Source: Sandaracinaceae bacterium (GTDB lineage: Bacteria; Myxococcota_A; Polyangia; Polyangiales; Sandaracinaceae). Taken from it: a stretch of DNA of 64,000 nucleotides. Positions 1-64,000 of the stretch are shown piece by piece. The notes beneath the pieces are model-generated. The model ran no database searches. It was not told where the DNA came from and was given only the letters and a program-made list of their open reading frames with translations. Location of the stretch: assembly GCA_040218145.1 (NCBI GenBank), contig JAVJQK010000076.1, forward strand, positions 186,001 through 250,000, read 5' to 3'. Every line of letters begins with the position of its first letter. The first letter of the stretch is position 1. The translations under genes were made by a program, and so were the position numbers.

Positions 1-2026
1 CGCGGACGATCTTTGCCGCGTCGTCGCAGGTGTTGAGGATGGCTTCGATGTCCTGCGCCGCGGGGTGGTCGGGCCCCACCGCATCGAGCGCGAGATCGGC
101 CGAGCCCATGATCACCGCGAGCAGGTTGTTGAAGTTGTGGGCCAGGCCTCCGGTCAGCTGCCCGATCGCCTCCATGCGCTGCGCGTGCTGGAGCTGGGCC
201 TCGAGCTGCTTGCGCTCGCTGACGTCGCGGAGCACGAGCGCCACCTGCTCGGGGGTCTCTTCGCCCGCCGCGACGGGGACGAGGGCGGCCTCGAAGACCC
301 GCTCGGATTCGTCGCGCACGCGCGCCTCGCCTACCCACACGTCGCCACGCAGCGCCGCGTCGAGGAGCTGGGTCGTCGGCACCGCGGCCGGAAGCTCCAG
401 CCCCTCATCGATGGGTGCCTGGCGCGCGAAGCGGGAGGGGAGGTGGAGATCGAGAGCCGCGTTCCAGTCCACGATCGTGCCCGCGCGATCCAGGATGATC
501 ACCGGGTCGGTCGCGGCGCCCAGGAGATGCGTCGCGGCGGCGGGGGGCGCCTGCATCGACTGCGCGGCGAGATGCTTGAGAGGGGCCAGCGCGGCCAGCT
601 CCCCCTCGTCCCACGCGTCGCTCTTGCCCCGCGTCTCGGCGCGCCAGGCTTCGAAGGACCCGCGTGGCATCAGCCGCCCGTCGGGACCGCGGGACAGCTC
701 CTCGTCGGGATCGCCCGCCCAGGTCACCTTCGCGACGCTCTCGCGACGGAACCAGAGCGCCCACGACGTGCCCGCGGGATCGAGGCGCAGCGCCGCGAGC
801 CCCGCCGCGCTCTCTCGATGGGACGCCGCGGGCGGGTAGTCACGCGAGAGGGACCGGGTCCAGAAGAGCGGCCGTCGCTCGGACGCGAGCCAGGACGCGA
901 TCGAGGTGATGAGCGCCTGGGGCGGGACGGTCCCCGTGGTCCGGATCTGCTGGCCCACCACCAGCGCGAACCCGGAGGCGGAGGGGACGGCCATCAGCGC
1001 GTCGAGCTGCTCCGAGAGCGTGCTGAAGAGCCCCTCTCCCGGGGTCAACCCCTCCACCACCGCTTGCATGCGTCGACGGCACCGGGACGCGATCTCCGCC
1101 TGCTCGATGCGCTCCTGGCGCTCGGCGAGCACGGAGAGCATCTGCGAGAGGAGGTGGGTGAGCGAGACGAGCGAGGGAGGCACCGCGCGAGCCGTCTCGT
1201 GGTGACAGGCCACGAGCCCCCAGAGCTCGTCGTCCCGCACCAGGCTGATGGCGAGGCTCGACCGCACGCCCATGTTCTTCAGGTAGCGGAGATGGACGGG
1301 CGACACCGCGCGATACATCGAGCCAGACAGGTCGAGCGGCTCCCCGACGACGGGCTCCGCCGTGTAGTCGATGTCCTCGATCACGCGCACACGGTTGAGC
1401 ACGAACAGCCGCCTCGCCTGCTCGGGGATGTCGGCGGCCGGGTAGTGCAGGCCGAGGAAGCTGCCGAGGTCGGCTCGCTTGGCCTCCGCCGCGACGTGGC
1501 CCGAGCCGTCGTCCTGGAATCGGTAGACCATCACGCGGTCGTAGCCGGTGAGGTTACGGATGCGGCGCGCGGTCAGATCCATGAGCCGAGAGAGATCGGC
1601 GGCCGCGTCGAAGTCATGCACGTCGATCTGCGCATGGAAGCGATCGGTCAGCTCGCTCACCGGATCCGGCGCGAGGCCCACCTCGAGGATGACGCGACTC
1701 GTCTCGATCTCGCGGTGGAGGAAGGTCGCCGCGACGCGCCCGGGGCTCCACTCGTAGCGTCGGAGCAGTCGAGACGGAGCGGCCCCCAGCGCCTCGATGT
1801 CGGCCGCGAGCCCCGCCCCGCAGCGCTTGGCGACGAGCTCCCGGAGCGGTCTCCCGAGCACGTCGTCCACGCCGCGGTCGAGCAGCTCGCGCACGTTGCG
1901 GCTCGCCGAGACCACGCGCAGCTCGGGCCCCGTGACCGCGAGAAGGCACCCAGTCGGGCGCAGCGCGCCGATGAGATGGATAGGCTCGGAGGCGCACTCC
2001 TCCAGGTCAGCTTCGGTGATCGCCAT
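1..2026 (-). CDS. bacteriophytochrome-type sensor histidine kinase, C-terminus cut by window edge
   Basis: I translated this frame directly; 675 codons are open from ATG at 2026 to the window edge. The order is a PAS-like N-terminus, GAF, PHY, a PAS domain (about 500-606) and the start of a histidine kinase. Cys11, followed by EPIH at 14-17, sits where biliverdin is attached in bacteriophytochromes. The GAF domain has PAADIP at 196-201, His245 in SPVH and the CHH at 274-276. The PHY tongue has WAG at 436-438 and PRGSF at 454-458. The kinase phosphoacceptor region reads [11 protein letters not shown] with His630. It is therefore likely a soluble red/far-red light sensor that autophosphorylates. 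The ATPase domain lies outside the window. It follows the M23 gene by about 50 bp in the same direction. The family call is strong; photochemistry and signalling partner are inferred. Confidence 0.9.
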
Positions 2027-2078
2027 CGTCCCCCGTTCGAAGCGTAGTGCCGACGAGCGCCGAGGGAAAAGATCTGTT

Positions 2079-4472
2079 TCAGCGCCTCCGCTGGCGGTCC
2101 CGGACGAACAAGAAGAACAGGATCATCGGGCCCAGCACGCCGCCCATCTGGGGCAAGCCCGCCACGGTGCAGCCGCAGCCGCCGCGCAGGGAGCGGCCTG
2201 GCGTCACGCCTCCGTCTGCGTCCACGGGGCTCGACGCGTCGGCCGTCGCGCACGCCGCCTCGTCCACGAATCCGTCGCAGTCGTCGTCGAGGCGATTGCA
2301 GAGCTCGTCCGTGGCGTGCTCGTCGACCGCGCCGTCGCAGTCGTCATCCATCGCGTTGCACACCTCGGGCATCGAGGCCTCGTCGATCACGCCGTCGCAG
2401 TCGTCGTCGACCGCGTTGCAGATCTCCATCTCGGAGACGCAGGCGCGGCCCGCGCTGAGGATCGTCGTCCAGTAACGTGGCTCGACCCAGCCGCCGTCGT
2501 TCGTCATGTCGCCCAGCTCGATCGCGTCCCCGAAGCCGGCGCCGTCCGAGAGGTGGCAGCGCCACCCGGCGCCCGCGCGCGCGCAGAGGTCGTCGAGGCC
2601 GTCTCCGTTCAGGTCGGCGAGCCGCACCGTCTGGTAGTGGCGCGGGCGGCTCCAGCCCACGTCGTCGGCCCACGCCGGGCCCTCGAGGCCGGCCCATGCC
2701 CCGTCACGGCGCGCCCAGCAGCGCATGCCCGCGTTGGCGCGGGCGCAGAGGTCCTCCGCCCCGTCCCCGTCGAAGTCGCCGACGCGGATCGTCGCGTAGT
2801 TGGTCTCGTCGTCCCAGCCGGACTCGTTGGACAGCTCGGCCACGATCTCCGCGTCGCCGAAGCCGTCGCCGCGCGAGAGGTGACAGGACAGATCCCTCGA
2901 GTTGCGGGCGCAGACGTCGTCGCGTCCGTCGCCGTCCACGTCGAGCATGCGGATGGTGCTCCAGTACTGACGGTTGCCCCAGCCGTTGTCGTCGCTCCAG
3001 GCGGGGCCCTCGACGCGGGTGGGGAAGCCGGCGCCGTCGGAGAGCCAGCACTCGAAGCCCGCCGCGGTGCGTCCGCAGAGGTCGGCCCGGCGATCCCCGT
3101 TCACGTCCGCCATGCGGACGGTCCCGTATTGCCGGGCCGCGCCCCAGCCCGCGTCGTTCGACCACTCCGGACCGACGATGCGGGTCGCGAAGGTGGCGCC
3201 GTCGCTGAGCCAGCAGCGCACGCCGGCGTTGGCGCGCGCGCAGAGATCGTCGCGCCCGTCTCCGTCGACGTCGCCCAGGCGCAAGGTCGTGTAGTTGTCG
3301 GGCTGCCCCCAGCCCGAGTCATCGCTCAGCCCGTCCTTCCAGAGGGTCGAGGCCGCGAAGCTGTCGCCCATCGAGACGGCGCAGAACACGCCCGCGTTCG
3401 CCCGCGCGCACACGTCGGCGAGCCCGTCTCCGTTCACGTCGCCCATGCGGAGCGTCGCGTAGTTCGTCACGTCGTCCCAGCCGCTCGCGTCGCTCCAGTC
3501 CGTGGCCGCGATGGGCTCGCGCCACCCGCTCGCGTTCGAGGGCCAGCAGCGCACGCCCGAGAAGCCGCGCGCGCACACGTCCGCGGTTCCGTCTCCGTCG
3601 ATGTCGGTCGACGCGGGCGCGGCGTAGGCGGCGGGCTGCTCGTGCAGCAGCTCGATCTCGCACACGTCGCCCGAGTCGGGGGTGCCGTCGCAGTCGTCGT
3701 CGCGCCCGTTGCAGCGCTCGGGGCTCGGGGTCGGCGCGTCGCAGGCGCCCCAGCTCCCCCCCGAGCACGCCTCGCGCCCGCTGCCGCACGCGGTCGAGCA
3801 GCTCCGCGTGACGCCCTCGTCGGTGCGGCCGTCGCAGTCGTCGTCGCGCCCGTTGCAAGACTCCGCGCTCGGGCTGCAGGTGCTGCACGACGTGCCCGGC
3901 GCCTCGCGGTAGCCGCGCTGCTCGACCCAGCGGGTGCTGGAAGGTCCGCAGCGGCCCGAGTACACGTCGCGCGACGCCGCGCCCGGGCTCGGCCGGTAGC
4001 CGAGGTGGAGGTGGGGCCCGGAGCTGCTCCCGCTCGAGGCCGAGCGCCCGATGACCTGCCCGCAGCTGACGCTCGCGCCCGTGCTCACGCGCAGGGAGTC
4101 CCGCTGCATGTGACAGTAAATCGTGCGAGATCCATCCGAGTGCGTCACCGCGACGTAGTTGCCGCAGCGCCCGCCGCAGGGGTTGCCGACGTAGCCGGTG
4201 TTCGCGCAGCCGTTGTAGGTCGCGCTGACCCGCCCCGACTGCGCGGCGCGGATCTCCGTGCCTCGCGGCGTGCCGAAGTCCATGCCCGTGTGGCCGTCGT
4301 AGCAGGCGCCGCCGCAGTTGTAGTCGGTGCAGCCGCCCCCGCTCCGGTTGTCGAACCCGTAGTTGAGCCGGTAGTTCGGCGAGTACGGACGCCGGAAGCG
4401 AACCTGCGCCTCGGCGGAGCTCCAGAGGCCGAGGACACAGGCGAAGAGCGCGAAGCCGGCGAGCGCTCTCAT
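2079..4472 (-). CDS. surface M23-type peptidase with FG-GAP repeats, MopE motifs and MYXO-CTERM tail
   Basis: This 797-aa protein starts with a signal peptide ending near AEA. An M23/LytM metallopeptidase domain follows, with zinc ligands visible in HTGMDFG, the YCHM histidine and the HLHLG motif, so it probably cuts peptidoglycan cross-links or another peptide. Seven FG-GAP/VCBS-like repeats follow, each with D-x-(N/D)-GD-x-x-x-D and a CxR...C pair. Five MopE-type motifs (for example [10 protein letters not shown]) are present, two before and three after the repeats. The C-terminus has GGCGCTVAG, a hydrophobic stretch and a basic tail, which is the MYXO-CTERM sorting layout for surface anchoring. 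The ATG at 4472 overlaps the stop of the upstream lipoprotein gene (ATGA), so the two are coupled. The open frame extends further upstream, but the signal peptide decides this start. Confidence 0.88.
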
Positions 4473-5188
4473 CGCGCACCTCCGCGGGACGGCACGACCA
4501 GGCGGACCCGTTCGCCCGACTCGTCCTCGAAGATCAGCTGGCCGTCTTCGACCACGGGCGCGCGGACCGAGGCGGGGAAGCGCTCGGTCGGGATCACCGC
4601 CGGCTCGCCTTCGCCCAGGCGGAGCAGGCGCGGGCCGCCGGTCGCGCCGCTGACGACGTAGACCTCGCCGTCCGGGCCGAGCGCGGGGTTCCAGGTCGGC
4701 GCCAGATCGTGGGTGAGCTGCTCGCGCAGGCCCGTCTCGACGTCGGCGCGCGCCACCTCCAGGAAGGGCGCCTCGCCGACGGCGTAGGCGACGGTCGTGT
4801 CGCGCACCGCGATCGGACCGTGGACCGAGACGTCGAGGGTGACCATCTCGCCCGCGCTCTCGAGGGCGCCGCGATGGAGGAGCGCGTGCTCGGTGTCGAT
4901 CAGCACGATCCCGTCCCCGACGAAGCGCGCGTCGAGCACGGCCAGCCCGTCGAGCTCGGGCGCGAGGGACGCGGGCTCCACCCGCAGGGTCACCACCCGA
5001 TCCGGGTCGGCGTTCGGGGGCGCCTCGTGCGGGATCCCGAGCAGCCTCCCCGCCGGGCCGACATCCAGCACGACGGCGCCGGCCGCGGGCTCCTCGGCCT
5101 CTTCTTGGGCGAGAGGCTGGGAGGCGGGCTCGACGTCGCCGCCGCACCCGACCAACCACAGGAGCGCTCCGATGTACGCGCGGTTCAT
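4469..5188 (-). CDS. predicted lipoprotein with beta-propeller-like segment
   Basis: This 239-aa protein has a short signal peptide ending in the lipobox LVGC, then an acidic Ala/Glu-rich linker and a mostly beta-rich body. A segment near LTHDLAPTWNPALGPDGEVY resembles WD40-like/TolB-type (PD40) propeller repeats. There is no catalytic motif that I recognise. The stop overlaps the ATG of the M23 surface protein by four bases, so the two are probably cotranscribed and act together at the envelope. The lipoprotein call is good; the fold is tentative and the function unknown. Confidence 0.7.
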   Translation of the reverse strand: MNRAYIGALLWLVGCGGDVEPASQPLAQEEAEEPAAGAVVLDVGPAGRLLGIPHEAPPNADPDRVVTLRVEPASLAPELDGLAVLDARFVGDGIVLIDTEHALLHRGALESAGEMVTLDVSVHGPIAVRDTTVAYAVGEAPFLEVARADVETGLREQLTHDLAPTWNPALGPDGEVYVVSGATGGPRLLRLGEGEPAVIPTERFPASVRAPVVEDGQLIFEDESGERVRLVVPSRGGAR

Positions 5189-5326
5189 ACCGCGAGCGGG
5201 TTACAAGGAGCGTGCCTGCGTCCGTCTTCAGCAGAACGCGAGGTCGCTGCCACGATGTGTCCGCACACGGGGACCAAGGCTGATCCCAACGGGCACGATC
5301 GCCCGGTCACGGCGTCCAGGATCTGA

Positions 5327-5680
5327 TCATCGCCCGTACTTCTGCTCGACGTCGGCCGCGGTGCCCGCGTGCACGAGCAGGTGGGCGGAGACCGCGGAGT
5401 CGTAGCGGAGCACCCAGTAGTAGCCGATGTTGCTGCGGTAGATGCCGAGGTTGGTGCCGTCCTGGAAGGAGCGAGACCAGCGCTCGTCGGAGGTGCGGTC
5501 GGCGATCTTCAGCGCCTGCTGCGCCTTGTCCGAGAGCGGCGTCGGGCCGTTGCCCCAGCCGTAGCGCTTGTAGAGCGCGCTCAGATCGAGGCGCTTGTCG
5601 CCCGAGTCGACCGCGCGGCCCTCCCGCAGCTTCCGATCGACCGCGAGGATGTGCTTCTCGACTTCGTCCGACGACGTCAT
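5327..5680 (-). CDS. hypothetical small soluble protein
   Basis: This is a 117-aa protein starting at MTSSDEVEK. An in-frame ATG 21 bases upstream would add a basic stretch and looks less likely. The N-terminal half is charged and helical; the C-terminal half is rich in aromatic residues (GYYWVLRYD). I see no signal peptide, membrane segment or family motif. It is transcribed divergently from the zinc-ribbon gene starting at 5737, leaving about 56 bp for two promoters. Codon usage matches the rest of the window, so I treat it as real, with unknown function. Confidence 0.6.
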   Translation of the reverse strand: MTSSDEVEKHILAVDRKLREGRAVDSGDKRLDLSALYKRYGWGNGPTPLSDKAQQALKIADRTSDERWSRSFQDGTNLGIYRSNIGYYWVLRYDSAVSAHLLVHAGTAADVEQKYGR

Positions 5681-5736
5681 GGTGCGGCGAGCGTAGCGCA
5701 TTCGCGTCGGCGCGGGATCCGCGACATCATGCGTCC

Positions 5737-6546
5737 ATGCGTTGCGGCGACTGCGGGTGGGAGGGCGCGGCCGAAGAGGTGATGCGCGGCATGGAGATCT
5801 GCCCGTCGTGTGGCGCGCTCCAGCTCGAAGACGGCCCCGATCCCCTCTTCCAGCGCACCTCGTTCCAGCGCGCCCGCCGATTCGTGGGGAGGCTCGCCGA
5901 CCGCATCTCGCCCGCGGTGCTCGACGCCGCCGGACAGCCGCTCGCTCGCGCGATGCGCACGACCTCGAGCTTTCGCATGGTGCTCGCCTGGCTCGGCGGC
6001 GCCGCTGCGCTGTCGGCGCTGCTCCTGCTCGACGTGATGCTGCTCGGCGCGCTCCTCGGCTCGGGCAAGGTGATCACCTACGTGCTGGCGCCGCTCGAGC
6101 TGTGGATCGCGATGGGGGTGGTGGCCTGGCTGCGCCCGAGCCCGACCCTGACCCTCTTCACCGCGGACCTCTCGAGCGAGCAGCCGCCCCGCGTCTTGCT
6201 GCGCGTCGCGCCCGAGGCGCGCCGCGGCTTCGTCTCCGTGCTCCGGGTGGAGAGCGGAGAGGGCGCGACCCTCGGCACGATCGCGCTCCACCGCCTGCGC
6301 GAGGTCGTCTACGTGCTCTCCAACGCCAGGCCGCTCATGACGATCGCCCCCGCCCACGGCCGCGAGGTCGTGGTCCGGCGCGCGTCCGCGTGGCGCCCGG
6401 GCTGGGTGTTCGAGCAGGGCGGCGAGCCGGTGGCGAGCTACGGCTTGAACGGCGGCTTCCAGACCCGGGACGAGCTCGACGTGCCCGATCCCCAGGCGGT
6501 GGACCCGCGGTTGCTCGTGGCGGCAACGCTGCTCGCTCGGCCCTAG
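5737..6546 (+). CDS. zinc-ribbon membrane protein of unknown function
   Basis: This 269-aa protein begins with a four-cysteine zinc ribbon (CGDC at 3-6, then CPSC about 20 residues later). A helical linker leads to two hydrophobic segments around residues 88-130. The C-terminal domain, about 130 residues, is soluble and beta-rich, and is loosely similar to scramblase/LURP-one folds; that comparison is weak. The ribbon probably faces the cytoplasm. It stands alone between a divergent small gene and a convergent glutathione transferase gene. Function is not known. Confidence 0.65.
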   Translation: MRCGDCGWEGAAEEVMRGMEICPSCGALQLEDGPDPLFQRTSFQRARRFVGRLADRISPAVLDAAGQPLARAMRTTSSFRMVLAWLGGAAALSALLLLDVMLLGALLGSGKVITYVLAPLELWIAMGVVAWLRPSPTLTLFTADLSSEQPPRVLLRVAPEARRGFVSVLRVESGEGATLGTIALHRLREVVYVLSNARPLMTIAPAHGREVVVRRASAWRPGWVFEQGGEPVASYGLNGGFQTRDELDVPDPQAVDPRLLVAATLLARP

Positions 6547-6552
6547 CAGAGC

Positions 6553-7224
6553 CTAAACCAGGATCTTCCGCGCCTCCTCGGCGAACTTCTCCTCGTCGTC
6601 TTCGCTCAGCTCCACCTTGCGCGGGACCGCGAGCCCGCGCTGGACGGCGGGGCGGTAGCGGATGCGCTCGAGCCACGCCTTGAGGTGGGGCAGCCCCTCC
6701 ACCGAGACGCCGCTCCAGCTGTAGGTGTGGACCCAGGCGTAGTTGGCGATGTCCGCGATGGAGTAGTCCCCGGCCAGCCACTCGCGCTCGGCGAGCTGCC
6801 CGTCGAGCACCTCGAACAGGCGGCGGCTCTCGCGCTGGTAGCGATCGATGGCGTACGGGATCTTCTCCGGCGTGTAGCGGAAGAACACGTTCGCTTGCCC
6901 CATCATCGGGCCGACCCCGCCCATCTGGAACATCAGCCACTGGATCACCCGGGAGCGCGCCTTGGGCTCGGTCGGGAGCAGCCGGCCGGTCTTCTCGGCG
7001 AGGTACATGAGGACCGCGCCGGACTCGAAGACCGCGAAGTCGTCCTCGTCGTGATCGACGATGGCGGGGATGCGCCCGTTGGGGTTGATCGCCAGGTATG
7101 CGGCGTCCTTCTGGTCGCCCTGCATCAGGTCGAGCGGGCGCGTCTCGTACGGCAGCGCGAGCTCCTCGAGGGCGATCGAGGCCTTCCAGCCATTCGGAGT
7201 GGCGGCCGTGTAGAGGCTGATCAT
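6553..7224 (-). CDS. glutathione S-transferase family protein (YfcG/YghU-like)
   Basis: This 223-aa protein is the usual length for a bacterial GST. The N-terminal thioredoxin-fold domain includes [13 protein letters not shown], typical of the YfcG/YghU (Nu-class) group that acts as glutathione-dependent disulfide reductases or peroxidases, and the conserved cis-proline and ES motifs ([15 protein letters not shown]). The C-terminal helical domain carries the GST signature near [14 protein letters not shown]. It ends seven bases from the convergent zinc-ribbon gene. No partner enzyme is adjacent, so the substrate cannot be named. Confidence 0.88.
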
Positions 7225-7267
7225 GGAGAGAGCCTGCGTGCCCCCACACGCGCCGTCCAGAGGGGTT

Positions 7268-7873
7268 TCACCCCGACGCTCCCTCGAGCGCCCTGTCGAC
7301 CAGACGACGTGCGGCTGGATCCATCTCGCGCGCCAGCGCCAGCTCCCGCCCGCGAGGGCTCATCTTCGCCCACGTCTTGCGCAGGATCTCGACGAGCTGC
7401 CCTTCGTCCTTGTCCTCGGCGAACTCCGCGAGCTGGTTCTCGAGGAACACGAGGCACGCCGCGTCCTCGAGCGCCTGCGCGTCGGGATCGGACTTGATGC
7501 GCCGCTTCTGGATCAGGGCCTTCACCCGCTCGATCTCGGCCTCCTCGTAGCCGGCCTCGGCCATCGCGTCTCCGGCGCGGCGCGCGTGGCGCTTCAGCTG
7601 CTCGGTGCGCCATGCGTGATACCCCTCCTTGCCCTGCGGGTAGTCCTCACGTGGGAGCGTCCAGCGCATCAGGTGCTGGGCGCGGATGGCCAGCTTCAAC
7701 GCCTCGGGCGCGTCGGGTCGGAGGGCCTCGAGCGCCTCGGTCATGCGCTCTGCGTAGGCCAGCTCCGCGGGCATCGCCTCGTGATGCGCGAGCTCGTGCT
7801 CGGGATCCTGGGCGTGCATGGCGTCGATGGTCGCGATCGCGCGCTGAAAACGGTCCATCATCTCGATCGCCAT
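7268..7873 (-). CDS. DUF4202 family protein
   Basis: This 201-aa, almost wholly helical protein is rich in His and charged residues. Recognisable features are an early [11 protein letters not shown] region, a [14 protein letters not shown] stretch and a YHAWR motif, which match the DUF4202 family as I know it. Its conserved His and Asp residues suggest a metal-dependent helical (HD-like) fold, but that is inference. There is no signal peptide or membrane segment. It lies upstream of the GST gene on the same strand with a 43-bp gap and diverges from the TVP38-like gene. The role is unknown. Confidence 0.75.
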
Positions 7874-7924
7874 ATAACCTCGACTCGCGCGTTACCACCC
7901 CCCGTGGCAAGACGCGTCGGCGGG

Positions 7925-8527
7925 GTGAGCGAGCCAGAGCACGAGACCGTGGTCGACGAGACGTCGCGCCCGCGCAGCCAGCGCTGGCGCACGTGGCTCC
8001 TCGTGGCCTTCTTCGTGGGCACCCTCGTCGCGGCCAAGGCGACGGGGCTGACCGACTGGCTGGACGTGGAGACCGTCCGCACCTGGATGCAGTCCTGGGG
8101 CGTCTGGGGCTTCCTCGGCTTCCTGGGCATCTTCGCCGCGGGCGAGCTGATGCACGTGCCGGGCATGGTCTTCGTCGGCGCCGCGTCCATCGCCTACGGC
8201 CAGGCCTGGGGCATCCCCGCGGCGTACCTGGGATCGCTCGTCAGCGTCGCGGCCAGCTTCATCGTGGTCCGCGCCATCGGCGGCCAGCCGCTCGGGGACG
8301 TGCGCAAGCCCTGGATGCGAAAGGTGCTCGGGCGCCTGTCCGATCGTCCGGTCCGCACGGTGGCGCTCCTGCGCCTGGTCCTCTTCCTCGCGCCCGCCCT
8401 CAACTACGGCCTGGCGATGAGCTCGGTCCGCTTCCGCGACTACATGCTCGGCTCGGCGCTCGGCCTCTTGCTGCCCATCCCCGCGATGGTGCTGCTCTTC
8501 GACTGGCTGGCCGCGATCTTCCTCTGA
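7925..8527 (+). CDS. TVP38/TMEM64 (DedA-like) membrane protein
   Basis: This is a 200-aa inner-membrane protein with about five hydrophobic segments. The central region (GELMHVPGMVF, GIPAAYLGSLVSVAASF) fits the VTT/SNARE-associated domain of the TVP38/DedA families, proposed to move or flip lipids such as undecaprenyl phosphate or phosphatidylethanolamine. I use GTG at 7925; an in-frame GTG at 7904 is an alternative, and neither has a clear ribosome site. It diverges from the DUF4202 gene and ends 16 bases before the convergent kinase gene. Confidence 0.72.
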   Translation: MSEPEHETVVDETSRPRSQRWRTWLLVAFFVGTLVAAKATGLTDWLDVETVRTWMQSWGVWGFLGFLGIFAAGELMHVPGMVFVGAASIAYGQAWGIPAAYLGSLVSVAASFIVVRAIGGQPLGDVRKPWMRKVLGRLSDRPVRTVALLRLVLFLAPALNYGLAMSSVRFRDYMLGSALGLLLPIPAMVLLFDWLAAIFL

Positions 8528-8543
8528 GCGCGCCCGGCTGCGC

Positions 8544-10025
8544 TCAGCGCTCCCAGGGGTTCATGAAGGGGCTCGACTCGGGAGCTGCGGCCACCGTGGT
8601 TTCCGAGGCCGGCGTCTCCGAGGCCGGCGTCTCCGAGGGCGCCGCCCGCGTCGGCCGGGCGCGCGGGTTCGGAGGCCTCTCGCGCTCGAGCAACACCACC
8701 ACCTCGTCGCGGGAGCGCGGGGAGAGCGCGATCTCGCGGTCCGCCCAGCCCGGGCGACGGAGCGTGAACGAGCGCGCGCCTTCCTCGGGGCGCGGGAGCG
8801 TCAGCGGGGTCTCTCCCAGGAGCGCGTCTCCGTCATAGACCTGGGCCGGCGGCTCCGCGACGAGGCGCGACGTGGCGGGCGCGGGCGGCGACTCGGCGCG
8901 AACGGGATCCGGAGCGGGGCTCGGGAGGGTGAACGAGCTCTCGACGGGGGCCACGACCGGCGAGGGCTGCGCGGACGCCGACTCGACCGGGCGCGCCAGC
9001 GTGAGCGCCGTGGCCACCCCCGCCGCGCACGCCAGGACGCCGAGGCCGACCGCGGCACCGACGAGCCAAGGAGACCGGGGCTTCGCGGGGGGCGGAGCGC
9101 TCGAGGGCGCGGGGGCCAGGGAGATCGGCGTGATCGAGCGCGGCGTGCGGCTGGGCGCGTCCCCGAGCAGCGCGCCCAGCGCGTCGGCGACCTCGTCCAT
9201 CGACTGGACGCGGGCCTCCGGCGCCTTCGCCAGGCAGCCCATCACCATCGCCTCGAGCGCCTCCGGGACCTCGACCCCGAGCGAGGAGGGCGGCGCGACC
9301 GCGCCCTCGATGTGGCCGAGGCAGATCGCGCGAAGATCGTCGCCGTCGAAGGGGACCTCCCCGGTCAGCATCTCGTAGAGCAGGATGCCGAGCGCGTAGA
9401 TGTCCGCGCGGCGATCGACCGAGAGGCCCAGGCACTGCTCGGGCGCCATGTACTGGGGCGTGCCCACCACCTCGCCCGCGCGGGTGAGCTTGGCCGCGCT
9501 GCCGTGGAGCTTGGCGATCCCGAAGTCGAGGATCTTCGCGAAGTCCGGGTCGCCGCCCCGGCGGACCAGGACGATGTTCTCGGGCTTCAGGTCCCGGTGC
9601 ACGATGCCCGCCTCGTGCGCGGCGTGGAGGCCGAGCGCCACGTGCCGGGCCACCTGCGCCGCGCGACGCCACGGGAGGCGCCCCTCCCGCACCTCGTCCC
9701 ATAGCGCGCGGCCCTCGAGCAGCTCCATCACGACGTAGGCCTGCCCGCCGTGGAGGCGCCCGAAGTCGCGCACGTCGATGATGTGGGGATCGCCGATGGC
9801 CGACGCCGCCTGGGCCTCGCGCTCCAGTCGCTCGAGCGCGCCGGGCAAGGACAGCGCGGTGGAGCGGAGGATCTTCACCGCGAGCCGGTGGCCGAGCACG
9901 ACCTCGCCCAGCGCGAGGTGCTCCGCCTCGTACACGACCCCCATGCCGCCCTCGCCGAGCTGGCGGGTCAGTCGATATCGGCCATCCAGGGTCTGGCCGA
10001 GCCACGGGTCTCGGTCTCTCTCCAT
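8544..10025 (-). CDS. membrane Ser/Thr protein kinase with PEGA-like C-terminus
   Basis: This 493-aa protein has an N-terminal Hanks-type kinase domain (about 16-280): glycine loop LGEGGMGVV, lysine in AVKIL, catalytic HRDLKPEN, DFGIAK and the activation-loop end APE, so it should be active. A Pro/Ala/Ser-rich linker leads to one transmembrane helix near 325-347. The outside part ends in a PEGA-like domain (YDGDALLGETPLTL) and a Ser/Glu/Thr/Pro-repeat tail. The layout is typical of myxobacterial sensor kinases, with the kinase in the cytoplasm and the tail in the periplasm. ATG at 10025 is chosen; ATG at 10058 is possible. It diverges from plsX with about 100 bp between. The substrate is unknown. 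Confidence 0.9.
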   Translation of the reverse strand: MERDRDPWLGQTLDGRYRLTRQLGEGGMGVVYEAEHLALGEVVLGHRLAVKILRSTALSLPGALERLEREAQAASAIGDPHIIDVRDFGRLHGGQAYVVMELLEGRALWDEVREGRLPWRRAAQVARHVALGLHAAHEAGIVHRDLKPENIVLVRRGGDPDFAKILDFGIAKLHGSAAKLTRAGEVVGTPQYMAPEQCLGLSVDRRADIYALGILLYEMLTGEVPFDGDDLRAICLGHIEGAVAPPSSLGVEVPEALEAMVMGCLAKAPEARVQSMDEVADALGALLGDAPSRTPRSITPISLAPAPSSAPPPAKPRSPWLVGAAVGLGVLACAAGVATALTLARPVESASAQPSPVVAPVESSFTLPSPAPDPVRAESPPAPATSRLVAEPPAQVYDGDALLGETPLTLPRPEEGARSFTLRRPGWADREIALSPRSRDEVVVLLERERPPNPRARPTRAAPSETPASETPASETTVAAAPESSPFMNPWER

Positions 10026-10125
10026 CGCTGTGCGCCTGTACGCAGATGCGCGCTCCATCGTTACGAGGGACGAGCGGCGGCGGATCGATTCCGTTTCAGC
10101 GCGGGGTCGTGCGACATTGTGGGCG

Positions 10126-11184
10126 ATGGTCACCGTCGCACTCGACGCCATGGGCTCGGACCTGGGCCCGAAGGTCACCGTCGCGGGCGCGGCCAAGGCG
10201 AGCCTGGGCCAGGGCGCGCCGGACGTGCTGCTGGTGGGCGACGAGGCGGTCCTGCGGCGCCTCCTCCTGGTGCACCCCCACGACGAGGCGCGGATCCGCA
10301 TCCTGCACGCGCCCACCCACGTCGAGCAGCACGACAAGCCGCGCGACGCGCTCGACGGCGCGCCCGACTGCTCGGTGCTCCGGGCCGCGCAGGCCGTCCG
10401 GGACGGTCACGCCGACGTGCTCGTGAGCGCGGGCAACACGGGAGCCGTCACCCTCGCGTGCGCGCGCACCTTCGGCCGGCTGCCGGGGGTGGCCCGCTGC
10501 GCGCTCGGCGCGGTGTACCCGACGGAGCGGCGGCGCGGCGAGAAGAACGACCCTTTCAGCCTGATCCTCGACGCCGGGCTCACCCTCGAGGTGGACGCGC
10601 AGGACCTCGTGGTCTTCGCGGTGATGGGCTCCGCCTACGCGGCGCGGATCTCGCGCAACCCCACGCCCAAGGTCGCGCTGCTGTCGAACGGGAGCGAGCC
10701 GAGCAAGGGCACCGAGGCGGTGGTCGACGCGAACCGGCGGCTCAGCCAGGTCCGGTGCCTCGACTTCATCGGCAACATCGAGGGCATGGACATCCCGAAG
10801 GGCACGGCGGACGTCGTCGTCACGGGCGGCTTCACCGGGAACATCGTGCTCAAGATGCTCGAGGGCGTGGCGGAGACGGTGATGCGGCTCGGTCGCTACG
10901 CGGGGGACAGCTCGCTGCGGTACAAGGCGGGCCTCGGGCTCCTGGCGCCCGCGGTGAAGAAGCTGCGCCGCGCGACCGACTGGGAGCAGTACGGCGGCGC
11001 GCCGATCCTCGGCTTCGATCACCTCTGCATCAAGGCGCACGGTCGGAGCACGGAGCGCGCGATCGGCAACGCGATCAAGGTCGCCACGCGGGCCGCGCGC
11101 ACCGAGATGGTGCGGGCGATGCGCGAGAGCCTGGAGGAGCTGGCCGCGCCCGAAGCCCCGTCCTCGTCACGCGCGCAGAGTTGA
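10126..11184 (+). CDS. plsX: phosphate acyltransferase PlsX
   Basis: This 352-aa protein has the family's usual length and its hallmark start, TVALDAMGSDLGP. PlsX turns acyl-ACP and phosphate into acyl-phosphate, the acyl donor for the first glycerolipid acylation. Other conserved stretches are SAGNTGAV, ALLSNGSE, IGNIEGMDIPKGTADVVV and GFTGNIVLKMLEG. It is a soluble, peripheral membrane enzyme. The ATG at 10126 begins the conserved sequence directly. Unlike many bacteria, rpmF and fabH do not flank it here; a small lipoprotein gene follows. Confidence 0.95.
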   Translation: MVTVALDAMGSDLGPKVTVAGAAKASLGQGAPDVLLVGDEAVLRRLLLVHPHDEARIRILHAPTHVEQHDKPRDALDGAPDCSVLRAAQAVRDGHADVLVSAGNTGAVTLACARTFGRLPGVARCALGAVYPTERRRGEKNDPFSLILDAGLTLEVDAQDLVVFAVMGSAYAARISRNPTPKVALLSNGSEPSKGTEAVVDANRRLSQVRCLDFIGNIEGMDIPKGTADVVVTGGFTGNIVLKMLEGVAETVMRLGRYAGDSSLRYKAGLGLLAPAVKKLRRATDWEQYGGAPILGFDHLCIKAHGRSTERAIGNAIKVATRAARTEMVRAMRESLEELAAPEAPSSSRAQS

Positions 11185-11199
11185 CCTACCCTCGGCCGC

Positions 11200-11580
11200 G
11201 TGGGGAACGATGGCGAGGACGAGGATCGCAAGGCCATCCTGGCGCGACGCTCGAAGCTGATCGCGCTCGCGCTGGGCGGGCTCACCACCGCGACGGGCTG
11301 CTACGAGTCGCACGGAGTCGGCGTCGCGCCGACCACGCCGCGCGACGCCGAGGCCCCGCGTGACACCGGCCCGGGGCCTTGCCTCGGCGCGCCGCTGATG
11401 GACGCCGGGCCCACGCCGTGCCTCGAGCCGCCCGCCCCCGACGCGGGGCCGGAGCCCTGCCTCAGCGCGCCCATCGACGCCGCGCCCGAGCCCGCGGACG
11501 CAGGCACCACGGACGGCATGGTCGTCCCGGGTCCGTGCCTCAGCGCGCCGATGGATCCCGAGCCCATGGATCCCGAGTGA
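11200..11580 (+). CDS. small lipoprotein with PCLxAP repeats
   Basis: This 126-aa protein starts at GTG 11200, just after plsX. A charged n-region and hydrophobic stretch end at the lipobox TATGC. The mature part is low complexity, rich in Pro, Asp and Ala, with four copies of a P-C-L-x-x-P motif spaced by DAGP-like linkers. Each repeat has one cysteine. The stop overlaps the GTG of the next gene (GTGA). It is a probable cell-surface lipoprotein of unknown role; the short repeats may be disulfide-linked. Confidence 0.6.
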   Translation: MGNDGEDEDRKAILARRSKLIALALGGLTTATGCYESHGVGVAPTTPRDAEAPRDTGPGPCLGAPLMDAGPTPCLEPPAPDAGPEPCLSAPIDAAPEPADAGTTDGMVVPGPCLSAPMDPEPMDPE

Positions 11581-11972
11581 GCCCACGCGTCGCCGCGTGC
11601 AGCTGCGGCAACCTGACCGCGCGCTGTGAGGGCGCGCCCGAGCGGATCAGCGTCTGCCACTGCCTCGAATGCCAGCGCCGCACCGGCAGCGTGTTCGGCG
11701 TCCAGGCGCGCTACCGCGCCGATCGGGTCCATCCTGAAGGTGAGCACGCGACGTGGACGCGAACCGGCGACGCCGGCGCGCGCGCCACCTTCCGCTTCTG
11801 CCCCACCTGCGCCGCGACCGTGTGGTGGACGCTCGACGTGTTCCCCGACGCGGTGATCCTCCCCGTCGGCGCGTTCGCGGATCCCGAGTTCGGCGCGCCC
11901 ACCTTCTCCGTCTACGAAGCGCGGTGTCACGCCTGGGCCCGCCCCGCGCACGACCTCGAGCGAATGGACTGA
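11577..11972 (+). CDS. GFA/CENP-V domain zinc protein
   Basis: This 131-aa protein has the cysteine pattern of the GFA family (glutathione-dependent formaldehyde-activating enzyme-like, Mss4 fold): an early CSCGNL, then CHCLEC, and later CPTCAATVWW. The family binds two zinc ions; catalysis of formaldehyde-glutathione addition is doubtful for many members. Translation is probably coupled at both ends: GTG at 11577 overlaps the lipoprotein stop and its own stop overlaps the next ATG by one base (TGATG). No formaldehyde dehydrogenase gene is near, so I infer only a zinc-binding small-molecule protein. Confidence 0.82.
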   Translation: MSPRVAACSCGNLTARCEGAPERISVCHCLECQRRTGSVFGVQARYRADRVHPEGEHATWTRTGDAGARATFRFCPTCAATVWWTLDVFPDAVILPVGAFADPEFGAPTFSVYEARCHAWARPAHDLERMD

Positions 11973-12589
11973 TGAGCCGCCTGGCAGGGAGCCCGTTTCG
12001 GCCGGACGATCCGATCCTGCACGAGGAGGACCTCTCCGCCGTCGCGGAGATCATCCCGCCGTCGTATCGCCTGCGGGGAATGCTCTTCTCTCGGCTCACC
12101 CGGGATCTGCCGCCGGCCACCTGGGAGGGCCTGGCCCCGTCCCTCCGCGAGCCGCCCGAGGGAGGGCGCTACGTCGCGTTCCAGAGCTACCCCTTCGCCG
12201 ACTATCACGAGCTCCTGCTCGCCTGCGCCAGGGTCCGCTTCCCGGCGCTGGGGCGATGCGAGGCGGTGCGCCGGCTCGCGCGCGACGACTTCACGACCTT
12301 CGCGGAGTCGATGATCGGGCGCGTGAGCCTGCGGCTGATCGCCGGCCCGCGGAGCGCGCTGCTGCGCATGCCCGGCATCTACGAGGCGATGGCGGCCGGG
12401 GAGTGGCAGGTGAAGGCCACCGAGCTGAACGCGGAGACGGTGCGCATCGAGTTCGAGAACTTCTTCGGGGTGTGGCCCTATCAGCTCGGGCAGCTCGAGG
12501 AGGTCGTGAAGCGCCTCGGGGGTCGTCCCGAGATCGACGCGCACCGGCCGCACGCGAGGGCGCTCACGCTCGACGTCCGGCACGGCTGA
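11972..12589 (+). CDS. DUF2378 family protein (myxobacterial)
   Basis: This 205-aa soluble protein matches the DUF2378 pattern known mainly from myxobacteria: a start reading PPSYRLRGMLFSRL, a central YPFADYHELLL, a helical RRLARDDFTTFAESMIGR and a late EFENFFGVWPYQLGQLEEVV. The family's biochemical role is not known. It is the last gene of the plsX-lipoprotein-GFA run, starting inside the previous stop codon, and ends five bases from the convergent histidine kinase gene. It is useful as a taxonomic marker. Confidence 0.8.
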   Translation: MSRLAGSPFRPDDPILHEEDLSAVAEIIPPSYRLRGMLFSRLTRDLPPATWEGLAPSLREPPEGGRYVAFQSYPFADYHELLLACARVRFPALGRCEAVRRLARDDFTTFAESMIGRVSLRLIAGPRSALLRMPGIYEAMAAGEWQVKATELNAETVRIEFENFFGVWPYQLGQLEEVVKRLGGRPEIDAHRPHARALTLDVRHG

Positions 12590-12593
12590 TTTC

Positions 12594-14684
12594 TCAGAGC
12601 CGCACGCGCACCTCGAGGCCGCCGCCCTCGCGTGGCTGCACCGCGGCCGATCCGCCGTGCGCCTCGGCGAGCTCCGCCACGAGCGACAGGCCGATGCCGG
12701 TCCCCGGCGCGTGCGCGGTGTCCTCTCGCTCGACGCGGTGAAAGCGCTCGAAGACCTTGTGGCGCTCGCGCTCCGGGATGCCGGGCCCGCGGTCGCGCAC
12801 CACGAGGACCGCGCGGCCGTCCGGATCGGCCTCCACCGCCACCTCGATCGCGCGCTCGCCCGTGGCCGCGTACTTCACGGCGTTGTCGAGCAGGTTGACG
12901 ACGATCTGCTCGACCGCCTGGCTGTCGAACACGGCGGTCAGCGAGCCCTCGGCCGGAGCCTCGAGCGCGAAGCCCTTCTCCTCGACGAAGCGACGCTGCC
13001 CCTCGACCACCTCCCGCACGTGCGCGCGCAGATCCCCCTCCGCGGGCGCGATGCGACGGCGCCCCTCCTCGAGCTTGGAGAGGCTCAGGACGTTGTCGAC
13101 CAGCCGCGCGAGCCGGACGCTCTCCCGCACCAGCTCGCGGTGCACCTTGGGCCGGCGTGCGTCGTCGACCATGCCCTCCTCGAGCATCTCGGCGTGCATG
13201 CGCAGGGTGGTCAGCGGGGTTCGCAGCTCGTGGCTGACGGCGGAGACGAAGGCGCTCTTCTGCCGCGAGAGCGCCTCGGCCCGGCGCGCGTAGCGGACGA
13301 TCGCGCCGGCCGCGAGGAGCGCGATGAGCACCAGGAGCGTGAGCGCCGCGAGCTGAAAGCGCAGCTCGCCCCCCCGCCCGAGCGCGGCCACCTCCAGCAT
13401 CGCGGGCGCGAAGCAGAGCTCCACGTCCGGGAGCGTCGCCGAGGCGGGCTCGCGGATCGCGCAGTCCGCGTCTCCGGCCGAGACGATGGCGGGCGCCACC
13501 GACGGGTCCGCGTGACGGGCGACCACCGCGGGCAGCCAGGCCTCGACGAGGTGCGCGCGGTCCAGCACCACGCCCTGCACCACCGAGGTCCCGTCCAGCG
13601 AGACGAGCCGGTGCAGGACCCACTCGCCGCCGAGCGCGCGGAAGGTCATCGGCGTGTACTCGACCTCCTCGGCCCGGCGCACCCGCCGCTCGAGGTCGCG
13701 TCCGTCGGCGAGCTCGAGGTGCGCGTCGGCGCTCTGGTAGCCGTAGCGGAGCGTGAGCGCGCCTCCATCGAACGATGGAAACCGAAGCTGCTCCATCGCG
13801 CGCACCACGCACGCGGACTCGGGCTCGCTGCTCGCCCGCAGCACGTCGCCGCGCTCCGACACCCGCAGCCGCACCCGCGTGGAAGTAGGCGTGCAAGCGC
13901 GCACGGCGTCCGCGGCGCCTTCGAGGGTGGCCTGGATCTCGCTCCGCGAGGGCGGTCGGGGCGGCGGGGCGGGCGCCGCCTGCTGCTGCACCGCCTGCTC
14001 CCAGCTGACGTCGCGTCGGGTGCTGGGCGCGACCTGCCGACCGCGTTCCATCACGCGCTGGTTCGCGAAGCGATCCCCGCTCTGCGCGGCGAGGATGTCC
14101 CGCGCCTGCACGTTCCCGTAGGTGTCCAGATCGGTCAGCTGGTTGTCGGGGTTCTGGCGCATCGCCAGCGCGAGATCGACCGCGGGGGACGGCTCGCGCG
14201 CGTCGCCGACGAGCGTGCGCGAGGCCTCGCCCCGCACCAGCGCGCGCAGGGGGTCGAAGGCCGGCGCGGAGACGCGACGAACGACCTCCGCGTGACGCTC
14301 GCCCGCGTCGACCTCGGGCTCGGTGTCCGCGGCGTACGGCGTGCGCACCCTGCCGCCCGGGTCGAGCTGGAAGTGCCCGCGCAGACGAAGATCGTCCGGC
14401 GCCCGCGCGAGGGGCGAGACGGCGACCGGGTCGGTGATCGCGAGCACGTCCGGCGGGCTGTAGAAGTGCTGATAGAGATAGAAGGGCCGCTCGTCCTCGC
14501 GGCGACGCAGCTCCTCCAGGCTCTCGTCCACCGCGCCGCGCACGGCGTCCGCGGCCCGCATGAGCCGCTCGCGCTCCTCCGCCACCTGGGTCTCCTGCTG
14601 TCGCAGGGTCGCGAGCAGCCAGCCGCCGCCCAGGAGGAGGGTGGACACCACGAGCCCGACCGCGAGCGTGATCACCCGGCGCAT
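12594..14684 (-). CDS. sensor histidine kinase with periplasmic AgmX/PglI-like domain
   Basis: This is a 696-aa membrane kinase. Transmembrane helices are at about 5-27 and 442-464, enclosing an unusually large periplasmic part of over 400 residues. Residues 246-316 look like the AgmX/PglI C-terminal (TonB-C-like) domain: CTPTSTRVRLRVSERGDV, then SSEPESACVV and a final RFPSFDGG. The cytoplasmic half is orthodox: HisKA with His485 in SHELRTP, N box NLLDNAVKYA, then DRGPGIP, FERFHR and GTGIGLSLV. The ATG at 14684 overlaps the stop of the response regulator gene (TGATG), so they form one two-component pair. Downstream targets are not visible. Confidence 0.88.
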   Translation of the reverse strand: MRRVITLAVGLVVSTLLLGGGWLLATLRQQETQVAEERERLMRAADAVRGAVDESLEELRRREDERPFYLYQHFYSPPDVLAITDPVAVSPLARAPDDLRLRGHFQLDPGGRVRTPYAADTEPEVDAGERHAEVVRRVSAPAFDPLRALVRGEASRTLVGDAREPSPAVDLALAMRQNPDNQLTDLDTYGNVQARDILAAQSGDRFANQRVMERGRQVAPSTRRDVSWEQAVQQQAAPAPPPRPPSRSEIQATLEGAADAVRACTPTSTRVRLRVSERGDVLRASSEPESACVVRAMEQLRFPSFDGGALTLRYGYQSADAHLELADGRDLERRVRRAEEVEYTPMTFRALGGEWVLHRLVSLDGTSVVQGVVLDRAHLVEAWLPAVVARHADPSVAPAIVSAGDADCAIREPASATLPDVELCFAPAMLEVAALGRGGELRFQLAALTLLVLIALLAAGAIVRYARRAEALSRQKSAFVSAVSHELRTPLTTLRMHAEMLEEGMVDDARRPKVHRELVRESVRLARLVDNVLSLSKLEEGRRRIAPAEGDLRAHVREVVEGQRRFVEEKGFALEAPAEGSLTAVFDSQAVEQIVVNLLDNAVKYAATGERAIEVAVEADPDGRAVLVVRDRGPGIPERERHKVFERFHRVEREDTAHAPGTGIGLSLVAELAEAHGGSAAVQPREGGGLEVRVRL

Positions 14685-15430
14685 CAGGGCCCGACGTCGG
14701 CGACGAAGCGATAGCCGCGGCCGCGCACCGTCGCGATCCACCCGCCGCCGCCCTCGATCGCGTCGAGCTTCGCGCGGAGCTGCTGCACGTGCACGTCCAC
14801 CGTCCGCGTGCGCACCGTGCCGTCGCGGTAGCCCCAGACGTCGACGAGCAGCTCCTCGCGCGTCACGGGCCGATGGCGCCGCTCGAGCAGGTAGCCGATG
14901 AGCGCCGCCTCGCGCGCGGTCAGCCGGATGCTCGGCTGGGTCTCGACCCGCTGCGCGTCGAGGTCGACCTCCACGTCGGCGGGCCCGCTCCGCACCGTGA
15001 AGCGCCGCGGTCGCTCGCTGGTGGGCTTCGCGCGTCGCAAGAGGCCTTTCGCCCGCGCCGCGAGCTCACGCACCCCGAAGGGCTTCGTCACGTAGTCGTC
15101 CGCGCCCGCCTCGAGGCCCGCCACCACGTCCTCCTCGGCCCCCTTGGCCGTCAGCACCAGCACCGGCGTGTCGTCGCCGTGGGCCCGCACGCGCCGCAGC
15201 ACGCCGAGCCCGTCGACCTTGGGCAGCATCAGGTCGAGGATCACCAGATCGAAGCCGCCCTCCGCGAGGTGGTCGAGCGCGCGGGCGCCGTCGGGCGCGC
15301 ACACCGTGTCCCAGCCCTGTCCCGAGAAGAGCGCGTCGAGGCCGTCGAGGATCGGCGCCTCGTCCTCCACCAGCAGCACACGCGGCAGCGGCTCCTCGGT
15401 CGTGCGGTCGTCGGCCACGGGGTGATCCAT
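14684..15430 (-). CDS. OmpR/PhoB-family response regulator
   Basis: This 248-aa protein has a receiver domain at the N-terminus (acid pocket near VEDEAP, phosphoacceptor Asp66 in ILDLMLP, Thr in VLTAKG, Lys in YVTKPFG) and a winged-helix DNA-binding domain at the C-terminus (LTAREAALIGYLL, RTVDVHVQQLR, VRGRGYRF). It should bind DNA when phosphorylated by the kinase encoded immediately downstream, with which it shares a one-base stop/start overlap. I start at ATG 15430; an earlier in-frame ATG would add about ten residues. About 150 bp separate it from the divergent AraC-type gene. Confidence 0.92.
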   Translation of the reverse strand: MDHPVADDRTTEEPLPRVLLVEDEAPILDGLDALFSGQGWDTVCAPDGARALDHLAEGGFDLVILDLMLPKVDGLGVLRRVRAHGDDTPVLVLTAKGAEEDVVAGLEAGADDYVTKPFGVRELAARAKGLLRRAKPTSERPRRFTVRSGPADVEVDLDAQRVETQPSIRLTAREAALIGYLLERRHRPVTREELLVDVWGYRDGTVRTRTVDVHVQQLRAKLDAIEGGGGWIATVRGRGYRFVADVGP

Positions 15431-15581
15431 CGTCGCATGGCTTCGCGCGGGGGGCATGGCCGAAGCATGGGGCGCCCTCTGGACGGGCGACGTAAGGGCC
15501 GCGTAAATCTCGCCCCGACGCCGCGCGGCCGCACGCGTCGGGCGACATGCCAAGCCCCGGCGCATCGCCTATCTTCGCCGC

Positions 15582-16535
15582 ATGTCGACCGACCCGCGGG
15601 CCTCACCGCTCACCCTCGCGCTCGCGCGCAGCGTGGGGTTCTCGGTCGAGGAGGTGCTGGCCGCCGCGGGGCTGAGCGGCGACCGCCCGCTGACCTTCGA
15701 CGAGGGCATGCAGGTCTGGAAGGGCCTGGAGCGGCTCTCGGGCGATCCCTGCGTGGGCCTGGAGACGGGCATCCGCTTCGAGCCCGACCAGATGGGCCCC
15801 ATCGGCGCGGCGTTCCTGCACTCGGAGAGCCTCGGGGACGCGCTCGAGCGGGGAGGCCGGCTCCTGGACCTGCTGATCGGGGGAGGTCGCATCGGGTTCG
15901 TCGAGCGCGGCGACGAGGCCGGCATGCAGCAGCGCATGCACGACCCGAGCGTGCGCCACGGCGTCGACGCGGTCTTCGCGGGGGGGCTCAACCTCGCGCG
16001 TCGCGCCACCCGGACGGAGCTCGTGCCGAGCCAGATCCGCTTCGAGGCGCCGCCGCCGCCCACCCCGGAGCGCTACGAGCGCTTCTTCGGCCGCATGCCG
16101 CGCTGGTCGGCGGAGGAGAACGTGCTCCTCTTCCACCGCCATGACCTCGAGCGCGAGATCTTCGGCGCCTCCCCGAGCATGGCCACGCTCATCGACGAGG
16201 CCGCGCCGAGCCTCGTGGCCGGGTCGAGCTCCAGGCGCGCCCGCGACTTCGAGCGCGCCTTCTGGGAGGCGCTCGAGGAGGGCGACGCGAGCGTGGAACG
16301 CGTGGCGCGGCGCATGGGGCTGAGCGCGCGCACCCTCCAGCGTCAGCTCACCGAGCGCGGCGGCTCGTTCTCGACCGAGCGCGCCCGGCTGCTCCGCGCC
16401 CGGGCCGAGGTCATGCTGAAGGGGGAGGCGTCGATCGAGGAGATCGCCGAGCGCCTCGGCTACCAGTCCCGCCGCGCCTTCGAGCGCGCGTTCACCCGCT
16501 GGACGGGCCGCTCGCCGGCCGCGAGCCGCGGCTGA
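15582..16535 (+). CDS. AraC-type transcriptional regulator
   Basis: This 317-aa regulator has an N-terminal domain of the arabinose-binding-like type (SGDPCVGLETG, PERYERFFGRMPRW) and a C-terminal AraC double helix-turn-helix (VERVARRMGLSARTLQRQL, then IEEIAERLGYQSRRAFERAF and WTGRSP). It probably controls a nearby transporter or its own gene in response to a small molecule. It has the same architecture, with several shared motifs, as the regulator at 44149-45123. It converges with the MATE gene, whose stop is three bases away. Confidence 0.9.
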   Translation: MSTDPRASPLTLALARSVGFSVEEVLAAAGLSGDRPLTFDEGMQVWKGLERLSGDPCVGLETGIRFEPDQMGPIGAAFLHSESLGDALERGGRLLDLLIGGGRIGFVERGDEAGMQQRMHDPSVRHGVDAVFAGGLNLARRATRTELVPSQIRFEAPPPPTPERYERFFGRMPRWSAEENVLLFHRHDLEREIFGASPSMATLIDEAAPSLVAGSSSRRARDFERAFWEALEEGDASVERVARRMGLSARTLQRQLTERGGSFSTERARLLRARAEVMLKGEASIEEIAERLGYQSRRAFERAFTRWTGRSPAASRG

Positions 16536-16538
16536 CGG

Positions 16539-17921
16539 TCACTCCGCAGGTACGGGCGTCGGCGTCAGCTCGCGCGCCACGTCGCGGACCTCCCGGCGCG
16601 CGTAGAGGCCGGCCACCGCGCCGCTGATCAGGTTCGCCACGCCGATGCCCGCGAAGAGCCCCGCCAGCCCGTAGAGCTCCGAGCCCAGCCACGCGAGCGG
16701 GACCGCGAGCACGATCAAGCGGAACAGCGCGAGCACGGTGGCCTTCAGCGGCTGGTCGAGCGCGTTGAACACCGACGCGACGAGGATCGCGATGCCGAAC
16801 GCCGCGTAGCTGATGGGCACGATGCGCAGGAAGAGCTTGGTCTGCGCGATGACCTCGGGGTCGTCGTTGAAGATGCGCGCGAGCGGGTCGGCCACGAGCG
16901 CGAGCAGCACCGCGGCGCCGAGCCCCCAGCCCAGCGAGAGCTTCACCACGAAGCGCAGGGTCTCCTGGATGCGCCCGCCGTTGCGCGCCCCGAGGTTCTG
17001 CCCGACGAAGGGCGTGATGGCGGCGGTCATCGCGAAGACGCCGATCATCGACAAGCCCTCCACCCGCGTCCCGACGCCGAACGCCGCGACCGCGTGCGGG
17101 CCGTAGTCGCTCACCAGCCGCGTGACCGCGCCCGCCGCGACGGGGGTCAGCAGGTTCGTGCCCGCCGCGGGCAGCCCGATGCGGAGGATCGCCTTCCAGG
17201 ACGCGAGCACCGCGGCGAAGCCGGGCAGCTCGAACGAGAGCATCTTCTCGCGCTTGCCCAGCACGTAGAAGGCCACGATCATCGCGAGCGTGTAGGAGCC
17301 GACCGTCGCGTAGGCCGCGCCGCGCAGGCCCATCGCGGGCACGGGGCCCCAGCCGAAGATCAGCAGCGGGTCGAGGCACGCGTTGCCGAGCCCGGCCGCC
17401 ACCATGACGAAGCTCGGGGTCTTCGTGTCCCCGCTTGCGCGGATGGCGCCGTTGCCCACCATCGGGATCACGAGCAGCCCCACCCCGGCGTACCAGGGGA
17501 TCATGTACTCGCGGATGAGGGGCAGCGTCTCCGCGTCGGCGCCGAGCAGGCTGAAGAGCGGGTCGACGGTGGCGATCCCGATCGCCGAGACGGTCACCAC
17601 CAGCAGCACGGCCAGGATCAGCGAGTCGGTGGTCAGCCGCTTCACCCGGTCTTCCTGGCCCTGACCGAGCGCGCGGGCGATGACCGCGGTGGCGCCGATC
17701 GAGATGCCGATGGTCATGTTGGTGACCACCATCGCGACGGGGAAGGTGAAGCCCATCGCGGCGAGCTCGTGCGGGCCGAGCTGCCCCACCCAGAAGGTGT
17801 CGACGATGTTGAAGAACAGGACGGCGGCGATGCCCACCATCATCGGCAGCGTCAGCCGGACGAGCGTGTTCCCGACCGGGCCTTCGAGGAGCCGGCGCTG
17901 CCGGTCGGGGTCCTTCGTCAC
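16539..17921 (-). CDS. MATE family efflux transporter
   Basis: This 460-aa protein has about twelve transmembrane helices, the usual size of a MATE (NorM/DinF-like) exporter that swaps protons or sodium for drugs or metabolites. Conserved stretches are an early EGPVGNTLVRLTLPMM, DTFWVGQLGPHELAA, and the second-half FVGQNLGARNG. GTG at 17921 is the start that fits the short cytoplasmic N-terminus. It lies tail to tail with the AraC-type gene and 40 bp after the FKBP gene on the same strand. The substrate cannot be told. Confidence 0.92.
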   Translation of the reverse strand: MTKDPDRQRRLLEGPVGNTLVRLTLPMMVGIAAVLFFNIVDTFWVGQLGPHELAAMGFTFPVAMVVTNMTIGISIGATAVIARALGQGQEDRVKRLTTDSLILAVLLVVTVSAIGIATVDPLFSLLGADAETLPLIREYMIPWYAGVGLLVIPMVGNGAIRASGDTKTPSFVMVAAGLGNACLDPLLIFGWGPVPAMGLRGAAYATVGSYTLAMIVAFYVLGKREKMLSFELPGFAAVLASWKAILRIGLPAAGTNLLTPVAAGAVTRLVSDYGPHAVAAFGVGTRVEGLSMIGVFAMTAAITPFVGQNLGARNGGRIQETLRFVVKLSLGWGLGAAVLLALVADPLARIFNDDPEVIAQTKLFLRIVPISYAAFGIAILVASVFNALDQPLKATVLALFRLIVLAVPLAWLGSELYGLAGLFAGIGVANLISGAVAGLYARREVRDVARELTPTPVPAE

Positions 17922-17961
17922 CGCGGCGTTCTAGAGCGGGCCGGGCCCGGCGTCGACCGCG

Positions 17962-18810
17962 CTATTGGATGTCCATCAGCTCGACGTCGAACACGAGCAT
18001 GCCGCGCGGCGCGCCGGGGCGCGGGTTGTCCCCGTAGGCGAGCGCGGCCGGGATCCAGAAGCGCCGGATCTCGCCCGGCACCATCAGCGGCAGCCCCTCG
18101 GTCCAGCCCCGGATCACGCGTGAGAGCGGCACGGTCAGACGCTGCCCCCGCTCGACCGAGCTGTCGAACATCTCCCCGTCGGTGGTCCAGCCCGTGTAGT
18201 GCACGGTGACGCTGCTCTCTGCGCTGGGGTGGGTCACGCCCGTGCCCGGCTCGAGCACCCGCGAGGCCAGGCCGCTGCCCGTGACCTCCGCGCTCGGCGG
18301 AGGCGCGGCCACGTCCTCCGGCGCGCCGGAGACCCGGCGCTCGACGACCTCGAGCAGCTGCACCTCGTAGACCCGGTCCCCGTCCCCGAAGGACGCCTCG
18401 CGCGGGATCCAGAGCCGCCAGGTCTGACCGAGCCCCATGTCGATGAGGCTCTCCTGAAGCCCGGGCGGCAGGGCCATCACGAGCCAGGTCGCGAGCTTCC
18501 CTTCCGGGTCGCCGCCATCGACGCGCGCCCCCGCCGCGTCCCACGCCCGGTAGCGCACCTTCACCCGCTGGGACCGGTGCACGCCGCCCCGCTCCGTGTC
18601 CCCGTCGATCTGCAAGCGCGCCACGCCGAGCGCGGTCCGCGACGCGTGGTGCGGAGCCTCCGCCGGGGGCGCGTCCGCGGCCCGCGCGGCGCTCGGCGCG
18701 GGCGCGTCGGGCGGAGCAACGACGCTCGGCGAAGCAGCGCGCCCTCCGCACGCGGCGAGGCAGAAGACGAGGCCGAGGATCGAGAGGGAGCGAAGCATGG
18801 GAGCGTGCAT
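17962..18810 (-). CDS. lipoprotein with two FKBP-type peptidyl-prolyl isomerase domains
   Basis: This 282-aa protein has a signal peptide with lipobox LAAC and an Ala/Pro linker. A first, degenerate FKBP-like domain (about 65-165) has an MALPPGLQESLIDMG stretch. A second, canonical FKBP domain (about 180-282) has VTVHYTGWTTDGEMFDSS, FPKBP-type VIRGWTEGLPLM and IPAALAYGDNPRPG. It should speed proline isomerisation in exported proteins, held at a membrane. The start could also be ATG 18798, which shortens the n-region. It probably has its own promoter, since a strong hairpin at 18854-18889 precedes it. Confidence 0.88.
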   Translation of the reverse strand: MHAPMLRSLSILGLVFCLAACGGRAASPSVVAPPDAPAPSAARAADAPPAEAPHHASRTALGVARLQIDGDTERGGVHRSQRVKVRYRAWDAAGARVDGGDPEGKLATWLVMALPPGLQESLIDMGLGQTWRLWIPREASFGDGDRVYEVQLLEVVERRVSGAPEDVAAPPPSAEVTGSGLASRVLEPGTGVTHPSAESSVTVHYTGWTTDGEMFDSSVERGQRLTVPLSRVIRGWTEGLPLMVPGEIRRFWIPAALAYGDNPRPGAPRGMLVFDVELMDIQ

Positions 18811-18853
18811 GCCAGAGACACGCCCGGGTCACAACGTCGCCCTCGGACGAGAA

Positions 18854-18889
18854 CAGGGCCGGCCGAGCTGCGTGGCTCGGCCGGCCCTG
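18854..18889 (-). terminator. strong hairpin, probable terminator of the gene ending at 18916
   Basis: A perfect 15-bp inverted repeat (CAGGGCCGGCCGAGC and its complement) encloses a six-base loop. On the minus strand it lies 27 bp after the stop of the hypothetical gene at 18916 and before the FKBP gene. The following T-rich stretch is weak (TTCTCG), so termination is likely but not certain. Confidence 0.7.
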
Positions 18890-18915
18890 TGTGTCCGTGA
18901 AGAGCGCGGCGCGGG

Positions 18916-19668
18916 TCAGTTGGGCATCGGCGCGGGCTCGTCGGTCGGCGCGGGCTCGACCACATCCTCCGGGTCCTCCGGGTCGTCCGACTCGTCCTCG
19001 TCTTCGGCGCCGCTCGCCTGCGACTTGTAGCGGAGGAAGCCGAGCGAGCGCAGGAGGCGGCGGTCCGAGATGGCGACCCGGGCGATGGCGCTCCACTCGA
19101 GGTACCAGGTCCACAGCTCCTGCTCGGCCGCCTCGTCCGCCTCGTGGTCTTCGGGCTCCGGCTCCTCGGGCGGCTCGATGCTGCCGACCCTCTCGAGCAG
19201 GCTCCGCGCCTCCGCGACGACCTCCTCGGTCAGGCCGCGGCGGGCGAGCAGCTCACGCGCGCTCTCGCCCTCCTCGCCGAGCCCCCCGTCGGCGGCGGCC
19301 CGGGGCAGCGCCTCGAGCCGCTCGAGGAAGGTCCCGACCGAGATGACGACCGCGGGCCCCTCCGTCCGCGACAGGTTGCGGAAGACGAGGTCCCGGGCCG
19401 CCGGGGCGCGCGCGGTGAGGGTCGCCTCGGCGATGGGGAACCAGCGGTTCTCCCACACGTCGAGCGCGCCCATCAGCGCGGGGTCCAGCGCGCTCGGCTG
19501 GCTGTTGAGTCGGCCGGCCGAGAGGTTGCGGAGCAGCGTCCAGCCGCGCTCGAGCTCCTCCTGGTCGAACCCGTGACGCTGCAGCACGCGGCTGACGCGC
19601 CTGTTCCGAACGCCCAAGAGAAACCGCAGCACGCGATGGGCCTTGCCTCCGATGGTGAGCTTCGCCAT
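18916..19668 (-). CDS. hypothetical helical acidic-tailed protein
   Basis: This 250-aa protein starts at ATG 19668, fixed by a strong ribosome site (GGAGAAGAG) just upstream. The first half is basic and helical (AKLTIGGKAHRVLRFLLG, RVLQRHGF); the middle has a conserved-looking DVWENRWFPIAEATL. The tail has two strongly acidic stretches (EPPEEPEPEDHEADE and EDEDESDDPEDPED). There is no signal peptide. The long mirrored repeat array lies directly upstream and could be its leader or control region. I do not recognise the family. Confidence 0.65.
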   Translation of the reverse strand: MAKLTIGGKAHRVLRFLLGVRNRRVSRVLQRHGFDQEELERGWTLLRNLSAGRLNSQPSALDPALMGALDVWENRWFPIAEATLTARAPAARDLVFRNLSRTEGPAVVISVGTFLERLEALPRAAADGGLGEEGESARELLARRGLTEEVVAEARSLLERVGSIEPPEEPEPEDHEADEAAEQELWTWYLEWSAIARVAISDRRLLRSLGFLRYKSQASGAEDEDESDDPEDPEDVVEPAPTDEPAPMPN

Positions 19669-19792
19669 GTCTCTTCTCCAGTTGACGCGCGGGCGCGCGC
19701 CGGTGTCGCCGCCGGGCCTCTCCCGACGCGATGCAGCTCCCATCGGGCAACACGTCCGTCGGTTGCGTGTCTCTCGCCCCTTTTTCTCCGGC

Positions 19793-20280
19793 GAGACGCG
19801 TCCCCCAGCCTCCGAGATGCCTCCCCCAGCCTCCGAGACGCGCCCCCCAGCCTCCCCGATGCCCTCCCCCAGCCTCCCCGATGACCTCCCCCAGCCCCGG
19901 GGACGCGCCCCCCGGCCCCCGAGACCCGTCCCCCGGCTCCTCGATCCGTTCCCCTGCCTCTCGGGCGCCGAGGGGAGCGGGGGGACCATCGCCGGGAGCC
20001 GGGGGACCATCGCCGGGAGCTGGGGGATCATCGCCGGGAGCCGGGGGGACCATTCCCGGGAGCGGGGGGACCATCGCCCGGAGCTGGGGGACCATTCACG
20101 GGAGCTGGGGGACCATTGCCGGGAGCGGGGGGACCATCGCCGGGAGCGGGGGAGAGTCTCCGCCGAGCTGGGGGGTGCTCCCCGAGCTGGGGCATTGTGT
20201 CACCGAGGTGGCCGGCCTCTCGCCCCAGACGGGGAACCTCTACGCCGAGTTCGGGGACCTCTACGCCGGGCGCCGACCGC
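19793..20280. repeat. mirrored array of about 21-bp tandem repeats
   Basis: The stretch 19669-20316 has no gene I accept. It holds about eight 21-bp C-rich units (19793-19970, core CCCCCAGCCTCCGAGATG) and then about eight G-rich units of 21-22 bp (19979-20155, core GACCATCGCCGGGAGC). The second set is the approximate reverse complement of the first, so the array is a large imperfect palindrome centred near 19975. Degenerate units of about 20-21 bp continue to about 20280. Frames are open through it because the period is a multiple of three, but the predicted peptides are low-complexity and lack a credible start. It may form a long RNA hairpin or be a protein-binding array. Confidence 0.8.
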
Positions 20281-20316
20281 CAGGCCGCGCGCTCAGCCGC
20301 CTTCGAGGCTGCGCCT

Positions 20317-20946
20317 TCAGTTCAGCTCGGCGGCTGGAATCAGTGGGGCCTCGGCGCGGCACATGTCGCAATTCTCCTTCGCCACGGACTCCCAGAGCGG
20401 ACGCACCAGCGCGGTCACCCTGGTGACACCCTCCGGCGGCGGCTGTGAGAGTCGGCTCGCAAACGCGAGGACCTCGGCCGGCGGCGGAGCCAGCTCGACC
20501 AACGGGCGGAGTGACTCACCCGTGGTCAGGATGTCCGACACGATCACGCTGGGCGCCCCCTGCACGACCGCGCCCGAGCGCAGCTCCTTCGTCGGGCGGC
20601 GTCGTCGATCCAACGCGACGACGACGAGCGAGTTGGTGGTTGTCTCTGCGACGCGCTGGGCGAGGGCGAACGCGGCAGACTCGGCGCACAGAACATTCAC
20701 ACGCGCTTCGCGCAGTTCCGCCCGCTCGACGAGCAGCTCCACGACGTCTTCCAGAAGCTCCGGCTCCCAGCCGATGGCTCGGAAGCGCAAGAAGTACGAG
20801 CTGTGCGCTCCGCTCTGCAGACCGAAGTGACCGCGGAGCAGAGCTCCAGACTCGGCTACGAGCCGCAGAACGCGTTTGGCGTCCACCCCCGTCTCCACGC
20901 CGAGCAGACGCTCCAACTGCGCCACTTCTCGTATTCGCGTGATCAT
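20317..20946 (-). CDS. orotate-phosphoribosyltransferase-like PRTase
   Basis: This 209-aa protein has the OPRT-type start (GALLRGHFGLQSGAHSSYFLR) and the PRPP-binding loop VIVSDILTTGES at 134-145. A flexible-loop region (RRRRPTKELRSG) and a C-terminal C-x-x-C (CDMC) also recall PyrE-like proteins. It should join PRPP to a base or act on a ribosyl-phosphate. It is probably not the housekeeping pyrE: it is the last gene of an operon with a nitrilase-like and a winged-helix gene, and its ATG overlaps the previous stop (ATGA). The true substrate is unknown. Confidence 0.78.
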   Translation of the reverse strand: MITRIREVAQLERLLGVETGVDAKRVLRLVAESGALLRGHFGLQSGAHSSYFLRFRAIGWEPELLEDVVELLVERAELREARVNVLCAESAAFALAQRVAETTTNSLVVVALDRRRRPTKELRSGAVVQGAPSVIVSDILTTGESLRPLVELAPPPAEVLAFASRLSQPPPEGVTRVTALVRPLWESVAKENCDMCRAEAPLIPAAELN

Positions 20947-21863
20947 ACGGCCACGTCCAGCGGAGTGAGCCCGGGCTCGGGGCTCGGCCCGATCACGAAC
21001 TGTCGCCGCGCCAGGCTTCGAAGCTCCTTCATCGGCGGGTCGTCGCTGTCCTGGAGAACGCAGCGCTCATCATCGTAGATGATCGTGAGCACGGCCTCTT
21101 GGCGAGCGCGCTCGAGCAGCAGGTTCGCGTCCAGGTCTTTGGACGGTCCCTCCGTGACCTGGCATGAGAAGACGCCCAGCTTCTGGAAGAGCGGAACCAC
21201 CGCGCCCCAGGAGTTGGGGTCGGAGGTTCGAATGCAGAGGAGCCTGGTCTGCTCTGCTATCTCTGCGAGCGGCGAGGGCAAGACTCCGCTGCCGTAGATC
21301 TGCCACAGCATGTTCGAGAGCTCGGAGGGCGGAGGCGGGGGGCCCGAGCGGCGCGCGAGCGATGTTCCCATCTGCTTGAGGACGCGCTCGCCCCGCAGGG
21401 TCAGCCGGTGTGGTCGACTTCGACCGTCACCGCCCGGGGGCTGGTGCACCTCCAGCAATCCCACTCCGCGAATGGCGGAGAGAACCCGAGACACGTGCCC
21501 GGCGTCCTTCCCGAGCTTCTCCGCCAGCGCCGCGGGGCGGCACACGCCCCCGTCGACGAGCGACAACACTTCTCGCCATTCGGAGCGCTCGGCCACGGCC
21601 TCCACGATCTCGCGATCGGTCTCCGTGGCCTCCCGATGGACTTCGCTCGCCGCCAGCACGTCGAGGAGAGCGCGCGCGTACCCATCGGCGTACGGCTCGC
21701 GATCCGTCGAGGTCCGCGCGAGCGCGGCGCGGAGCCGACGGAGCTCGTCTCGCGACTCGGCGTGGACGAGCTGCCCTCCCACGAACGTGCCCGCGCGGGC
21801 GAGCTCCCGACGCGCCAGCCCGCTTCGCTCCAGGCGCGCGATCAACCGGTCGACGTCGTTCAT
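20943..21863 (-). CDS. winged-helix (MarR/ArsR-like) protein with unknown C-terminal domain
   Basis: This is a 306-aa protein. Residues 1-80 are helical and charged. Residues 85-165 form a winged helix-turn-helix (RPAALAEKLGKDAGHVSRVL, then LEV..SRPHRLTLRGERVL). The last 120 residues form an alpha/beta domain (EQTRLLCIRTSDPNSWGAVVPLF, VLTIIYDDER) of no family I recognise, possibly a ligand sensor. A good ribosome site (GGGAG) precedes ATG 21863. It sits between the nitrilase-like gene (66 bp upstream) and the PRTase gene (four-base overlap) and probably regulates or works with them. Confidence 0.72.
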   Translation of the reverse strand: MNDVDRLIARLERSGLARRELARAGTFVGGQLVHAESRDELRRLRAALARTSTDREPYADGYARALLDVLAASEVHREATETDREIVEAVAERSEWREVLSLVDGGVCRPAALAEKLGKDAGHVSRVLSAIRGVGLLEVHQPPGGDGRSRPHRLTLRGERVLKQMGTSLARRSGPPPPPSELSNMLWQIYGSGVLPSPLAEIAEQTRLLCIRTSDPNSWGAVVPLFQKLGVFSCQVTEGPSKDLDANLLLERARQEAVLTIIYDDERCVLQDSDDPPMKELRSLARRQFVIGPSPEPGLTPLDVAV

Positions 21864-21929
21864 GTCACTCCCTTGGGGCCACCCATACGGGTCTTGCCGA
21901 CCTGATCATGGGTGTGGATCAACTATTCG

Positions 21930-23282
21930 TCAAGTAAACCCCGTTGAATCTCCGGCAAGCGTGAAGACTTCGAGTCCGCTCCCTTTCTCGGGGAAGCTCC
22001 GGAGCTCGTAGGGACGAGCTTCCAGCGGCCTGGCGAGGATGGCGGCGGCCGGCTCGGGGTCGGCGTCCGCGGTCCCCCACTGATTGGCGACCAGCACGAT
22101 CGCCTGGGCGTCGCCACACAAGGCGACGGCCTTGTCTCGGAACAGACCAGTCTTCCGGGAGAGCGCTGGCACCAGCACCATGCGCACCTGGAGCGCTGTG
22201 AGCACCCGAACCGTCTCCGGTTCGAGGAGGTCCTTGCAGATGAGGGTGGTGAACGACCAATCGCCGCTCAGATGAAGCGTGATCCGCCGTGGCGCGGCGC
22301 GAATCCCTTCGCGGTAGACGGTGCTGGAGTCAGCCTTCAGCCGCATCTCGACCGGGTTGTATTTCCAGTGCTCGACCCGTCCTCCGCCAGCCAGGAAGGT
22401 GCTACACACGTTGCGCCGGCCGTCCTTTCCGTCGACGTGCACGCTGCCGCAGACGAGCACGGAGCACGAACGTCGCCTTTCGCGGTACCACTGCTCGACC
22501 GCGTCGACCGACTCCCCATCGAGACACAGCTCCGGGAGCACGACGATGCGAGCGCCGGCTTCCTCGGCCTTCTCGAGCAGGCCGAGTGTGAGCGCGCGCT
22601 TCGCCTCCGGGTCGCGCGGTCTCACCCCGAAGAAGCTCGGGAGCTGGCCCTCGACACAGTCCCACTCCAAGTCATCGATGCTGCCCGTCACGATCACGGC
22701 CAGCCGCGACTCGGGCTCCAGGTCTGCCAGGACGTCGTTGTGGCTCGCGTCGACGACGACCGAGTACCCTCCCATGAGCGGGGGGAGCAGTCGGAGCCGC
22801 CGGAGTTCTTCGAGCATGGGCCCGCAGCTCTCCCTGCGACTCACCAGAGGCGCGCGAAGGAGGGCCTTGAGCGGCGGCTGCAGGACGGGGATGGGATCGC
22901 CATCTCCAAGAGGCCTCGGCTCACGGTCTCGAAACTGCAACGCGAACTGATGTCCGTGTACGTCGTCGAGTGCTTCGGCGACGGCCCGAGCAGCCAGAGG
23001 AAGCGCGAAAGAAGGCGTCTTCGTCTTCCGTTCGATGTCTGCCTCGAGACACTTCAGCAAAGCGATCAGTTCCTGCAACCGGTCCTTCTCGAAGACATCC
23101 AGTTGGCTTGCTCGAAAGAAGTCCCGGGCCTGGTCGCGAGCCTCTCCGAGCGCGACGAACGCCGCGTCGTCTTCGAGTCCATGGAGCAGGGCATCGACCC
23201 GACTGCGACAGACGCGAAGCAGTATCGCGGCCAAGTCGACGAGCTCGAGCTCGGTGGACTCCGCTAGCTCTTCGTACGGCAC
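21930..23282 (-). CDS. nitrilase-superfamily amidohydrolase with long N-terminal domain
   Basis: This 450-aa protein starts at GTG 23282, where GGAGG lies about ten bases upstream; an in-frame TTG at 23318 is an alternative. The C-terminal 260 residues are a carbon-nitrogen hydrolase domain with the complete catalytic triad: Glu251 in VVLPEL, Lys307 in HWKYNP and Cys349 in LICKDLL. The first 190 residues are a helical domain not found in ordinary nitrilases. It should hydrolyse an amide or similar C-N bond in the cytoplasm. It is the first gene of a three-gene operon with a winged-helix and a PRTase-like gene. The substrate is unknown. Confidence 0.78.
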   Translation of the reverse strand: MPYEELAESTELELVDLAAILLRVCRSRVDALLHGLEDDAAFVALGEARDQARDFFRASQLDVFEKDRLQELIALLKCLEADIERKTKTPSFALPLAARAVAEALDDVHGHQFALQFRDREPRPLGDGDPIPVLQPPLKALLRAPLVSRRESCGPMLEELRRLRLLPPLMGGYSVVVDASHNDVLADLEPESRLAVIVTGSIDDLEWDCVEGQLPSFFGVRPRDPEAKRALTLGLLEKAEEAGARIVVLPELCLDGESVDAVEQWYRERRRSCSVLVCGSVHVDGKDGRRNVCSTFLAGGGRVEHWKYNPVEMRLKADSSTVYREGIRAAPRRITLHLSGDWSFTTLICKDLLEPETVRVLTALQVRMVLVPALSRKTGLFRDKAVALCGDAQAIVLVANQWGTADADPEPAAAILARPLEARPYELRSFPEKGSGLEVFTLAGDSTGFT

Positions 23283-23453
23283 CCGCCCCCCTCCATCGAT
23301 TCGCGGCTGGAGGGTCAATTGATGGACCGCCCAGGACCCGTCGTCAAGAATGGTTGCCCCGGGCCGGTCAGCCGACGTGACACGCCAGCTGAGCCATGGG
23401 GGGACGCCAACGGGCGGACGACCGCATCGCTGGGCTCACGACCCGCGTCGCCT

Positions 23454-24485
23454 TCAGAGCTCGGCCAGGGCGCGGGCGGCGAAGCGCACTACGTCCCACT
23501 GGGCGGCGAGGCCGACGTCGGCGAGGTCGGCGTGGCCGAGCAGCGGGGTGCGCAGGACGGCGCCGCGGGCGGGGGGCGGGAGCTCGCGCGCGATCCAGGC
23601 GGACTCGGTCGGGGCGACGAGGGGATCGCCCTCGCCGTGCAGCACGAAGACGCGCGCGCGGAGCTGTGAGAGGTGGCCGGCGGGGGAGATCGCGGACAGC
23701 TCGTCGCGGTGACGCTCGGTCAGCGCGGCCAGGGCGGCGCGGTCGAGGCCCGTGCCCTGGCGGAGCGCGTCGACGCGGGCGCGGGTGGGGGCGGAGAGGC
23801 CCTCGAGGTCGGGCGCGCGGCGGTGCAGGACGTCGGCGAGGGCGGCGCGCGCGGCGTCGGCCTCCGCCGGGTCGAAGTAGTCCTCCGCGTAGGCGTGGGC
23901 GAGCACCTGCGCGCCGTAGCGCTCGGCCTCCGCGTCGAAGCGATCGCCCCCCGGGCCCGCGATGGGCTCGCCGCGCCACCACGCCGCGAGGCGGGTGGCG
24001 TCGTGGTGCGCGCCGACGGTCCAGACGGTGTGGATAGATGGCTCCTCGGAGGCGGCGATCAGCGCGAGGCCGCCGCCGAAGCTGATGCCGACGACGCCCA
24101 CGTGAGGCCCGAGGGCGCGGGCCGCGCGCGCGATCTGATCGACCGCGCCGTCGTCGAAGCGCAGCGCGCGCAGGGCCGGGATCTCCGGGGTGGTGACGTC
24201 GAAGCCGGCCTCGGCCAGCAGCTCGGCGAAGCGCACGAGCCGCGGCTCGTCGATGCCCTCGGGGTGCGCGCCGTGCACGAGCAAGAGAGGTGGACCGTCG
24301 CCGCGGAAGACCCGCGCGCGCAGGCCGGCCACGGTCGCGTCGCTCGACCGGATCTCGGTGGCCCGCGCGTCGGAGAAGCCGAGCAGGAGGCGGGCCGCGC
24401 GGACGTGACGACTCGCGGGTCCCCACGCGAGGGCGAGGATCGCAAAAGGGATGGCGATGGCCATCGCGCCGCGACGCGACTTCAC
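23454..24485 (-). CDS. membrane-anchored alpha/beta hydrolase
   Basis: This protein of about 343 residues has an N-terminal hydrophobic anchor (AIAIPFAILALAWG) after a basic n-region. The hydrolase fold shows an oxyanion stretch LLLVHGAHPEG, the nucleophile elbow GISFGGG, an acid near HGEGDPLVAPTES and a final His in LLGHADL. It probably acts on an ester or peptide outside the inner membrane. GTG at 24485 is chosen because it keeps the basic n-region; ATG at 24464 is possible. It diverges from the histidine-rich cluster starting at 24569. Confidence 0.75.
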   Translation of the reverse strand: MKSRRGAMAIAIPFAILALAWGPASRHVRAARLLLGFSDARATEIRSSDATVAGLRARVFRGDGPPLLLVHGAHPEGIDEPRLVRFAELLAEAGFDVTTPEIPALRALRFDDGAVDQIARAARALGPHVGVVGISFGGGLALIAASEEPSIHTVWTVGAHHDATRLAAWWRGEPIAGPGGDRFDAEAERYGAQVLAHAYAEDYFDPAEADAARAALADVLHRRAPDLEGLSAPTRARVDALRQGTGLDRAALAALTERHRDELSAISPAGHLSQLRARVFVLHGEGDPLVAPTESAWIARELPPPARGAVLRTPLLGHADLADVGLAAQWDVVRFAARALAEL

Positions 24486-24568
24486 GCCCCCATCTTCACA
24501 CTTCTTCACCGCCCCGCACGTGGTCCCTTCACGACGCATCCACAGGTTCGATCGTGACTGGAGGTCAC

Positions 24569-25108
24569 ATGTTCGGATTCATCATCGGTTTTCTGAGCCT
24601 CGCGGGGCTCATCATGGTGCTCAAGGGCGGCCGGCGCGGCTGCGGCGGGCGCGGATGGCACGGGGGAAGAGGCGGCTGGCGCGGGCGACGCGGTCACCAC
24701 GGTCACCACGACCACCACGACCACCACGAGCACGGCGGCAAGAGCTGGGGGCGGCGCGGCATGCTCCGCATGCTCTTCGAGCGGCTCGACACCACGCCCG
24801 GTCAGGAGAAGGAGATCGCGGCCGCGGTCGACGAATTCGTCGGCAAGGCGCGCGACCTGCGCGGGGAGTCCCGCACCACGCGCGACGACGTCGCGAAGCT
24901 GCTCCGCACCGAGAGCCTCGACGAGAACGTCATGGGCGAGCTCTTCGGGCGGCACGACGAGAAGCTTCGAGACATGCAAAAGCACTTCGCCGACGCGCTC
25001 GGCCGCATCCACCAGGCGCTCGACCCCGAGCAGCGCGATCGGCTCGCCGAGCTGATCGAGACGGGGCGCGCCAACGGCTTCGGCGGTCCCTACCGCAGCT
25101 GGGTCTGA
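24569..25108 (+). CDS. histidine-rich CpxP/Spy-like (LTxxQ-type) envelope protein
   Basis: This 179-aa protein has a hydrophobic N-terminus (FGFIIGFLSLAGLIMVL), a Gly/Arg/His-rich stretch containing HHGHHDHHDHHEH, and a helical C-terminal domain of about 100 residues. That domain has TTPGQEKEI and LDPEQRDRL, like the LTxxQ motifs of CpxP/Spy/CnrX-type periplasmic sensors. GGAGGTCAC precedes the ATG, and GTGAC...GTCAC forms a short inverted repeat over the ribosome site. It is the first gene of a cluster ending in a two-component pair, so it probably modulates that kinase, perhaps by binding metal. Confidence 0.72.
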   Translation: MFGFIIGFLSLAGLIMVLKGGRRGCGGRGWHGGRGGWRGRRGHHGHHDHHDHHEHGGKSWGRRGMLRMLFERLDTTPGQEKEIAAAVDEFVGKARDLRGESRTTRDDVAKLLRTESLDENVMGELFGRHDEKLRDMQKHFADALGRIHQALDPEQRDRLAELIETGRANGFGGPYRSWV

Positions 25109-25141
25109 GAAGAGAGCACGAGAAAGAAAGAGAGAATCATC

Positions 25142-25429
25142 ATGAAGCGCAGACTCCTCATCGGGCTCTTCACCTTCGGCACCCTCTTCGGCTTCGGCTC
25201 GGGCTTCTTCTCGATGGCCCGCTGGCACCACCACGCCGAGCACCGACGCGCGGCCTTCGAGCGGCACGTGGCGGACGTGTGCACCGACGCGGCCTACCGG
25301 GCGCGGGACCGCGGCCCCAGAGAGGCCCCGCCGCCGCGCTGGGACGACCGGCCGCGGCATGGCGCCTACGACCATGACTACGACTACGACTACGACCACG
25401 GCCACGATCGGCGCCATCGCTGGCGCTGA
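25142..25429 (+). CDS. small histidine-rich membrane or exported protein
   Basis: This 95-aa protein begins with a basic n-region and a Phe/Gly-rich hydrophobic segment (LLIGLFTFGTLFGFGSG), followed by ARWHHHAEH and a C-terminal tail of alternating Asp, Tyr and His (DHDYDYDYDHGHDRRH). The tail looks like a metal-binding stretch. It lies 33 bp after the LTxxQ-type gene and is followed by a hairpin before the response regulator. No known family; it probably shares a metal or envelope-stress role with its neighbours. Confidence 0.6.
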   Translation: MKRRLLIGLFTFGTLFGFGSGFFSMARWHHHAEHRRAAFERHVADVCTDAAYRARDRGPREAPPPRWDDRPRHGAYDHDYDYDYDHGHDRRHRWR

Positions 25430-25448
25430 GCCGACGGCACCGCTGACG

Positions 25449-25480
25449 CGCCCCCGCGCTCGGTCACGAGGGCGGGGGCG
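25449..25480 (+). terminator. hairpin between the His-rich gene and the response regulator
   Basis: A 9-bp GC stem (CGCCCCCGC with its complement) continues through a single mismatch into a further 4-bp stem (CTCG/CGAG) with loop GTCA. The sequence after it is C-rich rather than a T run, so it may act as a partial terminator or an RNA stabiliser that lowers expression of the two-component genes relative to the two small proteins. Confidence 0.45.
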
Positions 25481-25504
25481 TCCCCCTTCGGATAGGATTC
25501 GACG

Positions 25505-26188
25505 ATGGCCATTCGCGCGCTGCTGATCGACGACGACGCCCGCCTCGCGGAGCTCCTCGAGGGCTACCTCGGCGGCCACGAGGTGGCGCTCGAGGCGAGC
25601 CAGAGCGGCGCGGCGGGGCTCGACGCGCTCTCGCGCGGGACCTACGACGTGGTCTTGCTCGACGTGATGATGCCGGGCCTGGACGGGCTCGAGGTGCTGC
25701 GCCGGATCCGGCAGAAGAACACCATCCCGGTGATCATGCTCACCGCGCGCGGCGACGAGGCGGACCGCGTGGTGGGGCTGGAGCTCGGGGCCGACGACTA
25801 CGTGCCCAAGCCGTTCAGCCCCCGCGAGCTGCTCGCGCGGATCCGGGCCGTGCTCCGGCGCGCCCAGCCGGAGACGACGAGCGAGCGCATCGCGATCGGG
25901 GGCGTGGAGGTCGACGTGGGCGCCCGGAGCGCGCGGCTCGAGGGGCAGGACGTGGACCTGACCGGGCTCGAGCTCGACATCCTGGTGGCGCTGATGCGCC
26001 GGGCCGGACGCGTGGTGCCCCGGGACGCGCTGCTGAGCGAGGCCGGCCGCGACGACGTGATCGTCGGCGAGCGCACGGTGGACGTGCACATCTCTCACCT
26101 CCGAAAGAAGCTCGGCGACGACCCGCGCTCGCCGGCGCGGATCCGCACCGTGCGCGGCGTGGGCTACGTCTTCGTGCGCGACGCATGA
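25505..26188 (+). CDS. CpxR/OmpR-family response regulator
   Basis: This 227-aa protein has an N-terminal receiver (LIDDDARL, phosphoacceptor Asp53 in VLLDVMMP, Thr in MLTARG, Lys in YVPKPF) and a winged-helix effector domain (LTGLELDILVALM, TVDVHISHLRKKLG, VRGVGYVF). Sequence style and neighbours fit CpxR. Its stop overlaps the kinase ATG (ATGA), so the pair is coupled. It likely controls the upstream LTxxQ-type genes. Confidence 0.93.
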   Translation: MAIRALLIDDDARLAELLEGYLGGHEVALEASQSGAAGLDALSRGTYDVVLLDVMMPGLDGLEVLRRIRQKNTIPVIMLTARGDEADRVVGLELGADDYVPKPFSPRELLARIRAVLRRAQPETTSERIAIGGVEVDVGARSARLEGQDVDLTGLELDILVALMRRAGRVVPRDALLSEAGRDDVIVGERTVDVHISHLRKKLGDDPRSPARIRTVRGVGYVFVRDA

Positions 26189-27525
26189 GCAAGCACCGGC
26201 AGTGCCGGCATGCGCACGGCAAACACGCGCATGGCAATCACGGACGCTGGGGCAAGCGCGGCTGGCGACGGAGCGGGCGGCTGCAGCGGCGCCTGTTCAT
26301 GTGGTTCGGCGCCACCATCGTCTTCACCGCCATCGTCATCGGGCTGACCTTCCGCCTCCTGTCCCCCACCGAGCGCTTCCAGCGCGACGCGGAGGGCTTT
26401 CAGCGCTTCGTCAGCGGGCGCCTCGAGACGGTGTGGGACGACCCCGCGGCGCGCGACGCGTTCATGCGCGACATGCACCACGACCTGCGGCTCGACGCGA
26501 CCCTCTACGACGCGCGCGACCGCGTGCTGGTGCGCTACGGCGCGCCCTGCGACGAGGCGTGGGGACAGATCCCGCTCACCCGGCGGCGCGGGGGCCAGCT
26601 CGGCCGGCTCGAGGTCTGCCGCGAGCCCTTCTCGTGGGGCGGCTGGCGCTTCCCGCTCGTGCTGCTGGTGGGCATGCTCATCCTCTGGGCCGCGGCGGGG
26701 ATCCTGGCGCGGCGGCTCACGCGCCCGCTCCGGCGCCTGGAGCAGCTCGCGCGGCGGCTCGGCGAGGGCGACCTCAGCGCGCGCGCGAACCTCACCCCCG
26801 AGCGGCACGGGGAGCTCGGGGTGCTCGGCGTGACGATGGACGAGATGGCCGAGCGCATCGACAAGCAGCTCGCCGATCAGCGCGAGCTCCTCGCCGCGGT
26901 CAGCCACGAGCTGCGCACCCCCCTCGGGCACCTGCGGGTGCTGCTCGAGATGACGCGCAGCGCGCCGACCGAGAAGATGATCGACGACATCGAGGAGGAG
27001 GTCATGGAGGTCGACGCGCTCGTGGGGCAGCTGCTCGCGAGCTCGCGCGTCGACTTCGGGAGCCTCCAGGTCAAGAGCGTCGACGCGGTGGAGCTGGCCA
27101 CGCGCGCCCTCGAGCGCGCGGAGCTGGGCCCGGACGTGCTCGAGGTCGAGGGCGACGCGGCGCTCATGGAGGCCGACCCGACCCTGCTCGCGCGCGCGCT
27201 CGCCAACCTGCTCAACAACGCCAAGCAGCACGGCGGCGGGGTCACGACCCTGCGCATCTCGTTCCGCCCCACCGACGTGGTCTTCGCCATCGAGGACCGC
27301 GGGCCCGGCTTCTCGGAGGGGGAGCGCGAGCGGGTCTTCGAGGCGTTCTACCGCGGCGAGCACCGCGCGGGGGCGAGCCTGGGCCTGGGGCTCTCGCTGG
27401 TGCGCCGCATCGCCGAGGCCCACGGCGGCCGCGCCTGGGTGGAGGCGCTCGATCCCGGCGCGCGGGTGTGCTTCTCGCTCGACGCGGCGCCCGCGAGCGA
27501 CCCGGCGCGAGACCTCGGAGTTTGA
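26185..27525 (+). CDS. CpxA-like sensor histidine kinase with His-rich cytoplasmic N-terminus
   Basis: This is a 446-aa kinase. Residues 1-35 are cytoplasmic and very rich in His (HRQCRHAHGKHAHGNHG). Transmembrane helices lie at about 38-58 and 155-175 around a compact periplasmic sensor with two cysteines (122 and 145). HAMP follows (176-228), then HisKA with His241 in SHELRTP, an N box (NLLNNAKQHG), DRGPGFSE and GLGLSLVRRI. The periplasmic sensor may be inhibited by the LTxxQ-type protein, as CpxP does CpxA. The His tract suggests that metal also reaches the cytoplasmic side; that is inference. Confidence 0.9.
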   Translation: MSKHRQCRHAHGKHAHGNHGRWGKRGWRRSGRLQRRLFMWFGATIVFTAIVIGLTFRLLSPTERFQRDAEGFQRFVSGRLETVWDDPAARDAFMRDMHHDLRLDATLYDARDRVLVRYGAPCDEAWGQIPLTRRRGGQLGRLEVCREPFSWGGWRFPLVLLVGMLILWAAAGILARRLTRPLRRLEQLARRLGEGDLSARANLTPERHGELGVLGVTMDEMAERIDKQLADQRELLAAVSHELRTPLGHLRVLLEMTRSAPTEKMIDDIEEEVMEVDALVGQLLASSRVDFGSLQVKSVDAVELATRALERAELGPDVLEVEGDAALMEADPTLLARALANLLNNAKQHGGGVTTLRISFRPTDVVFAIEDRGPGFSEGERERVFEAFYRGEHRAGASLGLGLSLVRRIAEAHGGRAWVEALDPGARVCFSLDAAPASDPARDLGV

Positions 27526-27558
27526 CCCGGCGATCGCCGCCCGAAATGATGCGGCGCG

Positions 27559-29484
27559 ATGGGCCTCCTCTCCGGCGACAAGCGCGACCCGAACGCGCGT
27601 TTGATCGCGCTGGTGCTCGCGTCGGGGGTGCCCCTGGCCGCGTACCTCGCGACCGCCTCGGCCCACGACTACTGGCTCGACGCGGGGGAGTTCACGGCGC
27701 AGGCGGTCTGGCTCGACGTCGCCCACCCGCCCGGGCACCCGCTCGCGGGCCTGCTCGGGCGCCTCTTCGCGCTGCTGCCGCTCGGGCCGATCCCGCTCCG
27801 GATCGCGATCGGGCAGGCCTGCTGCACCGCGCTCGCGGCCGGCTTCCTCTTCAGCGCCATCGACACGACGGTGCGGGTGGTCGGCGTGCGGCGCGACCGG
27901 CTGGCCCTGCCCCTGGCGCTCGGGGCCACGTGGATGGTCGCGCTCAGCCACGCGTGGTGGTTCCAGGCCGTGCGGCCCGAGGTCTATGGGCTGCAAGCCC
28001 TCTTGATGGCCATCGTCATCGAGCGGATCATCGCGCTCGAGGCCGCGTGGCCCACCCTCGACGTGCGCCCGCTCTACGTGGCCGGCCTCGCGCTCGGGCT
28101 CGGGCTCGCCAACCACCACCTCGTCGCCTTCCTCACCCTGCCCGCCGTCGCCTCGACCGCGGCGCGGGTCTATCGGGCCCGCGGCGGCAAGGCGCTCCTG
28201 CGCGCGGGCGTCGCGACCCTCGTCGGGCTCTCGACCTACGTCTACCTGCCCGTCCGCGCGGCGACGGAGCCGCCGCTGAACCTCGGCGACCCGAGCTCGG
28301 CCGGGCGCCTCTTCTGGGTGGTGAGCGCGAAGGTCTACCAGCAGAACAAGCTCGGCGACGCGCCCCAGCCCCTCGACGAGCGCCTGCGCGACGTGCTGCG
28401 TGTGGTCGGCGAGAGCTTCGGCGGCGCCGTCGACGACCCGATGAACGTCGCGCTCTGGGCCTTCGGCGTGCTCGGCGTCGCGCTCGTCGGCGCCTACGCG
28501 CTGCTGCGCACCGCGGGGGCGCGCCGCATCGCCTTCGTGTGGGTGGCGCTCGTGCTCTTCGTGCTCACCGGCCCCGCGTGGCTCATGTCGGTCAAGAACA
28601 ACCCCGACGTGCTCGGCTACATGATGGTCGGCCTCGCGGCGCTGATCGCGCTCGGCACGGGGCTGCTCGCGACGGTGCTCGCCCGGGTGGGTCAGCGCCC
28701 GGACGGAGCCCCGAAGCTCCCCGCGGTGCTCGTCGCGCTCGTCGCGGCCGGCCTCGGGCTCGCGCACCTGTCGCCGAGCGCGAGCCGCTCGTCGCTGAGC
28801 CGCTTCCACGCCACCGACGACTTCGACGAGGAGCGCATCCGTCGCCTCCCGGACGACGCGGTCGTGGTCGCGCACCGGCCCCAGACCATCTTCCGGCACT
28901 GGTCGGCGATGGCGGCCGAGCACGCGCGCCCCGACGTGACCCTCGTGCCGATGCCCTTCCTCGGCTACCCGGGGGTGGTCGAGGCGCTCGCGGAGCGCGA
29001 CCCCGACCTCGCGGAGCTGCTCCGGGGCTATCTCCTGGAGGGCGAGCTGCGCCAGCCGGACCTGCAGAGCCTCGCCGCGCGGCGCCCGCTGCTGGTGGAG
29101 TTGGACGTGCGCGTCCCGGTCGAGCTCTACGAGACCATGGTGCCCGCCGGCCTCTACTACGAGGTGGTCGACGCGGGCGCGACGGACACTGACGTGATCG
29201 AGGCGGCCGAGCCGCACGCGAAGGTGCTCGCGCGGCTCTACGCGCACCTGGGCGAGCGCGGCGTGGAGGAGACCGAGACCCAGGGCCACCTGCTGTGGAT
29301 CCACTACATGGACGCGCTCTACTACGCCTCGGTCGGGGCCCGGGAGCCCGCGCGCGACGCCGTCCGACGCGCCCTCGCGGTGCGGCCCGAGATCGCGGAG
29401 ATGCTGGCGCTCGGCCGGGCGCTCGCGGATCCCGAGGCCGAGGGGCCGGTCGACGTCACGCCCTTCATCGTCGGCGCGCGCTGA
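27559..29484 (+). CDS. DUF2723 membrane protein (GT-C-like)
   Basis: This 641-aa protein has about ten transmembrane helices in the first 400 residues and a soluble C-terminal part. The first loop reads YWLDAGEFTAQAVWLDVAHPPGHPL, the DUF2723 hallmark, with acidic residues placed as in protein O-mannosyltransferase-type (GT-C) enzymes. It could transfer a sugar from a lipid carrier to an exported protein or polymer. The gene stands between the Cpx-like pair and two lipoprotein genes in the same direction. Acceptor and sugar are unknown. Confidence 0.82.
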   Translation: MGLLSGDKRDPNARLIALVLASGVPLAAYLATASAHDYWLDAGEFTAQAVWLDVAHPPGHPLAGLLGRLFALLPLGPIPLRIAIGQACCTALAAGFLFSAIDTTVRVVGVRRDRLALPLALGATWMVALSHAWWFQAVRPEVYGLQALLMAIVIERIIALEAAWPTLDVRPLYVAGLALGLGLANHHLVAFLTLPAVASTAARVYRARGGKALLRAGVATLVGLSTYVYLPVRAATEPPLNLGDPSSAGRLFWVVSAKVYQQNKLGDAPQPLDERLRDVLRVVGESFGGAVDDPMNVALWAFGVLGVALVGAYALLRTAGARRIAFVWVALVLFVLTGPAWLMSVKNNPDVLGYMMVGLAALIALGTGLLATVLARVGQRPDGAPKLPAVLVALVAAGLGLAHLSPSASRSSLSRFHATDDFDEERIRRLPDDAVVVAHRPQTIFRHWSAMAAEHARPDVTLVPMPFLGYPGVVEALAERDPDLAELLRGYLLEGELRQPDLQSLAARRPLLVELDVRVPVELYETMVPAGLYYEVVDAGATDTDVIEAAEPHAKVLARLYAHLGERGVEETETQGHLLWIHYMDALYYASVGAREPARDAVRRALAVRPEIAEMLALGRALADPEAEGPVDVTPFIVGAR

Positions 29485-29502
29485 CTCTGGCATCATGGGC
29501 GC

Positions 29503-30732
29503 ATGACGCGTTGGCTGATGTGCATCGCGATGCTCGGCGTCGCGGCGGGCTGCGACTGCGCCGGCGACCCGTCGGGCGCGTGCGACGTCGACGGGGACTG
29601 CGAGGCGAGCCAGGTCTGCGTGGACGGGCGCTGCGAGGCCCGCGCCGACGCGAGCCTCGGCGGGGACGCGGACGTCCCGAGGGACACCGGACCCGGCCGC
29701 GACACGGGGGCGGGCGGAGACACGGGCGTCGACCCGGAGGACGCGAGCTGCGGCGGCGAGGCGGTCGCGTTCGACTATCGCCCGCCAAACGTGTTGCTCA
29801 TCTTCGACCGCTCCTGCTCGATGCGGCGCGTGCTCGACGGCTCCGACTTCGGCGCCGGCCCCGAGGACCCGGCCACGCGCTGGAACGTGGCCCGCGAGGC
29901 GGTGCTCGGCCTGCTCGGCCGCTTCCCCACGCGCGTGTTTTGGGGCCTGATGGCCTTCCCCGACCCCCGCGAGGGCTGCGGCATGCCCGTCGACGCCGAG
30001 GTCCCGCCCGGCCCGGGCGCCGCCGCCGCGATCGACGCGGAGCTGCGCACGGACGCCATCCAGCCCTTCGGCCTCTGCGGCCCCGACAACACCGACACGA
30101 CGACCCAGCCGCGGCAGACCCCGACCGCCGACGCGCTCACCAGCGCGATGGGGCTCGCGGAGCTGATGGACCCGATGCGAGAGAGCTTCGCGCTGGTGGT
30201 CACCGACGGCGGCGTCAGCTGCGGCGTGAGCGACTCCGAGCTGTCGACCCTGACCGAGTCGCTGCGCATGGCCGGCATCCCCACCGCGGTGATCGGCTTC
30301 GCGACCGGCAGCGCCGAGAGCTCCCTCGAGGCCATCGCCTCCGCCGGCGGCCTGCCCAACCCGGCCGGCCCGCCGAGCTACTACGTCGCGGAGAGCCGCG
30401 CCGACCTCGACACCGTCTTCGACGAGATAGCGTCGCGCGTCGTCAGCTGCGACCTCGCGCTCAGCTCGACCCCGCCCGATCCCGACGCGCTCTTCGTCAA
30501 CGTCAACGACATGCCGCTCGCGAACGACGCCACCGACGGCTGGAGCTACGACGCGGCGAGCAACACGCTGACCCTCAACGGCGCCTCCTGCGACCAGCTC
30601 CGCCGGGGCGACATCCGCCGCATCAGCATCAGCTTCGGCTGCGCACCCACCCCCTGCGAGCCCCAGCCCGAGGTCTGCAACGGCCTGGACGAGGACTGCG
30701 ACGACATCGTCGACGAGATGTGTCTCCTGTAG
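29503..30732 (+). CDS. von Willebrand A-domain surface lipoprotein
   Basis: This 409-aa protein has a signal peptide ending in a lipobox (VAAGC), then a Cys-rich stretch (CDVDGDCEASQVCVDGRC), an Asp/Gly/Thr linker and a vWA-like domain. The metal-ion site is visible as DRSCS (a D-x-S-x-S MIDAS) and a later VVTDGG. The C-terminus ends with a MopE-like CNGLDEDCDD motif. It is probably a surface binding protein. The next gene is a lipoprotein with a similar linker, 39 bp downstream. Confidence 0.85.
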   Translation: MTRWLMCIAMLGVAAGCDCAGDPSGACDVDGDCEASQVCVDGRCEARADASLGGDADVPRDTGPGRDTGAGGDTGVDPEDASCGGEAVAFDYRPPNVLLIFDRSCSMRRVLDGSDFGAGPEDPATRWNVAREAVLGLLGRFPTRVFWGLMAFPDPREGCGMPVDAEVPPGPGAAAAIDAELRTDAIQPFGLCGPDNTDTTTQPRQTPTADALTSAMGLAELMDPMRESFALVVTDGGVSCGVSDSELSTLTESLRMAGIPTAVIGFATGSAESSLEAIASAGGLPNPAGPPSYYVAESRADLDTVFDEIASRVVSCDLALSSTPPDPDALFVNVNDMPLANDATDGWSYDAASNTLTLNGASCDQLRRGDIRRISISFGCAPTPCEPQPEVCNGLDEDCDDIVDEMCLL

Positions 30733-30771
30733 CGCTCGCGCGAGCCGAGCCTCGTCGGGTATCGTCGGTCG

Positions 30772-31878
30772 ATGAACAGAAGGATGCTCTACGCCGCGAT
30801 GACGCTCCTCGTCGGCGCCTGTGATGGGAGCGCGGCGACGGACGCGGGCGCGGACGGACTCGACGCGAGCGAGAGGCGCGACGCACGGCCCTCCGAAGAC
30901 GCGCGGACCCCGGAGGACGCCAACGTGGCAGGCGACGCGCGCGTGCCCGACGACGGCGGCGCGGCGGCCGGCCACTACTTCCCGCCCGGCGCGTTCTTCC
31001 TCGAGGACGTCTACGACGCGCCCGCGGCCGAGGACTCCGACGCGATGATCGGCGCGCTCGCGGCGGCCGGCGGCTGGGGCAACGGCCGCTTCCAGATCGA
31101 CTTCTCCCTCGAGGTGCTCGAGGCCGACGCCGCCACCGAGAAGCGCGTCTTCGAGCCGAGCGGCGCGTTCTACGATCCGGACTGCGACCACGTGCCGATG
31201 CCCGTGCCGATGGGCGGCAACCTCGAGGGCGAGAGCGGCTACGCGTGCGAGGGCGACGGCGACTGTCACCTCATCGTCTTCGCGCCCCTCGAGCGGCGGC
31301 TCTACGAGATGTGGCGCGCGGACATTCGCGGCGAGACCTTCAGCGGCGGCTGCCTCGCGGTCTGGGACACGAGCCGCGTCTACCCCGAGACCGGCCGGGG
31401 CGAGCAGTGCACGAGCGCCGACGCGGCGGGCTTCCCCATCGCGCCGCTCCTCTTCACCGCCGACGAGGTCGCGGCGGGCGAGATCGCCCACGCCATCCGC
31501 TTCATCCTCCCGAACGATCGCGTGCGCGCGTCGCGCTACGTGCGCCCCGCCACCCACGGCACCCGCACCACCGGGGGCCCGGACGCGCCGCCCTACGGCG
31601 TGCACTTCCGGTTGCGCCGCGACTTCCCGCTCGACGCCCTGCCCAACGAGGGCGCGCGCACCGTGGCCCGGGCGCTCCAGCAATACGGCATGTACCACGC
31701 GGACGGGGGGCGGATCGCGCTGACCGCCCAGTCCGATCGCCGCAGCACCGCGAGCTGGGACGGCCTGCTCGGCCCCCACGACCTGAGCATGCTGCAGGTC
31801 GAGGACTTCGAGGTGATCCACCACTCGGATCCGATCGAGGTCACCTTCGATTGCACTCGTACTCCGCTCACGGAGTAG
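30772..31878 (+). CDS. secreted lipoprotein of unknown function
   Basis: This 368-aa protein has a signal peptide with lipobox VGAC, an Asp/Ala/Arg-rich linker and a large globular domain of about 290 residues. The body has a metal-suggestive FYDPDCDHVPMPVP, a CEGDGDCHLIVFAPLERRLYE region and late HGTRTTGGP and QYGMYHADGG stretches. The last two recall enzymes acting on polysaccharides or phytase-like folds, but I cannot name a family. It lies 39 bp after the vWA lipoprotein and is probably cotranscribed with it. Confidence 0.68.
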   Translation: MNRRMLYAAMTLLVGACDGSAATDAGADGLDASERRDARPSEDARTPEDANVAGDARVPDDGGAAAGHYFPPGAFFLEDVYDAPAAEDSDAMIGALAAAGGWGNGRFQIDFSLEVLEADAATEKRVFEPSGAFYDPDCDHVPMPVPMGGNLEGESGYACEGDGDCHLIVFAPLERRLYEMWRADIRGETFSGGCLAVWDTSRVYPETGRGEQCTSADAAGFPIAPLLFTADEVAAGEIAHAIRFILPNDRVRASRYVRPATHGTRTTGGPDAPPYGVHFRLRRDFPLDALPNEGARTVARALQQYGMYHADGGRIALTAQSDRRSTASWDGLLGPHDLSMLQVEDFEVIHHSDPIEVTFDCTRTPLTE

Positions 31879-31931
31879 ACCCTCAGTCCGCGGGCGCTTG
31901 CCCGACTGGTAGAGGGGCGCATCCTCTCCGC

Positions 31932-32330
31932 GTGTGGCTCCGCGGCGTCGACGAGTCGAAGGAGCCTCCGCCGGCGCCCGTCCGCGTGGAGGAAGAGGCG
32001 CGCGTCGCCCGGGGCCCGAAGATCCGCTGCCGCACCTGCCGCAGCGTGGTCACCGACGCCGCGGCTCGGGTCGAGGCGCACGGCGCGCACACCCACCGCC
32101 GCGTGAACCCGAGCGGCGTGGACTTCCACGTCGGCTGCTTCGAGCCCGCGCCCGGCTGCATCACCGAAGGCGCGCCGACCCTCTACTGGACCTGGTTCCC
32201 CGGCTGCGCCTGGCAGCTCGCCCTCTGCCGCGCCTGCCACTCCCACCTCGGCTGGCGCTTCACCGGCGAGCAGACCTTCTGGGGCCTCATCCTCGATCGA
32301 CTGGTCGAACAGGCGAATGAGGGCGATTGA
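31932..32330 (+). CDS. CULT-domain (cereblon-like) protein
   Basis: This is a 132-aa protein that is almost only a CULT domain, the thalidomide-binding domain of eukaryotic cereblon and its small bacterial relatives. Zinc ligands are CRTC (33, 36) and CRAC (99, 102). The aromatic cage is Trp88, Trp94 and Trp108, with the same 6 and 14 spacings as human Trp380, Trp386 and Trp400, and Phe110 follows. The signature WFPGCAW is nearly that of cereblon (WFPGYAW), followed by SHLGWRF and FWGL. It should bind a uracil- or cyclic-imide-like ligand, such as cyclised C-terminal degron residues, in the cytoplasm. The biological role in bacteria is open. GTG at 31932 is the likely start. Confidence 0.87.
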   Translation: MWLRGVDESKEPPPAPVRVEEEARVARGPKIRCRTCRSVVTDAAARVEAHGAHTHRRVNPSGVDFHVGCFEPAPGCITEGAPTLYWTWFPGCAWQLALCRACHSHLGWRFTGEQTFWGLILDRLVEQANEGD

Positions 32331-32394
32331 CCGACGCGGCGGCTCGGCGCGCGGCCGTGCTAGCGTCCGGGCCCATTCAGCTCGGAGGTGAGGC

Positions 32395-33162
32395 GTGACG
32401 GAACCCGTGATCCATCTCGAAGGCAAGGTCGCCATCGTGACCGGCGCGAGCCGCGGCATCGGCGCGGAGATCGCGCGCACCTTCGCCCGCGCGGGCGCCA
32501 AGGTCGTGCTCGCGAGCCGCAAGATCGAGGGCCTCGAGGCGGTGGCGAAGGAGATCGCGGACGCGGGCGGCGACGCCCACCCGATCGCCGCGCACATGGG
32601 CAAAGAGGACGCCGTGCGCGGCCTCGTGGAGGACGCGATCGCCAAGTACGGCAAGGTCGACGTGCTGGTGAACAACGCGGCCACCAACCCCTACTTCGGC
32701 CCGATGATGAACATCGACTGGGGCGCGTGGGACAAGACCTTCGAGGTCAACGTCAAGGGCTACTGGATGGCGATCCGCGAGGTCACCCGCCACCTCCAGG
32801 AGCGCGACGGCCGCGGCGCCGTCGTCAACATCGCCTCCGTGGCCGGGTTCATGTCCATGCCCCTCCAGGCTTGCTACGGCATGACCAAGGCGGCGGTGAT
32901 CTCGATGACGAAGTCGCTGAGCATCGAGCTCGCCCCGCACGTGCGCCTCAACGCGATCGCGCCCGGCCTCATCGAGACCAAGTTCGCCAGCGCGCTGACC
33001 CAGAACGAAGAGATCCTGAAGACCGTGCTCGACCGCACCAGCCTCAAGCGCGTCGGTCAGCCCGAGGACGTCGCGAGCGCCGCGCTCCTGCTCGCGAGCG
33101 ACCAGGGCGGCTACTTCAACGGCACCCTCCTGACCGTCGACGGCGGCTGGTCGATCGGCTGA
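32395..33162 (+). CDS. short-chain dehydrogenase/reductase (SDR)
   Basis: This 255-aa protein is a classical SDR. The NAD(P) motif is TGASRGIG near residue 18, followed by NNAA, a catalytic Ser in NIASVAG, and Tyr/Lys in YGMTKAA. It ends in the usual TVDGGWSIG. The residues of the second strand (ASRK) hint at NADP use. GTG at 32395 follows GGAGG. It resembles SDRs for 3-oxoacyl or secondary alcohol substrates, but the substrate is not fixed. It converges with the cytochrome gene. Confidence 0.92.
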   Translation: MTEPVIHLEGKVAIVTGASRGIGAEIARTFARAGAKVVLASRKIEGLEAVAKEIADAGGDAHPIAAHMGKEDAVRGLVEDAIAKYGKVDVLVNNAATNPYFGPMMNIDWGAWDKTFEVNVKGYWMAIREVTRHLQERDGRGAVVNIASVAGFMSMPLQACYGMTKAAVISMTKSLSIELAPHVRLNAIAPGLIETKFASALTQNEEILKTVLDRTSLKRVGQPEDVASAALLLASDQGGYFNGTLLTVDGGWSIG

Positions 33163-33166
33163 TCGT

Positions 33167-35401
33167 TCAGAGCGCGTCGAGGAAGCGGAGCAACGCCTCC
33201 CGCTCTGCCACCGGGAGGGCGGCGAAGGCCTCCGCGGAGCGCGCCGCCTCTCCCGCGTGTCTGCGGACCGCAGCCTCCACCGTCGACGCGCGACCGTCGT
33301 GCATGTAGGGCGCGCTCGAGGCGAGGCCCCAGAGAGGCGCGGTGCGGAGCTGCCGACCGGACGCGTTGCCGGCCGGCACGCCGACGTCGCCACCCACGTC
33401 GTGGAGGAGGAGGTCGCTGTAGAGCGCGACCGGGGTCCCATCCTCGAGCGCGAAGATGACGTGGCAGCTCGCGCAGCCGATCTCGCCGAAGACGCGCTCC
33501 CCCTCGGCGTCGACGCTTCGGCTGGGAGGCGATGCGAGGGAGCGCACGAAGAAGACCAGGCTCGCGACCTCGACGTCGCTCATCTCGGGGTCGGACACCT
33601 CGTCCGCGTCCGACTCGAGCCCGAGCGTGACGCCCAGATCTCCGGCGAGCGCGTCGACGACCGCGTCCTCGATCGAGGCGAGGTGCGCGCGGTGCCCGAA
33701 GCGGCCCAGGCGACCGTCGTCGAGCCGATGGGCCACGCCGCGGACGCCATCGCCGTCGAGATCGTCGGGGTCCTCGCGCGCCGCGATCGCGGCCTCGGGC
33801 ACGCGCTCGATCAGGCCGGCCCCGAAGAGCGGAGGCGCGCTTCGCAGCTCGAACACGTCCGCGTCGGGATGGGGCTCGGGGAGCTGCCAGCCCACCGGCT
33901 CCGGGTTGCGGTGTCGATGGAGCCGGGGCCCGGCGCGGGGGGCGCGCACCGAGCCGTCACCCTGTCGGATCCCTTGCCGGAGCGCGCTGACCCCGAGCGA
34001 CCCGGCGCCACCGAGCACGGGCGAGGCGTGGCACGCGCGGCAAGAGTCGGCGTTGAAGAGCGGACCCAGGCCCTCGCGAGGCGAGAGGTCGCGATCGAAG
34101 AGCGCGCGACCGGCGACGAAGCGCTCGAGGTCGGGCGCGGAGAGGGGCACGGGCGCGCCCAGGCCGCTCGGAATCGGCGCCCCCTCTGGCAGGGAGCCCG
34201 GACGCGCGCGCCCCCCGAGGGACTCGAGGAACGCGATGAGCGCGCCCCGCTCTCCGTCGGCGAGGGCTTCGTAGCGCTCCTTCGCCGCGCGGGCCTCTCC
34301 GCCGTGCCAGCGGATCGCCTCGTCCAGGGTGTCGGCTCGCCCGTCGTGGAGGTGCGGCCCCGCCGCGGCCACACCCCAGAGCGGCTGCGTGCGGAACTCC
34401 GCGCCGGACGCGACGCCGGTCCGATAGTCCTCCGCCAGCCCGGGGCCCATGTCGTGCAAGAGCAGGTCGCTGTAGAGCGGCACGGGGCCCAGGCGGCCCG
34501 TCAGCGCGGGCACGTGGCAGCTCGCGCAGCCGATCGCCTCGAAGACCTGCGCTCCCGTGTCCGCCCGCGTCGAGCGAGGCTCTGGCTCGGGGGCCGCCAG
34601 GAGCATGACGAAGGACACGAGGTCGAAGAGCGCTTCGGCTCCCAGCTCCGGGTCGGGGACGGCGTCGACGTCGCCGAGGCTGCCTGCCGATCCCCAGCCG
34701 ACGAACGCGCTCTCCTCGAAGCTCGGCAGCGCCATGCGCTGGGGCGTCGAGAGTGGCTGGCTCGTCAGCCCGAGCAGCGAGAACGCAGAGACCCGAACGA
34801 AGTCCTCCAGCGCGCCCACCTGGGCCTTGCGCCCATATCGTGCGAGCCGCCCGTGCTCGAAGCCTGCCCGCCCGGAGATGCCGTCGCCGTCTTCGTCGCC
34901 GGGGTCCACGCGCTCGAGGATCACCTCGTCGGGGAGGGTGGCGAGCAGGCCCACTCCGTACAACGGCGAGGGGTTCCGGCGCCCGAACGCGGCGGGTGTC
35001 GCCGGCCGCCGCGAGAGTCCGTGGCGCAGATCGAATGCGACGGCGGCGTCGCCGAACGATGAGAACAGGGGCTCGCCATCGCGGACGATCTGCGCGAGCA
35101 CCACGTCCCGGTAGCGCGCCGCCGATCCCCCGACGGTCGGCCGCGCGTGGCAGTCCATGCAGCGGCTCGCGTCGAACGACGGGCCCAGGCCGTCCTCGGG
35201 CGACCACGATCGGGTCGCGAGCGCACGCCCACGCTCGAACGCCGCGCGCTCCTCCTCCGTGATCCCGGCCAACGGCTCACCGAAGGGCCCGGTCAGCACC
35301 GGCCCCGGTCCGGCGTCGTCGGGCCCGGCGTCCGTGGAGACGGCCTCCGACCCGCAGGCCACGAGCCCGAGGGCGAGGAGGAGGCTCGGGTACGGCTTCA
35401 C
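33167..35401 (-). CDS. tandem di-heme oxidoreductase (DUF1111 twice) lipoprotein
   Basis: This 744-aa protein has a signal peptide with lipobox VAC and two successive DHOR/DUF1111 (di-heme thiol oxidoreductase-like) domains of about 350 residues each. Four heme c motifs are visible: CMDCH, CASCH, CRACH and CASCH, two per domain. Each half repeats SP(E/R)(D/E)GLGP, the YSDLLLHD motif and the late HDGRA. Family members are periplasmic electron-transfer or peroxidase-like proteins. A fused double copy is unusual and could carry four hemes in one chain. Partner proteins are not adjacent. Confidence 0.88.
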   Translation of the reverse strand: MKPYPSLLLALGLVACGSEAVSTDAGPDDAGPGPVLTGPFGEPLAGITEEERAAFERGRALATRSWSPEDGLGPSFDASRCMDCHARPTVGGSAARYRDVVLAQIVRDGEPLFSSFGDAAVAFDLRHGLSRRPATPAAFGRRNPSPLYGVGLLATLPDEVILERVDPGDEDGDGISGRAGFEHGRLARYGRKAQVGALEDFVRVSAFSLLGLTSQPLSTPQRMALPSFEESAFVGWGSAGSLGDVDAVPDPELGAEALFDLVSFVMLLAAPEPEPRSTRADTGAQVFEAIGCASCHVPALTGRLGPVPLYSDLLLHDMGPGLAEDYRTGVASGAEFRTQPLWGVAAAGPHLHDGRADTLDEAIRWHGGEARAAKERYEALADGERGALIAFLESLGGRARPGSLPEGAPIPSGLGAPVPLSAPDLERFVAGRALFDRDLSPREGLGPLFNADSCRACHASPVLGGAGSLGVSALRQGIRQGDGSVRAPRAGPRLHRHRNPEPVGWQLPEPHPDADVFELRSAPPLFGAGLIERVPEAAIAAREDPDDLDGDGVRGVAHRLDDGRLGRFGHRAHLASIEDAVVDALAGDLGVTLGLESDADEVSDPEMSDVEVASLVFFVRSLASPPSRSVDAEGERVFGEIGCASCHVIFALEDGTPVALYSDLLLHDVGGDVGVPAGNASGRQLRTAPLWGLASSAPYMHDGRASTVEAAVRRHAGEAARSAEAFAALPVAEREALLRFLDAL

Positions 35402-35462
35402 CCTGCCAGTCTACTCGCCCGACGTGTCAGAACGAAGTGCGGAGCATACGTCGCTTCGAGGA

Positions 35463-36137
35463 TCAAATGAACGTGCGGAGGGCGGGGGGCAGGTGTCCCA
35501 CGCAGTTGAAGCGGAAGAGGCCGCGCGCGTTCAGCTCGGAGACCGAGGCGTTCTGGACCGAGAACATCAGGTCGACGCCGTGCGTGTCGCCGAGGCCGAG
35601 CGCGCCCGCGACCGCCGCGCCGACCGTGCCGCCCGAGGTGATCGCGACCGCCCAGCCGTCGTCCCCCGGGTGCAGGCCGGCCACGCACTGCTCGACGCGT
35701 CCGCGGAAGAGGCGGTAGGACTCGACCTCGGGGTGGTCCAGCTCGCCGTGGGACCAGTGACGCATCACGCGGCGGAAGAGCGGCAGGAAGCTCTGAATGC
35801 CGCCCTTCAGGTCGCGCGCGTCGCGGGCGAGGGAGCCGAGATCGTCTTCGCGGTCGACCAGATCGTCGAAGAGCAGGCGCGTGAGCACCACCCCCTGGTG
35901 CTCGTCGAGCGCGTCGTCGACCTCGACCTCGATCGCCTCGCCGAAGGTCTCCAGGAACGCCTCGGTGGTCTCGCGGTGGCGGCGGCGGGGCCCTCGCACG
36001 AGGCGCGAGACGACGCGCCCTTCGTTGCGCCACGCGAGGCCGAGGGCGCGCGCCTGCTCGAAGCCCTTGTCCGAGAGCTGGTCGTAGTCGTCCCGGTGCG
36101 CGGAGGCCTGGCCGTGCCGGACGAGCGCGATCCTCAC
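35463..36137 (-). CDS. histidine phosphatase family protein
   Basis: This 224-aa protein starts with LVRHGQAS, the phosphohistidine loop of the phosphoglycerate-mutase-like histidine phosphatases. A later loop reads ITSGGTVGA, where classical members have HGG, so the second catalytic His is replaced by Ser, as in some other subfamilies; activity may be altered. GTG at 36137 overlaps the stop of the upstream 58-aa membrane gene (GTGA), so the two are coupled. The substrate is unknown. Confidence 0.8.
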   Translation of the reverse strand: MRIALVRHGQASAHRDDYDQLSDKGFEQARALGLAWRNEGRVVSRLVRGPRRRHRETTEAFLETFGEAIEVEVDDALDEHQGVVLTRLLFDDLVDREDDLGSLARDARDLKGGIQSFLPLFRRVMRHWSHGELDHPEVESYRLFRGRVEQCVAGLHPGDDGWAVAITSGGTVGAAVAGALGLGDTHGVDLMFSVQNASVSELNARGLFRFNCVGHLPPALRTFI

Positions 36138-36310
36138 GGCGCCGCCTCGGCTTCGACCTGCGCCGCGTCCTGGGTCTGCCGGTAGTAGGCGCTCCCGGCC
36201 ACGAGCAAGCCCGCGATCACGCCGACGAGCGCCGCGATGACGAGGGTGCGCTTGGACATGCGGGGCGGGGCTCCGATCGCCGCCAGATCGTCTTCGTCCT
36301 CGTCACTCAT
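36134..36310 (-). CDS. small single-pass membrane protein
   Basis: This 58-aa protein was found by reading the minus strand here. It starts with an acidic stretch (SDEDEDDLAAIG), then a basic patch (MSKR), one transmembrane helix (TLVIAALVGVIAGLLVAG) and a short outside tail rich in Gln, Ala and Glu. Its stop overlaps the GTG of the histidine phosphatase gene, and codon use is in line with neighbours. Function is unknown; it could anchor or regulate the phosphatase. Confidence 0.65.
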   Translation of the reverse strand: MSDEDEDDLAAIGAPPRMSKRTLVIAALVGVIAGLLVAGSAYYRQTQDAAQVEAEAAP

Positions 36311-36353
36311 GGCAGTCGAGACGTAACACGCGGGCGAGACGAGGGTCAGCCGA

Positions 36354-36830
36354 TCAGGGCCCGGTGGGCACGCGACGGCGCGCGTTGTCTTCCACCTGCA
36401 TCAGCGTGCGGCGCACGTCCTCCGGCACGCTCCGCGCGAGCACGATGCGGTACGCGCCGCCCTCGTGCGCCATCACCACGCGCACCTCGTCGCGGGGGTA
36501 GACGTAGGCCCAGTCCCCGGCGAGCTCGTAGCGGAGATCGTCCTTCGCGGCCGCGAGCATGCCCAGCACGTAGCCCGCCATGCCTTCGCCTCCGGGCTGG
36601 TCGAAGTCGGTGAAGCAGGCGCGCCAGGTCTCGCGGTCCTGGAGCGTGAAGCCGCCGCCCTCGGCCATGCGCGCGCGGATCGTCTCCTGCGACACCTCCT
36701 CCAGCCCGTAGGCGCCGAGCAGGGTCTGCACCGTGTGCTCGGGGGTCGAGAAGCGCACGTCGGTGCGCGTCACCGCCTCGGCGCAGCCGAAGAGCGACAA
36801 CAGGGGGAGGAGGAGGGCCAGGCGACGCAC
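36354..36830 (-). CDS. small lipoprotein of unknown function
   Basis: This 158-aa protein has a signal peptide ending at LFGC and a mature domain of about 140 residues. STPEHTVQTLLGAYG near the start is typical of NTF2-like/DUF4878-type lipoproteins, in which a small cone-shaped fold is built from helices and a sheet. There is no visible active site. It precedes the 58-aa membrane gene by about 44 bp on the same strand and diverges from the SRPBCC-type gene. Confidence 0.68.
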   Translation of the reverse strand: MRRLALLLPLLSLFGCAEAVTRTDVRFSTPEHTVQTLLGAYGLEEVSQETIRARMAEGGGFTLQDRETWRACFTDFDQPGGEGMAGYVLGMLAAAKDDLRYELAGDWAYVYPRDEVRVVMAHEGGAYRIVLARSVPEDVRRTLMQVEDNARRRVPTGP

Positions 36831-36959
36831 CCGGTTGCCTTAGCATCCAGCCCCAGCGCCGTCTCATTCCCTGTCAGCCCTGGGCTCCGAGCGTCCGCGG
36901 TCATGGGCTGCGCGCGTGGGTGGGTGTGTCCATGTAGTCGGGGACTGGGGGGTCACTCA

Positions 36960-37445
36960 TTGCGCTTCGTCGTCTGTTGCGACATCCGTCGCGCGCCGGA
37001 AGACGTCTTCGCGTATCTCGAGCGCATCGACGAACAACCGCGCACGCGCTTCTCCCTGGTGCCGCCGCCCATGGGAGGAGGCGGCGCCCCGCCGCGGGCG
37101 GTGGGCACGAAGCACCGCGAGCTGGTGCAGCTGCTGCCCGCGGTGCGGACCGAGGTCTGGGCCGAGCTGCTCCACCGGGAGCCGCCGCACGCCCTGCGCT
37201 ATCGATGGGAGGGCGGCTACGTCAACGGGGAGCTGGACTACCGCATCACCCCCACGCGACACGGCAGCCGCCTCGAGCACGTCATGAGCCTCTCGCTCGA
37301 GGGCACCCTCGGCGTGCTGGGGGCGCTGATCCGCCAGACCCTCTATCGCTCGATCGTCGCGCGCCTCGCGGGGATCAAGGGTGAGCTCGAGGGACGGCAG
37401 CGCTTTGACACAGGTCAGCACAGCGGACCCTCGAACTCGTTGTGA
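36960..37445 (+). CDS. SRPBCC-like (START-fold) protein
   Basis: This 161-aa protein is best started at TTG 36960, preceded by GGGGGG; an ATG at 36903 would add a Cys/Gly-rich stretch that looks non-coding. It begins RFVVCCDIRRAPEDVFAYLERID, the usual opening of SRPBCC/polyketide cyclase-like proteins, followed by HRELVQLLPAVRTEVW and the final RHGSRLEHVMSL. The fold holds a hydrophobic ligand. The gene lies upstream of clpB with about 100 bp between. Confidence 0.68.
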   Translation: MRFVVCCDIRRAPEDVFAYLERIDEQPRTRFSLVPPPMGGGGAPPRAVGTKHRELVQLLPAVRTEVWAELLHREPPHALRYRWEGGYVNGELDYRITPTRHGSRLEHVMSLSLEGTLGVLGALIRQTLYRSIVARLAGIKGELEGRQRFDTGQHSGPSNSL

Positions 37446-37458
37446 AACCCGACGATTA

Positions 37459-37526
37459 GCACGAATGCCAATCCGTGCCGCGACTGTGCCATGCGAGGTT
37501 GACCGCGGGGCTCGGGTGCTTAGGTT
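37459..37526 (+). promoter_or_regulatory. candidate clpB promoter with upstream inverted repeat
   Basis: An 8-bp inverted repeat with one mismatch (GCACGAAT-4-ATCCGTGC, 37459-37478) lies just upstream of a sigma-70-like promoter, TTGACC at 37499-37504, 16 bp, TAGGTT at 37521-37526. ATG of clpB is at 37551, with GGAG before it. The repeat begins with TTAGCAC, as in the CIRCE operator of HrcA, but the second arm does not match CIRCE, so I do not call it CIRCE. A stress-regulated operator is plausible. Confidence 0.45.
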
Positions 37527-37550
37527 GAGCCCCAACCGGAGACGACTTCC

Positions 37551-40151
<2,601 letters not shown>

Positions 40152-40162
40152 TCTCCTTCCCT

Positions 40163-40684
40163 CTACCCCGTCGCGCGAGGGGAGGAGTCGGCGAGCAGCG
40201 CGGCGCGGAGGCGGCGCAGGACGTCGTCGCGAGCGCGCTCGAGGACGGAGCCACGCTGGAGGGTGAGGGCGCGGCGGTAGAAGTAGGCGGCCTCGTCGAA
40301 GTCGCCGAGCAGGCCGTAGCAGTCCCCGAGCTCCACGAAGAGCACGACGCTGCGAAGGGAGTCCGTGGTCGACGCGTGCAGGGCCTGCTTGAAGGTCTCG
40401 ATCGCGGGCTGGATCTCGCCGAGCTGCCGCTGGAGCTGGCCGCCGCGGTGGAGCGCGTGGCCGGCCACGTCCGCGCTGCGGGCCGCGCGGCGGTAGGCCT
40501 CGATGGCCGCCGTCACTTCGCCGCGGCGCTCGAGCTCGCGCGCCTCGTCGAGGGCGGTCTCGGCCAGGCGCGGACAAGCGATGGTCTCGGACCAGGCGAC
40601 GCGCTCGCGCTCCCTCGCGCTCAGGCGGGCGGCGCTCGCTGGCCGCTGACGACGGGTCCGGTCCACGCCCCTCGAAGTTTGCAC
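40163..40684 (-). CDS. TPR-repeat protein
   Basis: This 173-aa protein is mostly helical with three or four tetratricopeptide-like repeats (EARELERRGEVTAAIEAYRRA, QLGEIQPAIETFKQAL, LLGDFDEAAYFYRRAL). It has a basic, disordered N-terminus of about 30 residues and no signal peptide. It ends 11 bases from the clpB stop in convergent orientation. TPR proteins serve as scaffolds; the partner cannot be told. Confidence 0.7.
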   Translation of the reverse strand: MQTSRGVDRTRRQRPASAARLSARERERVAWSETIACPRLAETALDEARELERRGEVTAAIEAYRRAARSADVAGHALHRGGQLQRQLGEIQPAIETFKQALHASTTDSLRSVVLFVELGDCYGLLGDFDEAAYFYRRALTLQRGSVLERARDDVLRRLRAALLADSSPRATG

Positions 40685-40892
40685 GGGGCGTGCCTCACCC
40701 GATCACCGGCGCCGCGGGGGGGATCGACCGTCGGCTGGAACACGCGGCGCGCCGCAGACCGCGGATGCGGAACCCCAGCGGTGACGGCCTGGCTGAACGA
40801 TGGCGTCCCGAGTGGCAACGCTAGAGAGGGCGCCGCGGAGGCGACGCCCCCAGCCAACCCCCACCATCGACGCTCCACCCGGGAGTGACCCC

Positions 40893-41375
40893 ATGCGTCC
40901 GTTCTTCTCGTTCTCGCTCGGCCTGCTCGCCTGCAGCCTCGTCGCGCTCCCCGCCCTGGCCAACCCGCCCGCTCCCGCCGTGCGCGAGGCGGACGTCGCG
41001 GTGCACGACGCGACCCTCGCCGGCCGCCGGCTGCTCCACGTGCTCGACCAGACCCGCCGCTCCGGCGATCCGACGCGGGTGCGCTGCGTCGACGTGCGGC
41101 TGGCCCAGGTCAACAGCTTCCAGCGCATGCTCGGCGAGCGCCGCGCGCGGCTCCTGTCGGCGATGGAGCGCGGCGACGCGGAGGGCACGCGGCACGAGCG
41201 CTTCGTGATCCGCACCATGCACCGCCAGCTCCGGGCGCTCGAGCGAGCCGGTCGGGCGTGCGTGATGCCCGAGGTCGAGACCGACGGACGCACGGTCGTG
41301 GAGGTGATCATCGGGCCCGAGGTGCCGGACGAGGACCCCTCCGTCCTGAGCGAAGAAGAGCGGCGTCGGCGATGA
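40893..41375 (+). CDS. secreted helical protein of unknown function
   Basis: This 160-aa protein starts at ATG 40893, with GGGAG about 7 bases upstream. The signal peptide ends after ALANPP. The mature protein is helical and basic, with one DVRLAQVNSFQRMLGERRARLL helix and C at two positions that could form a disulfide (VRCVDVR and RACVMP). The tail is acidic. The open frame continues upstream, but the signal peptide fixes this start. No family recognised; rpsU follows. Confidence 0.62.
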   Translation: MRPFFSFSLGLLACSLVALPALANPPAPAVREADVAVHDATLAGRRLLHVLDQTRRSGDPTRVRCVDVRLAQVNSFQRMLGERRARLLSAMERGDAEGTRHERFVIRTMHRQLRALERAGRACVMPEVETDGRTVVEVIIGPEVPDEDPSVLSEEERRRR

Positions 41376-41442
41376 TCCACCCGTCGCTTGCACCCGCGGA
41401 AGAGCCGTGCCACCTTCCGCGGCCCCAAAGGATAGCGTGACC

Positions 41443-41721
41443 ATGAGCAACGGTTCTTCTTCGAACACTCCCCCTCCCTCCTCCCCTTCGCAGCAGGCGC
41501 CCGACGCGGTGCAGGTGAAGCCCGTCGAGGTCGTCGTCGGTGAGAAGGGCGTCGAGCGCGCCATCAAGCACCTCAAGCGCAAGATGGCGTCCGAGGGCAT
41601 CCTTCGCGAGCTCAAGCGTCGCCGGCACTACATGAAGCCGTCGGTGCGCAAGCGTAAGAAGGAGTCCGAGGCGGCGCGCCGTCGTCGGAAGCGCGAGAAG
41701 CAGCTCCTCACCGGCGGCTGA
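41443..41721 (+). CDS. rpsU: 30S ribosomal protein S21 with N-terminal extension
   Basis: This 92-aa protein has the S21 core (VEVVVGEKGVERAIKHLKRK, then LRELKRRRHYMKPS) and a very basic C-terminal helix. A Pro/Ser/Gln-rich extension of about 28 residues precedes the core, absent in E. coli S21 (71 aa). AAAGGA upstream fits ATG 41443. S21 sits at the anti-Shine-Dalgarno end of 16S rRNA and helps start translation. The extension could alter that contact, which is inference. Confidence 0.92.
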   Translation: MSNGSSSNTPPPSSPSQQAPDAVQVKPVEVVVGEKGVERAIKHLKRKMASEGILRELKRRRHYMKPSVRKRKKESEAARRRRKREKQLLTGG

Positions 41722-41743
41722 GCCGTTCGGCTCGCCCCCTAAC

Positions 41744-41773
41744 GACCCTGCGAGGCCCAGGCTTGGCGGGGTC
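41744..41773 (+). terminator. probable rpsU terminator
   Basis: GACCCTGC pairs with GCGGGGTC (eight pairs, one a G-U) around a 14-base loop, 22 bp after the rpsU stop, followed by TTCGTGTT. The T tract is broken, so confidence is moderate. Confidence 0.5.
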
Positions 41774-41812
41774 TTCGTGTTCCGTCCATGGGCACACGGG
41801 GATACCGCCGCG

Positions 41813-42180
41813 ATGGGCCTCGCCCTCGCGCTGATCCTCGCGGCCGGCACCGGCCCCTGACGAAGATCCCGCGGCCGCGGTGGGCGACGGCCCCGACGAA
41901 CACCCCGCCACCGCGGTGACCGACGAGCAGGTCGCTCAGCCCGCGGATCCCGAGCTCGATCCCCGTCTGGAGCCGCCCTCCTGCGAGCCCGGGACGGCGT
42001 CGAGCCCCTGGAGCTACGGCGTCGCGGCAACTTCCTCAACGCGGTGATCGCCTCGTACAGCTCGCGCTTCGGCCGCCCGATCTCACAACTCGTGCCCTGC
42101 AGCTCACAGATCGCGCCAACGACCTGCGAGGGCGACGGCCAGCGTCAGCCTGTGACGCGACCGTCCTGTAGGCGAGAGGT
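41813..42180 (+). pseudogene. possible frameshifted remnant of a small secreted protein
   Basis: The stretch 41774-42183 has no intact gene. An ATG at 41813 opens a signal-peptide-like MGLALALILAAGTG, which stops at 41858. A second frame then runs from about 41856 to a stop at 42045 as a Pro/Asp/Glu-rich linker, and a third frame from about 42026 has NFLNAVIASYSSRFGR and three cysteines, and stays open into the next gene. Two frame changes would join them into one small lipoprotein-like product. Evidence is only the layout; chance open frames in GC-rich DNA cannot be excluded. Confidence 0.3.
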
Positions 42181-42183
42181 GAC

Positions 42184-44082
42184 ATGTTTCTGCGAGCCCA
42201 ACCTGCCCACGCGCGCTCTTCTCAGCGCTCCACCCGCCGCGCGGCCGCGGGACTCCTCCTGCTCGGCGCGACGCTCGCGTCGTGTGGATCCGACGCTTCG
42301 GTTCAGGACGGAGGCGCCGTCGACGGTTCGATCCGCGATGGCGCCCCGCGCGACGGAGCGCCGCCGAACACCAGCGACCCGAGCTGCGGGGACGGGGTGC
42401 GCGTACCGCCCGAGCTCTGCGATCCCGGGGTCGCGGAGCCGAACGCGGGCGCGTGCCCCACTCACTGTGATGACGGCATCGCGTGCACGCGCGACGAGCT
42501 CGTCGGTTCGGCTTGCGCCGCGCGCTGCGAGTTCACCCCCATCGACGCCTGCATGGGCGGGGACGGCTGCTGCCCCTCGGGCTGTGATGAGACCACCGAC
42601 TCCGACTGCTCGCCCACCTGCGGCGACGGCGTCGTCGACCCCCCCGAGACCTGCGACACGGCGCTGCCCGCCGGACACCCCGACGCGTGCCCCACCGCAT
42701 GCGACGACAGCGTCGCGTGCACCATGAACACCCTCGTCGGCTCCGGCTGCTCCGCCGCATGCAGCTTCACCGACATCTCCACATGCCGCGACGGCGACGG
42801 CTGCTGCCCCTCCGCCTGCGACGCCACCACCGACTCCGACTGCTCGCCCACCTGCGGCAACGGCGTCGTAGAGCCCCCCGAGACCTGCGATACCACCATC
42901 CCAACCGGCGAACCCGGCGCCTGCCCCGCTTCGTGCGACGACGCCGTCGCGTGCACCCAGGACGCCCTCGTCGGCTCCGGCTGCTCCGCCGCATGCAGCT
43001 TCACCCCGATCAGCGCGTGCCGAGACGGCGACGGCTGCTGCCCCTCCGGTTGCAGCAGCGTGTTCGACGACGACTGCGTCTGCGTGCCGGACACCTGCGC
43101 TGCGGACCAGCTGTGCGGGACGATGCCGGACGGCTGCGGGACGACCCTCACCTGCGGGCCGACGTGCGGCGAGTGGGATCCGGTCGCGAGCCTGCCGGAC
43201 GTGGTCACCTTCGCGGGCGCCCACGCGGGCCCCGGTCGAGCCGTGCTGTTCGGAGACGACTCCGTCACCAACGCTGCGGAGACGTGGGAGTACGACGCGG
43301 CCACCGACGCGTGGTCCCAGTACGCGCCGACGCCCCAGCCGGATCCCGGGAGCACAACGCCGCAGATGGCCTACGCCGGCGGCGGGATCGCGGTGCTGCA
43401 CGACCGCCACGCGGGGACCTGGGAGTACGACACCGCCACCCACACGTGGACCGAGTATCCGATGGCCGGGGGACCGTCGCGGGCACGCCACGCGCTGAGC
43501 TACGCCGGCCCGGGCCGCGTGCTCCTGTTCGGCGGGCTGCTGGCGAGCAGCGGCGGGGGCGTCGCCGATGGCACGTACCTCTACTCTACGACGACACACA
43601 CCTGGACGCTCCTCTCCACCCCCGGCGTCCACCCGAGCGCCCGGTCCCGTCATCGCATGGCGTGGCTCGGTGGGGGGCGCGTGATCCTCGCAGGGGGGGA
43701 CGTCGCCGACGCGTGGGTGTTCGACACGGCCACCGCCTCGTGGAGCACGATCACCACGCCCCCGACGACCCTCGAGGACTCCATGATGGCGCACCTCACG
43801 ATGGACCGGGTCCTGTTGTATGGCGGTCACAACGGGATGACGCCGGGGAGGAGCCGACGCTTCTACGAGTACGACGGCGGCACCGACACCTGGATCGACC
43901 GCACGGGCACCCCCGTCGATCCTTCGAGCCTCTCGGACGCCGCGATGGCGCACCTGGGACCGGGGCGCGTGCTGATGCAGGGAGGCCTCCACTGGACCGG
44001 AGCCACCTTCCGGTGGCGCGAGCGCGCGTTCGTCTTCTACGACGGAGCCGGGACGGCCACGAGCACCGACTTCGGACCGTGA
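42184..44082 (+). CDS. Cys-rich and kelch-like repeat surface lipoprotein
   Basis: This 632-aa protein has a signal peptide with lipobox LASC, an Asp/Gly linker, then three cysteine-rich repeats of about 80 residues (each with CGDGV..PPE.CD, CDD.IACT or like, and DGCCPSGCD). The repeats resemble metazoan-like disulfide modules seen in myxobacterial surface proteins. The C-terminal half carries five or six kelch-type repeats (GRVLLFGG, GRVILAGGD, DRVLLYGGH with following TWEYD, WVFD, FYEYD), forming a beta-propeller. It is probably an adhesin or binding protein. ATG 42184 follows GAGAGG. Confidence 0.85.
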   Translation: MFLRAQPAHARSSQRSTRRAAAGLLLLGATLASCGSDASVQDGGAVDGSIRDGAPRDGAPPNTSDPSCGDGVRVPPELCDPGVAEPNAGACPTHCDDGIACTRDELVGSACAARCEFTPIDACMGGDGCCPSGCDETTDSDCSPTCGDGVVDPPETCDTALPAGHPDACPTACDDSVACTMNTLVGSGCSAACSFTDISTCRDGDGCCPSACDATTDSDCSPTCGNGVVEPPETCDTTIPTGEPGACPASCDDAVACTQDALVGSGCSAACSFTPISACRDGDGCCPSGCSSVFDDDCVCVPDTCAADQLCGTMPDGCGTTLTCGPTCGEWDPVASLPDVVTFAGAHAGPGRAVLFGDDSVTNAAETWEYDAATDAWSQYAPTPQPDPGSTTPQMAYAGGGIAVLHDRHAGTWEYDTATHTWTEYPMAGGPSRARHALSYAGPGRVLLFGGLLASSGGGVADGTYLYSTTTHTWTLLSTPGVHPSARSRHRMAWLGGGRVILAGGDVADAWVFDTATASWSTITTPPTTLEDSMMAHLTMDRVLLYGGHNGMTPGRSRRFYEYDGGTDTWIDRTGTPVDPSSLSDAAMAHLGPGRVLMQGGLHWTGATFRWRERAFVFYDGAGTATSTDFGP

Positions 44083-44148
44083 AACGGCCGGAGCGGGGGC
44101 CCTCGGGCTCGGTTGCGGCCTCGTGCAGGGGATGGAACGCTCCGCCCC

Positions 44149-45123
44149 GTGAGCGGACGAAGCCTGCCCTTCTTCCTCCGCGCCCTCGAGCACTCGGGGG
44201 TCTCCCTCGAGGAGCTCGCACGGGCGGCCGACCTGTCCGTCGCCGAGCTGAGCGTCTCGCACGCTATCGAGTACGACACAGGGATGCGCCTCTGGCGCGC
44301 CGCGGAGTCCGTCAGCGGCGACCCGTACGTGGGGCTTCACCTCGGCGCCGGGATCCGTCTCGATCAGGTCGGTCCCCTGGGACCGGTGATGGGACACGCG
44401 CGCGATCTTCGATGTGGACTCGAGGCGCTCGCGGCGGTGTTCTCGTTGGTCGTCGATGGCTCCACGCTGTCGCTCGAGGGCCGGTCGCTGCGCTATCGGA
44501 GCCCACGGGTCGATGGACCGGCCCTCCGGCACGGCGTCGACGCCATCCTCGCCGCCATCGTCGCGATGGCCCGCGAGTGCACCGGGCGCCCGCTCAGCCT
44601 CGAGGCGGTCGCGTTCGAGGTGGAGCCGCCTCCGCGGGCGGGACCGTACGAGCGGTTCTTCGGCGTCAGGCCGCGCTGGCGCCAGCCGGTCTCCTCCTTG
44701 GTGTTCGACGAGCGGTCCCTCGCGCTCCCGATGCGGAGCGCCGACCCCCGGTTCTCGCAGCTGGTGGTGGAGAACGCCGGGGCGCTGCTGTCCGGACCCG
44801 CGGCCCCGCCCTGGGTGCGCGACGTGGAGGGTGCGCTCGCCGGATGCCTCCGCGATGGGCTCCACCCCACCATCGAGAGCGTCGCCGAGCGCCTCGGGAC
44901 GAGCCGCCGCAGCCTCCAGCGGCGCTTGCGCCGGGCCGACACATCGTTCCGCGAGGTGCGGGCGCGAGCGCTCCGAGAGATCGCCACGCGCTGGCTTCGG
45001 GAGGGCTCGCTGGGCGTCGACGAGATCGCCGAGCGGCTCGGCTACGCGAGCCGCGCCGCGTTCGAGCGGGCGTTCCGGCGGTGGACCGGAGAGACCCCCG
45101 CCGCGGTGCGGAAGCGCCAGTAG
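44149..45123 (+). CDS. AraC-type transcriptional regulator (same architecture as the one at 15582)
   Basis: This is a 324-aa regulator of the same type as the 15582-16535 gene: the N-terminal arabinose-binding-like domain contains SGDPYVGLHLG, RHGVDAILAA and YERFFGVRPRW, and the AraC helix-turn-helix pair reads IESVAERLGTSRRSLQRRL and VDEIAERLGYASRAAFERAF. GTG at 44149 is chosen because an upstream in-frame TTG would add a non-conserved stretch. It stands between two lipoprotein genes and may control them. Confidence 0.88.
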   Translation: MSGRSLPFFLRALEHSGVSLEELARAADLSVAELSVSHAIEYDTGMRLWRAAESVSGDPYVGLHLGAGIRLDQVGPLGPVMGHARDLRCGLEALAAVFSLVVDGSTLSLEGRSLRYRSPRVDGPALRHGVDAILAAIVAMARECTGRPLSLEAVAFEVEPPPRAGPYERFFGVRPRWRQPVSSLVFDERSLALPMRSADPRFSQLVVENAGALLSGPAAPPWVRDVEGALAGCLRDGLHPTIESVAERLGTSRRSLQRRLRRADTSFREVRARALREIATRWLREGSLGVDEIAERLGYASRAAFERAFRRWTGETPAAVRKRQ

Positions 45124-45230
45124 CAGCGTTCTCTTCGATGGGGCGGGCGTCTCCTCCACCACGTGCCACGGATCATCCAGAGCGCGCCACCCGCGCGACC
45201 GAGACCCACGCCTCGGTAGGCTGGCGTACG

Positions 45231-46187
45231 ATGACGTGGACACTCGAGCCATTCTCCCGCTGGCGCCGCGCGCCGCGGAGCATCCTCTTGGTCGGCGCGG
45301 TTGCCCTCGCGTCGTGCAGCCCTGGCGGTCCGAGGCCCGGGGACGGGGGAGGACCGGGCGACGCCGGGCGAGCTCCCCCGGTCGACGCCGGACCTCCCCC
45401 GGGCGACGCCGGGGGCGGCGCTCGGGACGGCGGAGCGGGGTCCGGGGGCGGGGGCACGTCGCTCGTTCGTCTGACCGCTCACGCCGACTCGCTGCCCATG
45501 GAGGTCTCGGCTCCCGAGCTCGACGTGGACGCGCTGCCCGTCACCTCGCTCTTCATCGACTACCCGGGCGCCGAGGATCCGGTGTGGAGATCGGAGACGT
45601 GCCGGGGCGGCGACATGTTCGAGTACGTCGACGGGGCGGTCCGCATCAACGACACCTACTGCACTCGGGAAGGGATGACCGTCCGCTTCACCATGGCCCC
45701 GGCGGAAGGGAGGCAACGCTTCTCCCTCGACGGGCCCATCGTGTTCGAGTCGAGCCTCTTCGCGCCGGACGCGCTGCCGCTCGTTCACATGTACTGCTCC
45801 AAGGATGGCGGCTCGACCTGGCGAATCCAGTACAAGTACTGCGCGGGCGGGAACACGTTCGAGATCTCGGAGGGGCGGATGTCGATCCCCGACACGGGGT
45901 GCAACCAAGCATGCACACACGTGGAGGTCGTGTGGAGGGATCCCGACGAGCGGTTCGAGGGTCTCACCTCCGAGATGGACCTGGCGTTCGGGAGCTACGA
46001 TCCGCTCGCCATGCCGCTCTTCCAGATCCTCTTCAGCAACGACGGGGGCGCGACCTGGAAGCCTCGGTCGCTGAACACGGTCAACGGCCTGCCCCTCCGA
46101 GAGGTCGATGGCCAGCTCGTGATCACCGGCGGTTGGTGGGCGGCCGGTCCCGGCCGCCGCTACCAGCTGATCGTCGATCAGGAGTAG
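45231..46187 (+). CDS. lipoprotein with three internal repeats
   Basis: This 318-aa protein has a signal peptide with lipobox LASC, then a Gly/Pro/Asp-rich linker of about 50 residues. The body is three copies of a roughly 75-residue unit with LP(V/L)-x-x-(L/M)-x-(I/C), DGGSTWR or DGGATWK and (F/L)-(E/R)-(Y/I/E) positions; cysteines occur in the first two copies only. Such units recall small beta-domain repeats that bind ligands. I do not recognise the family. It lies tail to tail with glgC, 22 bp apart. Confidence 0.7.
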   Translation: MTWTLEPFSRWRRAPRSILLVGAVALASCSPGGPRPGDGGGPGDAGRAPPVDAGPPPGDAGGGARDGGAGSGGGGTSLVRLTAHADSLPMEVSAPELDVDALPVTSLFIDYPGAEDPVWRSETCRGGDMFEYVDGAVRINDTYCTREGMTVRFTMAPAEGRQRFSLDGPIVFESSLFAPDALPLVHMYCSKDGGSTWRIQYKYCAGGNTFEISEGRMSIPDTGCNQACTHVEVVWRDPDERFEGLTSEMDLAFGSYDPLAMPLFQILFSNDGGATWKPRSLNTVNGLPLREVDGQLVITGGWWAAGPGRRYQLIVDQE

Positions 46188-46209
46188 TTCACGGCAGAGA
46201 AGGTCCAGA

Positions 46210-47472
46210 TCAGCGACCCGGGATCTGCCAGGGGCGGCGCTTGGTGTGCACGCAGAGGCCCGAGGGGACCTCGTTCGTCTCGAGGTCCTCGGGCACGACG
46301 TCGTGCGCGACCTCGCCGCCGGGGTGGACCACGAAGCCGTCCGGGAGGGTGGCGCCCTTACCCACGACGGCGAGGGGCGAGTCTCCGCCCTGGCCCACGC
46401 GCACGCCGTGGCCGAGGTGCACGCCCTTGTCGATGATGGCCCGCTCCACGACCGCGCCGTCGCCGATCCAGCTGTCGTTCTGCACGATCGAGTCGCGGAT
46501 CACCGCGCCCTTGCGCACGCGCACGCCGGGGCCGAGCACGCTCCGCTCCACCACCGCGTCGACGTCGATCACGCACCCGTCACAGACCAGGCTGTCGACG
46601 ATGGTCGCCTTGCCGAGGCGGGCCGGCGCGCGGTTCTCGCTGCGGGTGTGGATCAGCCAGCCGACGTCGTTGAGGTCGTACGCGGGCGGCTGGGCCAGCA
46701 GATCCATGTGGGCGTCCCAGTAGGAGTCGAGCGTGCCGACGTCGCGCCAGTAGCCGTGGTAGGGCCAGGTGAAGACCTTCTCCCCCTCGCCGATCATCTT
46801 CGGGAGGATGTCCTTGCCGAAGTCGTGGGCCGAGCCCTCGCGGTGGTGGTCCTCGATGAGCACCCGGTCGAGCACGTCGTAGTTGAAGACGTAGACGCCC
46901 ATCGAGCCCATCCCGGGCGGCGGCTCCTTGGGCTTCTCGACGAAGCTCGTCGCCCAGCCGCCGTCGTCGGTGCCGACGATGCCGAAGCGCGGCGCCTCCT
47001 CGGGCGTGACCGGGATGGTGGCCAGGGTGACCGCGGCGCCCGACTCGACGTGGGCGTCGATGAAGTGGCGGTAGTTCATGCGGTAGATGTGGTCGCCGCT
47101 CAGGACGAGCACGAGGTCGGGGCGGCGATCCTTGATGAACAGGAAGTTCTGTTGCACCGCGTCCGCCGTACCGACGAACCAGTCGGCCAGCTCGCGCGAC
47201 CGGTAGGGCGTGTAGATGCGGACGCCGCCCCAGCGCTCGCGGTTCAGGTCCCAGGGCCCGCCGCCGCCGATGTGCTCGATGAGCGAGTGCGGCCGGTACT
47301 GGGCCACGATCATCACGTCGAAGAGCCCGGAGTTGACGCAGTTCGACAGCGCGAAGTCGATGATGCGGTACTTGCCCGCGAAGGGGACCGCCGGCTTGGT
47401 GCGCTTCGCCGTGAGGATGCCGAGGCGGGAGCCTTCGCCGCCGGCCAGGATGATCGCCAGAACTTTCTTCAT
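46210..47472 (-). CDS. glgC: glucose-1-phosphate adenylyltransferase GlgC
   Basis: This 420-aa protein makes ADP-glucose from ATP and glucose-1-phosphate, the committed step of glycogen synthesis. The nucleotidyltransferase domain has LAGGEGSRLGILTAKRTKPAVPF, the SNCVNSG stretch, a metal-binding SGDHIYRM and FVEKPKEPP. The C-terminal half is a left-handed beta-helix (VDSLVCDGCVID, RDSIVQNDSWIGDG). The ATG overlaps the glgA stop (ATGA), so it is the downstream gene of a glgA-glgC operon. Confidence 0.95.
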   Translation of the reverse strand: MKKVLAIILAGGEGSRLGILTAKRTKPAVPFAGKYRIIDFALSNCVNSGLFDVMIVAQYRPHSLIEHIGGGGPWDLNRERWGGVRIYTPYRSRELADWFVGTADAVQQNFLFIKDRRPDLVLVLSGDHIYRMNYRHFIDAHVESGAAVTLATIPVTPEEAPRFGIVGTDDGGWATSFVEKPKEPPPGMGSMGVYVFNYDVLDRVLIEDHHREGSAHDFGKDILPKMIGEGEKVFTWPYHGYWRDVGTLDSYWDAHMDLLAQPPAYDLNDVGWLIHTRSENRAPARLGKATIVDSLVCDGCVIDVDAVVERSVLGPGVRVRKGAVIRDSIVQNDSWIGDGAVVERAIIDKGVHLGHGVRVGQGGDSPLAVVGKGATLPDGFVVHPGGEVAHDVVPEDLETNEVPSGLCVHTKRRPWQIPGR

Positions 47473-48905
47473 GCCTTCTTCCGAGCCCGGCTTCGCGCCA
47501 GGCGTTCGTAGAGCCGAACGTATACACGGGCCGAGGCTTGCCAGGACCAGTCGGTCCGCATGCCGTGATCGATCAGGCCGGCCCAGCGTGGGGTGCGAGA
47601 GACGCTGAACGCGCGCCGCAGCGCGAAGGCCAAGCTCGAGGGCGTGGCGTCGGCGAAGAGCACCCCGGTCGCGTCCTCGGTGAGGTCGACGTCGCCGACG
47701 GTGTCCGCCAGCCCGCCCGTCTCCCGCGCGACCGGGACACAGCCGTAGCGCATGGCGATCAGCTGGGTCATGCCGCACGGCTCGTAGCGGCTCGGCATGG
47801 CCACGCAGTCCGCGCCCGCGTAGATGCGCCGCGCGAGGGTCTCGTCGAAGCCGATCTTCACCCGCACCCGGTCGGGCATCTCCGCCGCGAGGGTCTCGAG
47901 CGCGCGCTCGATCCAGGGGTCGCCCGTGCCGAGCACGACCGCCTTCCAGGGGAGCTCTCGCAGCTGCCGGAGCGCGGGGGCGATCAGATCCAGGCCCTTC
48001 TGCGCGACCAGCCGGCTGACCACGGCCACGAGGGGCGCGTCGTCATCGGGGAGCGCGAGCTCCGCGTGCAGGGCGGCGCGACAGCGCGCGCGTCCGTCCA
48101 TCGCGTCCGGGCCGTAGGGCGCGGCCAGCGCCGCGTCGCCCATCGGGTCCCAGCTCACCACGTCGAGACCGTTTCGGATCCCGGTGAGGTCCGCGCGCCG
48201 CTCTCGCAACAGGTGCTCGAACCCGCAGCCGTGCTCGGGGCCGAGGATCTCGCGCGCGTACCCCTCGGACACGGTCGAGAGCGCGTCGGCCGAGGCCAGT
48301 CCGAGCACGAGCGGGATGGCGCGGTGCCCGTAGGAGACGCGCGGGTCGTCGGTGCCCGAGATGCCGTAGGCGCGGAGCGCCGCGTCCGCACCCTGCCCGC
48401 TGTAGGGCAGGTTGTGCACGCTGAGCAGGCTGGCGATCGGCTCGAGCGCGGCGTCGCCCGTCCGCTGCTGCGCGAGCGCGTGCGGCACGACGGCGCTGTG
48501 CCAGTCATGGCAATGCAAGACGTCTGGCACCCACTCGAGGTGCCGACAGAGCTCGAGCGCGGCGAGCGAGAAGAAGACGAAGCGCTCCCCCTCCTCGTCC
48601 ATGCGGCCCGTGTAGACCACGCCCTCCTCGGGGATGGGCGGGCCCGCGATCAGATAGGCCGGGACCCCCTCGAGCTCCGTCTCCCAGACCGTCGCGTGGA
48701 CCGGGCCGTTCGCGTGGCCAATGGCGTAAGACGCGACGCGGCGCGGGTTGGGCGCGACCCGGAGGATGCCCGCGTGGGCCGGGACGCAGACGCGCGCGTC
48801 GACGCCCTCGCTCCGGAGCGCGCTCGGGAGCGAGCCGACCACATCCCCGAGGCCGCCCACCTTCACCCACGGCGCCACCTCGGTCGCGACGAACAGCACG
48901 CGCAT
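47469..48905 (-). CDS. glgA: glycogen synthase GlgA
   Basis: This 478-aa glycosyltransferase (GT5 type) begins VLFVATEVAPWVKVGGLGDVVGSLP, with the KxGGL motif that binds ADP-glucose. A second-domain VSRLVAQKGLDLI and the PSRYEPCGMTQL stretch are typical. It extends alpha-1,4-glucan from ADP-glucose made by glgC, with which it is translationally coupled. No branching enzyme or phosphorylase gene is in the window. Confidence 0.95.
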   Translation of the reverse strand: MRVLFVATEVAPWVKVGGLGDVVGSLPSALRSEGVDARVCVPAHAGILRVAPNPRRVASYAIGHANGPVHATVWETELEGVPAYLIAGPPIPEEGVVYTGRMDEEGERFVFFSLAALELCRHLEWVPDVLHCHDWHSAVVPHALAQQRTGDAALEPIASLLSVHNLPYSGQGADAALRAYGISGTDDPRVSYGHRAIPLVLGLASADALSTVSEGYAREILGPEHGCGFEHLLRERRADLTGIRNGLDVVSWDPMGDAALAAPYGPDAMDGRARCRAALHAELALPDDDAPLVAVVSRLVAQKGLDLIAPALRQLRELPWKAVVLGTGDPWIERALETLAAEMPDRVRVKIGFDETLARRIYAGADCVAMPSRYEPCGMTQLIAMRYGCVPVARETGGLADTVGDVDLTEDATGVLFADATPSSLAFALRRAFSVSRTPRWAGLIDHGMRTDWSWQASARVYVRLYERLARSRARKKA

Positions 48906-48920
48906 CGAAGACCGACCCTA

Positions 48921-49589
48921 TCAGTCGTAAGAGAGGGCGGGGTAGAAGTCGCCGCGCCCGTCGGGGGTCAAGTCGAGCACGTTCCAGAGCGGCCAGAGCG
49001 CGTCGACGTGCCGGGAGTCGCCGCCGTCGATCGAGTCGGCGTAGAGCAGCTCGCTGCTCCACTGGTGATGCACGACGCCGTCTCGCTTCACGAAGACGTG
49101 AGCCATCGGCATCTGGGAGTCGCCGCGCTCGGTCAGATAGTGCTCGGGGAACTTCGTGCCCTCCGAGGAGACGAAGCGCAGGTCCTTCCAGCCGCGCTCC
49201 CCGGCGAACCGGAGGATGCGCCCGATGGGCGAGCGCGCGACGACGGCCACGTCCACGCGCTGCTGGATGTGCTTCGCCTGCGCGTTGAGCCCGTCGATCA
49301 TCGAGGTGCAGAGCGGGCACGGCCGCTCCATCTTCGGCCCGTACATGAAGCCGTAGAGGAAGAGCGTGTCGTGGGCGGCGAAGAGCTCCGAGAGCTTCGT
49401 CTTCTCGACGTCACCCCCCGCGCGTCTCGTGAACGCGTAGTCCTCGGGCACCGCGCCTCCGAGGGGGAGCGCGCGTCGCTGCGCCGCGACCTCCTCCGTC
49501 AGCGCGCGCAGCTTCATCTCGGACTCGAGGAGCGCTCGGCGCGCCGCGCGATAGTCCTCGCTCTCGTTCGGGAACGCAGTCTCGCCCAT
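48921..49589 (-). CDS. DUF899 family thioredoxin-like protein
   Basis: This 222-aa protein has a helical start (EDYRAARRALLESEMKLRALTEEV), typical of DUF899 proteins, and a thioredoxin-like region with YGFMYGPKMERPCPLC in which the CPLC occupies the redox-motif position. SPIGRILRFAGERGW and VFVKRDGVVHHQW also fit the family. It may be a redox or thiol-related enzyme. It lies just upstream of glgA on the same strand with a 16-bp gap, so it may be the first gene of that operon. Confidence 0.8.
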   Translation of the reverse strand: MGETAFPNESEDYRAARRALLESEMKLRALTEEVAAQRRALPLGGAVPEDYAFTRRAGGDVEKTKLSELFAAHDTLFLYGFMYGPKMERPCPLCTSMIDGLNAQAKHIQQRVDVAVVARSPIGRILRFAGERGWKDLRFVSSEGTKFPEHYLTERGDSQMPMAHVFVKRDGVVHHQWSSELLYADSIDGGDSRHVDALWPLWNVLDLTPDGRGDFYPALSYD

Positions 49590-49667
49590 GCCCCACCTCC
49601 GTCGCGAGCGACGGTAGCCCCGGAGCCGGCCTCCCGAAAGGGGCGTCGGGCGGGCGCGACCGAGATG

Positions 49668-50240
49668 TCAACCTTCGTCGCGAAGGCGCACCGGGCCGAA
49701 CTTCTCGGGGAACTTGCCCTGCTTGCCCTCGTAGAACGCGCGGATGCGGTCCATGTCGGCCTTGATGTCGCCGGTCGGCACGAAGGTCAGGCCGAAGCCG
49801 CCGCGTTTGCGCGCGTAGTCGAGGTAGCCGCAGACGATGGGCACCTTGGCCGTGAAGGCGATGTGATAGAAGCCGCTCTTCCAGTGCTCGGTGCGGCTGC
49901 GGGTGCCCTCGGCCGGCACGGTCAGCACCAGGTCCTCGTGCTGCTGGAAGAGGGCGGCGAGCTGCTCGACGCGGTTCTGGCGCTCGTGCCGCACGATGGG
50001 CACGCCGCCGAGCAGCCGCATGAAGGGGCCGAAGGGCGGCTTGAACAGGCTGTGCTTGCCCGCCCAGCGGATGGGCACGTCGTAGACGTAGGAGAGCGCG
50101 AGGGTGAAGGGCAGATCCCAGTTGGTCGTGTGCGGCGCGGCGATCAACACGAACGTCGTCGCGTTTGGCCGCTCGCCCTCTTCCCGCCAGCCGAACGCAC
50201 GCAGCCAGCTGCGGCCGATGAGTCGCTTGATCGCTTTCAA
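49668..50240 (-). CDS. 1-acylglycerol-3-phosphate acyltransferase-like (PlsC-type) protein
   Basis: This 190-aa protein has the acyltransferase catalytic motif AAPHTTNWD (an HX4D relative), the GGVPIVRHER stretch and PAEGTRSR (like EGTRS). It is a short family member, closer to the SGR/YihG-like small acyltransferases. TTG at 50240 is chosen because GGAGA lies eight bases before it; TTG at 50249 is possible. It is the last gene of the pncB operon, 14 bp after the regulator gene. The acyl acceptor is unknown. Confidence 0.78.
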   Translation of the reverse strand: MKAIKRLIGRSWLRAFGWREEGERPNATTFVLIAAPHTTNWDLPFTLALSYVYDVPIRWAGKHSLFKPPFGPFMRLLGGVPIVRHERQNRVEQLAALFQQHEDLVLTVPAEGTRSRTEHWKSGFYHIAFTAKVPIVCGYLDYARKRGGFGLTFVPTGDIKADMDRIRAFYEGKQGKFPEKFGPVRLRDEG

Positions 50241-50253
50241 GGTCTCCAAGGTA

Positions 50254-50952
50254 TCAGAAGGCGAGCACGACCCCGCCGCCGAGATCGCGGAAAGAGCCCT
50301 GCGCGAAGCGGTAGAGCGCGGCCGGCCGCCCGCGGCCTTCACGGCGCTCCTCGCCGGTCGGCTCGACGATGTCCAGCGCGAGGATCTTCCGGCGGAAGTT
50401 CCGCTTGTCGAGGGGCTTGTCGAGGATGACCTCGTAGACCGCCTGCAGCTCGCTCAGGGTGAAGTCGTCCGGGAGCAGCTGGAAGGCGACCGGCGCGTAC
50501 TCGGTCTTGTAGCGGAGGCGCTCGAGCGCGTAGGCCACGATGCGCCCGTGATCGAACGCGAGCTCCGGCAGCTCGGCGACGTCGAACCAGCCGACCTCGG
50601 TGGCGTCGGTGCCGGCCTGGGGCGAGAGCGAGCGCGCGTCGAGGAGGGCGAAGTAGGCGACGGTGATCACGCGCCGCGCGGGATCTCGCTCCACCTCACC
50701 GAAGGTGTAGAGCTGCTCGAGCCAGCGCACCTCGACGCCGGCCTCCTCGGCCAGCTCGCGCCGCGCGGCCGCGTCCAGGCTCTCGTCCACGCGCACGAAG
50801 CCGCCCGGCAACGCCCAGCTCCCCTCGAAGGGAGGCAGGTCCCGCCGCACGAGCAGGACCCGGAGCGTCCGCTCGACGATCGTGAAGAGGATCACGTCGA
50901 CGGTGACGGACGGCTGCGGGTGCGAGCGCGGGTCGTAGGCCTGCTTGGTCAT
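50254..50952 (-). CDS. nrtR: Nudix-domain NAD-metabolism regulator, NrtR-like
   Basis: This 232-aa protein has a Nudix domain (about 15-150) followed by a winged helix (FTLSELQAVYEVILDKPLDKRNFRRKIL), the layout of NrtR repressors of NAD synthesis. The Nudix box is complete (GFVRVDE...RELAEEAGV), so it may also hydrolyse ADP-ribose. Family members release DNA when bound to ADP-ribose. Its ATG overlaps the pncB stop (ATGA). The palindrome at 52364-52391 over the pncB start is the probable operator. Confidence 0.88.
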   Translation of the reverse strand: MTKQAYDPRSHPQPSVTVDVILFTIVERTLRVLLVRRDLPPFEGSWALPGGFVRVDESLDAAARRELAEEAGVEVRWLEQLYTFGEVERDPARRVITVAYFALLDARSLSPQAGTDATEVGWFDVAELPELAFDHGRIVAYALERLRYKTEYAPVAFQLLPDDFTLSELQAVYEVILDKPLDKRNFRRKILALDIVEPTGEERREGRGRPAALYRFAQGSFRDLGGGVVLAF

Positions 50953-52367
50953 GCCTCGCGCGCCGTAGACGCGGGGGAGGCCTCGCGCTGGCCGCGGATG
51001 GAGTCGGCGAGCGCGCGCAGCCGGGGCCCCACGCGGGTGGGGGGCGCGTCGAAGTCGTGCAGACGGCGCAGGCCCTCGGGGAGCGAGGCCAGTCCCTCCG
51101 CGCAGCGGGCGCGGGCCGCCGCGAGCGAGCGCGACGCCTCATCCGCGACGAGCGCGCCGTCACGCATCATCGGCACGAGCAGCGGCGCGCCAGGGGCGTC
51201 GGCGTCGGCGCGCTCGATCACGTCGTGCGACAGGGTCTGGCCGTCCATGTGCCGGAAGACCTGCTTGGCGCCCGGCCAGGTGACCTTGCCCTCGGCCAGC
51301 TTCATCACCGGGGTGGTCACCCCGCCCTCCTCGCGCGCGACGAGCTTGTAGACCCCGGAGAGCGAGGGCGCGTCCTTCGAGGTCACCAGCTCGGTGCCCA
51401 CCCCGTAGCTGTCGATGGGCACGCCGTTGGAGCGCATGTCGGCGATCTTGTCCTCGTTGAGGTCGCCCGACGCGACGATCTTGGTCGCCATCAGCCCGGC
51501 CTCGTCGAGGATCCCGCGGCAGCCACGGGCCAGCGCCGCGAGGTCTCCCGAGTCGAGACGCACCCCCTTCAGGTCTTCGCCCACCGCGGTCGCGCGGCGG
51601 CAGCCTCGCAGGGTGTCGTAGGTGTCGATCAGCAAGACGCAGTGCGCCGGGTACATCCCGTGGTACGCCGCGAACGCGTCCTCTTCCCGGTCGAAGCTCA
51701 TGATGAACGCGTGGGCCGCGGTGCCCCGCACGGGCACGCCGAGCTTCTGGCCCGCGAGCACGTTCGAGGTCCCGTCGAGCCCCGCGATCCAGCTCGCGCG
51801 GGTGGCGAGCATCGCGGCGCCGAAGCCGTGGGCGCGGCGCGGGCCGAAGTCGATCACCTGCGCGTCGCCCGCCGCGAGCCGGACCCGCGCCGCCTTGGAG
51901 GCGATAAGGGTCTGCGCGTTGATCGTCGCGAGCAGGTAGGTCTCGACCAGCTGCGCCTGCCAGAGCGGGGCGCGGATCCGGACGAGCGGCTCGTTCGGGA
52001 ACGCGATGGTGCCCTCGGGCATCGCGTCGACGTCCCCGGTGAACCGGAAGGCGCGCAGCTGCTCGAAGAAGCCCGCGTCCACGTTCGCGAACACCGGGAG
52101 CGCCCGCAGCCAGTCGATCTGCGCGCCCGTGAAGCGGAGGTCCCGGAGGTAGGCGAGCCCTTGCTCGAGCCCCGCGGCGACGAGGAAGCCGCGAAACGCG
52201 GGCAGCCGTCGCACGAAGAGCTCGAAGGTCGCGGTCACGTCCGGGTGGTGCGCCCGGTACGCGGCCATCATCGTCAGCTGGTAGAGGTCCGTCGCCAGCG
52301 CGAGGTCCGCGCTCTCGGGCAACAGGTGCTCCAGGGAGTGCTTCTCCAGGGATTGGGTGGGCTCCAT
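50949..52367 (-). CDS. pncB: nicotinate phosphoribosyltransferase
   Basis: This 472-aa protein starts its conserved part with ATDLYQLTMMAAY, followed by ELFVRRLPAFRGFLVAAGL, DFGPRRAHGF and the late GVRLDSGDLA and GVGTELVTS. It joins PRPP and nicotinate to form nicotinate mononucleotide, in NAD salvage. It is the first gene of an operon with the NrtR-like regulator. A palindrome covers its start codon, so NrtR repression is likely. Confidence 0.95.
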   Translation of the reverse strand: MEPTQSLEKHSLEHLLPESADLALATDLYQLTMMAAYRAHHPDVTATFELFVRRLPAFRGFLVAAGLEQGLAYLRDLRFTGAQIDWLRALPVFANVDAGFFEQLRAFRFTGDVDAMPEGTIAFPNEPLVRIRAPLWQAQLVETYLLATINAQTLIASKAARVRLAAGDAQVIDFGPRRAHGFGAAMLATRASWIAGLDGTSNVLAGQKLGVPVRGTAAHAFIMSFDREEDAFAAYHGMYPAHCVLLIDTYDTLRGCRRATAVGEDLKGVRLDSGDLAALARGCRGILDEAGLMATKIVASGDLNEDKIADMRSNGVPIDSYGVGTELVTSKDAPSLSGVYKLVAREEGGVTTPVMKLAEGKVTWPGAKQVFRHMDGQTLSHDVIERADADAPGAPLLVPMMRDGALVADEASRSLAAARARCAEGLASLPEGLRRLHDFDAPPTRVGPRLRALADSIRGQREASPASTAREA

Positions 52368-52391
52368 TAGTGTCTCCGAGACACATAATGG
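52364..52391. promoter_or_regulatory. palindromic operator over the pncB start, probable NrtR site
   Basis: The central palindrome is GTGTCT-CCG-AGACAC, flanked by CCATTA on the left and ATAATGG on the right, so the arms match over twelve positions with a one-base insertion. It covers the pncB ATG (52365-52367). A regulator gene with NrtR layout lies directly downstream of pncB. Binding by NrtR is inferred. Confidence 0.65.
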
Positions 52392-52403
52392 GCCTTCACC
52401 CGC

Positions 52404-53132
52404 TCAGATGCAACCGCCCTCGGGCACACACCACTCGGCGGTGTCGATGCGCCGCCCCTGCGGGAGGACCACCAGCAGGAAGCGTCGCAGGTACACCAGC
52501 ACCCCGTCGTCGCGCTTGATCGCGTAGCGCCACGGGTAGGCCCGGGCGCAGAGGCGGGGCACGTTGCGGCCGAACGCGAAGCGCGTCTCGTAGACGAGCT
52601 GGGTGCGGCCGAACACGCCGACGATCTGCGCCTCCTCGGCGCGCACCTCGAAGACGTTCTCGCGCGGGATCGCGCCGGACGCGAGGTTGGCCTCGAGCAA
52701 GCCGCCGGCGTCGACGTCGAGCAGGTCGTCCACGGGCAGCGCCTCGAACCCGCCGGTGTAGGTCTCGCCTTCGCCGCGCACGATGCGCTCGATGCCCAGC
52801 TGCACCGAGCCGCTCTCGGTCTCGGTCATGAAGATCAGGTCCCCCCGCTCGGGCGAGCCGGGCTCGAGCGGCGCGAAGCCGAAGTCGCGCTCGACCCGAT
52901 CGGTCAGCCCGTCGCCGTCGGTGTCCACGAGCAGGGGATCGGTGCCCCACATCAGCTCGGTCCGGTCGCAGAGCCCGTCCCCGTCCGTGTCCGTGAAGTC
53001 GATGACCTCGCCGTCGACGACGGGACCGGCGTCACCCGGCGGAGGTGGGGGCGGGGTGTTGGAGCCGGGGCACCCGACGAGCGCGAGGCTCATCGCGATG
53101 GTGAGCGCTGAAAACCGGCGGTGCCCCTCCAC
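52404..53132 (-). CDS. lipoprotein with calcium-type DxDGDG repeats
   Basis: This 242-aa protein has a signal peptide with lipobox LVGC, a Pro-rich stretch (six prolines) and two D-x-D-x-D-G repeats (TDTDGDGLCD and VDTDGDGLTD), which are thrombospondin type-3-like calcium-binding motifs. The C-terminal domain of about 120 residues is unknown, with CARAYPWRYAIKRDDGVLVYL near the end. It lies 36 bp upstream of the pncB start region in the same direction, and is probably separate. Confidence 0.72.
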   Translation of the reverse strand: MEGHRRFSALTIAMSLALVGCPGSNTPPPPPPGDAGPVVDGEVIDFTDTDGDGLCDRTELMWGTDPLLVDTDGDGLTDRVERDFGFAPLEPGSPERGDLIFMTETESGSVQLGIERIVRGEGETYTGGFEALPVDDLLDVDAGGLLEANLASGAIPRENVFEVRAEEAQIVGVFGRTQLVYETRFAFGRNVPRLCARAYPWRYAIKRDDGVLVYLRRFLLVVLPQGRRIDTAEWCVPEGGCI

Positions 53133-53239
53133 GACCGCAGTCTAGCTCCATTCCTCGTGCCGCCAACGCTGGTTCCGAGCGGGTGGGCGAGTGTGCAGGC
53201 TCACGGGCAGCGGGTTGCCCGCGAGGCTAGACCCCCTCC

Positions 53240-54091
53240 ATGGCATTGAACCCGGACGCCGCAGGGAAGAAGACCGAGCCGGTCGAGCATCCCTACGACT
53301 GGCAGGACGCGGCCCTCTACGCGCTCGGCATCGGCGCGAGCGCCGATCAGCTGGACTTCCTCTACGAGAAGCGCGGCCCGAAGGTCTTCCCGACCTTCGC
53401 CGTCGTGCCGGCCTTCGAGGTCAACCGCAAGCTCTTCGACGTCGTGGGCGGCGACCTCAGCGGCGTCGTGCACGGCGCCCAGAAGATCACGCTCCACGCG
53501 CCCTTCCCGCCCAAGACGAAGCTCGTCACGGTCGGGGAGGTGGTCGGCGTCTACGACCTCAAGCGCATGGCGCAGTCCGTGGTCCGCACCGAGACGCGCG
53601 ACGGCGACGGAACCCTGCTCGCCGAGACCGAGTGGACGATCATGTACCTCAAGGACGGCGGCTACGGCGGCGAGGCCCCGCCCCGCTCTCCCAAGATCCG
53701 TCCCCCCGAGCGCGAGGCCGACTGGCGCGTCGAGGGCGCGACCTCGCCCGAGCAGGCCATCCTGTATCGGCTCGGCGGCCATGACTACAACCCGCTACAC
53801 ATCGACCCCGAGGCGGCGATGAAGGCGGAGAAGGTCACCCAGGGCCGCCCCATCCTCCACGGCCTCTGCACCTACGGCTACATCGGCCGCGCCATCCTCG
53901 AGCAGGAGTGCGGCGGCGACCCGTCCAAGCTGAAGACCTTCTACGGGCGCTTCAGCAAGCCCATCTGGCCGGGCGAGACCATCGTCACCGAGGGCTGGCG
54001 CGAGGACGGCCGCGTGGTCGTGCGCGCTTCGACCCTGGAGCGGCCCGACGAGCACATCTTCACCAACGCATACGCCGAAATTTCTGGCTGA
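53240..54091 (+). CDS. MaoC-type enoyl-CoA hydratase (hydratase 2)
   Basis: This 283-aa protein has two hot-dog-fold halves, as in eukaryotic hydratase 2/Htd2-like enzymes. The catalytic motif is GGHDYNPLHIDPEAA (Asp and His). The N-terminal half has FYEKRG-like LYEKRGPKVFPTFAVVP. It hydrates trans-2-enoyl-CoA to (R)-3-hydroxyacyl-CoA. It is followed 13 bp downstream by a thiolase gene, so the two probably share a transcript for fatty-acid or polyester metabolism. Confidence 0.88.
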   Translation: MALNPDAAGKKTEPVEHPYDWQDAALYALGIGASADQLDFLYEKRGPKVFPTFAVVPAFEVNRKLFDVVGGDLSGVVHGAQKITLHAPFPPKTKLVTVGEVVGVYDLKRMAQSVVRTETRDGDGTLLAETEWTIMYLKDGGYGGEAPPRSPKIRPPEREADWRVEGATSPEQAILYRLGGHDYNPLHIDPEAAMKAEKVTQGRPILHGLCTYGYIGRAILEQECGGDPSKLKTFYGRFSKPIWPGETIVTEGWREDGRVVVRASTLERPDEHIFTNAYAEISG

Positions 54092-54103
54092 TCGGAGACC
54101 CCC

Positions 54104-55297
54104 ATGAAGAAGCTGAACGAAGAGATCTGGATCGTCGCCGCCAAGCGCACCGCCTTCGGCGCGATGAACGGCGCCCTCGAGGGCGTCAGCGCCATCGACC
54201 TCGGCGTGCACGCCGCCAAGGCCGCGCTCGCGCAGAGCGGCCTCGAGCCGAACGAGATCGACCACGTGGTCTTCGGCAACGTGCAGCAGACGAGCCCCGA
54301 CGCGATCTACATGGCGCGGCACGTCGGCCTGAAGAGCGGCCTGCCCATCGAGACGCCCGCGCTGACCGTGAACCGCCTCTGCGGCTCGGGCTTCCAGTCG
54401 GTCGTCAACGCAGCGCAGGACATCTTGCTCGGTGACGCGAAGGCGGTCCTCTGCGGCGGCACGGAGAACATGTCGCAGGCGCCGCACAGCATGTGGGGCC
54501 TCCGCAAGGGCGCGCGCTTCGGCAAGCCGCCCGAGATGGTCGACACCCTCTGGGCCTCGCTCACCGACAGCTACTGCAACACGCCCATGGCGGTCACGGC
54601 GGAGAACCTCTCCGAGAAGTACGGGATCAGCCGCGAGGACTGCGACGCCTTCGCCCTGAAGAGCCAGCAGCGCTGGGCCGCGGCCCAGGAGAACGGCGCG
54701 TTCGCGGACGAGATGGTCCCGATCGAGCTGAAGACCCGCAAGGGCCCCGTCACCGTCGACAAGGACGAGCACCCGCGTCCGCAGACGACGATGGAGATCC
54801 TCGCCAAGCTCCCGCCCGTCTTCAAGAAGGACGGCGTGGTCACGGCCGGCAACGCCTCGGGCATCTGCGACGGCGCCGCGGCGCTCGTCGTGTGCAGCGG
54901 CAGCTGGGCCAAGGAGCGCGGGCTGAAGCCGCTCGCCAAGCTCCTGCAGTGGGGCATCGCCGGCGTGGAGCCGACCCTCATGGGCATCGGCCCTGCGCCC
55001 GCCATCCGCTCCGCGCTCGAGCGCGCGGGCCTCGAGCAGAGCCAGATCGACTGGTTCGACATCAACGAGGCGTTCGCCGCGCAGTGGCTCGCCGTCCAGA
55101 AGGAGCTCGACCTGCCCGAGGAGAAGAGCAACCCGAATGGCGGCGCGGTCGCCCTCGGTCACCCGCTCGGCGCGACGGGCGCGCGCATCACCACCAACCT
55201 CGTCTACCAGCTCCAGCGCACCGACAAGCAGCTGGCCGTCGGCTCGGCCTGCATCGGCGGCGGTCAGGGCATCGCGCTCGTGCTGGAGCGCGCCTGA
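54104..55297 (+). CDS. acetyl-CoA acyltransferase (thiolase)
   Basis: This 397-aa thiolase has its three signatures: the acyl-enzyme Cys in NRLCGSGFQSVV, GGAVALGHPLGATGARI near the C-terminus and the base Cys in ACIGGGQG. It condenses or cleaves 3-ketoacyl-CoA. Placed after the MaoC-type hydratase gene, it would complete part of a beta-oxidation or polyhydroxyalkanoate route. Whether it is degradative or biosynthetic cannot be told. A terminator hairpin follows at 55354. Confidence 0.93.
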   Translation: MKKLNEEIWIVAAKRTAFGAMNGALEGVSAIDLGVHAAKAALAQSGLEPNEIDHVVFGNVQQTSPDAIYMARHVGLKSGLPIETPALTVNRLCGSGFQSVVNAAQDILLGDAKAVLCGGTENMSQAPHSMWGLRKGARFGKPPEMVDTLWASLTDSYCNTPMAVTAENLSEKYGISREDCDAFALKSQQRWAAAQENGAFADEMVPIELKTRKGPVTVDKDEHPRPQTTMEILAKLPPVFKKDGVVTAGNASGICDGAAALVVCSGSWAKERGLKPLAKLLQWGIAGVEPTLMGIGPAPAIRSALERAGLEQSQIDWFDINEAFAAQWLAVQKELDLPEEKSNPNGGAVALGHPLGATGARITTNLVYQLQRTDKQLAVGSACIGGGQGIALVLERA

Positions 55298-55353
55298 GCG
55301 GCGCGCGTGACGCCTCGCACTTTCGCCCACCCCGATCTGGTGTGAAACTGAGA

Positions 55354-55391
55354 GGGTCTCGCGCAGCGGCGCGGGGCCCTTTCGCCTTTTC
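55354..55391 (+). terminator. intrinsic terminator after the thiolase gene
   Basis: An 11-bp stem (GGGTCTCGCGC with GCGCGGGGCCC, two G-U pairs) with loop AGCG is followed by TTTCGCCTTTT. It lies 57 bp after the thiolase stop and before the next gene, so the lyase-like gene probably has its own promoter. Confidence 0.8.
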
Positions 55392-55417
55392 AGGGCCTGC
55401 AAGCTGAAGGACAGCCG

Positions 55418-56683
55418 ATGACCGACACCACGCGCGCGGGCGAGATCGACGACAGCGACGTCTCGCAGCTCATCTACGACTGGAACTCCAAGCGCTACCG
55501 CGGACCGGTCATCGCCAACCGCGCCTTCGAGCTGCACGACGAGACCCTCCGCGACGGCATCCAGAACCCGTCGGTGGTGGACCCGGAGATCGAGGACAAG
55601 CTCGAGATCCTCCACATGCTCGAGGAGATCGGCGTCGACACCATCGACGTCGGCCTGCCCGGGGCCGGACAGCGCGCGTTCAACGACGTGCTGCGCCTCT
55701 GCCGCGAGATCGCCGACCAGAAGATGAACATCCGGCCCACCTGCGCCGGGCGCACGCTCGTGCAGGACATCGCGCCGATGGTCGAGGTCAGCCAGCGCGC
55801 GGGCCTGCCGATCGAGGTGATGACCTTCATCGGCTCCTCACCCATCCGCGGGCTGGCCGAGGACTGGTCGGTGGAGCTCATCCGCCGCCGCTCGGTCGAG
55901 GCCATCGCGTTCGGCGTCAAGGAGGGCCTGCCGGTCAACTACGTCACCGAGGACACCACCCGCTCTCGCCCCGACGTGCTCTGGGAGCTCTTCCGCGCCG
56001 CCATCGACCACGGCGCCTCGCGCCTGACCCTCTGCGACACCGTCGGCCACGTCACGCCGGACGGGGTGCGCAACCTGGTCCAGTTCACGCGGCACCTCAT
56101 CGACGCCTCGGGCGCGGAGGTGGGCGTCGACTGGCACGGGCACAACGACCGCGGCCTCGGGGTGGTCAACGCGATCTGGGCCCTCGAGTTCGGCGCCGAC
56201 CGCACCCACGGCACCATCCTCGGCATCGGCGAGCGGGTGGGCAACGCGTCGCTGGACCAGATCCTGGTCAACCTCAAGCTCCTCGGGGTGCTCGGGGACC
56301 GGGACCTCACCAAGCTCAACGCGCTCTGCGAGAAGGTCGCGACGTCGACCGAGTTCCCCATCCCGATCAACTACCCGGTCTTCGGGGAGGACGCGTTCCG
56401 CACCGGCACGGGCGTGCACGCGGCGGCCATCATCAAGGCGATGGAGAAGGGCGACGCCTTCCTCGCCGACCACGTCTACTCGGGCGTGCCCGCCGGTGAC
56501 TTCGGCCGGGAGCAGGAGATCGGGATCGGCCCGATGAGCGGGATCAGCAATGTCCGCTTCTGGTGTCGCAAGCGCGACGTCGAGCCGACCGAAGCCATCA
56601 CCCAGGCCATCCTGGCCAAGGCCAAGGAGAGCAAGCGGCTGATGACGGACGAAGAGATCCACGCGGTCATCGAGAGCTGCTGA
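55418..56683 (+). CDS. DRE-TIM metallolyase/synthase family enzyme (isopropylmalate synthase-like)
   Basis: This 421-aa protein has the family opening ELHDETLRDGIQNPSV, a metal-binding HGHNDRGLG and GIGERVGNASLDQIL. This matches the LeuA/homocitrate synthase/HMG-CoA lyase superfamily. It lacks a regulatory LeuA C-terminal domain, so it is not a standard LeuA. Likely reactions are condensation of an acyl-CoA with a 2-oxo acid, or the reverse. The gene overlaps the VOC gene on the other strand by 17 bases. Confidence 0.8.
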   Translation: MTDTTRAGEIDDSDVSQLIYDWNSKRYRGPVIANRAFELHDETLRDGIQNPSVVDPEIEDKLEILHMLEEIGVDTIDVGLPGAGQRAFNDVLRLCREIADQKMNIRPTCAGRTLVQDIAPMVEVSQRAGLPIEVMTFIGSSPIRGLAEDWSVELIRRRSVEAIAFGVKEGLPVNYVTEDTTRSRPDVLWELFRAAIDHGASRLTLCDTVGHVTPDGVRNLVQFTRHLIDASGAEVGVDWHGHNDRGLGVVNAIWALEFGADRTHGTILGIGERVGNASLDQILVNLKLLGVLGDRDLTKLNALCEKVATSTEFPIPINYPVFGEDAFRTGTGVHAAAIIKAMEKGDAFLADHVYSGVPAGDFGREQEIGIGPMSGISNVRFWCRKRDVEPTEAITQAILAKAKESKRLMTDEEIHAVIESC

Positions 56684-57095
56684 TCCCCATCGCCGAGTCT
56701 GGATAGTGGCTCAGCGCCACGAGGGTCCCCTCCGGATCACGGGCATACAGCGTGAACTCGGATTCACGCTCGACCGGGTGTCCAGCCGCCTCGAGCCGGC
56801 CTCGCCAGTGTTCCCGGTCTCGAGACGCGATCTGGAGCGCCAGGCAGTGCAACCCGGGTGCGCTGTCGTGACGTGGCGCCCCACCCCGCACTTCCTCCAC
56901 GGCCAGGAACGCACGCTCTCCGTGGAGGGCCCCCATCGCGAGCCACACCGAGCGCAGGGTGCCGTCGTCCCGGAGCCAGCGGCGGAGCTCCTCCAGCCCC
57001 AGGACGTCACGGTAGAAGGCGAGGGCGGCCGGGACGTCGCGGACGCAGACGGCCACGTGGTGGACCGGACCGGGTCGCTTGGGTGGCGCAGGCAT
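56667..57095 (-). CDS. VOC/glyoxalase-fold protein
   Basis: This 142-aa protein has the vicinal-oxygen-chelate beta-alpha-beta-beta-beta layout: HHVAVCVRDVPAALAFYRDVLGLEE opening, a GLHCLALQI central strand and FTLYARDPEGTLVALSHY near the end. Metal ligands would be the early His, a central His and the late Glu. It may be a glyoxalase, dioxygenase or bleomycin-type binding protein. Its end overlaps the convergent DRE-TIM gene by 17 bases, and it diverges from the small RNA region. Confidence 0.85.
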   Translation of the reverse strand: MPAPPKRPGPVHHVAVCVRDVPAALAFYRDVLGLEELRRWLRDDGTLRSVWLAMGALHGERAFLAVEEVRGGAPRHDSAPGLHCLALQIASRDREHWRGRLEAAGHPVERESEFTLYARDPEGTLVALSHYPDSAMGISSSR

Positions 57096-57205
57096 GGGCG
57101 GGTCTCCTTTCGGATCTGCAAGCCCGCGCTTTCACGGTTGAGGGGAGAGCGGGGCGCAGCGCCTGGGATCCTCCCACGAAGGCGCGCCGGGTGGCAGCCA
57201 CGCGC

Positions 57206-57223
57206 TTGGCACGACGCTCGCTA
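57206..57223 (+). promoter_or_regulatory. sigma-54-like promoter of small RNA unit 1
   Basis: TTGGCACGACGCTCGCTA has the -24 TGGCACG and -12 TCGCT elements with GG and GC twelve bases apart, as the sigma-54 consensus TGGCACG-N4-TTGCT needs; only one position of the -12 box differs. The expected start is near 57232. Confidence 0.7.
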
Positions 57224-57231
57224 GGATGGTG

Positions 57232-57345
57232 GGCAGGCATGACACCAAGGCGGGCGATTGCCCCCCCGACCGCCCGCCCGAGTCATGTCGATCTTCCACG
57301 ACCCCGGCGCAACTCCCCCCCACGCGCCGGGGTCGTGTTCTTTTA
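57232..57345 (+). ncRNA. C-rich-loop small RNA, unit 1 (6C-like)
   Basis: This transcript of about 114 nt is predicted from structure. The 5' domain has an outer stem CATGAC/GTCATG (57238-57243 with 57282-57287) and an inner perfect 8-bp stem GGCGGGCG/CGCCCGCC (57249-57256 with 57271-57278) whose loop holds seven cytosines (57261-57267). A linker with TGTCGATCT follows. The 3' domain is a perfect 14-bp stem (57297-57310 with 57324-57337) whose 13-base loop has seven cytosines, followed by TTCTTTT as an intrinsic terminator. No open frame with a ribosome site lies within. The exposed C runs could pair with G-rich ribosome-binding sites. Similar to 6C RNA in layout; homology is not shown. Confidence 0.72.
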
Positions 57346-57370
57346 ATTCCGCCCGGAGCGCGCCGCGGCT

Positions 57371-57403
57371 CCCATTCTGAAACGAGCTGGTTTCAAGAAT
57401 GGG
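57371..57403. promoter_or_regulatory. long inverted repeat, candidate activator site
   Basis: CCCATTCTGAAAC and GTTTCAAGAATGGG pair over 13 positions with a one-base bulge and a GAGCTG loop. It ends about 54 bp upstream of the sigma-54-like promoter of unit 2, where an enhancer-binding protein often binds. It is not followed by a T tract, so it does not look like a terminator. Confidence 0.45.
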
Positions 57404-57456
57404 GGAGATGACAGGCGTCATGTGCCCTTTCCTCGTGAAATGACTGGGGCCGACCG

Positions 57457-57474
57457 TTGGCACGCCCATCGCTA
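57457..57474 (+). promoter_or_regulatory. sigma-54-like promoter of small RNA unit 2
   Basis: TTGGCACGCCCATCGCTA has the same -24 TGGCACG and -12 TCGCT as unit 1, again with GG and GC twelve bases apart. The spacer bases differ between the two, while the boxes are the same, which supports selection on the promoter. The expected start is near 57483. Confidence 0.7.
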
Positions 57475-57482
57475 AGTAGAAG

Positions 57483-57599
57483 AGTGACATGGCGATAAGG
57501 CCGGCGGCGTAGCCCCCCCTTTGCCGCTCGCCCGCCATGTCGATCTCTGGCGGCCTCGGTGCACTCCCCCCCCAACGCACCGAGGCCGCCTTCTTTTTT
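57483..57599 (+). ncRNA. C-rich-loop small RNA, unit 2 (6C-like)
   Basis: This transcript of about 117 nt has the plan of unit 1. The outer 5' stem is GACATGGCG/CGCCATGTC (57486-57494 with 57533-57541, nine perfect pairs). An inner stem GCGGC/GCCGC (57504-57508 with 57523-57527) displays seven cytosines (57513-57519). The linker again reads ATGTCGATCT. The 3' hairpin is a perfect 14-bp stem (57549-57562 with 57577-57590) whose loop starts ACT and has eight cytosines, followed by TTCTTTTTT. The stem sequences differ from unit 1 while pairing, loops, linker and promoter are kept, which is evidence for conserved RNA structure. Target and protein partner are unknown. Confidence 0.75.
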
Positions 57600-57694
57600 A
57601 TGCGGTGCGCCTCCCGCGGCATCGATCCGACGACCTGCCTCGTTCGTTTGACGGAGCGCGGGGAGAGGTCGAGACTCGGAGCCCGCGAGGTGCC

Positions 57695-58816
57695 GTGCGC
57701 TGTCGAACCGCTCTGATGTCGTCGGTGATGCTCTGGCTCGCAGCCGGCCCTGGCTGTGGGTCCGAGGCTGCGCGAGAAGCGCCGCCTCCGCCGCCTCCCG
57801 TGCGTCTGGACCCGGTGCTGGACACGGAGCGAGTGCCCCACGCCATGGGCACGGCGGAGCTTCTCCCTCTGCGCCGCGCGACGCTCTCGGTCGAGGCCCC
57901 GGGGCGGGTCGTCGCGCTCGACATGGAGCGAGGCCAGACGGTGGAGGCGGGGCAGGTGCTCCTCCGGCTCGATGTGGGCAGGACGACGGTCGCCGCCTCG
58001 GCCGCCTCGGCCAACGTCACCCAGGCGGAGGCCGCGCTCGCGCAGGCGGAGCGGGAGCGGTCCCTCGCCGAGCGGCTGGTCCAGAGCGGCAGCGCGTCGG
58101 CGCGGTCGCTCGATCAGGCGCAGGACGCCCGCGCCCTCGCGGAGGCGGCGCTCGAGTCGGCGCGCGCCCAGGTGCGCCTCTCCCGGCGCGGACTGACCGA
58201 GGCGGTGCTCCGCGCACCCTTCGGCGGCACCGTCGTGGAGCGCCGCGTCGAGATGGGCGAGTACGTCATGCCGGGGAGCCCGGTGGCGGAGCTGATGGAC
58301 GCGTCGCTCCTGCGGGCGGAGGTGCTGCTCGACCCGCGCGAGGCGCTCGACGTGACGCCGGGCGCGACCGTCCGGGCCCACGTGTTCGCGCGCCCGGGCG
58401 AGGTCTTCGAGGGTGAGGTCCTGCGCGTGGGCGAGGCCGTCGATCGGCGCACGCGACGCCTCCCGGTCGAGGTCGAGATCCGCGATCCGGAGGGGAGGCT
58501 CCGCCCGGGCCTCGTCGCGCGCTTCGAAGTGCAGACGGGCGCGCCGCGCACCGTCGTGACGGTCGACGCGGACGCCGCCTTCGAGCGCTTCGAGGTCGTG
58601 CAGGTCTACGTGGTGGACGACGACGGCGTCGCGCATCGGCGCGCGGTCGTGCTCGGCGCGATCGAGGGGACGCGCGCCGAGGTCGTCGAGGGCCTGAGCG
58701 CGGGCGACCGCGTGGTCGTCGAGGGACAAGACCGCGTGCTCGACGGAGAGCCGGTGACGGTGGTCGAGGCGGAGCAGGCGCCGAGCGAGCCGCGGGCGGA
58801 GACCCGTGTCGACTGA
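57695..58816 (+). CDS. RND efflux periplasmic adaptor (membrane fusion protein)
   Basis: This 373-aa protein has a hydrophobic signal segment (MSSVMLWLAAGPG, then a Cys), a Pro stretch and the MFP layout: a barrel-sandwich lipoyl half (VEAPGRVVALDMERGQTVEAGQVLLRLD), a coiled-coil hairpin (about 120-190), and beta-barrel domains (LRAPFGGTVVERRVEMGEYV). It links the RND pump to the outer membrane. GTG at 57695 follows GAGG; ATG at 57716 is possible. The pump gene overlaps its end by 11 bases. No outer-membrane factor gene is in the window. Confidence 0.88.
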   Translation: MRCRTALMSSVMLWLAAGPGCGSEAAREAPPPPPPVRLDPVLDTERVPHAMGTAELLPLRRATLSVEAPGRVVALDMERGQTVEAGQVLLRLDVGRTTVAASAASANVTQAEAALAQAERERSLAERLVQSGSASARSLDQAQDARALAEAALESARAQVRLSRRGLTEAVLRAPFGGTVVERRVEMGEYVMPGSPVAELMDASLLRAEVLLDPREALDVTPGATVRAHVFARPGEVFEGEVLRVGEAVDRRTRRLPVEVEIRDPEGRLRPGLVARFEVQTGAPRTVVTVDADAAFERFEVVQVYVVDDDGVAHRRAVVLGAIEGTRAEVVEGLSAGDRVVVEGQDRVLDGEPVTVVEAEQAPSEPRAETRVD

Positions 58817-61800
58817 GCCCCCGCCTCCGGAGGGTGACGAGGAGCCGCCCTCCATCGCGCGCTTCAGCGTGCGGCAGCCCGTGCTCGTGAACCTCGTCGC
58901 CATCGCGATGATGGCCACCGGGCTGCTGGTCCTCTCGCAGATGACCCGCGAGGTCTATCCGATCGTCCCGATCGGCGCCGCGAGCGTGGTGACGCTCATG
59001 CCGGGCGCGTCGGCCGAGGAGATCGAGCAGCTCGTCACGGCGCCGATCGAAGACGAGCTGAGCAACATCGAGGACGTCGACATCATGTCGAGCACCTCGA
59101 GCGACGGCATGAGCTTCATCTGGGTGGAGCTCGAGCCGACGGTCGAGGACGTGGGTCGCAAGGTGCTCGAGATCACCAACGAGGTGAACCGAGCCGCAGC
59201 CGCCCTCCCGGCCGGGGCCGAGTCGCCGGTCGTCCGGGAGGCGGCGGTGCGCCCGCCGATGATGGCGGTGACGGTGCGCGGTGACGTGCCCGAGCGCGTC
59301 CTGCGCGCGGTGGCCCGCGAGCTCGAGGAGCGCATGGAGCGCACCCCTGGCGTGGGCGAGGCGAGGCCGACCGGGATCCGCGAGCGCGAGATCCACGTGG
59401 ACGTCGACCCCGACCGGCTCTCGGCGTTCGACCTGCCGCTCTCGAGCGTGGCGAGCGCGCTGTCGATGCGCGGCGCGAACGTGCCCGCCGGGCAGATGGA
59501 GACCGGGCGGCGGAGCCGCATCGTGCGCGGGATGGCGCAGGCGGCGACGGCCGATCAGATCGGCGAGGTCGTGGTCCGGCCGCACCCCGACGGCGGCGCG
59601 GTGCGGGTGCGGGACGTGGCCGACGTCGAGGAGGGCTTCGAGCGCGCGCGCACGATGTCGCGCGTCGACGGCGAGCCGGCCATCGTCTTCGTGATCCAGA
59701 AGGAGGACGGCGCCGACGCCCTGCGGGTGGCGGCCGACGTGCGCGCGCTGCTCGACGAGACCCGCGCGACCCTCCCGCCGGGCGTGCAGATCAGCGTCTT
59801 CGGCGACACCTCGCACTACGTCCGCGCGAACCTGACGACCCTCTACGCGAACGCCGCGATGGGCCTCGCGCTCGTGCTCGCGATCCTCTGGATGTTCGTG
59901 GGCTTCCGGAACGGGCTGATGGCCGCGCTCGGCATCCCGGTGGCGATCGCGGGCGGCGTGGTGGTGATGCACCTGCTCGGCATCACGATCAACATGTTGT
60001 CGCTGCTCGCCCTGATCCTCTCGCTCGGGATCATCGTCGACGACGCGATCATCATCATCGAGAACGTCTTCCGTCACATCGAGGAGGGCATGCCGCGAAA
60101 GCGCGCCGCGGTGGTCGGCACGATGGAGGTGTTCTGGCCCGTGGTCGCGTCGACGGCGACGACCTGCTCGGCGTTCCTGCCGCTGCTCCTGATGAGCGGG
60201 GTGCTCGGGGAGTTCTTCGCGATCATCCCGAAAGTGATCGTCGCCGCGCTCCTCGCGTCCTTGGTCGAGGCGTTCTTCATCCTGCCGAGCCACATGGCCG
60301 ACTTCGGCGCGACCGAGGCGAAGAAGAAGAGCACCCAGGAGGGCTGGACCGGGAAGCTCGCGGCGGCGCTCGAGCGGCGCTTCACCGCGATCCTGCGCAT
60401 GGCCCTTCGCCGCCGGCTGCTCGTGGTCTTCGGCACCTACCTCGTGTGCATCGGGCTCATCGGGGCGGCGGTGGCGCTCAAGAGCGTGACGCTGTTCAGC
60501 GAGGGCGACGTCGAGGCGTTCGACGTGCGGGTCCGCATGCCCACCGACGCGGCGCCCGAGGAGACCGACCGGGTCCTCGCCGAGGTGGAGCGACGGATCC
60601 TCGAGCTCGGCGACCAGGACGTCGACGCGGTGATCAGCACGCGCGGCTACTCGCGCACCCGGACCTTCAACGTGACCGGCGACCACGTCGGCGCGGTGAG
60701 CGTCTACATGGTCCCGCGACACGAGCGCAGCAGCCAGGAGGCGGGCACCCAGCTCATGGAGCAGGTCGCGCACCGCTTCGACGACGTCGTCGGCCCGTCG
60801 AACCTCGAGGTCGTGAAGCTCGAGGACGGCCCCCCGACCGGCGCCCCCGTCGCGGTGCGCATCATGGGTGAAGACCTCGATCACCTGGCCGAGATCAGCG
60901 AGCGCGTGCAAGCGGAGCTGCGTCAGGTGCGCGGCGTGCGGGACGTGGGGGACGACCACCAGCTCGGCAAGGGCGAGCTGCGCGTGACGGTCGACGAGTC
61001 CCGCGCGGCGCTGCACGGGCTGACCACCGCCGCGGTGACCACCTGGCTCGGCACCGCGTTCGGCGCGGCCCCCGTGGCGACGACCCGGGAGGGCGAGGAG
61101 GAGGTCGACGTCGTGGTGCGGGTGCGAGAAGAAGCGCGGAGCGACCCCGATCGGCTCGGCCAGCTCACGCTGGTCACGCCGAGCGGCGGCACCGTCGCGC
61201 TCCGCGAGATCGCGCAGATCGAGGTGGACCGGGGCCTGTCCGCGATCGAGCGCCGCGACCGCCGCCGCACCATCACCGTCACCGCGGAGCTGGTGGAGGG
61301 CTCCGGAGTCCAGAGCGCCGACGCGAACGCGGCGCTCGCCAGGCGCATCGCCCCGCTCATGGCCGCCAACCCGGAGGTCCGCTTCGAGCTCGGCGGCGAG
61401 TACGAGGAGACCCAGGAGTCGCTCGACTCGCTCTTCCTCGCCTTCCTCGTCGCGGCGCTGCTGATCTACACCATCCTCGCCACGCAGTTCCGCTCGTTCC
61501 TCCAGCCGCTCGTGGTCATGACGGCCATCCCGCTGTCGCTCATCGGCGTGAGCATCGGCTTCCTGGTCAGCGGCGAGGCGGTCGGCCTGATCGGTCTGAT
61601 CGGCGTCGTCGGCCTGGCCGGCATCGTGGTCAACGACTCCCTCGTGCTCGTCGACTTCATCAACAAGCGGCGTGAGGCGGGCGCGGCGCTGGACGACGCC
61701 ATCGTGGACGCGGCGCGCCTCCGGCTCCGACCCATCTTCCTGACGAGCGTGACCACCATCGCCGGCCTCTTCCCGCTCGCGCTCGGCATCGGCGGCCGCA

Positions 61801-61997
61801 GCGAGCTGCTCGCCCCCATGGCCACCGCGATCAGCTGGGGCCTGACCTTCTCGACCGTCCTGATCCTCGTGATCGTCCCTTGCCTCTATCGAAGCGTGGA
61901 CGGACTGGGCGGTGGCTTGTCGCGACTCTTCGGTCCGCTTTTCCGCGTGGCGACTGGCGAGCGTGATTCTGCGCCGGACCCTTCGCCCGCCGAGTAG
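58806..61997 (+). CDS. RND efflux transporter (AcrB/HAE-1-like)
   Basis: This 1063-aa protein has the RND plan of twelve transmembrane helices and two large periplasmic loops. Conserved regions are FSVRQPVLVNLVAIAMM at the start, PGASAEEIEQLVTAPIE in the first porter domain and proton-relay Asp residues in SLGIIVDDAIIIIENVFRH (an AcrB-like DD pair). The second half has GLIGVVGLAGIVVNDSLVLVDFIN. It exports hydrophobic compounds using the proton gradient, with the adaptor encoded upstream. GTG at 58806 overlaps the adaptor stop. The substrate is unknown. Confidence 0.93.
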   Translation: MSTEPPPPEGDEEPPSIARFSVRQPVLVNLVAIAMMATGLLVLSQMTREVYPIVPIGAASVVTLMPGASAEEIEQLVTAPIEDELSNIEDVDIMSSTSSDGMSFIWVELEPTVEDVGRKVLEITNEVNRAAAALPAGAESPVVREAAVRPPMMAVTVRGDVPERVLRAVARELEERMERTPGVGEARPTGIREREIHVDVDPDRLSAFDLPLSSVASALSMRGANVPAGQMETGRRSRIVRGMAQAATADQIGEVVVRPHPDGGAVRVRDVADVEEGFERARTMSRVDGEPAIVFVIQKEDGADALRVAADVRALLDETRATLPPGVQISVFGDTSHYVRANLTTLYANAAMGLALVLAILWMFVGFRNGLMAALGIPVAIAGGVVVMHLLGITINMLSLLALILSLGIIVDDAIIIIENVFRHIEEGMPRKRAAVVGTMEVFWPVVASTATTCSAFLPLLLMSGVLGEFFAIIPKVIVAALLASLVEAFFILPSHMADFGATEAKKKSTQEGWTGKLAAALERRFTAILRMALRRRLLVVFGTYLVCIGLIGAAVALKSVTLFSEGDVEAFDVRVRMPTDAAPEETDRVLAEVERRILELGDQDVDAVISTRGYSRTRTFNVTGDHVGAVSVYMVPRHERSSQEAGTQLMEQVAHRFDDVVGPSNLEVVKLEDGPPTGAPVAVRIMGEDLDHLAEISERVQAELRQVRGVRDVGDDHQLGKGELRVTVDESRAALHGLTTAAVTTWLGTAFGAAPVATTREGEEEVDVVVRVREEARSDPDRLGQLTLVTPSGGTVALREIAQIEVDRGLSAIERRDRRRTITVTAELVEGSGVQSADANAALARRIAPLMAANPEVRFELGGEYEETQESLDSLFLAFLVAALLIYTILATQFRSFLQPLVVMTAIPLSLIGVSIGFLVSGEAVGLIGLIGVVGLAGIVVNDSLVLVDFINKRREAGAALDDAIVDAARLRLRPIFLTSVTTIAGLFPLALGIGGRSELLAPMATAISWGLTFSTVLILVIVPCLYRSVDGLGGGLSRLFGPLFRVATGERDSAPDPSPAE

Positions 61998-62186
61998 CCA
62001 CTGGTCACCGTCCCGTGCGCGTGTAGGGGGACTCCCGGATATCCGGTGACGCAAGAACATGCGACACCACGGGCGGTCGGCGCGCGTTCCCGGGCGGTCG
62101 CGCAGCACCCGCGCCCAAACCGCCTACCTGGGGGGGCGGGGGCGCGCGTCGGCATCTCCAACAAGAGACACCCAATCAGCAACACA

Positions 62187-62278
62187 GGGACGGTGTTTAC
62201 TTGTTGACTTCTTCGCAAGCTCGCCATCGCGCGATGACAAGTTTTGCTGTCAACAAGTCAACAAGTAAACACCGTCCC
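62187..62278. repeat. REP/MITE-like inverted repeat element
   Basis: The space 61998-62320 has no gene. It holds a perfect 23-bp inverted repeat (62187-62209 with 62256-62278; ends in GGGACGGTG and CACCGTCCC) around a 46-base centre that has a CATCGCGCGATG palindrome. Its AT-richer arms contrast with the surrounding GC. Similar ends with a GGACGGTGTTTAC core occur in REP elements moved by tyrosine (IS200-like) transposases. No transposase is nearby. In RNA it would form one long hairpin that would also end transcripts from both flanking genes. Confidence 0.7.
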
Positions 62279-62320
62279 CGACCCCGACGCGGGCCGGTCG
62301 GTGTCCCCACCTGGCGATGG

Positions 62321-63172
62321 TCAGGGGGGCTGGCGGGGGGAGAAGACCAGCCAGGCGCCGGCGAGGACGATGAGGGCGCCTCCGCCCAGGGCCCAGGCGT
62401 CGGGCCACGCGGCAAAGAAGAGGATGTCTCCGACGACGGCGAAGAGGGGGCCCGCGTAGCTGGCCGCGGCGACGGTGGAGGCCTTGTCGAGCTGGTAGGC
62501 GCGGGTCATCGCGAGCTGGGCGAGGGTGGTGGAGACGCCGACGCCGACGAGGGTCCACCACAGGTGAGCGGGCGGCAGCGGGAGCAGGGTCCGCTCGGTG
62601 GCCACGAAGGCGGCGACGGCCGCGACGCACAGGAAGAGCTGGAACCAGAAGACGAGCGCGAAGGGGTTGTCGGTCTTGCCGAGCGCGCGGACGGCGACGT
62701 GGGCGCCGGCGGAGCTCACCGCGGCGAAGAGCGCGAGCAGGCCGTAGATCGAGCCGCTCGAGAGGTCCGGCGAGAGCAGCAGCGCGGAGCCGGCGAGGCC
62801 CAGGCCGAGCACGACCCAGACGCTCTTGTCGCTCTTCTCACTGACCCCGAGCGCGAGCGGCGCGAGCACGGCGATCAGGATGGGCTGCAGCTTCGAGACG
62901 AGCGAGAGCTGCGCCATGGTCAGGCCCTTCGCGGCGGTGAAGAAGCCGAAGACGGCGCCGAAGCCGAGGACGCAGCGGACGAGCAGGGTGCGCCGGGACT
63001 TCACCGCGATGCCGGCCCGCCGGGCGAGCACGAAGGACAGCGGCAGGGCGGTCACGCTCCGCCAGCACACGACCTCGAGCGCGCTCAGCTCCTCACGCGC
63101 CACCTTCACCAGCCCGAGCATGACGGTGAAGAGCAGCCCCGCGAGGATCATGAACAGCGGTCCGCGGCGCAC
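62321..63172 (-). CDS. EamA/DMT family transporter
   Basis: This 283-aa protein has ten hydrophobic helices in two EamA halves. The first opens FMILAGLLFTVMLGLVKVAREELSALEVVCWR and the second LFAAVSSAGAHVAVRALGK. It is a probable small-metabolite exporter such as of amino acids or purines. There is no regulator or biosynthetic neighbour, so the substrate is not fixed. It lies 43 bp after the receiver gene on the same strand. Confidence 0.85.
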   Translation of the reverse strand: MRRGPLFMILAGLLFTVMLGLVKVAREELSALEVVCWRSVTALPLSFVLARRAGIAVKSRRTLLVRCVLGFGAVFGFFTAAKGLTMAQLSLVSKLQPILIAVLAPLALGVSEKSDKSVWVVLGLGLAGSALLLSPDLSSGSIYGLLALFAAVSSAGAHVAVRALGKTDNPFALVFWFQLFLCVAAVAAFVATERTLLPLPPAHLWWTLVGVGVSTTLAQLAMTRAYQLDKASTVAAASYAGPLFAVVGDILFFAAWPDAWALGGGALIVLAGAWLVFSPRQPP

Positions 63173-63214
63173 GGGCGCACCATGAGGGCGCGGCGCTGGC
63201 CCGTCGAGCGGCCG

Positions 63215-63604
63215 TCAGCGCGCGGCGCGTCGGCGGTGTCGGGCGATCACCGCGCGCAGGCCCTCGATCAGCTCCCCCATGTCGACCGGCTTGCGCAGCC
63301 ATCCGTCGACGCCCGCGACCAGGCCCTCGCCGAGCGGGGGATCGTCGAGCCCGGTGAGGATCACGAAGGGCAGCTCCGCCGTGCGCGGGTCGGCGCGCAG
63401 GGCGCGGCAGAGCGAGATACCGTCGAGCTCGGGCATGGTCACGTCGGCCAGCACGGCGTCGGGAGGCGAGGCGAGCGCCGCGTCGAGGGCGGCCTGGCCG
63501 TGCTCCACCACGACCGCGTGGAAGCCCTCGGACTCGAGGATCAGGCGCAGGGCCTCCGCCTGGGTGGGGCTGTCCTCCGCGATCAGGATCGTGTCACTCG
63601 CCAT
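63215..63604 (-). CDS. stand-alone receiver-domain response regulator
   Basis: This 129-aa protein is a receiver domain only (CheY-like): acid pocket ILIAEDSPTQ, phosphoacceptor Asp54 in AVLADVTMP, Thr in VILTGL and Lys in WLRKPVD. It has no output domain, so it acts by protein contact. The end of the anti-sigma-like gene overlaps its start by 11 bases, so the two are cotranscribed. It may link a histidine kinase to that sigma/anti-sigma pair; the kinase is not in the window. Confidence 0.9.
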   Translation of the reverse strand: MASDTILIAEDSPTQAEALRLILESEGFHAVVVEHGQAALDAALASPPDAVLADVTMPELDGISLCRALRADPRTAELPFVILTGLDDPPLGEGLVAGVDGWLRKPVDMGELIEGLRAVIARHRRRAAR

Positions 63605-63980
63605 GTTCAGCCGTCGTCTCTAGCACCACCGCGGTCTGGAGCGCATACACCGCGGCTCCGAGGATGAGCAGGACCGCGACGGCGGCGACGAGCGGCATCA
63701 TCCAGCCGGGCCCCGCGCGCCGCGAGAACTGGTCGCGGTAGTAGCGCCCGCGGCTGCGACGCCGGATCCGATCCTGGATCTTCGGCAGGAGGTTCGGGAC
63801 CTCGATCGACTCGGGCTCGCCCATCTTCGAGACGAGCGCGAAGGTGTCGACGAACTCCTCGTACTCGAGACGCAGCTCTTCGTCGGCGGCGAGCGCCGCG
63901 TCGAAGGCCTCCTGCTGCGCCTCGTCCAGGTCCCCCTCGAACGCCTCGCTGAAGAGGTCGCGTGCCTCGTCCGCCGTCAT
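63594..63980 (-). CDS. anti-sigma-factor-like single-pass membrane protein
   Basis: This 128-aa protein has an acidic helical N-terminal domain (residues 1-55, FSEAFEGDLDEAQQEAFDAALAADEEL) as in anti-sigma factors, but it lacks the His-x3-Cys-x2-Cys zinc motif of the ZAS group. A linker (RIRRRSRGRYYRDQF) and one transmembrane helix (about 93-115, WMMPLVAAVAVLLILGAAVYAL) follow, with a short outside tail. An ECF sigma gene would be expected just upstream, beyond the window edge. The call is from layout. Confidence 0.6.
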   Translation of the reverse strand: MTADEARDLFSEAFEGDLDEAQQEAFDAALAADEELRLEYEEFVDTFALVSKMGEPESIEVPNLLPKIQDRIRRRSRGRYYRDQFSRRAGPGWMMPLVAAVAVLLILGAAVYALQTAVVLETTAEHGE

Positions 63981-64000
63981 GCTTTCTTCTTGGTGGGTTC

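Follow-up and report, generated by a model that had tools for sequence, protein, structure and literature searches.

A mirrored array of 21-bp repeats and its linked gene family in a Sandaracinaceae bacterium

The repeat array in the window

The stretch of 64,000 nucleotides analysed here (the window) comes from the genome of a Sandaracinaceae bacterium and contains a mirrored array of about 21-bp repeats between two genes, which raises the question of what such an array is for and whether it belongs to one of its neighbours. The mirrored array was found at 19792-20265 (Table 1), with a repeat period of 21 bp and some steps of 22 bp. The initial annotation had counted eight units in each arm plus degenerate ones; this held for the left arm, with about 8 C-rich units, and was too low for the right arm, in which there are 9-10 good G-rich units before the degenerate ones. 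Tandem repeat analysis recovered period 21 in both arms, and Tandem Repeats Finder placed the C-rich arm at 19792-19934 (6.7 copies, 79% matches) and the G-rich arm at 19973-20152 (8.5 copies, 86% matches). The C tracts of the left arm start at 19802, 19823, 19843, 19866, 19888, 19908, 19930 and 19951, and the G tracts of the right arm at 19979, 20001, 20022, 20043, 20064, 20086, 20107, 20127, 20148 and 20170, with weaker G tracts extending to 20253. The inverted-repeat pairing between the arms is 73-86%. The chain score of the array was 17 units as compared to at most 3 in five composition-preserving shuffles, and among the 71 window segments of 900 bp a chain of at least 5 occurred in just one, which is the mirrored array itself. 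Tandem Repeats Finder, arm pairing and shuffles confirmed the array.

As the initial annotation had pointed out, a period of 21, being divisible by 3, leaves the reading frames of the array open. A coding repeat was rejected for the window array, since 22-bp steps occur in places, the neighbouring gene has its own ribosome-binding site and ATG at 19668, and the linkers between the repeated cores are free in relatives. The array folds better than its shuffles on both strands (z -4.6 and -3.5). Rfam gave no match in 19400-20700 at E <= 1, the promoter scan gave no sigma-70-like match, and four terminator-like sites were found against 0.5 expected, none of them inside the array. In another part of the window, at 42558-43048, a 234-bp unit is repeated 2.1 times with 84% matches, apparently inside a cysteine-rich coding region.

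Both neighbours were as first described, a PRTase-like gene on one side and an acidic-tailed gene with a strong ribosome site on the other. The stop codon of the PRTase-like gene lies about 50 bp outside the array, and this gene is a non-recurrent neighbour of the family described below. The acidic-tailed protein has a net charge of +8 in residues 1-60 and of -12 in its tail, and it is predicted, by a low-confidence model, to be all-helical; its single-sequence AlphaFold model was unusable (mean pLDDT 45).

Table 1. Coordinates of the window array, its flanking genes and the two further arrays of the same genome
Feature	Position	Strand	Remarks
Array-linked family gene, 250 aa, MAKLTIGGKA...	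18916..19668	-	No Pfam family; downstream of array
Leader, array to gene	19669..19791	-	RBS GGAGAAGAG directly before ATG at 19668
Left arm, 8 C-rich units	19792..19959	+	Core TCCCCC(A/G)GC(C/T)(C/T)CC; C-tract steps about 20-23 bp
Palindromic centre (dyad)	19960..19972	strandless	Sequence CTCGGGCGCCGAG
Right arm, 9-10 G-rich units	19973..20175	+	Consensus GGGAGCYGGGGGACCATCGCC; left-arm core in inverted orientation
Degenerate right-arm units	20176..20265	+	G tracts at 20189, 20231, 20253
PRTase-like gene upstream of array	20317..20946	-	Pfam Pribosyltran E 2.5e-4, below cut-off
C65 array	C65:197132-197511		Just 3' of recX-like gene (name from ORF reading)
C35 array	C35:111788-112218		Just 3' of metallo-beta-lactamase-like gene (ORF reading)

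Linkage of the arrays to a protein family

A profile built from 17 members of the family of the acidic-tailed protein detected it in 62 of 183 genomes of the order and found relatives in 35 of 377 genomes sampled from the phylum, with up to about ten paralogues in one genome. The first homologues had upstream arrays of period 21 with different cores. Arrays were detected as chains of an 8-mer with at most one mismatch and steps of 20-22 bp (and double steps), with at least five units within 900 bp. Such an array with 21-bp period lies beside 53 of the 83 family gene copies, on either side. It was found upstream of 40/81 copies and downstream of 14/78, as compared to 10/470 control segments (Fisher p 7.5e-29 and 2.9e-7, respectively). 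The 470 control segments were taken from the window, with its own array excluded, and from 20 arbitrarily placed 18-kb stretches of eight genomes, and these stretches hold no family member. No upstream array was detected at 81 copies when the period was set to 18 or 24, and none in shuffles. Among loci chosen by protein score without seeing the DNA, arrays were present at 40 of 64 copies and in 31 of 36 genomes. These counts demonstrate the linkage, with array and downstream gene as the two parts of a conserved module. The window gene matches family profile A2 at E <= 1e-6 and has its array, with a chain of 17, well above five units within 900 bp.

Exactly 21 bp separate the units in 230 of the 371 detected array steps, an excess that arises partly by construction because the detector allows steps of 20-22 bp and double steps. 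Clean two-arm mirrors make up 18 of the 54 detected arrays by this method, and many family arrays have one arm only. The 30 of 83 copies at which no array was detected include second genes of tandem pairs, copies at contig ends and others that show nothing, and several of them still have their best autocorrelation lag at 21. Besides the first homologues, the copies come from 60 further regions fetched out of more than 150 listed profile matches, mostly by score order and with some near contig ends skipped. The count of 83 excludes partial copies at contig ends or in pieces (L264-L266, L268, L269), and two gene starts were assigned manually. In one later set of fetched loci, the by-eye inspection covered those other than L384, L385 and L387-L392. 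In the genome of the window (G000), several further family copies are cut off at the ends of contigs C141, C5, C30 and C138 (L264-L266).

The window protein matches no Pfam family at E 0.001. The Pfam scan of the 17 members gave weak and mutually inconsistent matches, the best being the PT disordered repeat in the acidic tail (E 2.3e-4), and contained no Rep domain, no ParA, ParM, TubZ, ParB or RHH domain and no recognised DNA-binding domain. The best matches were at E 0.088 in PHROGs and at E 0.18 among solved structures, and PADLOC returned weak PP2C matches in 2 of 17 members (best E 0.027) and nothing convincing. All seven proteins tested weakly resembled the NCBIfam family NF052641 (PQLLE family protein) at the profile level (E 1e-6 to 0.012), but the best of these scores, 28.6 bits, is far below the 80-bit cut-off, which is exceeded in 0 of 183 genomes. 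No transposase signature was seen in the family in the NCBIfam, Pfam and PHROGs scans. In a tblastn search the window protein had no match in 72,556 plasmid records; it had no relative in 50,697 phage records, and the 14 pattern matches of the family profile in viral contigs were not confirmed. No description of the array or of the family was found in the literature searched, a body outside which most subscription papers lie, and both the protein family and its DNA element are undescribed in the libraries searched.

The only recurrent foreign neighbour of the family is a gene for a HerA/DUF87 ATPase, which follows the family gene at 11 loci in four genomes (G003 with 8 loci, G044, G051 and G013). 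DUF87 and HerA_C were above the Pfam cut-offs in the four HerA-like proteins scanned. Most family members lack a HerA-like gene beside them, and the 64 kb of the window yielded none.

Conserved cores, free linkers and remote arrays

The core and the 21-bp phase are conserved, the linkers are nearly free and the cores are specific to clades. In five species of one genus (g78, G158-G162) the arrays align unit by unit; phases 4-7, 10, 12 and 13 of 21 are identical in every unit of all species, and most linker phases agree in 0-50%. Single odd units (GTATCC, units 2 and 6) recur in each of the five species, and the agreement among species can therefore not be put down to recent slippage. Orthologues in G001 and G006 (L251 and L245) keep a TCCC/GGGA 21-bp mirrored array and have largely replaced linkers. 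Orthologous loci without both periodicity and mirror symmetry had been named as evidence against the initial annotation, and the comparison of orthologues pointed the opposite way; the pair in G001 and G006 keeps period and mirror. Within close pairs taken singly the difference between core and linker is mostly non-significant: changes affected 1/23 of core as compared to 64/246 of linker in one pair (p 0.02), and 1/69 as compared to 5/113 (p 0.41) and 0/19 as compared to 20/260 (p 0.38) in further pairs. Among clades, the core TCCCCC(N)GCTCC goes with LTIGQKA proteins, GCCGGAA(C/G) and related forms go with ETLExTP proteins, and other cores occur elsewhere. Array similarity rises with protein identity, from a mean of 0.30 below 35% to 0.72 above 70%, in the 41 of 54 detected arrays that were used (main chain at least 4.5). 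The Spearman correlation was 0.45 for pairs below 70% and was reached in 0 of 2000 permutations; it is consistent with recognition and is no proof of it, because linked inheritance alone could give it.

A search for the same core elsewhere in the genome, which had been proposed as a check, brought up two further oriented arrays of the window type in the 11.06 Mb and 148 contigs of G000, on C65 and C35 (Table 1). The C65 array sits in a convergent intergenic region, and a lipoprotein-like gene lies about 200 bp downstream of the C35 array. Each of the three arrays starts within about 50 bp of the stop codon of its upstream gene. Over 157 columns around the centre CTCGGGCGCCGAG, the window array can be aligned to the central parts of the C65 and C35 arrays at a mean column identity of 88% (four sequences). 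The linkers of the two arms are mutually non-complementary. The three arrays form an oriented family because their centres align and each arm keeps its own linker type. The end of the metallo-beta-lactamase-like gene recurs as an imperfect direct repeat of 33 bp on the two sides of the C35 array (L010:3240-3272 and 3798-3830), an arrangement that looks like the duplication of part of the gene end across the array. To the right of the C65 array (L009:3620-4160) there is a dense tract of 6/12/24-bp repeats of GCGGCA/GCGGGA/GCGGAT, and tracts of this kind make up most of the 50 matches in the assembly of the sister strain. This second strain of the species (G182), the sequence of which is identical to a contig of Sandaracinaceae bacterium MED-G138, has the C35 array between nearly identical flanks, with one arm re-homogenised to a different unit; in the other arm, changes affected 0/73 of core and 5/120 of linker (p 0.16). 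The window locus was not found in the G182 assembly.

Remote arrays were also found in other genomes. In genus g78 the core-pair pattern had 33 matches, 31 of them spaced exactly 21 bp, as compared to 3 for the reversed-pattern control. All five species also share, ahead of a lipoprotein gene, a remote array that has the same palindromic centre; the ORF of this gene was read in one species and is sulfatase-modifying-factor-like by ORF reading alone. At the array next to the family gene, the homology of G162 to its four relatives ends at the outer edge of the array and the end of the gene, and among the other four species it extends beyond array and gene in both directions, apart from an unaligned gap immediately next to the array. 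Arrays with the window-type core stand in frame inside genes in other genomes (L218, L219, L386), in one case inside the Pro-rich linker of a predicted envelope protein with the centre and a reverse unit still present (L219, L386). Array function and coding can thus coexist in one stretch. Array contexts include positions upstream of a gene, downstream of a gene, between convergent genes (C65) and in frame inside an ORF. The triple-core pattern gave at least 120 mixed loci in GTDB genomes, with little new beyond the MED-G138 contig and one Sorangium record. Counts of the core pattern over the 183 genomes were left unused, as many matches are chance or coding matches and the reversed-pattern control was about as busy in several genomes. 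Among the loci read (L013-L018, L020, L022 and L030), several are coding or chance repeats, and L013, L030, L020 and L022 resemble relatives of the window array. In G088 (L220:1560-2288), 34 C-rich units, each about 21-22 bp long (GCTTCCCCCAGCACGAGGTCGT), follow one another in a chain. Array-like stretches directly after genes outside the known family (L231:1480-2000 in G002 and L232:1490-1900 in G001) are possibly remote arrays of these two genomes.

Proposed function and competing explanations

Taken together, the comparison of loci makes it probable that the array is a set of helically phased recognition sites for its cognate family protein, and this protein, the candidate in each module, is most likely the binder. 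The protein-binding role is the best supported of the three that the initial annotation had offered, and agrees with the conserved core and spacing, the free linkers and the varied contexts including an ORF. The array is indifferent to coding, strand and position, and therefore fits recognition of DNA rather than of RNA or protein. About 17 copies of a core of about 11 bp would point, in two arms, to the palindromic centre, and the cores would face the same side of the helix because they are spaced two helical turns apart. The family protein most likely sits on neighbouring copies of its own core and builds up an ordered nucleoprotein complex, beside its own gene as well as on remote arrays that share the core, with the HerA-like translocase as a putative partner in some genomes. 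Candidate purposes of such a complex would be regulation of its own gene, organisation, segregation or tethering of DNA, or loading of the translocase. More tentatively, the module could be a self-addressed DNA-handling system that combines a paralogue-specific address with its reader protein, remote copies and polar docking sites for a HerA-type translocase, and that serves segregation, transfer or domain organisation; a cell would then hold several mutually orthogonal addresses, each protein reading only its own.

The array may also be a long operator or enhancer bound by an unrelated regulator with a small regulon, the family protein being merely one regulated product. The upstream position in 40/81 cases, the conserved g78 remote arrays just upstream of the lipoprotein gene and the C35 array about 200 bp upstream of a lipoprotein-like gene all agree with this, but we regard it as rather unlikely: the array is downstream of the gene in 14/78 copies, the C65 array lies between convergent genes, one remote array is inside an ORF, and clade-specific cores would demand a separate regulator for each paralogue. 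An action at the level of RNA is improbable. The arms could pair into a ladder-like hairpin, a bidirectional terminator or a Rho- or R-loop-prone stretch, as transcription entering from either side would run into the C-rich arm before the other, and both the fold on the two strands and the start of the three G000 arrays close to an upstream stop codon are in line with it. The long leader RNA of the initial annotation shares this support from folding and does not apply to the family as a whole, since many of its arrays consist of a single arm, in which pairing is impossible. Moreover, the linkers of the two arms do not complement each other, the cores are not always C/G tracts (GCCGGAAC, GATGCACC), one copy is inside a translated ORF and Rfam gave no match.

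The explanation that we hold least probable of all is a neutral minisatellite, produced by slippage in G-rich DNA and lying beside the family by chance or at a mutational hot spot. High-G+C genomes are rich in minisatellites, homogenisation of the arms is seen within loci, and the two strains differ coherently in one arm; slippage, the third role first offered, occurs as a by-product, but it leaves the conservation of units across species unexplained. It is opposed by the enrichment of 40/81 over 10/470, which vanishes at periods 18 and 24, and by units that keep their identity across five species while the linkers diverge. The gene might instead be moved as a mobile cassette, with the array as its end or recognition site, in the way of a transposon or a REP/RAYT pair. 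Homology limited to array and gene in G162, the remote copies without the gene and the direct repeat around the C35 array speak for such a cassette, yet it seems improbable to us, as synteny at this place extends over four of the five g78 species, just about three arrays per genome were seen, the flanking repeat is present at one of three loci, and neither a transposase signature nor an occurrence in the 72,556 plasmid or 50,697 phage records was found. The RNA, minisatellite, coding and mobile-cassette explanations are all less likely than a landing array for a protein.

Several known systems rely on short repeated sites. The iteron arrays of plasmid replication proteins are direct repeats of about two helical turns beside the gene of their binder, sometimes with a second array elsewhere. 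The window-type arrays likewise have repeats of about two turns adjoining a linked gene, but they are chromosomal, have no Rep domain in the protein and no match in plasmid records, their arms are mirrored about a palindrome, and they have remote copies, one of them inside a gene. The centromere arrays of plasmid partition systems consist of phased short sites before the gene of a small DNA-binding protein. Phased short sites in front of the gene of a small protein are found here as well, whereas ParA, ParB and RHH domains are lacking, the adjacent NTPase is only HerA-like and limited to four genomes, and many family paralogues with different cores occur in one genome. In CRISPR and TIGR arrays a conserved short repeat alternates with variable stretches. 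The conserved core and variable linkers are similar to this, but there is no Cas or Tas gene among the recurrent neighbours and no Rfam match, the arrays have two inverted arms, and the linkers look like drifting sequence. The superfamily of the HerA-like ATPase includes translocases that read short repeats. One of them is TraB, the FtsK-family translocase of Streptomyces conjugation, which recognises 8-bp repeats at clt, and chromosomal clt sequences less often (PMC5365140). The likeness lies in the short repeats and in the HerA-like gene of some family loci, and the difference in a linked protein that is small, predicted to be helical and not a translocase, in the 21-bp phasing and mirror layout, and in a translocase gene beside just 11 loci in four genomes. 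The working principle resembles that of iteron, centromere and clt arrays, and the tests of membership placed the module in neither the iteron nor the centromere class and gave mixed signs for the clt type, with the translocase gene present at some loci and not found in the window; if the binding is true, it could be called a variant of the iteron or operator-array principle.

A family present in about one third of the sampled genomes of the order and absent from Pfam has been overlooked along with the conserved DNA element that belongs to it: the element resembles a chance minisatellite of GC-rich DNA, and assemblies are prone to breaking at it; the breaks seem to fall at family genes and arrays. 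If the protein reads the array, the family would supply dozens of orthogonal pairs of protein and site, each gene with repeated copies of its specificity code next to it, and the recognition rules would therefore be directly testable. If the link to HerA is functional, the module would represent a new system of DNA translocation or chromosome organisation in bacteria whose genomes are very large, and even as an operator array it would be unusual in its length, phasing and mirror layout. A single mirrored array of 6 + 12 units with a GACCCGCCCCC core lies between two divergent family genes in the sister strain (L267:1-2059), and this divergent two-gene layout is perhaps the ancestral one.

Follow-up and report, generated by a model that had tools for sequence, protein, structure and literature searches.

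The window that we analysed, a stretch of 64,000 nucleotides from contig C76 of an 11-Mb Sandaracinaceae genome in 148 contigs, carries three adjacent genes on its minus strand. In order of transcription they encode a nitrilase-superfamily C–N hydrolase, a MarR-like winged-helix regulator and a protein with the fold of orotate PRTases (Table 1). The three open reading frames lie where a preliminary description of this DNA had placed them, and both of the spacings that it gave were found, a 66-bp gap between the nitrilase and winged-helix genes and a 4-base ATGA overlap between the winged-helix and PRTase genes. The repeat array that it had seen beside the genes is also present and ends about 140 bp from the stop codon of the PRTase gene. 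As it had suggested, the trio is less GC-rich than its surroundings. No other 3-kb stretch of the window has a GC content as low as its 0.671; 3-kb segments average 0.720 (sd 0.015), and all of them (244/244) lie above the trio. Third-position GC is 0.79–0.84 in the trio and 0.93–0.985 in the three neighbouring genes that were measured.

Table 1. Features of the three-gene locus, in window coordinates.
Feature	Position	Strand	Remarks
Nitrilase-superfamily C–N hydrolase	21930-23282	minus	450 aa from GTG 23282
MarR-like winged-helix regulator	20943-21863	minus	306 aa
OPRTase-derived PRTase-fold protein	20317-20946	minus	209 aa
Predicted sigma70-type promoter TTGACG-17-CATGAT	21933-21905	minus	nitrilase/winged-helix gap
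Candidate regulator site TACTTGACGANNNNTTGA	21919-21936	minus	overlaps -35 box
21-bp repeat array, GGGAGCTGGGGGACCATCGCC-like	19973-20175		downstream side of the trio
Junction with sister genome G179	23447		rightward match compared as far as 28216

The best start of the nitrilase gene is the GTG, which has a good ribosome-binding site (GGAGGGGG) just 5′ of it; the alternative start, TTG 23318, lacks such a site. Read from the GTG, the protein consists of a helical N-terminal domain with small strands (residues 1 to about 185) and a nitrilase domain (residues 186–445), and the residue numbering agrees with that of the Glu251-Lys307-Cys349 triad described before. This triad is complete and kept in 20 of 20 family members. 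Another glutamate, Glu325, is equally invariant (20/20) and fits a catalytic tetrad. The predicted model has a mean pLDDT of 91.5, and its residues 186–445 match Nit2 and amidases with Z-scores of 19–21 and an rmsd of about 3 Å over 215–230 residues. Carbamoylases and the glutaminase domains of NAD synthetases match in the same Z range, and the fold matches include 5ny7, a nitrilase-family amidase with bound nicotinamide. Against PF00795 the protein reaches 14.3–14.4 bits, under the gathering score of 23.2 bits; by its modelled fold and its triad it is a divergent member of the superfamily that falls below the curated sequence cut-off. The N-terminal domain had been called new; it is not unique to this protein, as it is kept throughout the family and recurs in actinobacterial proteins.

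Judged by its sequence, the PRTase descends from orotate PRTases. Its best relatives are TIGR01367 and 4paw, and it retains the GHF.L..G.H segment, the TTG phosphate loop and a CxxC...P..EL(N) tail; with Thermus-type PyrE (TIGR01367, TIGR00336) it shares the fold, GHF.L.SG.H, the TTG loop and a CxxC near the C-terminus. It differs from that type in the active site and scores below the cut-offs, with 46.5 bits against TIGR01367 (cut-off 150, precisely 150.25) and 39.8 bits against TIGR00336 (106.8). None of the nine trio PRTases has the first PRPP-binding acid, which is replaced by N, S or L and is present as E or D in 73 of 74 PyrEs, and in comparison with these 74 proteins the catalytic RRGF loop has become D..RRP. 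The GG pyrophosphate loop has changed from PAxGG to PESAG, while the second Asp of the PRPP motif is kept in 9/9. A separate, true pyrE is located on contig C21 (134 bits, over the curated cut-off). Because the first PRPP acid, the RRGF loop and the GG loop are changed and a true pyrE lies elsewhere, the trio PRTase is unlikely to make OMP. Loss of one PRPP acid need not end PRTase catalysis. That the set does not serve pyrimidine synthesis, as proposed earlier, is borne out by the separate pyrE and the altered active site, which rule out this role. Since the TTG phosphate loop is kept, the protein probably binds a phosphoribosyl-type ligand.

The regulator comprises a helical N-terminal domain (residues 1 to about 92), a MarR-like winged helix (about 82–175) and a C-terminal domain (about 176–306) that is found in trio members only. 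PF12802 matches eight of the nine trio regulators (best 8e-11), and the regulator of the window scores 22.5 bits, below the 27-bit cut-off. Fold matches of the winged helix reach Z-scores of 12–13 across 80–95 residues. The C-terminal domain is poorly modelled (pLDDT 30–80), and its matches to TrmBL2, which are weak and have poor TM-scores, were set aside. In PF24409 (wHTH-PRTase_assc), too, a winged helix is linked with a PRTase; with 16.2 bits and a cut-off of 27 bits, the trio regulator is not a member.

A second complete trio with the same gene order lies on contig C63 of the source genome. The two trios share 30% identity in the nitrilase, 24% in the regulator and 33% in the PRTase, no more than with other genera, which excludes a recent local duplication. 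Our profile searches over Myxococcota, in which a clear gap separates full-length family members from general nitrilases, brought the count to nine trios, spread over eight genomes. The source genome has two of them, six come from a single family within its class (records of the matching contigs name Myxococcales or Kofleriaceae), and the ninth belongs to a different class. A tenth, partial trio was found on contig L098. Ten further loci are duos of the nitrilase and a shorter regulator, without a PRTase. Across the 19 loci formed by the nine trios and ten duos, the C-terminal domain of the regulator and the PRTase co-occur without exception, and every member found of the PRTase subfamily adjoins the winged-helix gene and, on all contigs that extend far enough, the nitrilase gene. 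The preliminary description had left room for the genes being dispersed in other genomes; the gene-neighbourhood check found them together, and the trio is a conserved module. Protein identities across trios are correlated at 0.98–0.99 among the three proteins, a value that shared ancestry alone would also give. The parts belong to common superfamilies, so that they could in principle be chance neighbours with no joint function; against this, the gene order is the same in all nine trios, which come from eight genomes and two classes, and their subfamilies are specific to the set, so that coincidence is exceedingly improbable.

The arrangement varies at several loci. In L086 and L088 the regulator gene is 2.5–3.9 kb away from the nitrilase gene with other genes in between, and in L051 the nitrilase gene is next to one for a 540-aa HTH protein. 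A 5′-nucleotidase gene, whose product has a weak NadN-like match in its C-terminal domain, lies just upstream of most duos in one genus. In a Kofleriaceae-type genus the genes flanking the loci are constant from genome to genome, and the module is therefore resident there. On actinobacterial plasmids (Rhodococcus, Mycolicibacterium, Streptomyces) we found the same nitrilase and N-terminal domain, about 30% identical over residues 118–462 of the TTG-start protein, but fused to a C-terminal NUDIX domain and, within the stretches examined, with no regulator/PRTase pair beside it. No trio outside Myxococcota was found in plasmids, in phages or in a non-exhaustive pattern scan of genome contigs; a first scan of genome contigs with a single nitrilase query gave no match, and an alignment of six PRTases was too diverse to yield a search pattern.

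Candidate regulatory sites were found directly upstream of the regulator genes. In the duos this position is occupied by a conserved 20-bp palindrome, CAACNNTTGCGCAANNGTTG, which is present in exactly one copy in each of seven genomes of 8–11 Mb from two genera, always upstream of the duo regulator and with zero control hits. The exact palindrome is absent from the source genome (G000). Four trio genomes each contain one exact site TTGACGGTAACGTAAA within the corresponding nitrilase/regulator gap, and one of the four has an additional site elsewhere with one mismatch. In the window and on C63, the motif TACTTGACGANNNNTTGA occurs at the same position of the gap; in both trios it partly overlaps the stop codon of the nitrilase gene, so that the match may be partly coding, and the site in the window is not clearly palindromic. 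These patterns are read most simply if the regulator is dedicated to its own control and has a single target site. The candidate site is placed to control the regulator gene (and the PRTase gene), and not obviously the nitrilase gene.

The same gap contains a predicted sigma70-type promoter, the sole such site in 3.4 kb, where 0.1 would be expected; equally good sites appeared in 8 of 500 shuffles. It is also predicted in the C63 paralogue and in L093, and consensus scans in the gaps of other loci were mostly no better than shuffles. This promoter could drive the winged-helix and PRTase genes without the nitrilase gene. Of the operon proposed in the preliminary description, the adjacency of the genes therefore stands, while a single transcript from one upstream promoter is too simple and is weakened by the promoter predicted in the gap.

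Both trios are absent from the corresponding sites of a sister genome, G179, which is 97–99% identical and listed as the same species; this assembly is 84% complete, and its second (C63) site is spanned by one contig. At the locus in the window, the two genomes share 98% identity on the right flank, beginning at the junction (Table 1), and to the left of it the trio is replaced by a gene for a Cys-rich lipoprotein and a 21-bp-type GAGCTGGGGG array. In two other genera a MATE gene lies beside a hydrolase gene, or beside genes beyond it, without the trio. The C63 trio is part of a 4.7-kb segment that is missing from G179 between flanks of 97–99% identity. This segment lies between imperfect direct repeats of about 40 bp that encode a PRTase 3′ end, and the G179 junction is a clean empty site that looks like a hybrid of both repeats, which fits gain or loss of the C63 trio by recombination between them. 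The recent arrival that had been considered possible is thus backed, at least as a recent or labile presence, by the low GC content and the G179 sites without the trio, and the trio is probably a horizontally acquired, accessory module. Because it recurs in distant myxobacteria yet a nearly identical genome lacks it at both of its sites, its role, on nucleotides or in defence, is probably optional rather than part of basic metabolism.

We favour, with a probability of about one half, the reading that the trio is a horizontally acquired, self-regulated enzyme module made up of an active amidase, an autoregulator and a repurposed, non-OMP sensing PRTase. The nitrilase would be an active Glu-Lys-Cys amidase or C–N hydrolase, and the winged-helix protein would be a dedicated autoregulator, acting at a single site in the gap that precedes its own gene. 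The repurposed PRTase may sense a phosphoribosyl-type ligand and pass the signal to the C-terminal domain of the regulator, in the manner of PurR or GfcR, although here the two would be separate chains. As the substrate of the nitrilase we favour a nucleotide-linked amide, which is suggested because of the recurring context of a PRTase, a NUDIX fusion and, in most duos of one genus, an upstream 5′-nucleotidase; nicotinamide or NAD+ would be one candidate among others. Points against this reading are the lack of the exact palindrome in G000, the partly coding candidate site in the window, the spacing in L086 and L088, the poor model of the C-terminal domain and the fact that a PRTase lacking one PRPP acid may still be catalytic. 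The 5′-nucleotidase and the NUDIX fusion would also suit a small metabolic pathway, in which the amidase, with its intact catalytic residues, and an active PRTase with a changed specificity would serve to salvage or break down a heterocycle or a nucleotide amide under an ordinary local repressor. Amidases and PRTases act on related heterocycles, and the nicotinamide-bound 5ny7 would be in line with this. However, the PRTase is changed at the PRPP acid, the catalytic loop and the pyrophosphate loop, its presence tracks the C-terminal domain of the regulator and not the nitrilase, which does without it in ten duos, and neither a transporter nor any other pathway gene was consistently linked, so that we regard such a pathway as distinctly unlikely.

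Another function to be weighed is anti-phage defence or abortive infection, in which a toxic nitrilase would destroy or convert an essential amide metabolite such as NAD+ and would be restrained by the regulator and the PRTase until a phage changes the nucleotide pool. Nearly all of the PADLOC profiles that the nitrilase matches are those of DRT nitrilases (RT-UG5, RT-associated) and CARF-nitrilase, and 9yfd, the nitrilase of DRT1, is among the PDB matches of the nitrilase profile. In DRT1 the nitrilase domain acts as a defence effector, and the authors leave open what it cuts (PMC13275509). The patchy, labile presence of the module and its low GC content would also be expected of a defence locus, and CapW and BrxR are examples of defence operons being controlled by a local winged-helix regulator (PMC9122588, PMC9122601). 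CapW and BrxR resemble the trio in that a local winged-helix regulator is encoded with the module; the trio regulator differs in being MarR-like with another C-terminal domain instead of WYL and in having its candidate operator upstream of the regulator gene, not of the nitrilase gene. On the other hand, the PADLOC matches, with E-values of 1e-6 to 1e-4, are weak, and the nitrilase is matched by ordinary amidases as well. Among ten flanking proteins at four trio loci there was no specific defence profile, with one Ser/Thr kinase matching kinase profiles generically, the phage search found no homologue, and the constant neighbours in the Kofleriaceae-type genus are those of a resident gene. Defence in this form is accordingly a doubtful explanation.

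DRT1/UG5 RT-nitrilases and CARF-nitrilases share with the trio a nitrilase domain of weak similarity whose catalytic residues are intact and which follows a different N-terminal part. The RT-nitrilase profile is matched at positions 672–833 of 907 by nitrilase residues 234–400, and PDLC01989 (CARF-nitrilase, E 4e-5) at positions 203–377 of 457, which leaves out the first 200. Unlike these systems, the trio nitrilase has no RT or CARF part in the matched stretches, a Pfam search found no RT domain in the protein, and it is paired with a winged helix and a PRTase. Membership in DRT is ruled out, as the nitrilase part alone matches. A further account, which we consider improbable, is a hitherto undescribed module for immunity or stress. 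In it, the PRTase sensor and the winged helix would form a two-protein switch that watches the nucleotide pool and unleashes the nitrilase as an effector to deamidate an essential nucleotide, e.g. NAD+.

The gene control proposed in our favoured reading has parallels in known PRTase-fold proteins. PurR is a regulator of this fold in Bacillus. GfcR, a PyrE-like gene activator of Haloarchaea, is encoded by pyrE1 (PMC11519228). In both, a PRTase-fold protein takes part in gene control; the trio differs from them in carrying the winged helix and the PRTase on separate proteins, in the MarR-like type of the winged helix and in the attached nitrilase. With 19.2 bits where 115 are needed, the trio PRTase does not belong to GfcR/PRK02277.

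Overall, the trio is a real, undescribed gene set, for which a text search found no paper and the libraries searched contain no model, though the set occurs in two Myxococcota classes and actinobacterial plasmids carry its nitrilase too. Should the PRTase prove to be a separate-chain ligand sensor, it would be a case, outside Archaea, of an orotate PRTase that has become the sensor part of a transcription switch. Were the nitrilase an effector, the module would represent a defence system whose nitrilase works with neither a reverse transcriptase nor a CARF domain, and it could help to answer the question, left open for DRT1, of what defence nitrilases cut.

Members of the nitrilase family of the trio also occur with other partners. 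On plasmids of Streptomyces, Rhodococcus and Mycolicibacterium, the enzyme carries a fused C-terminal NUDIX domain, and no regulator/PRTase pair was found next to the fusion genes at L043, L044 and L045. In duo loci of one genus, where the family nitrilase is paired with a shorter winged-helix regulator, a 5′-nucleotidase gene directly adjoins the nitrilase on its upstream side. Two duos, which otherwise resemble the remaining ones, have 2 or 3 genes separating the nitrilase from the regulator; strict co-transcription of these two is therefore not needed. A third arrangement places the nitrilase ahead of a 540-aa protein; this protein has an HTH around residue 110, and the long rest of it is unrecognised.

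Coordinates of compared loci and window features
Feature	Locus	Position
Nitrilase-NUDIX fusion	L043	7539-9719
Nitrilase-NUDIX fusion	L044	7590-9704
Nitrilase-NUDIX fusion	L045	7593-9716
UshA/NadN-like 5′-nucleotidase, duo locus	L047	7814-9613
UshA/NadN-like 5′-nucleotidase, duo locus	L048	2434-4185
UshA/NadN-like 5′-nucleotidase, duo locus	L049	7674-9443
UshA/NadN-like 5′-nucleotidase, duo locus	L090	7049-8800
Interrupted duo	L086	3696-9669
Interrupted duo	L088	4913-9415
Nitrilase, 540-aa protein	L051	6118-9213
371-aa ORF	window	18916-20031
234-bp tandem repeat	window	42558-43048
Cys-rich lipoprotein gene, array	L186 (G179:C1)	1-1236

Within the window, the called N-terminal part of a 371-aa ORF without Pfam match runs through the repeat array, and its real start probably lies further inside. 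Cys codons are abundant in a tandem repeat elsewhere (2 copies, 84% matches). In the sister genome G179, the site matching the window's insertion site holds a gene for a 293-aa Cys-rich lipoprotein. Because a 21-bp-type GAGCTGGGGG array borders this gene as well, our comparison suggests that cargo genes are exchanged at sites marked by such arrays.
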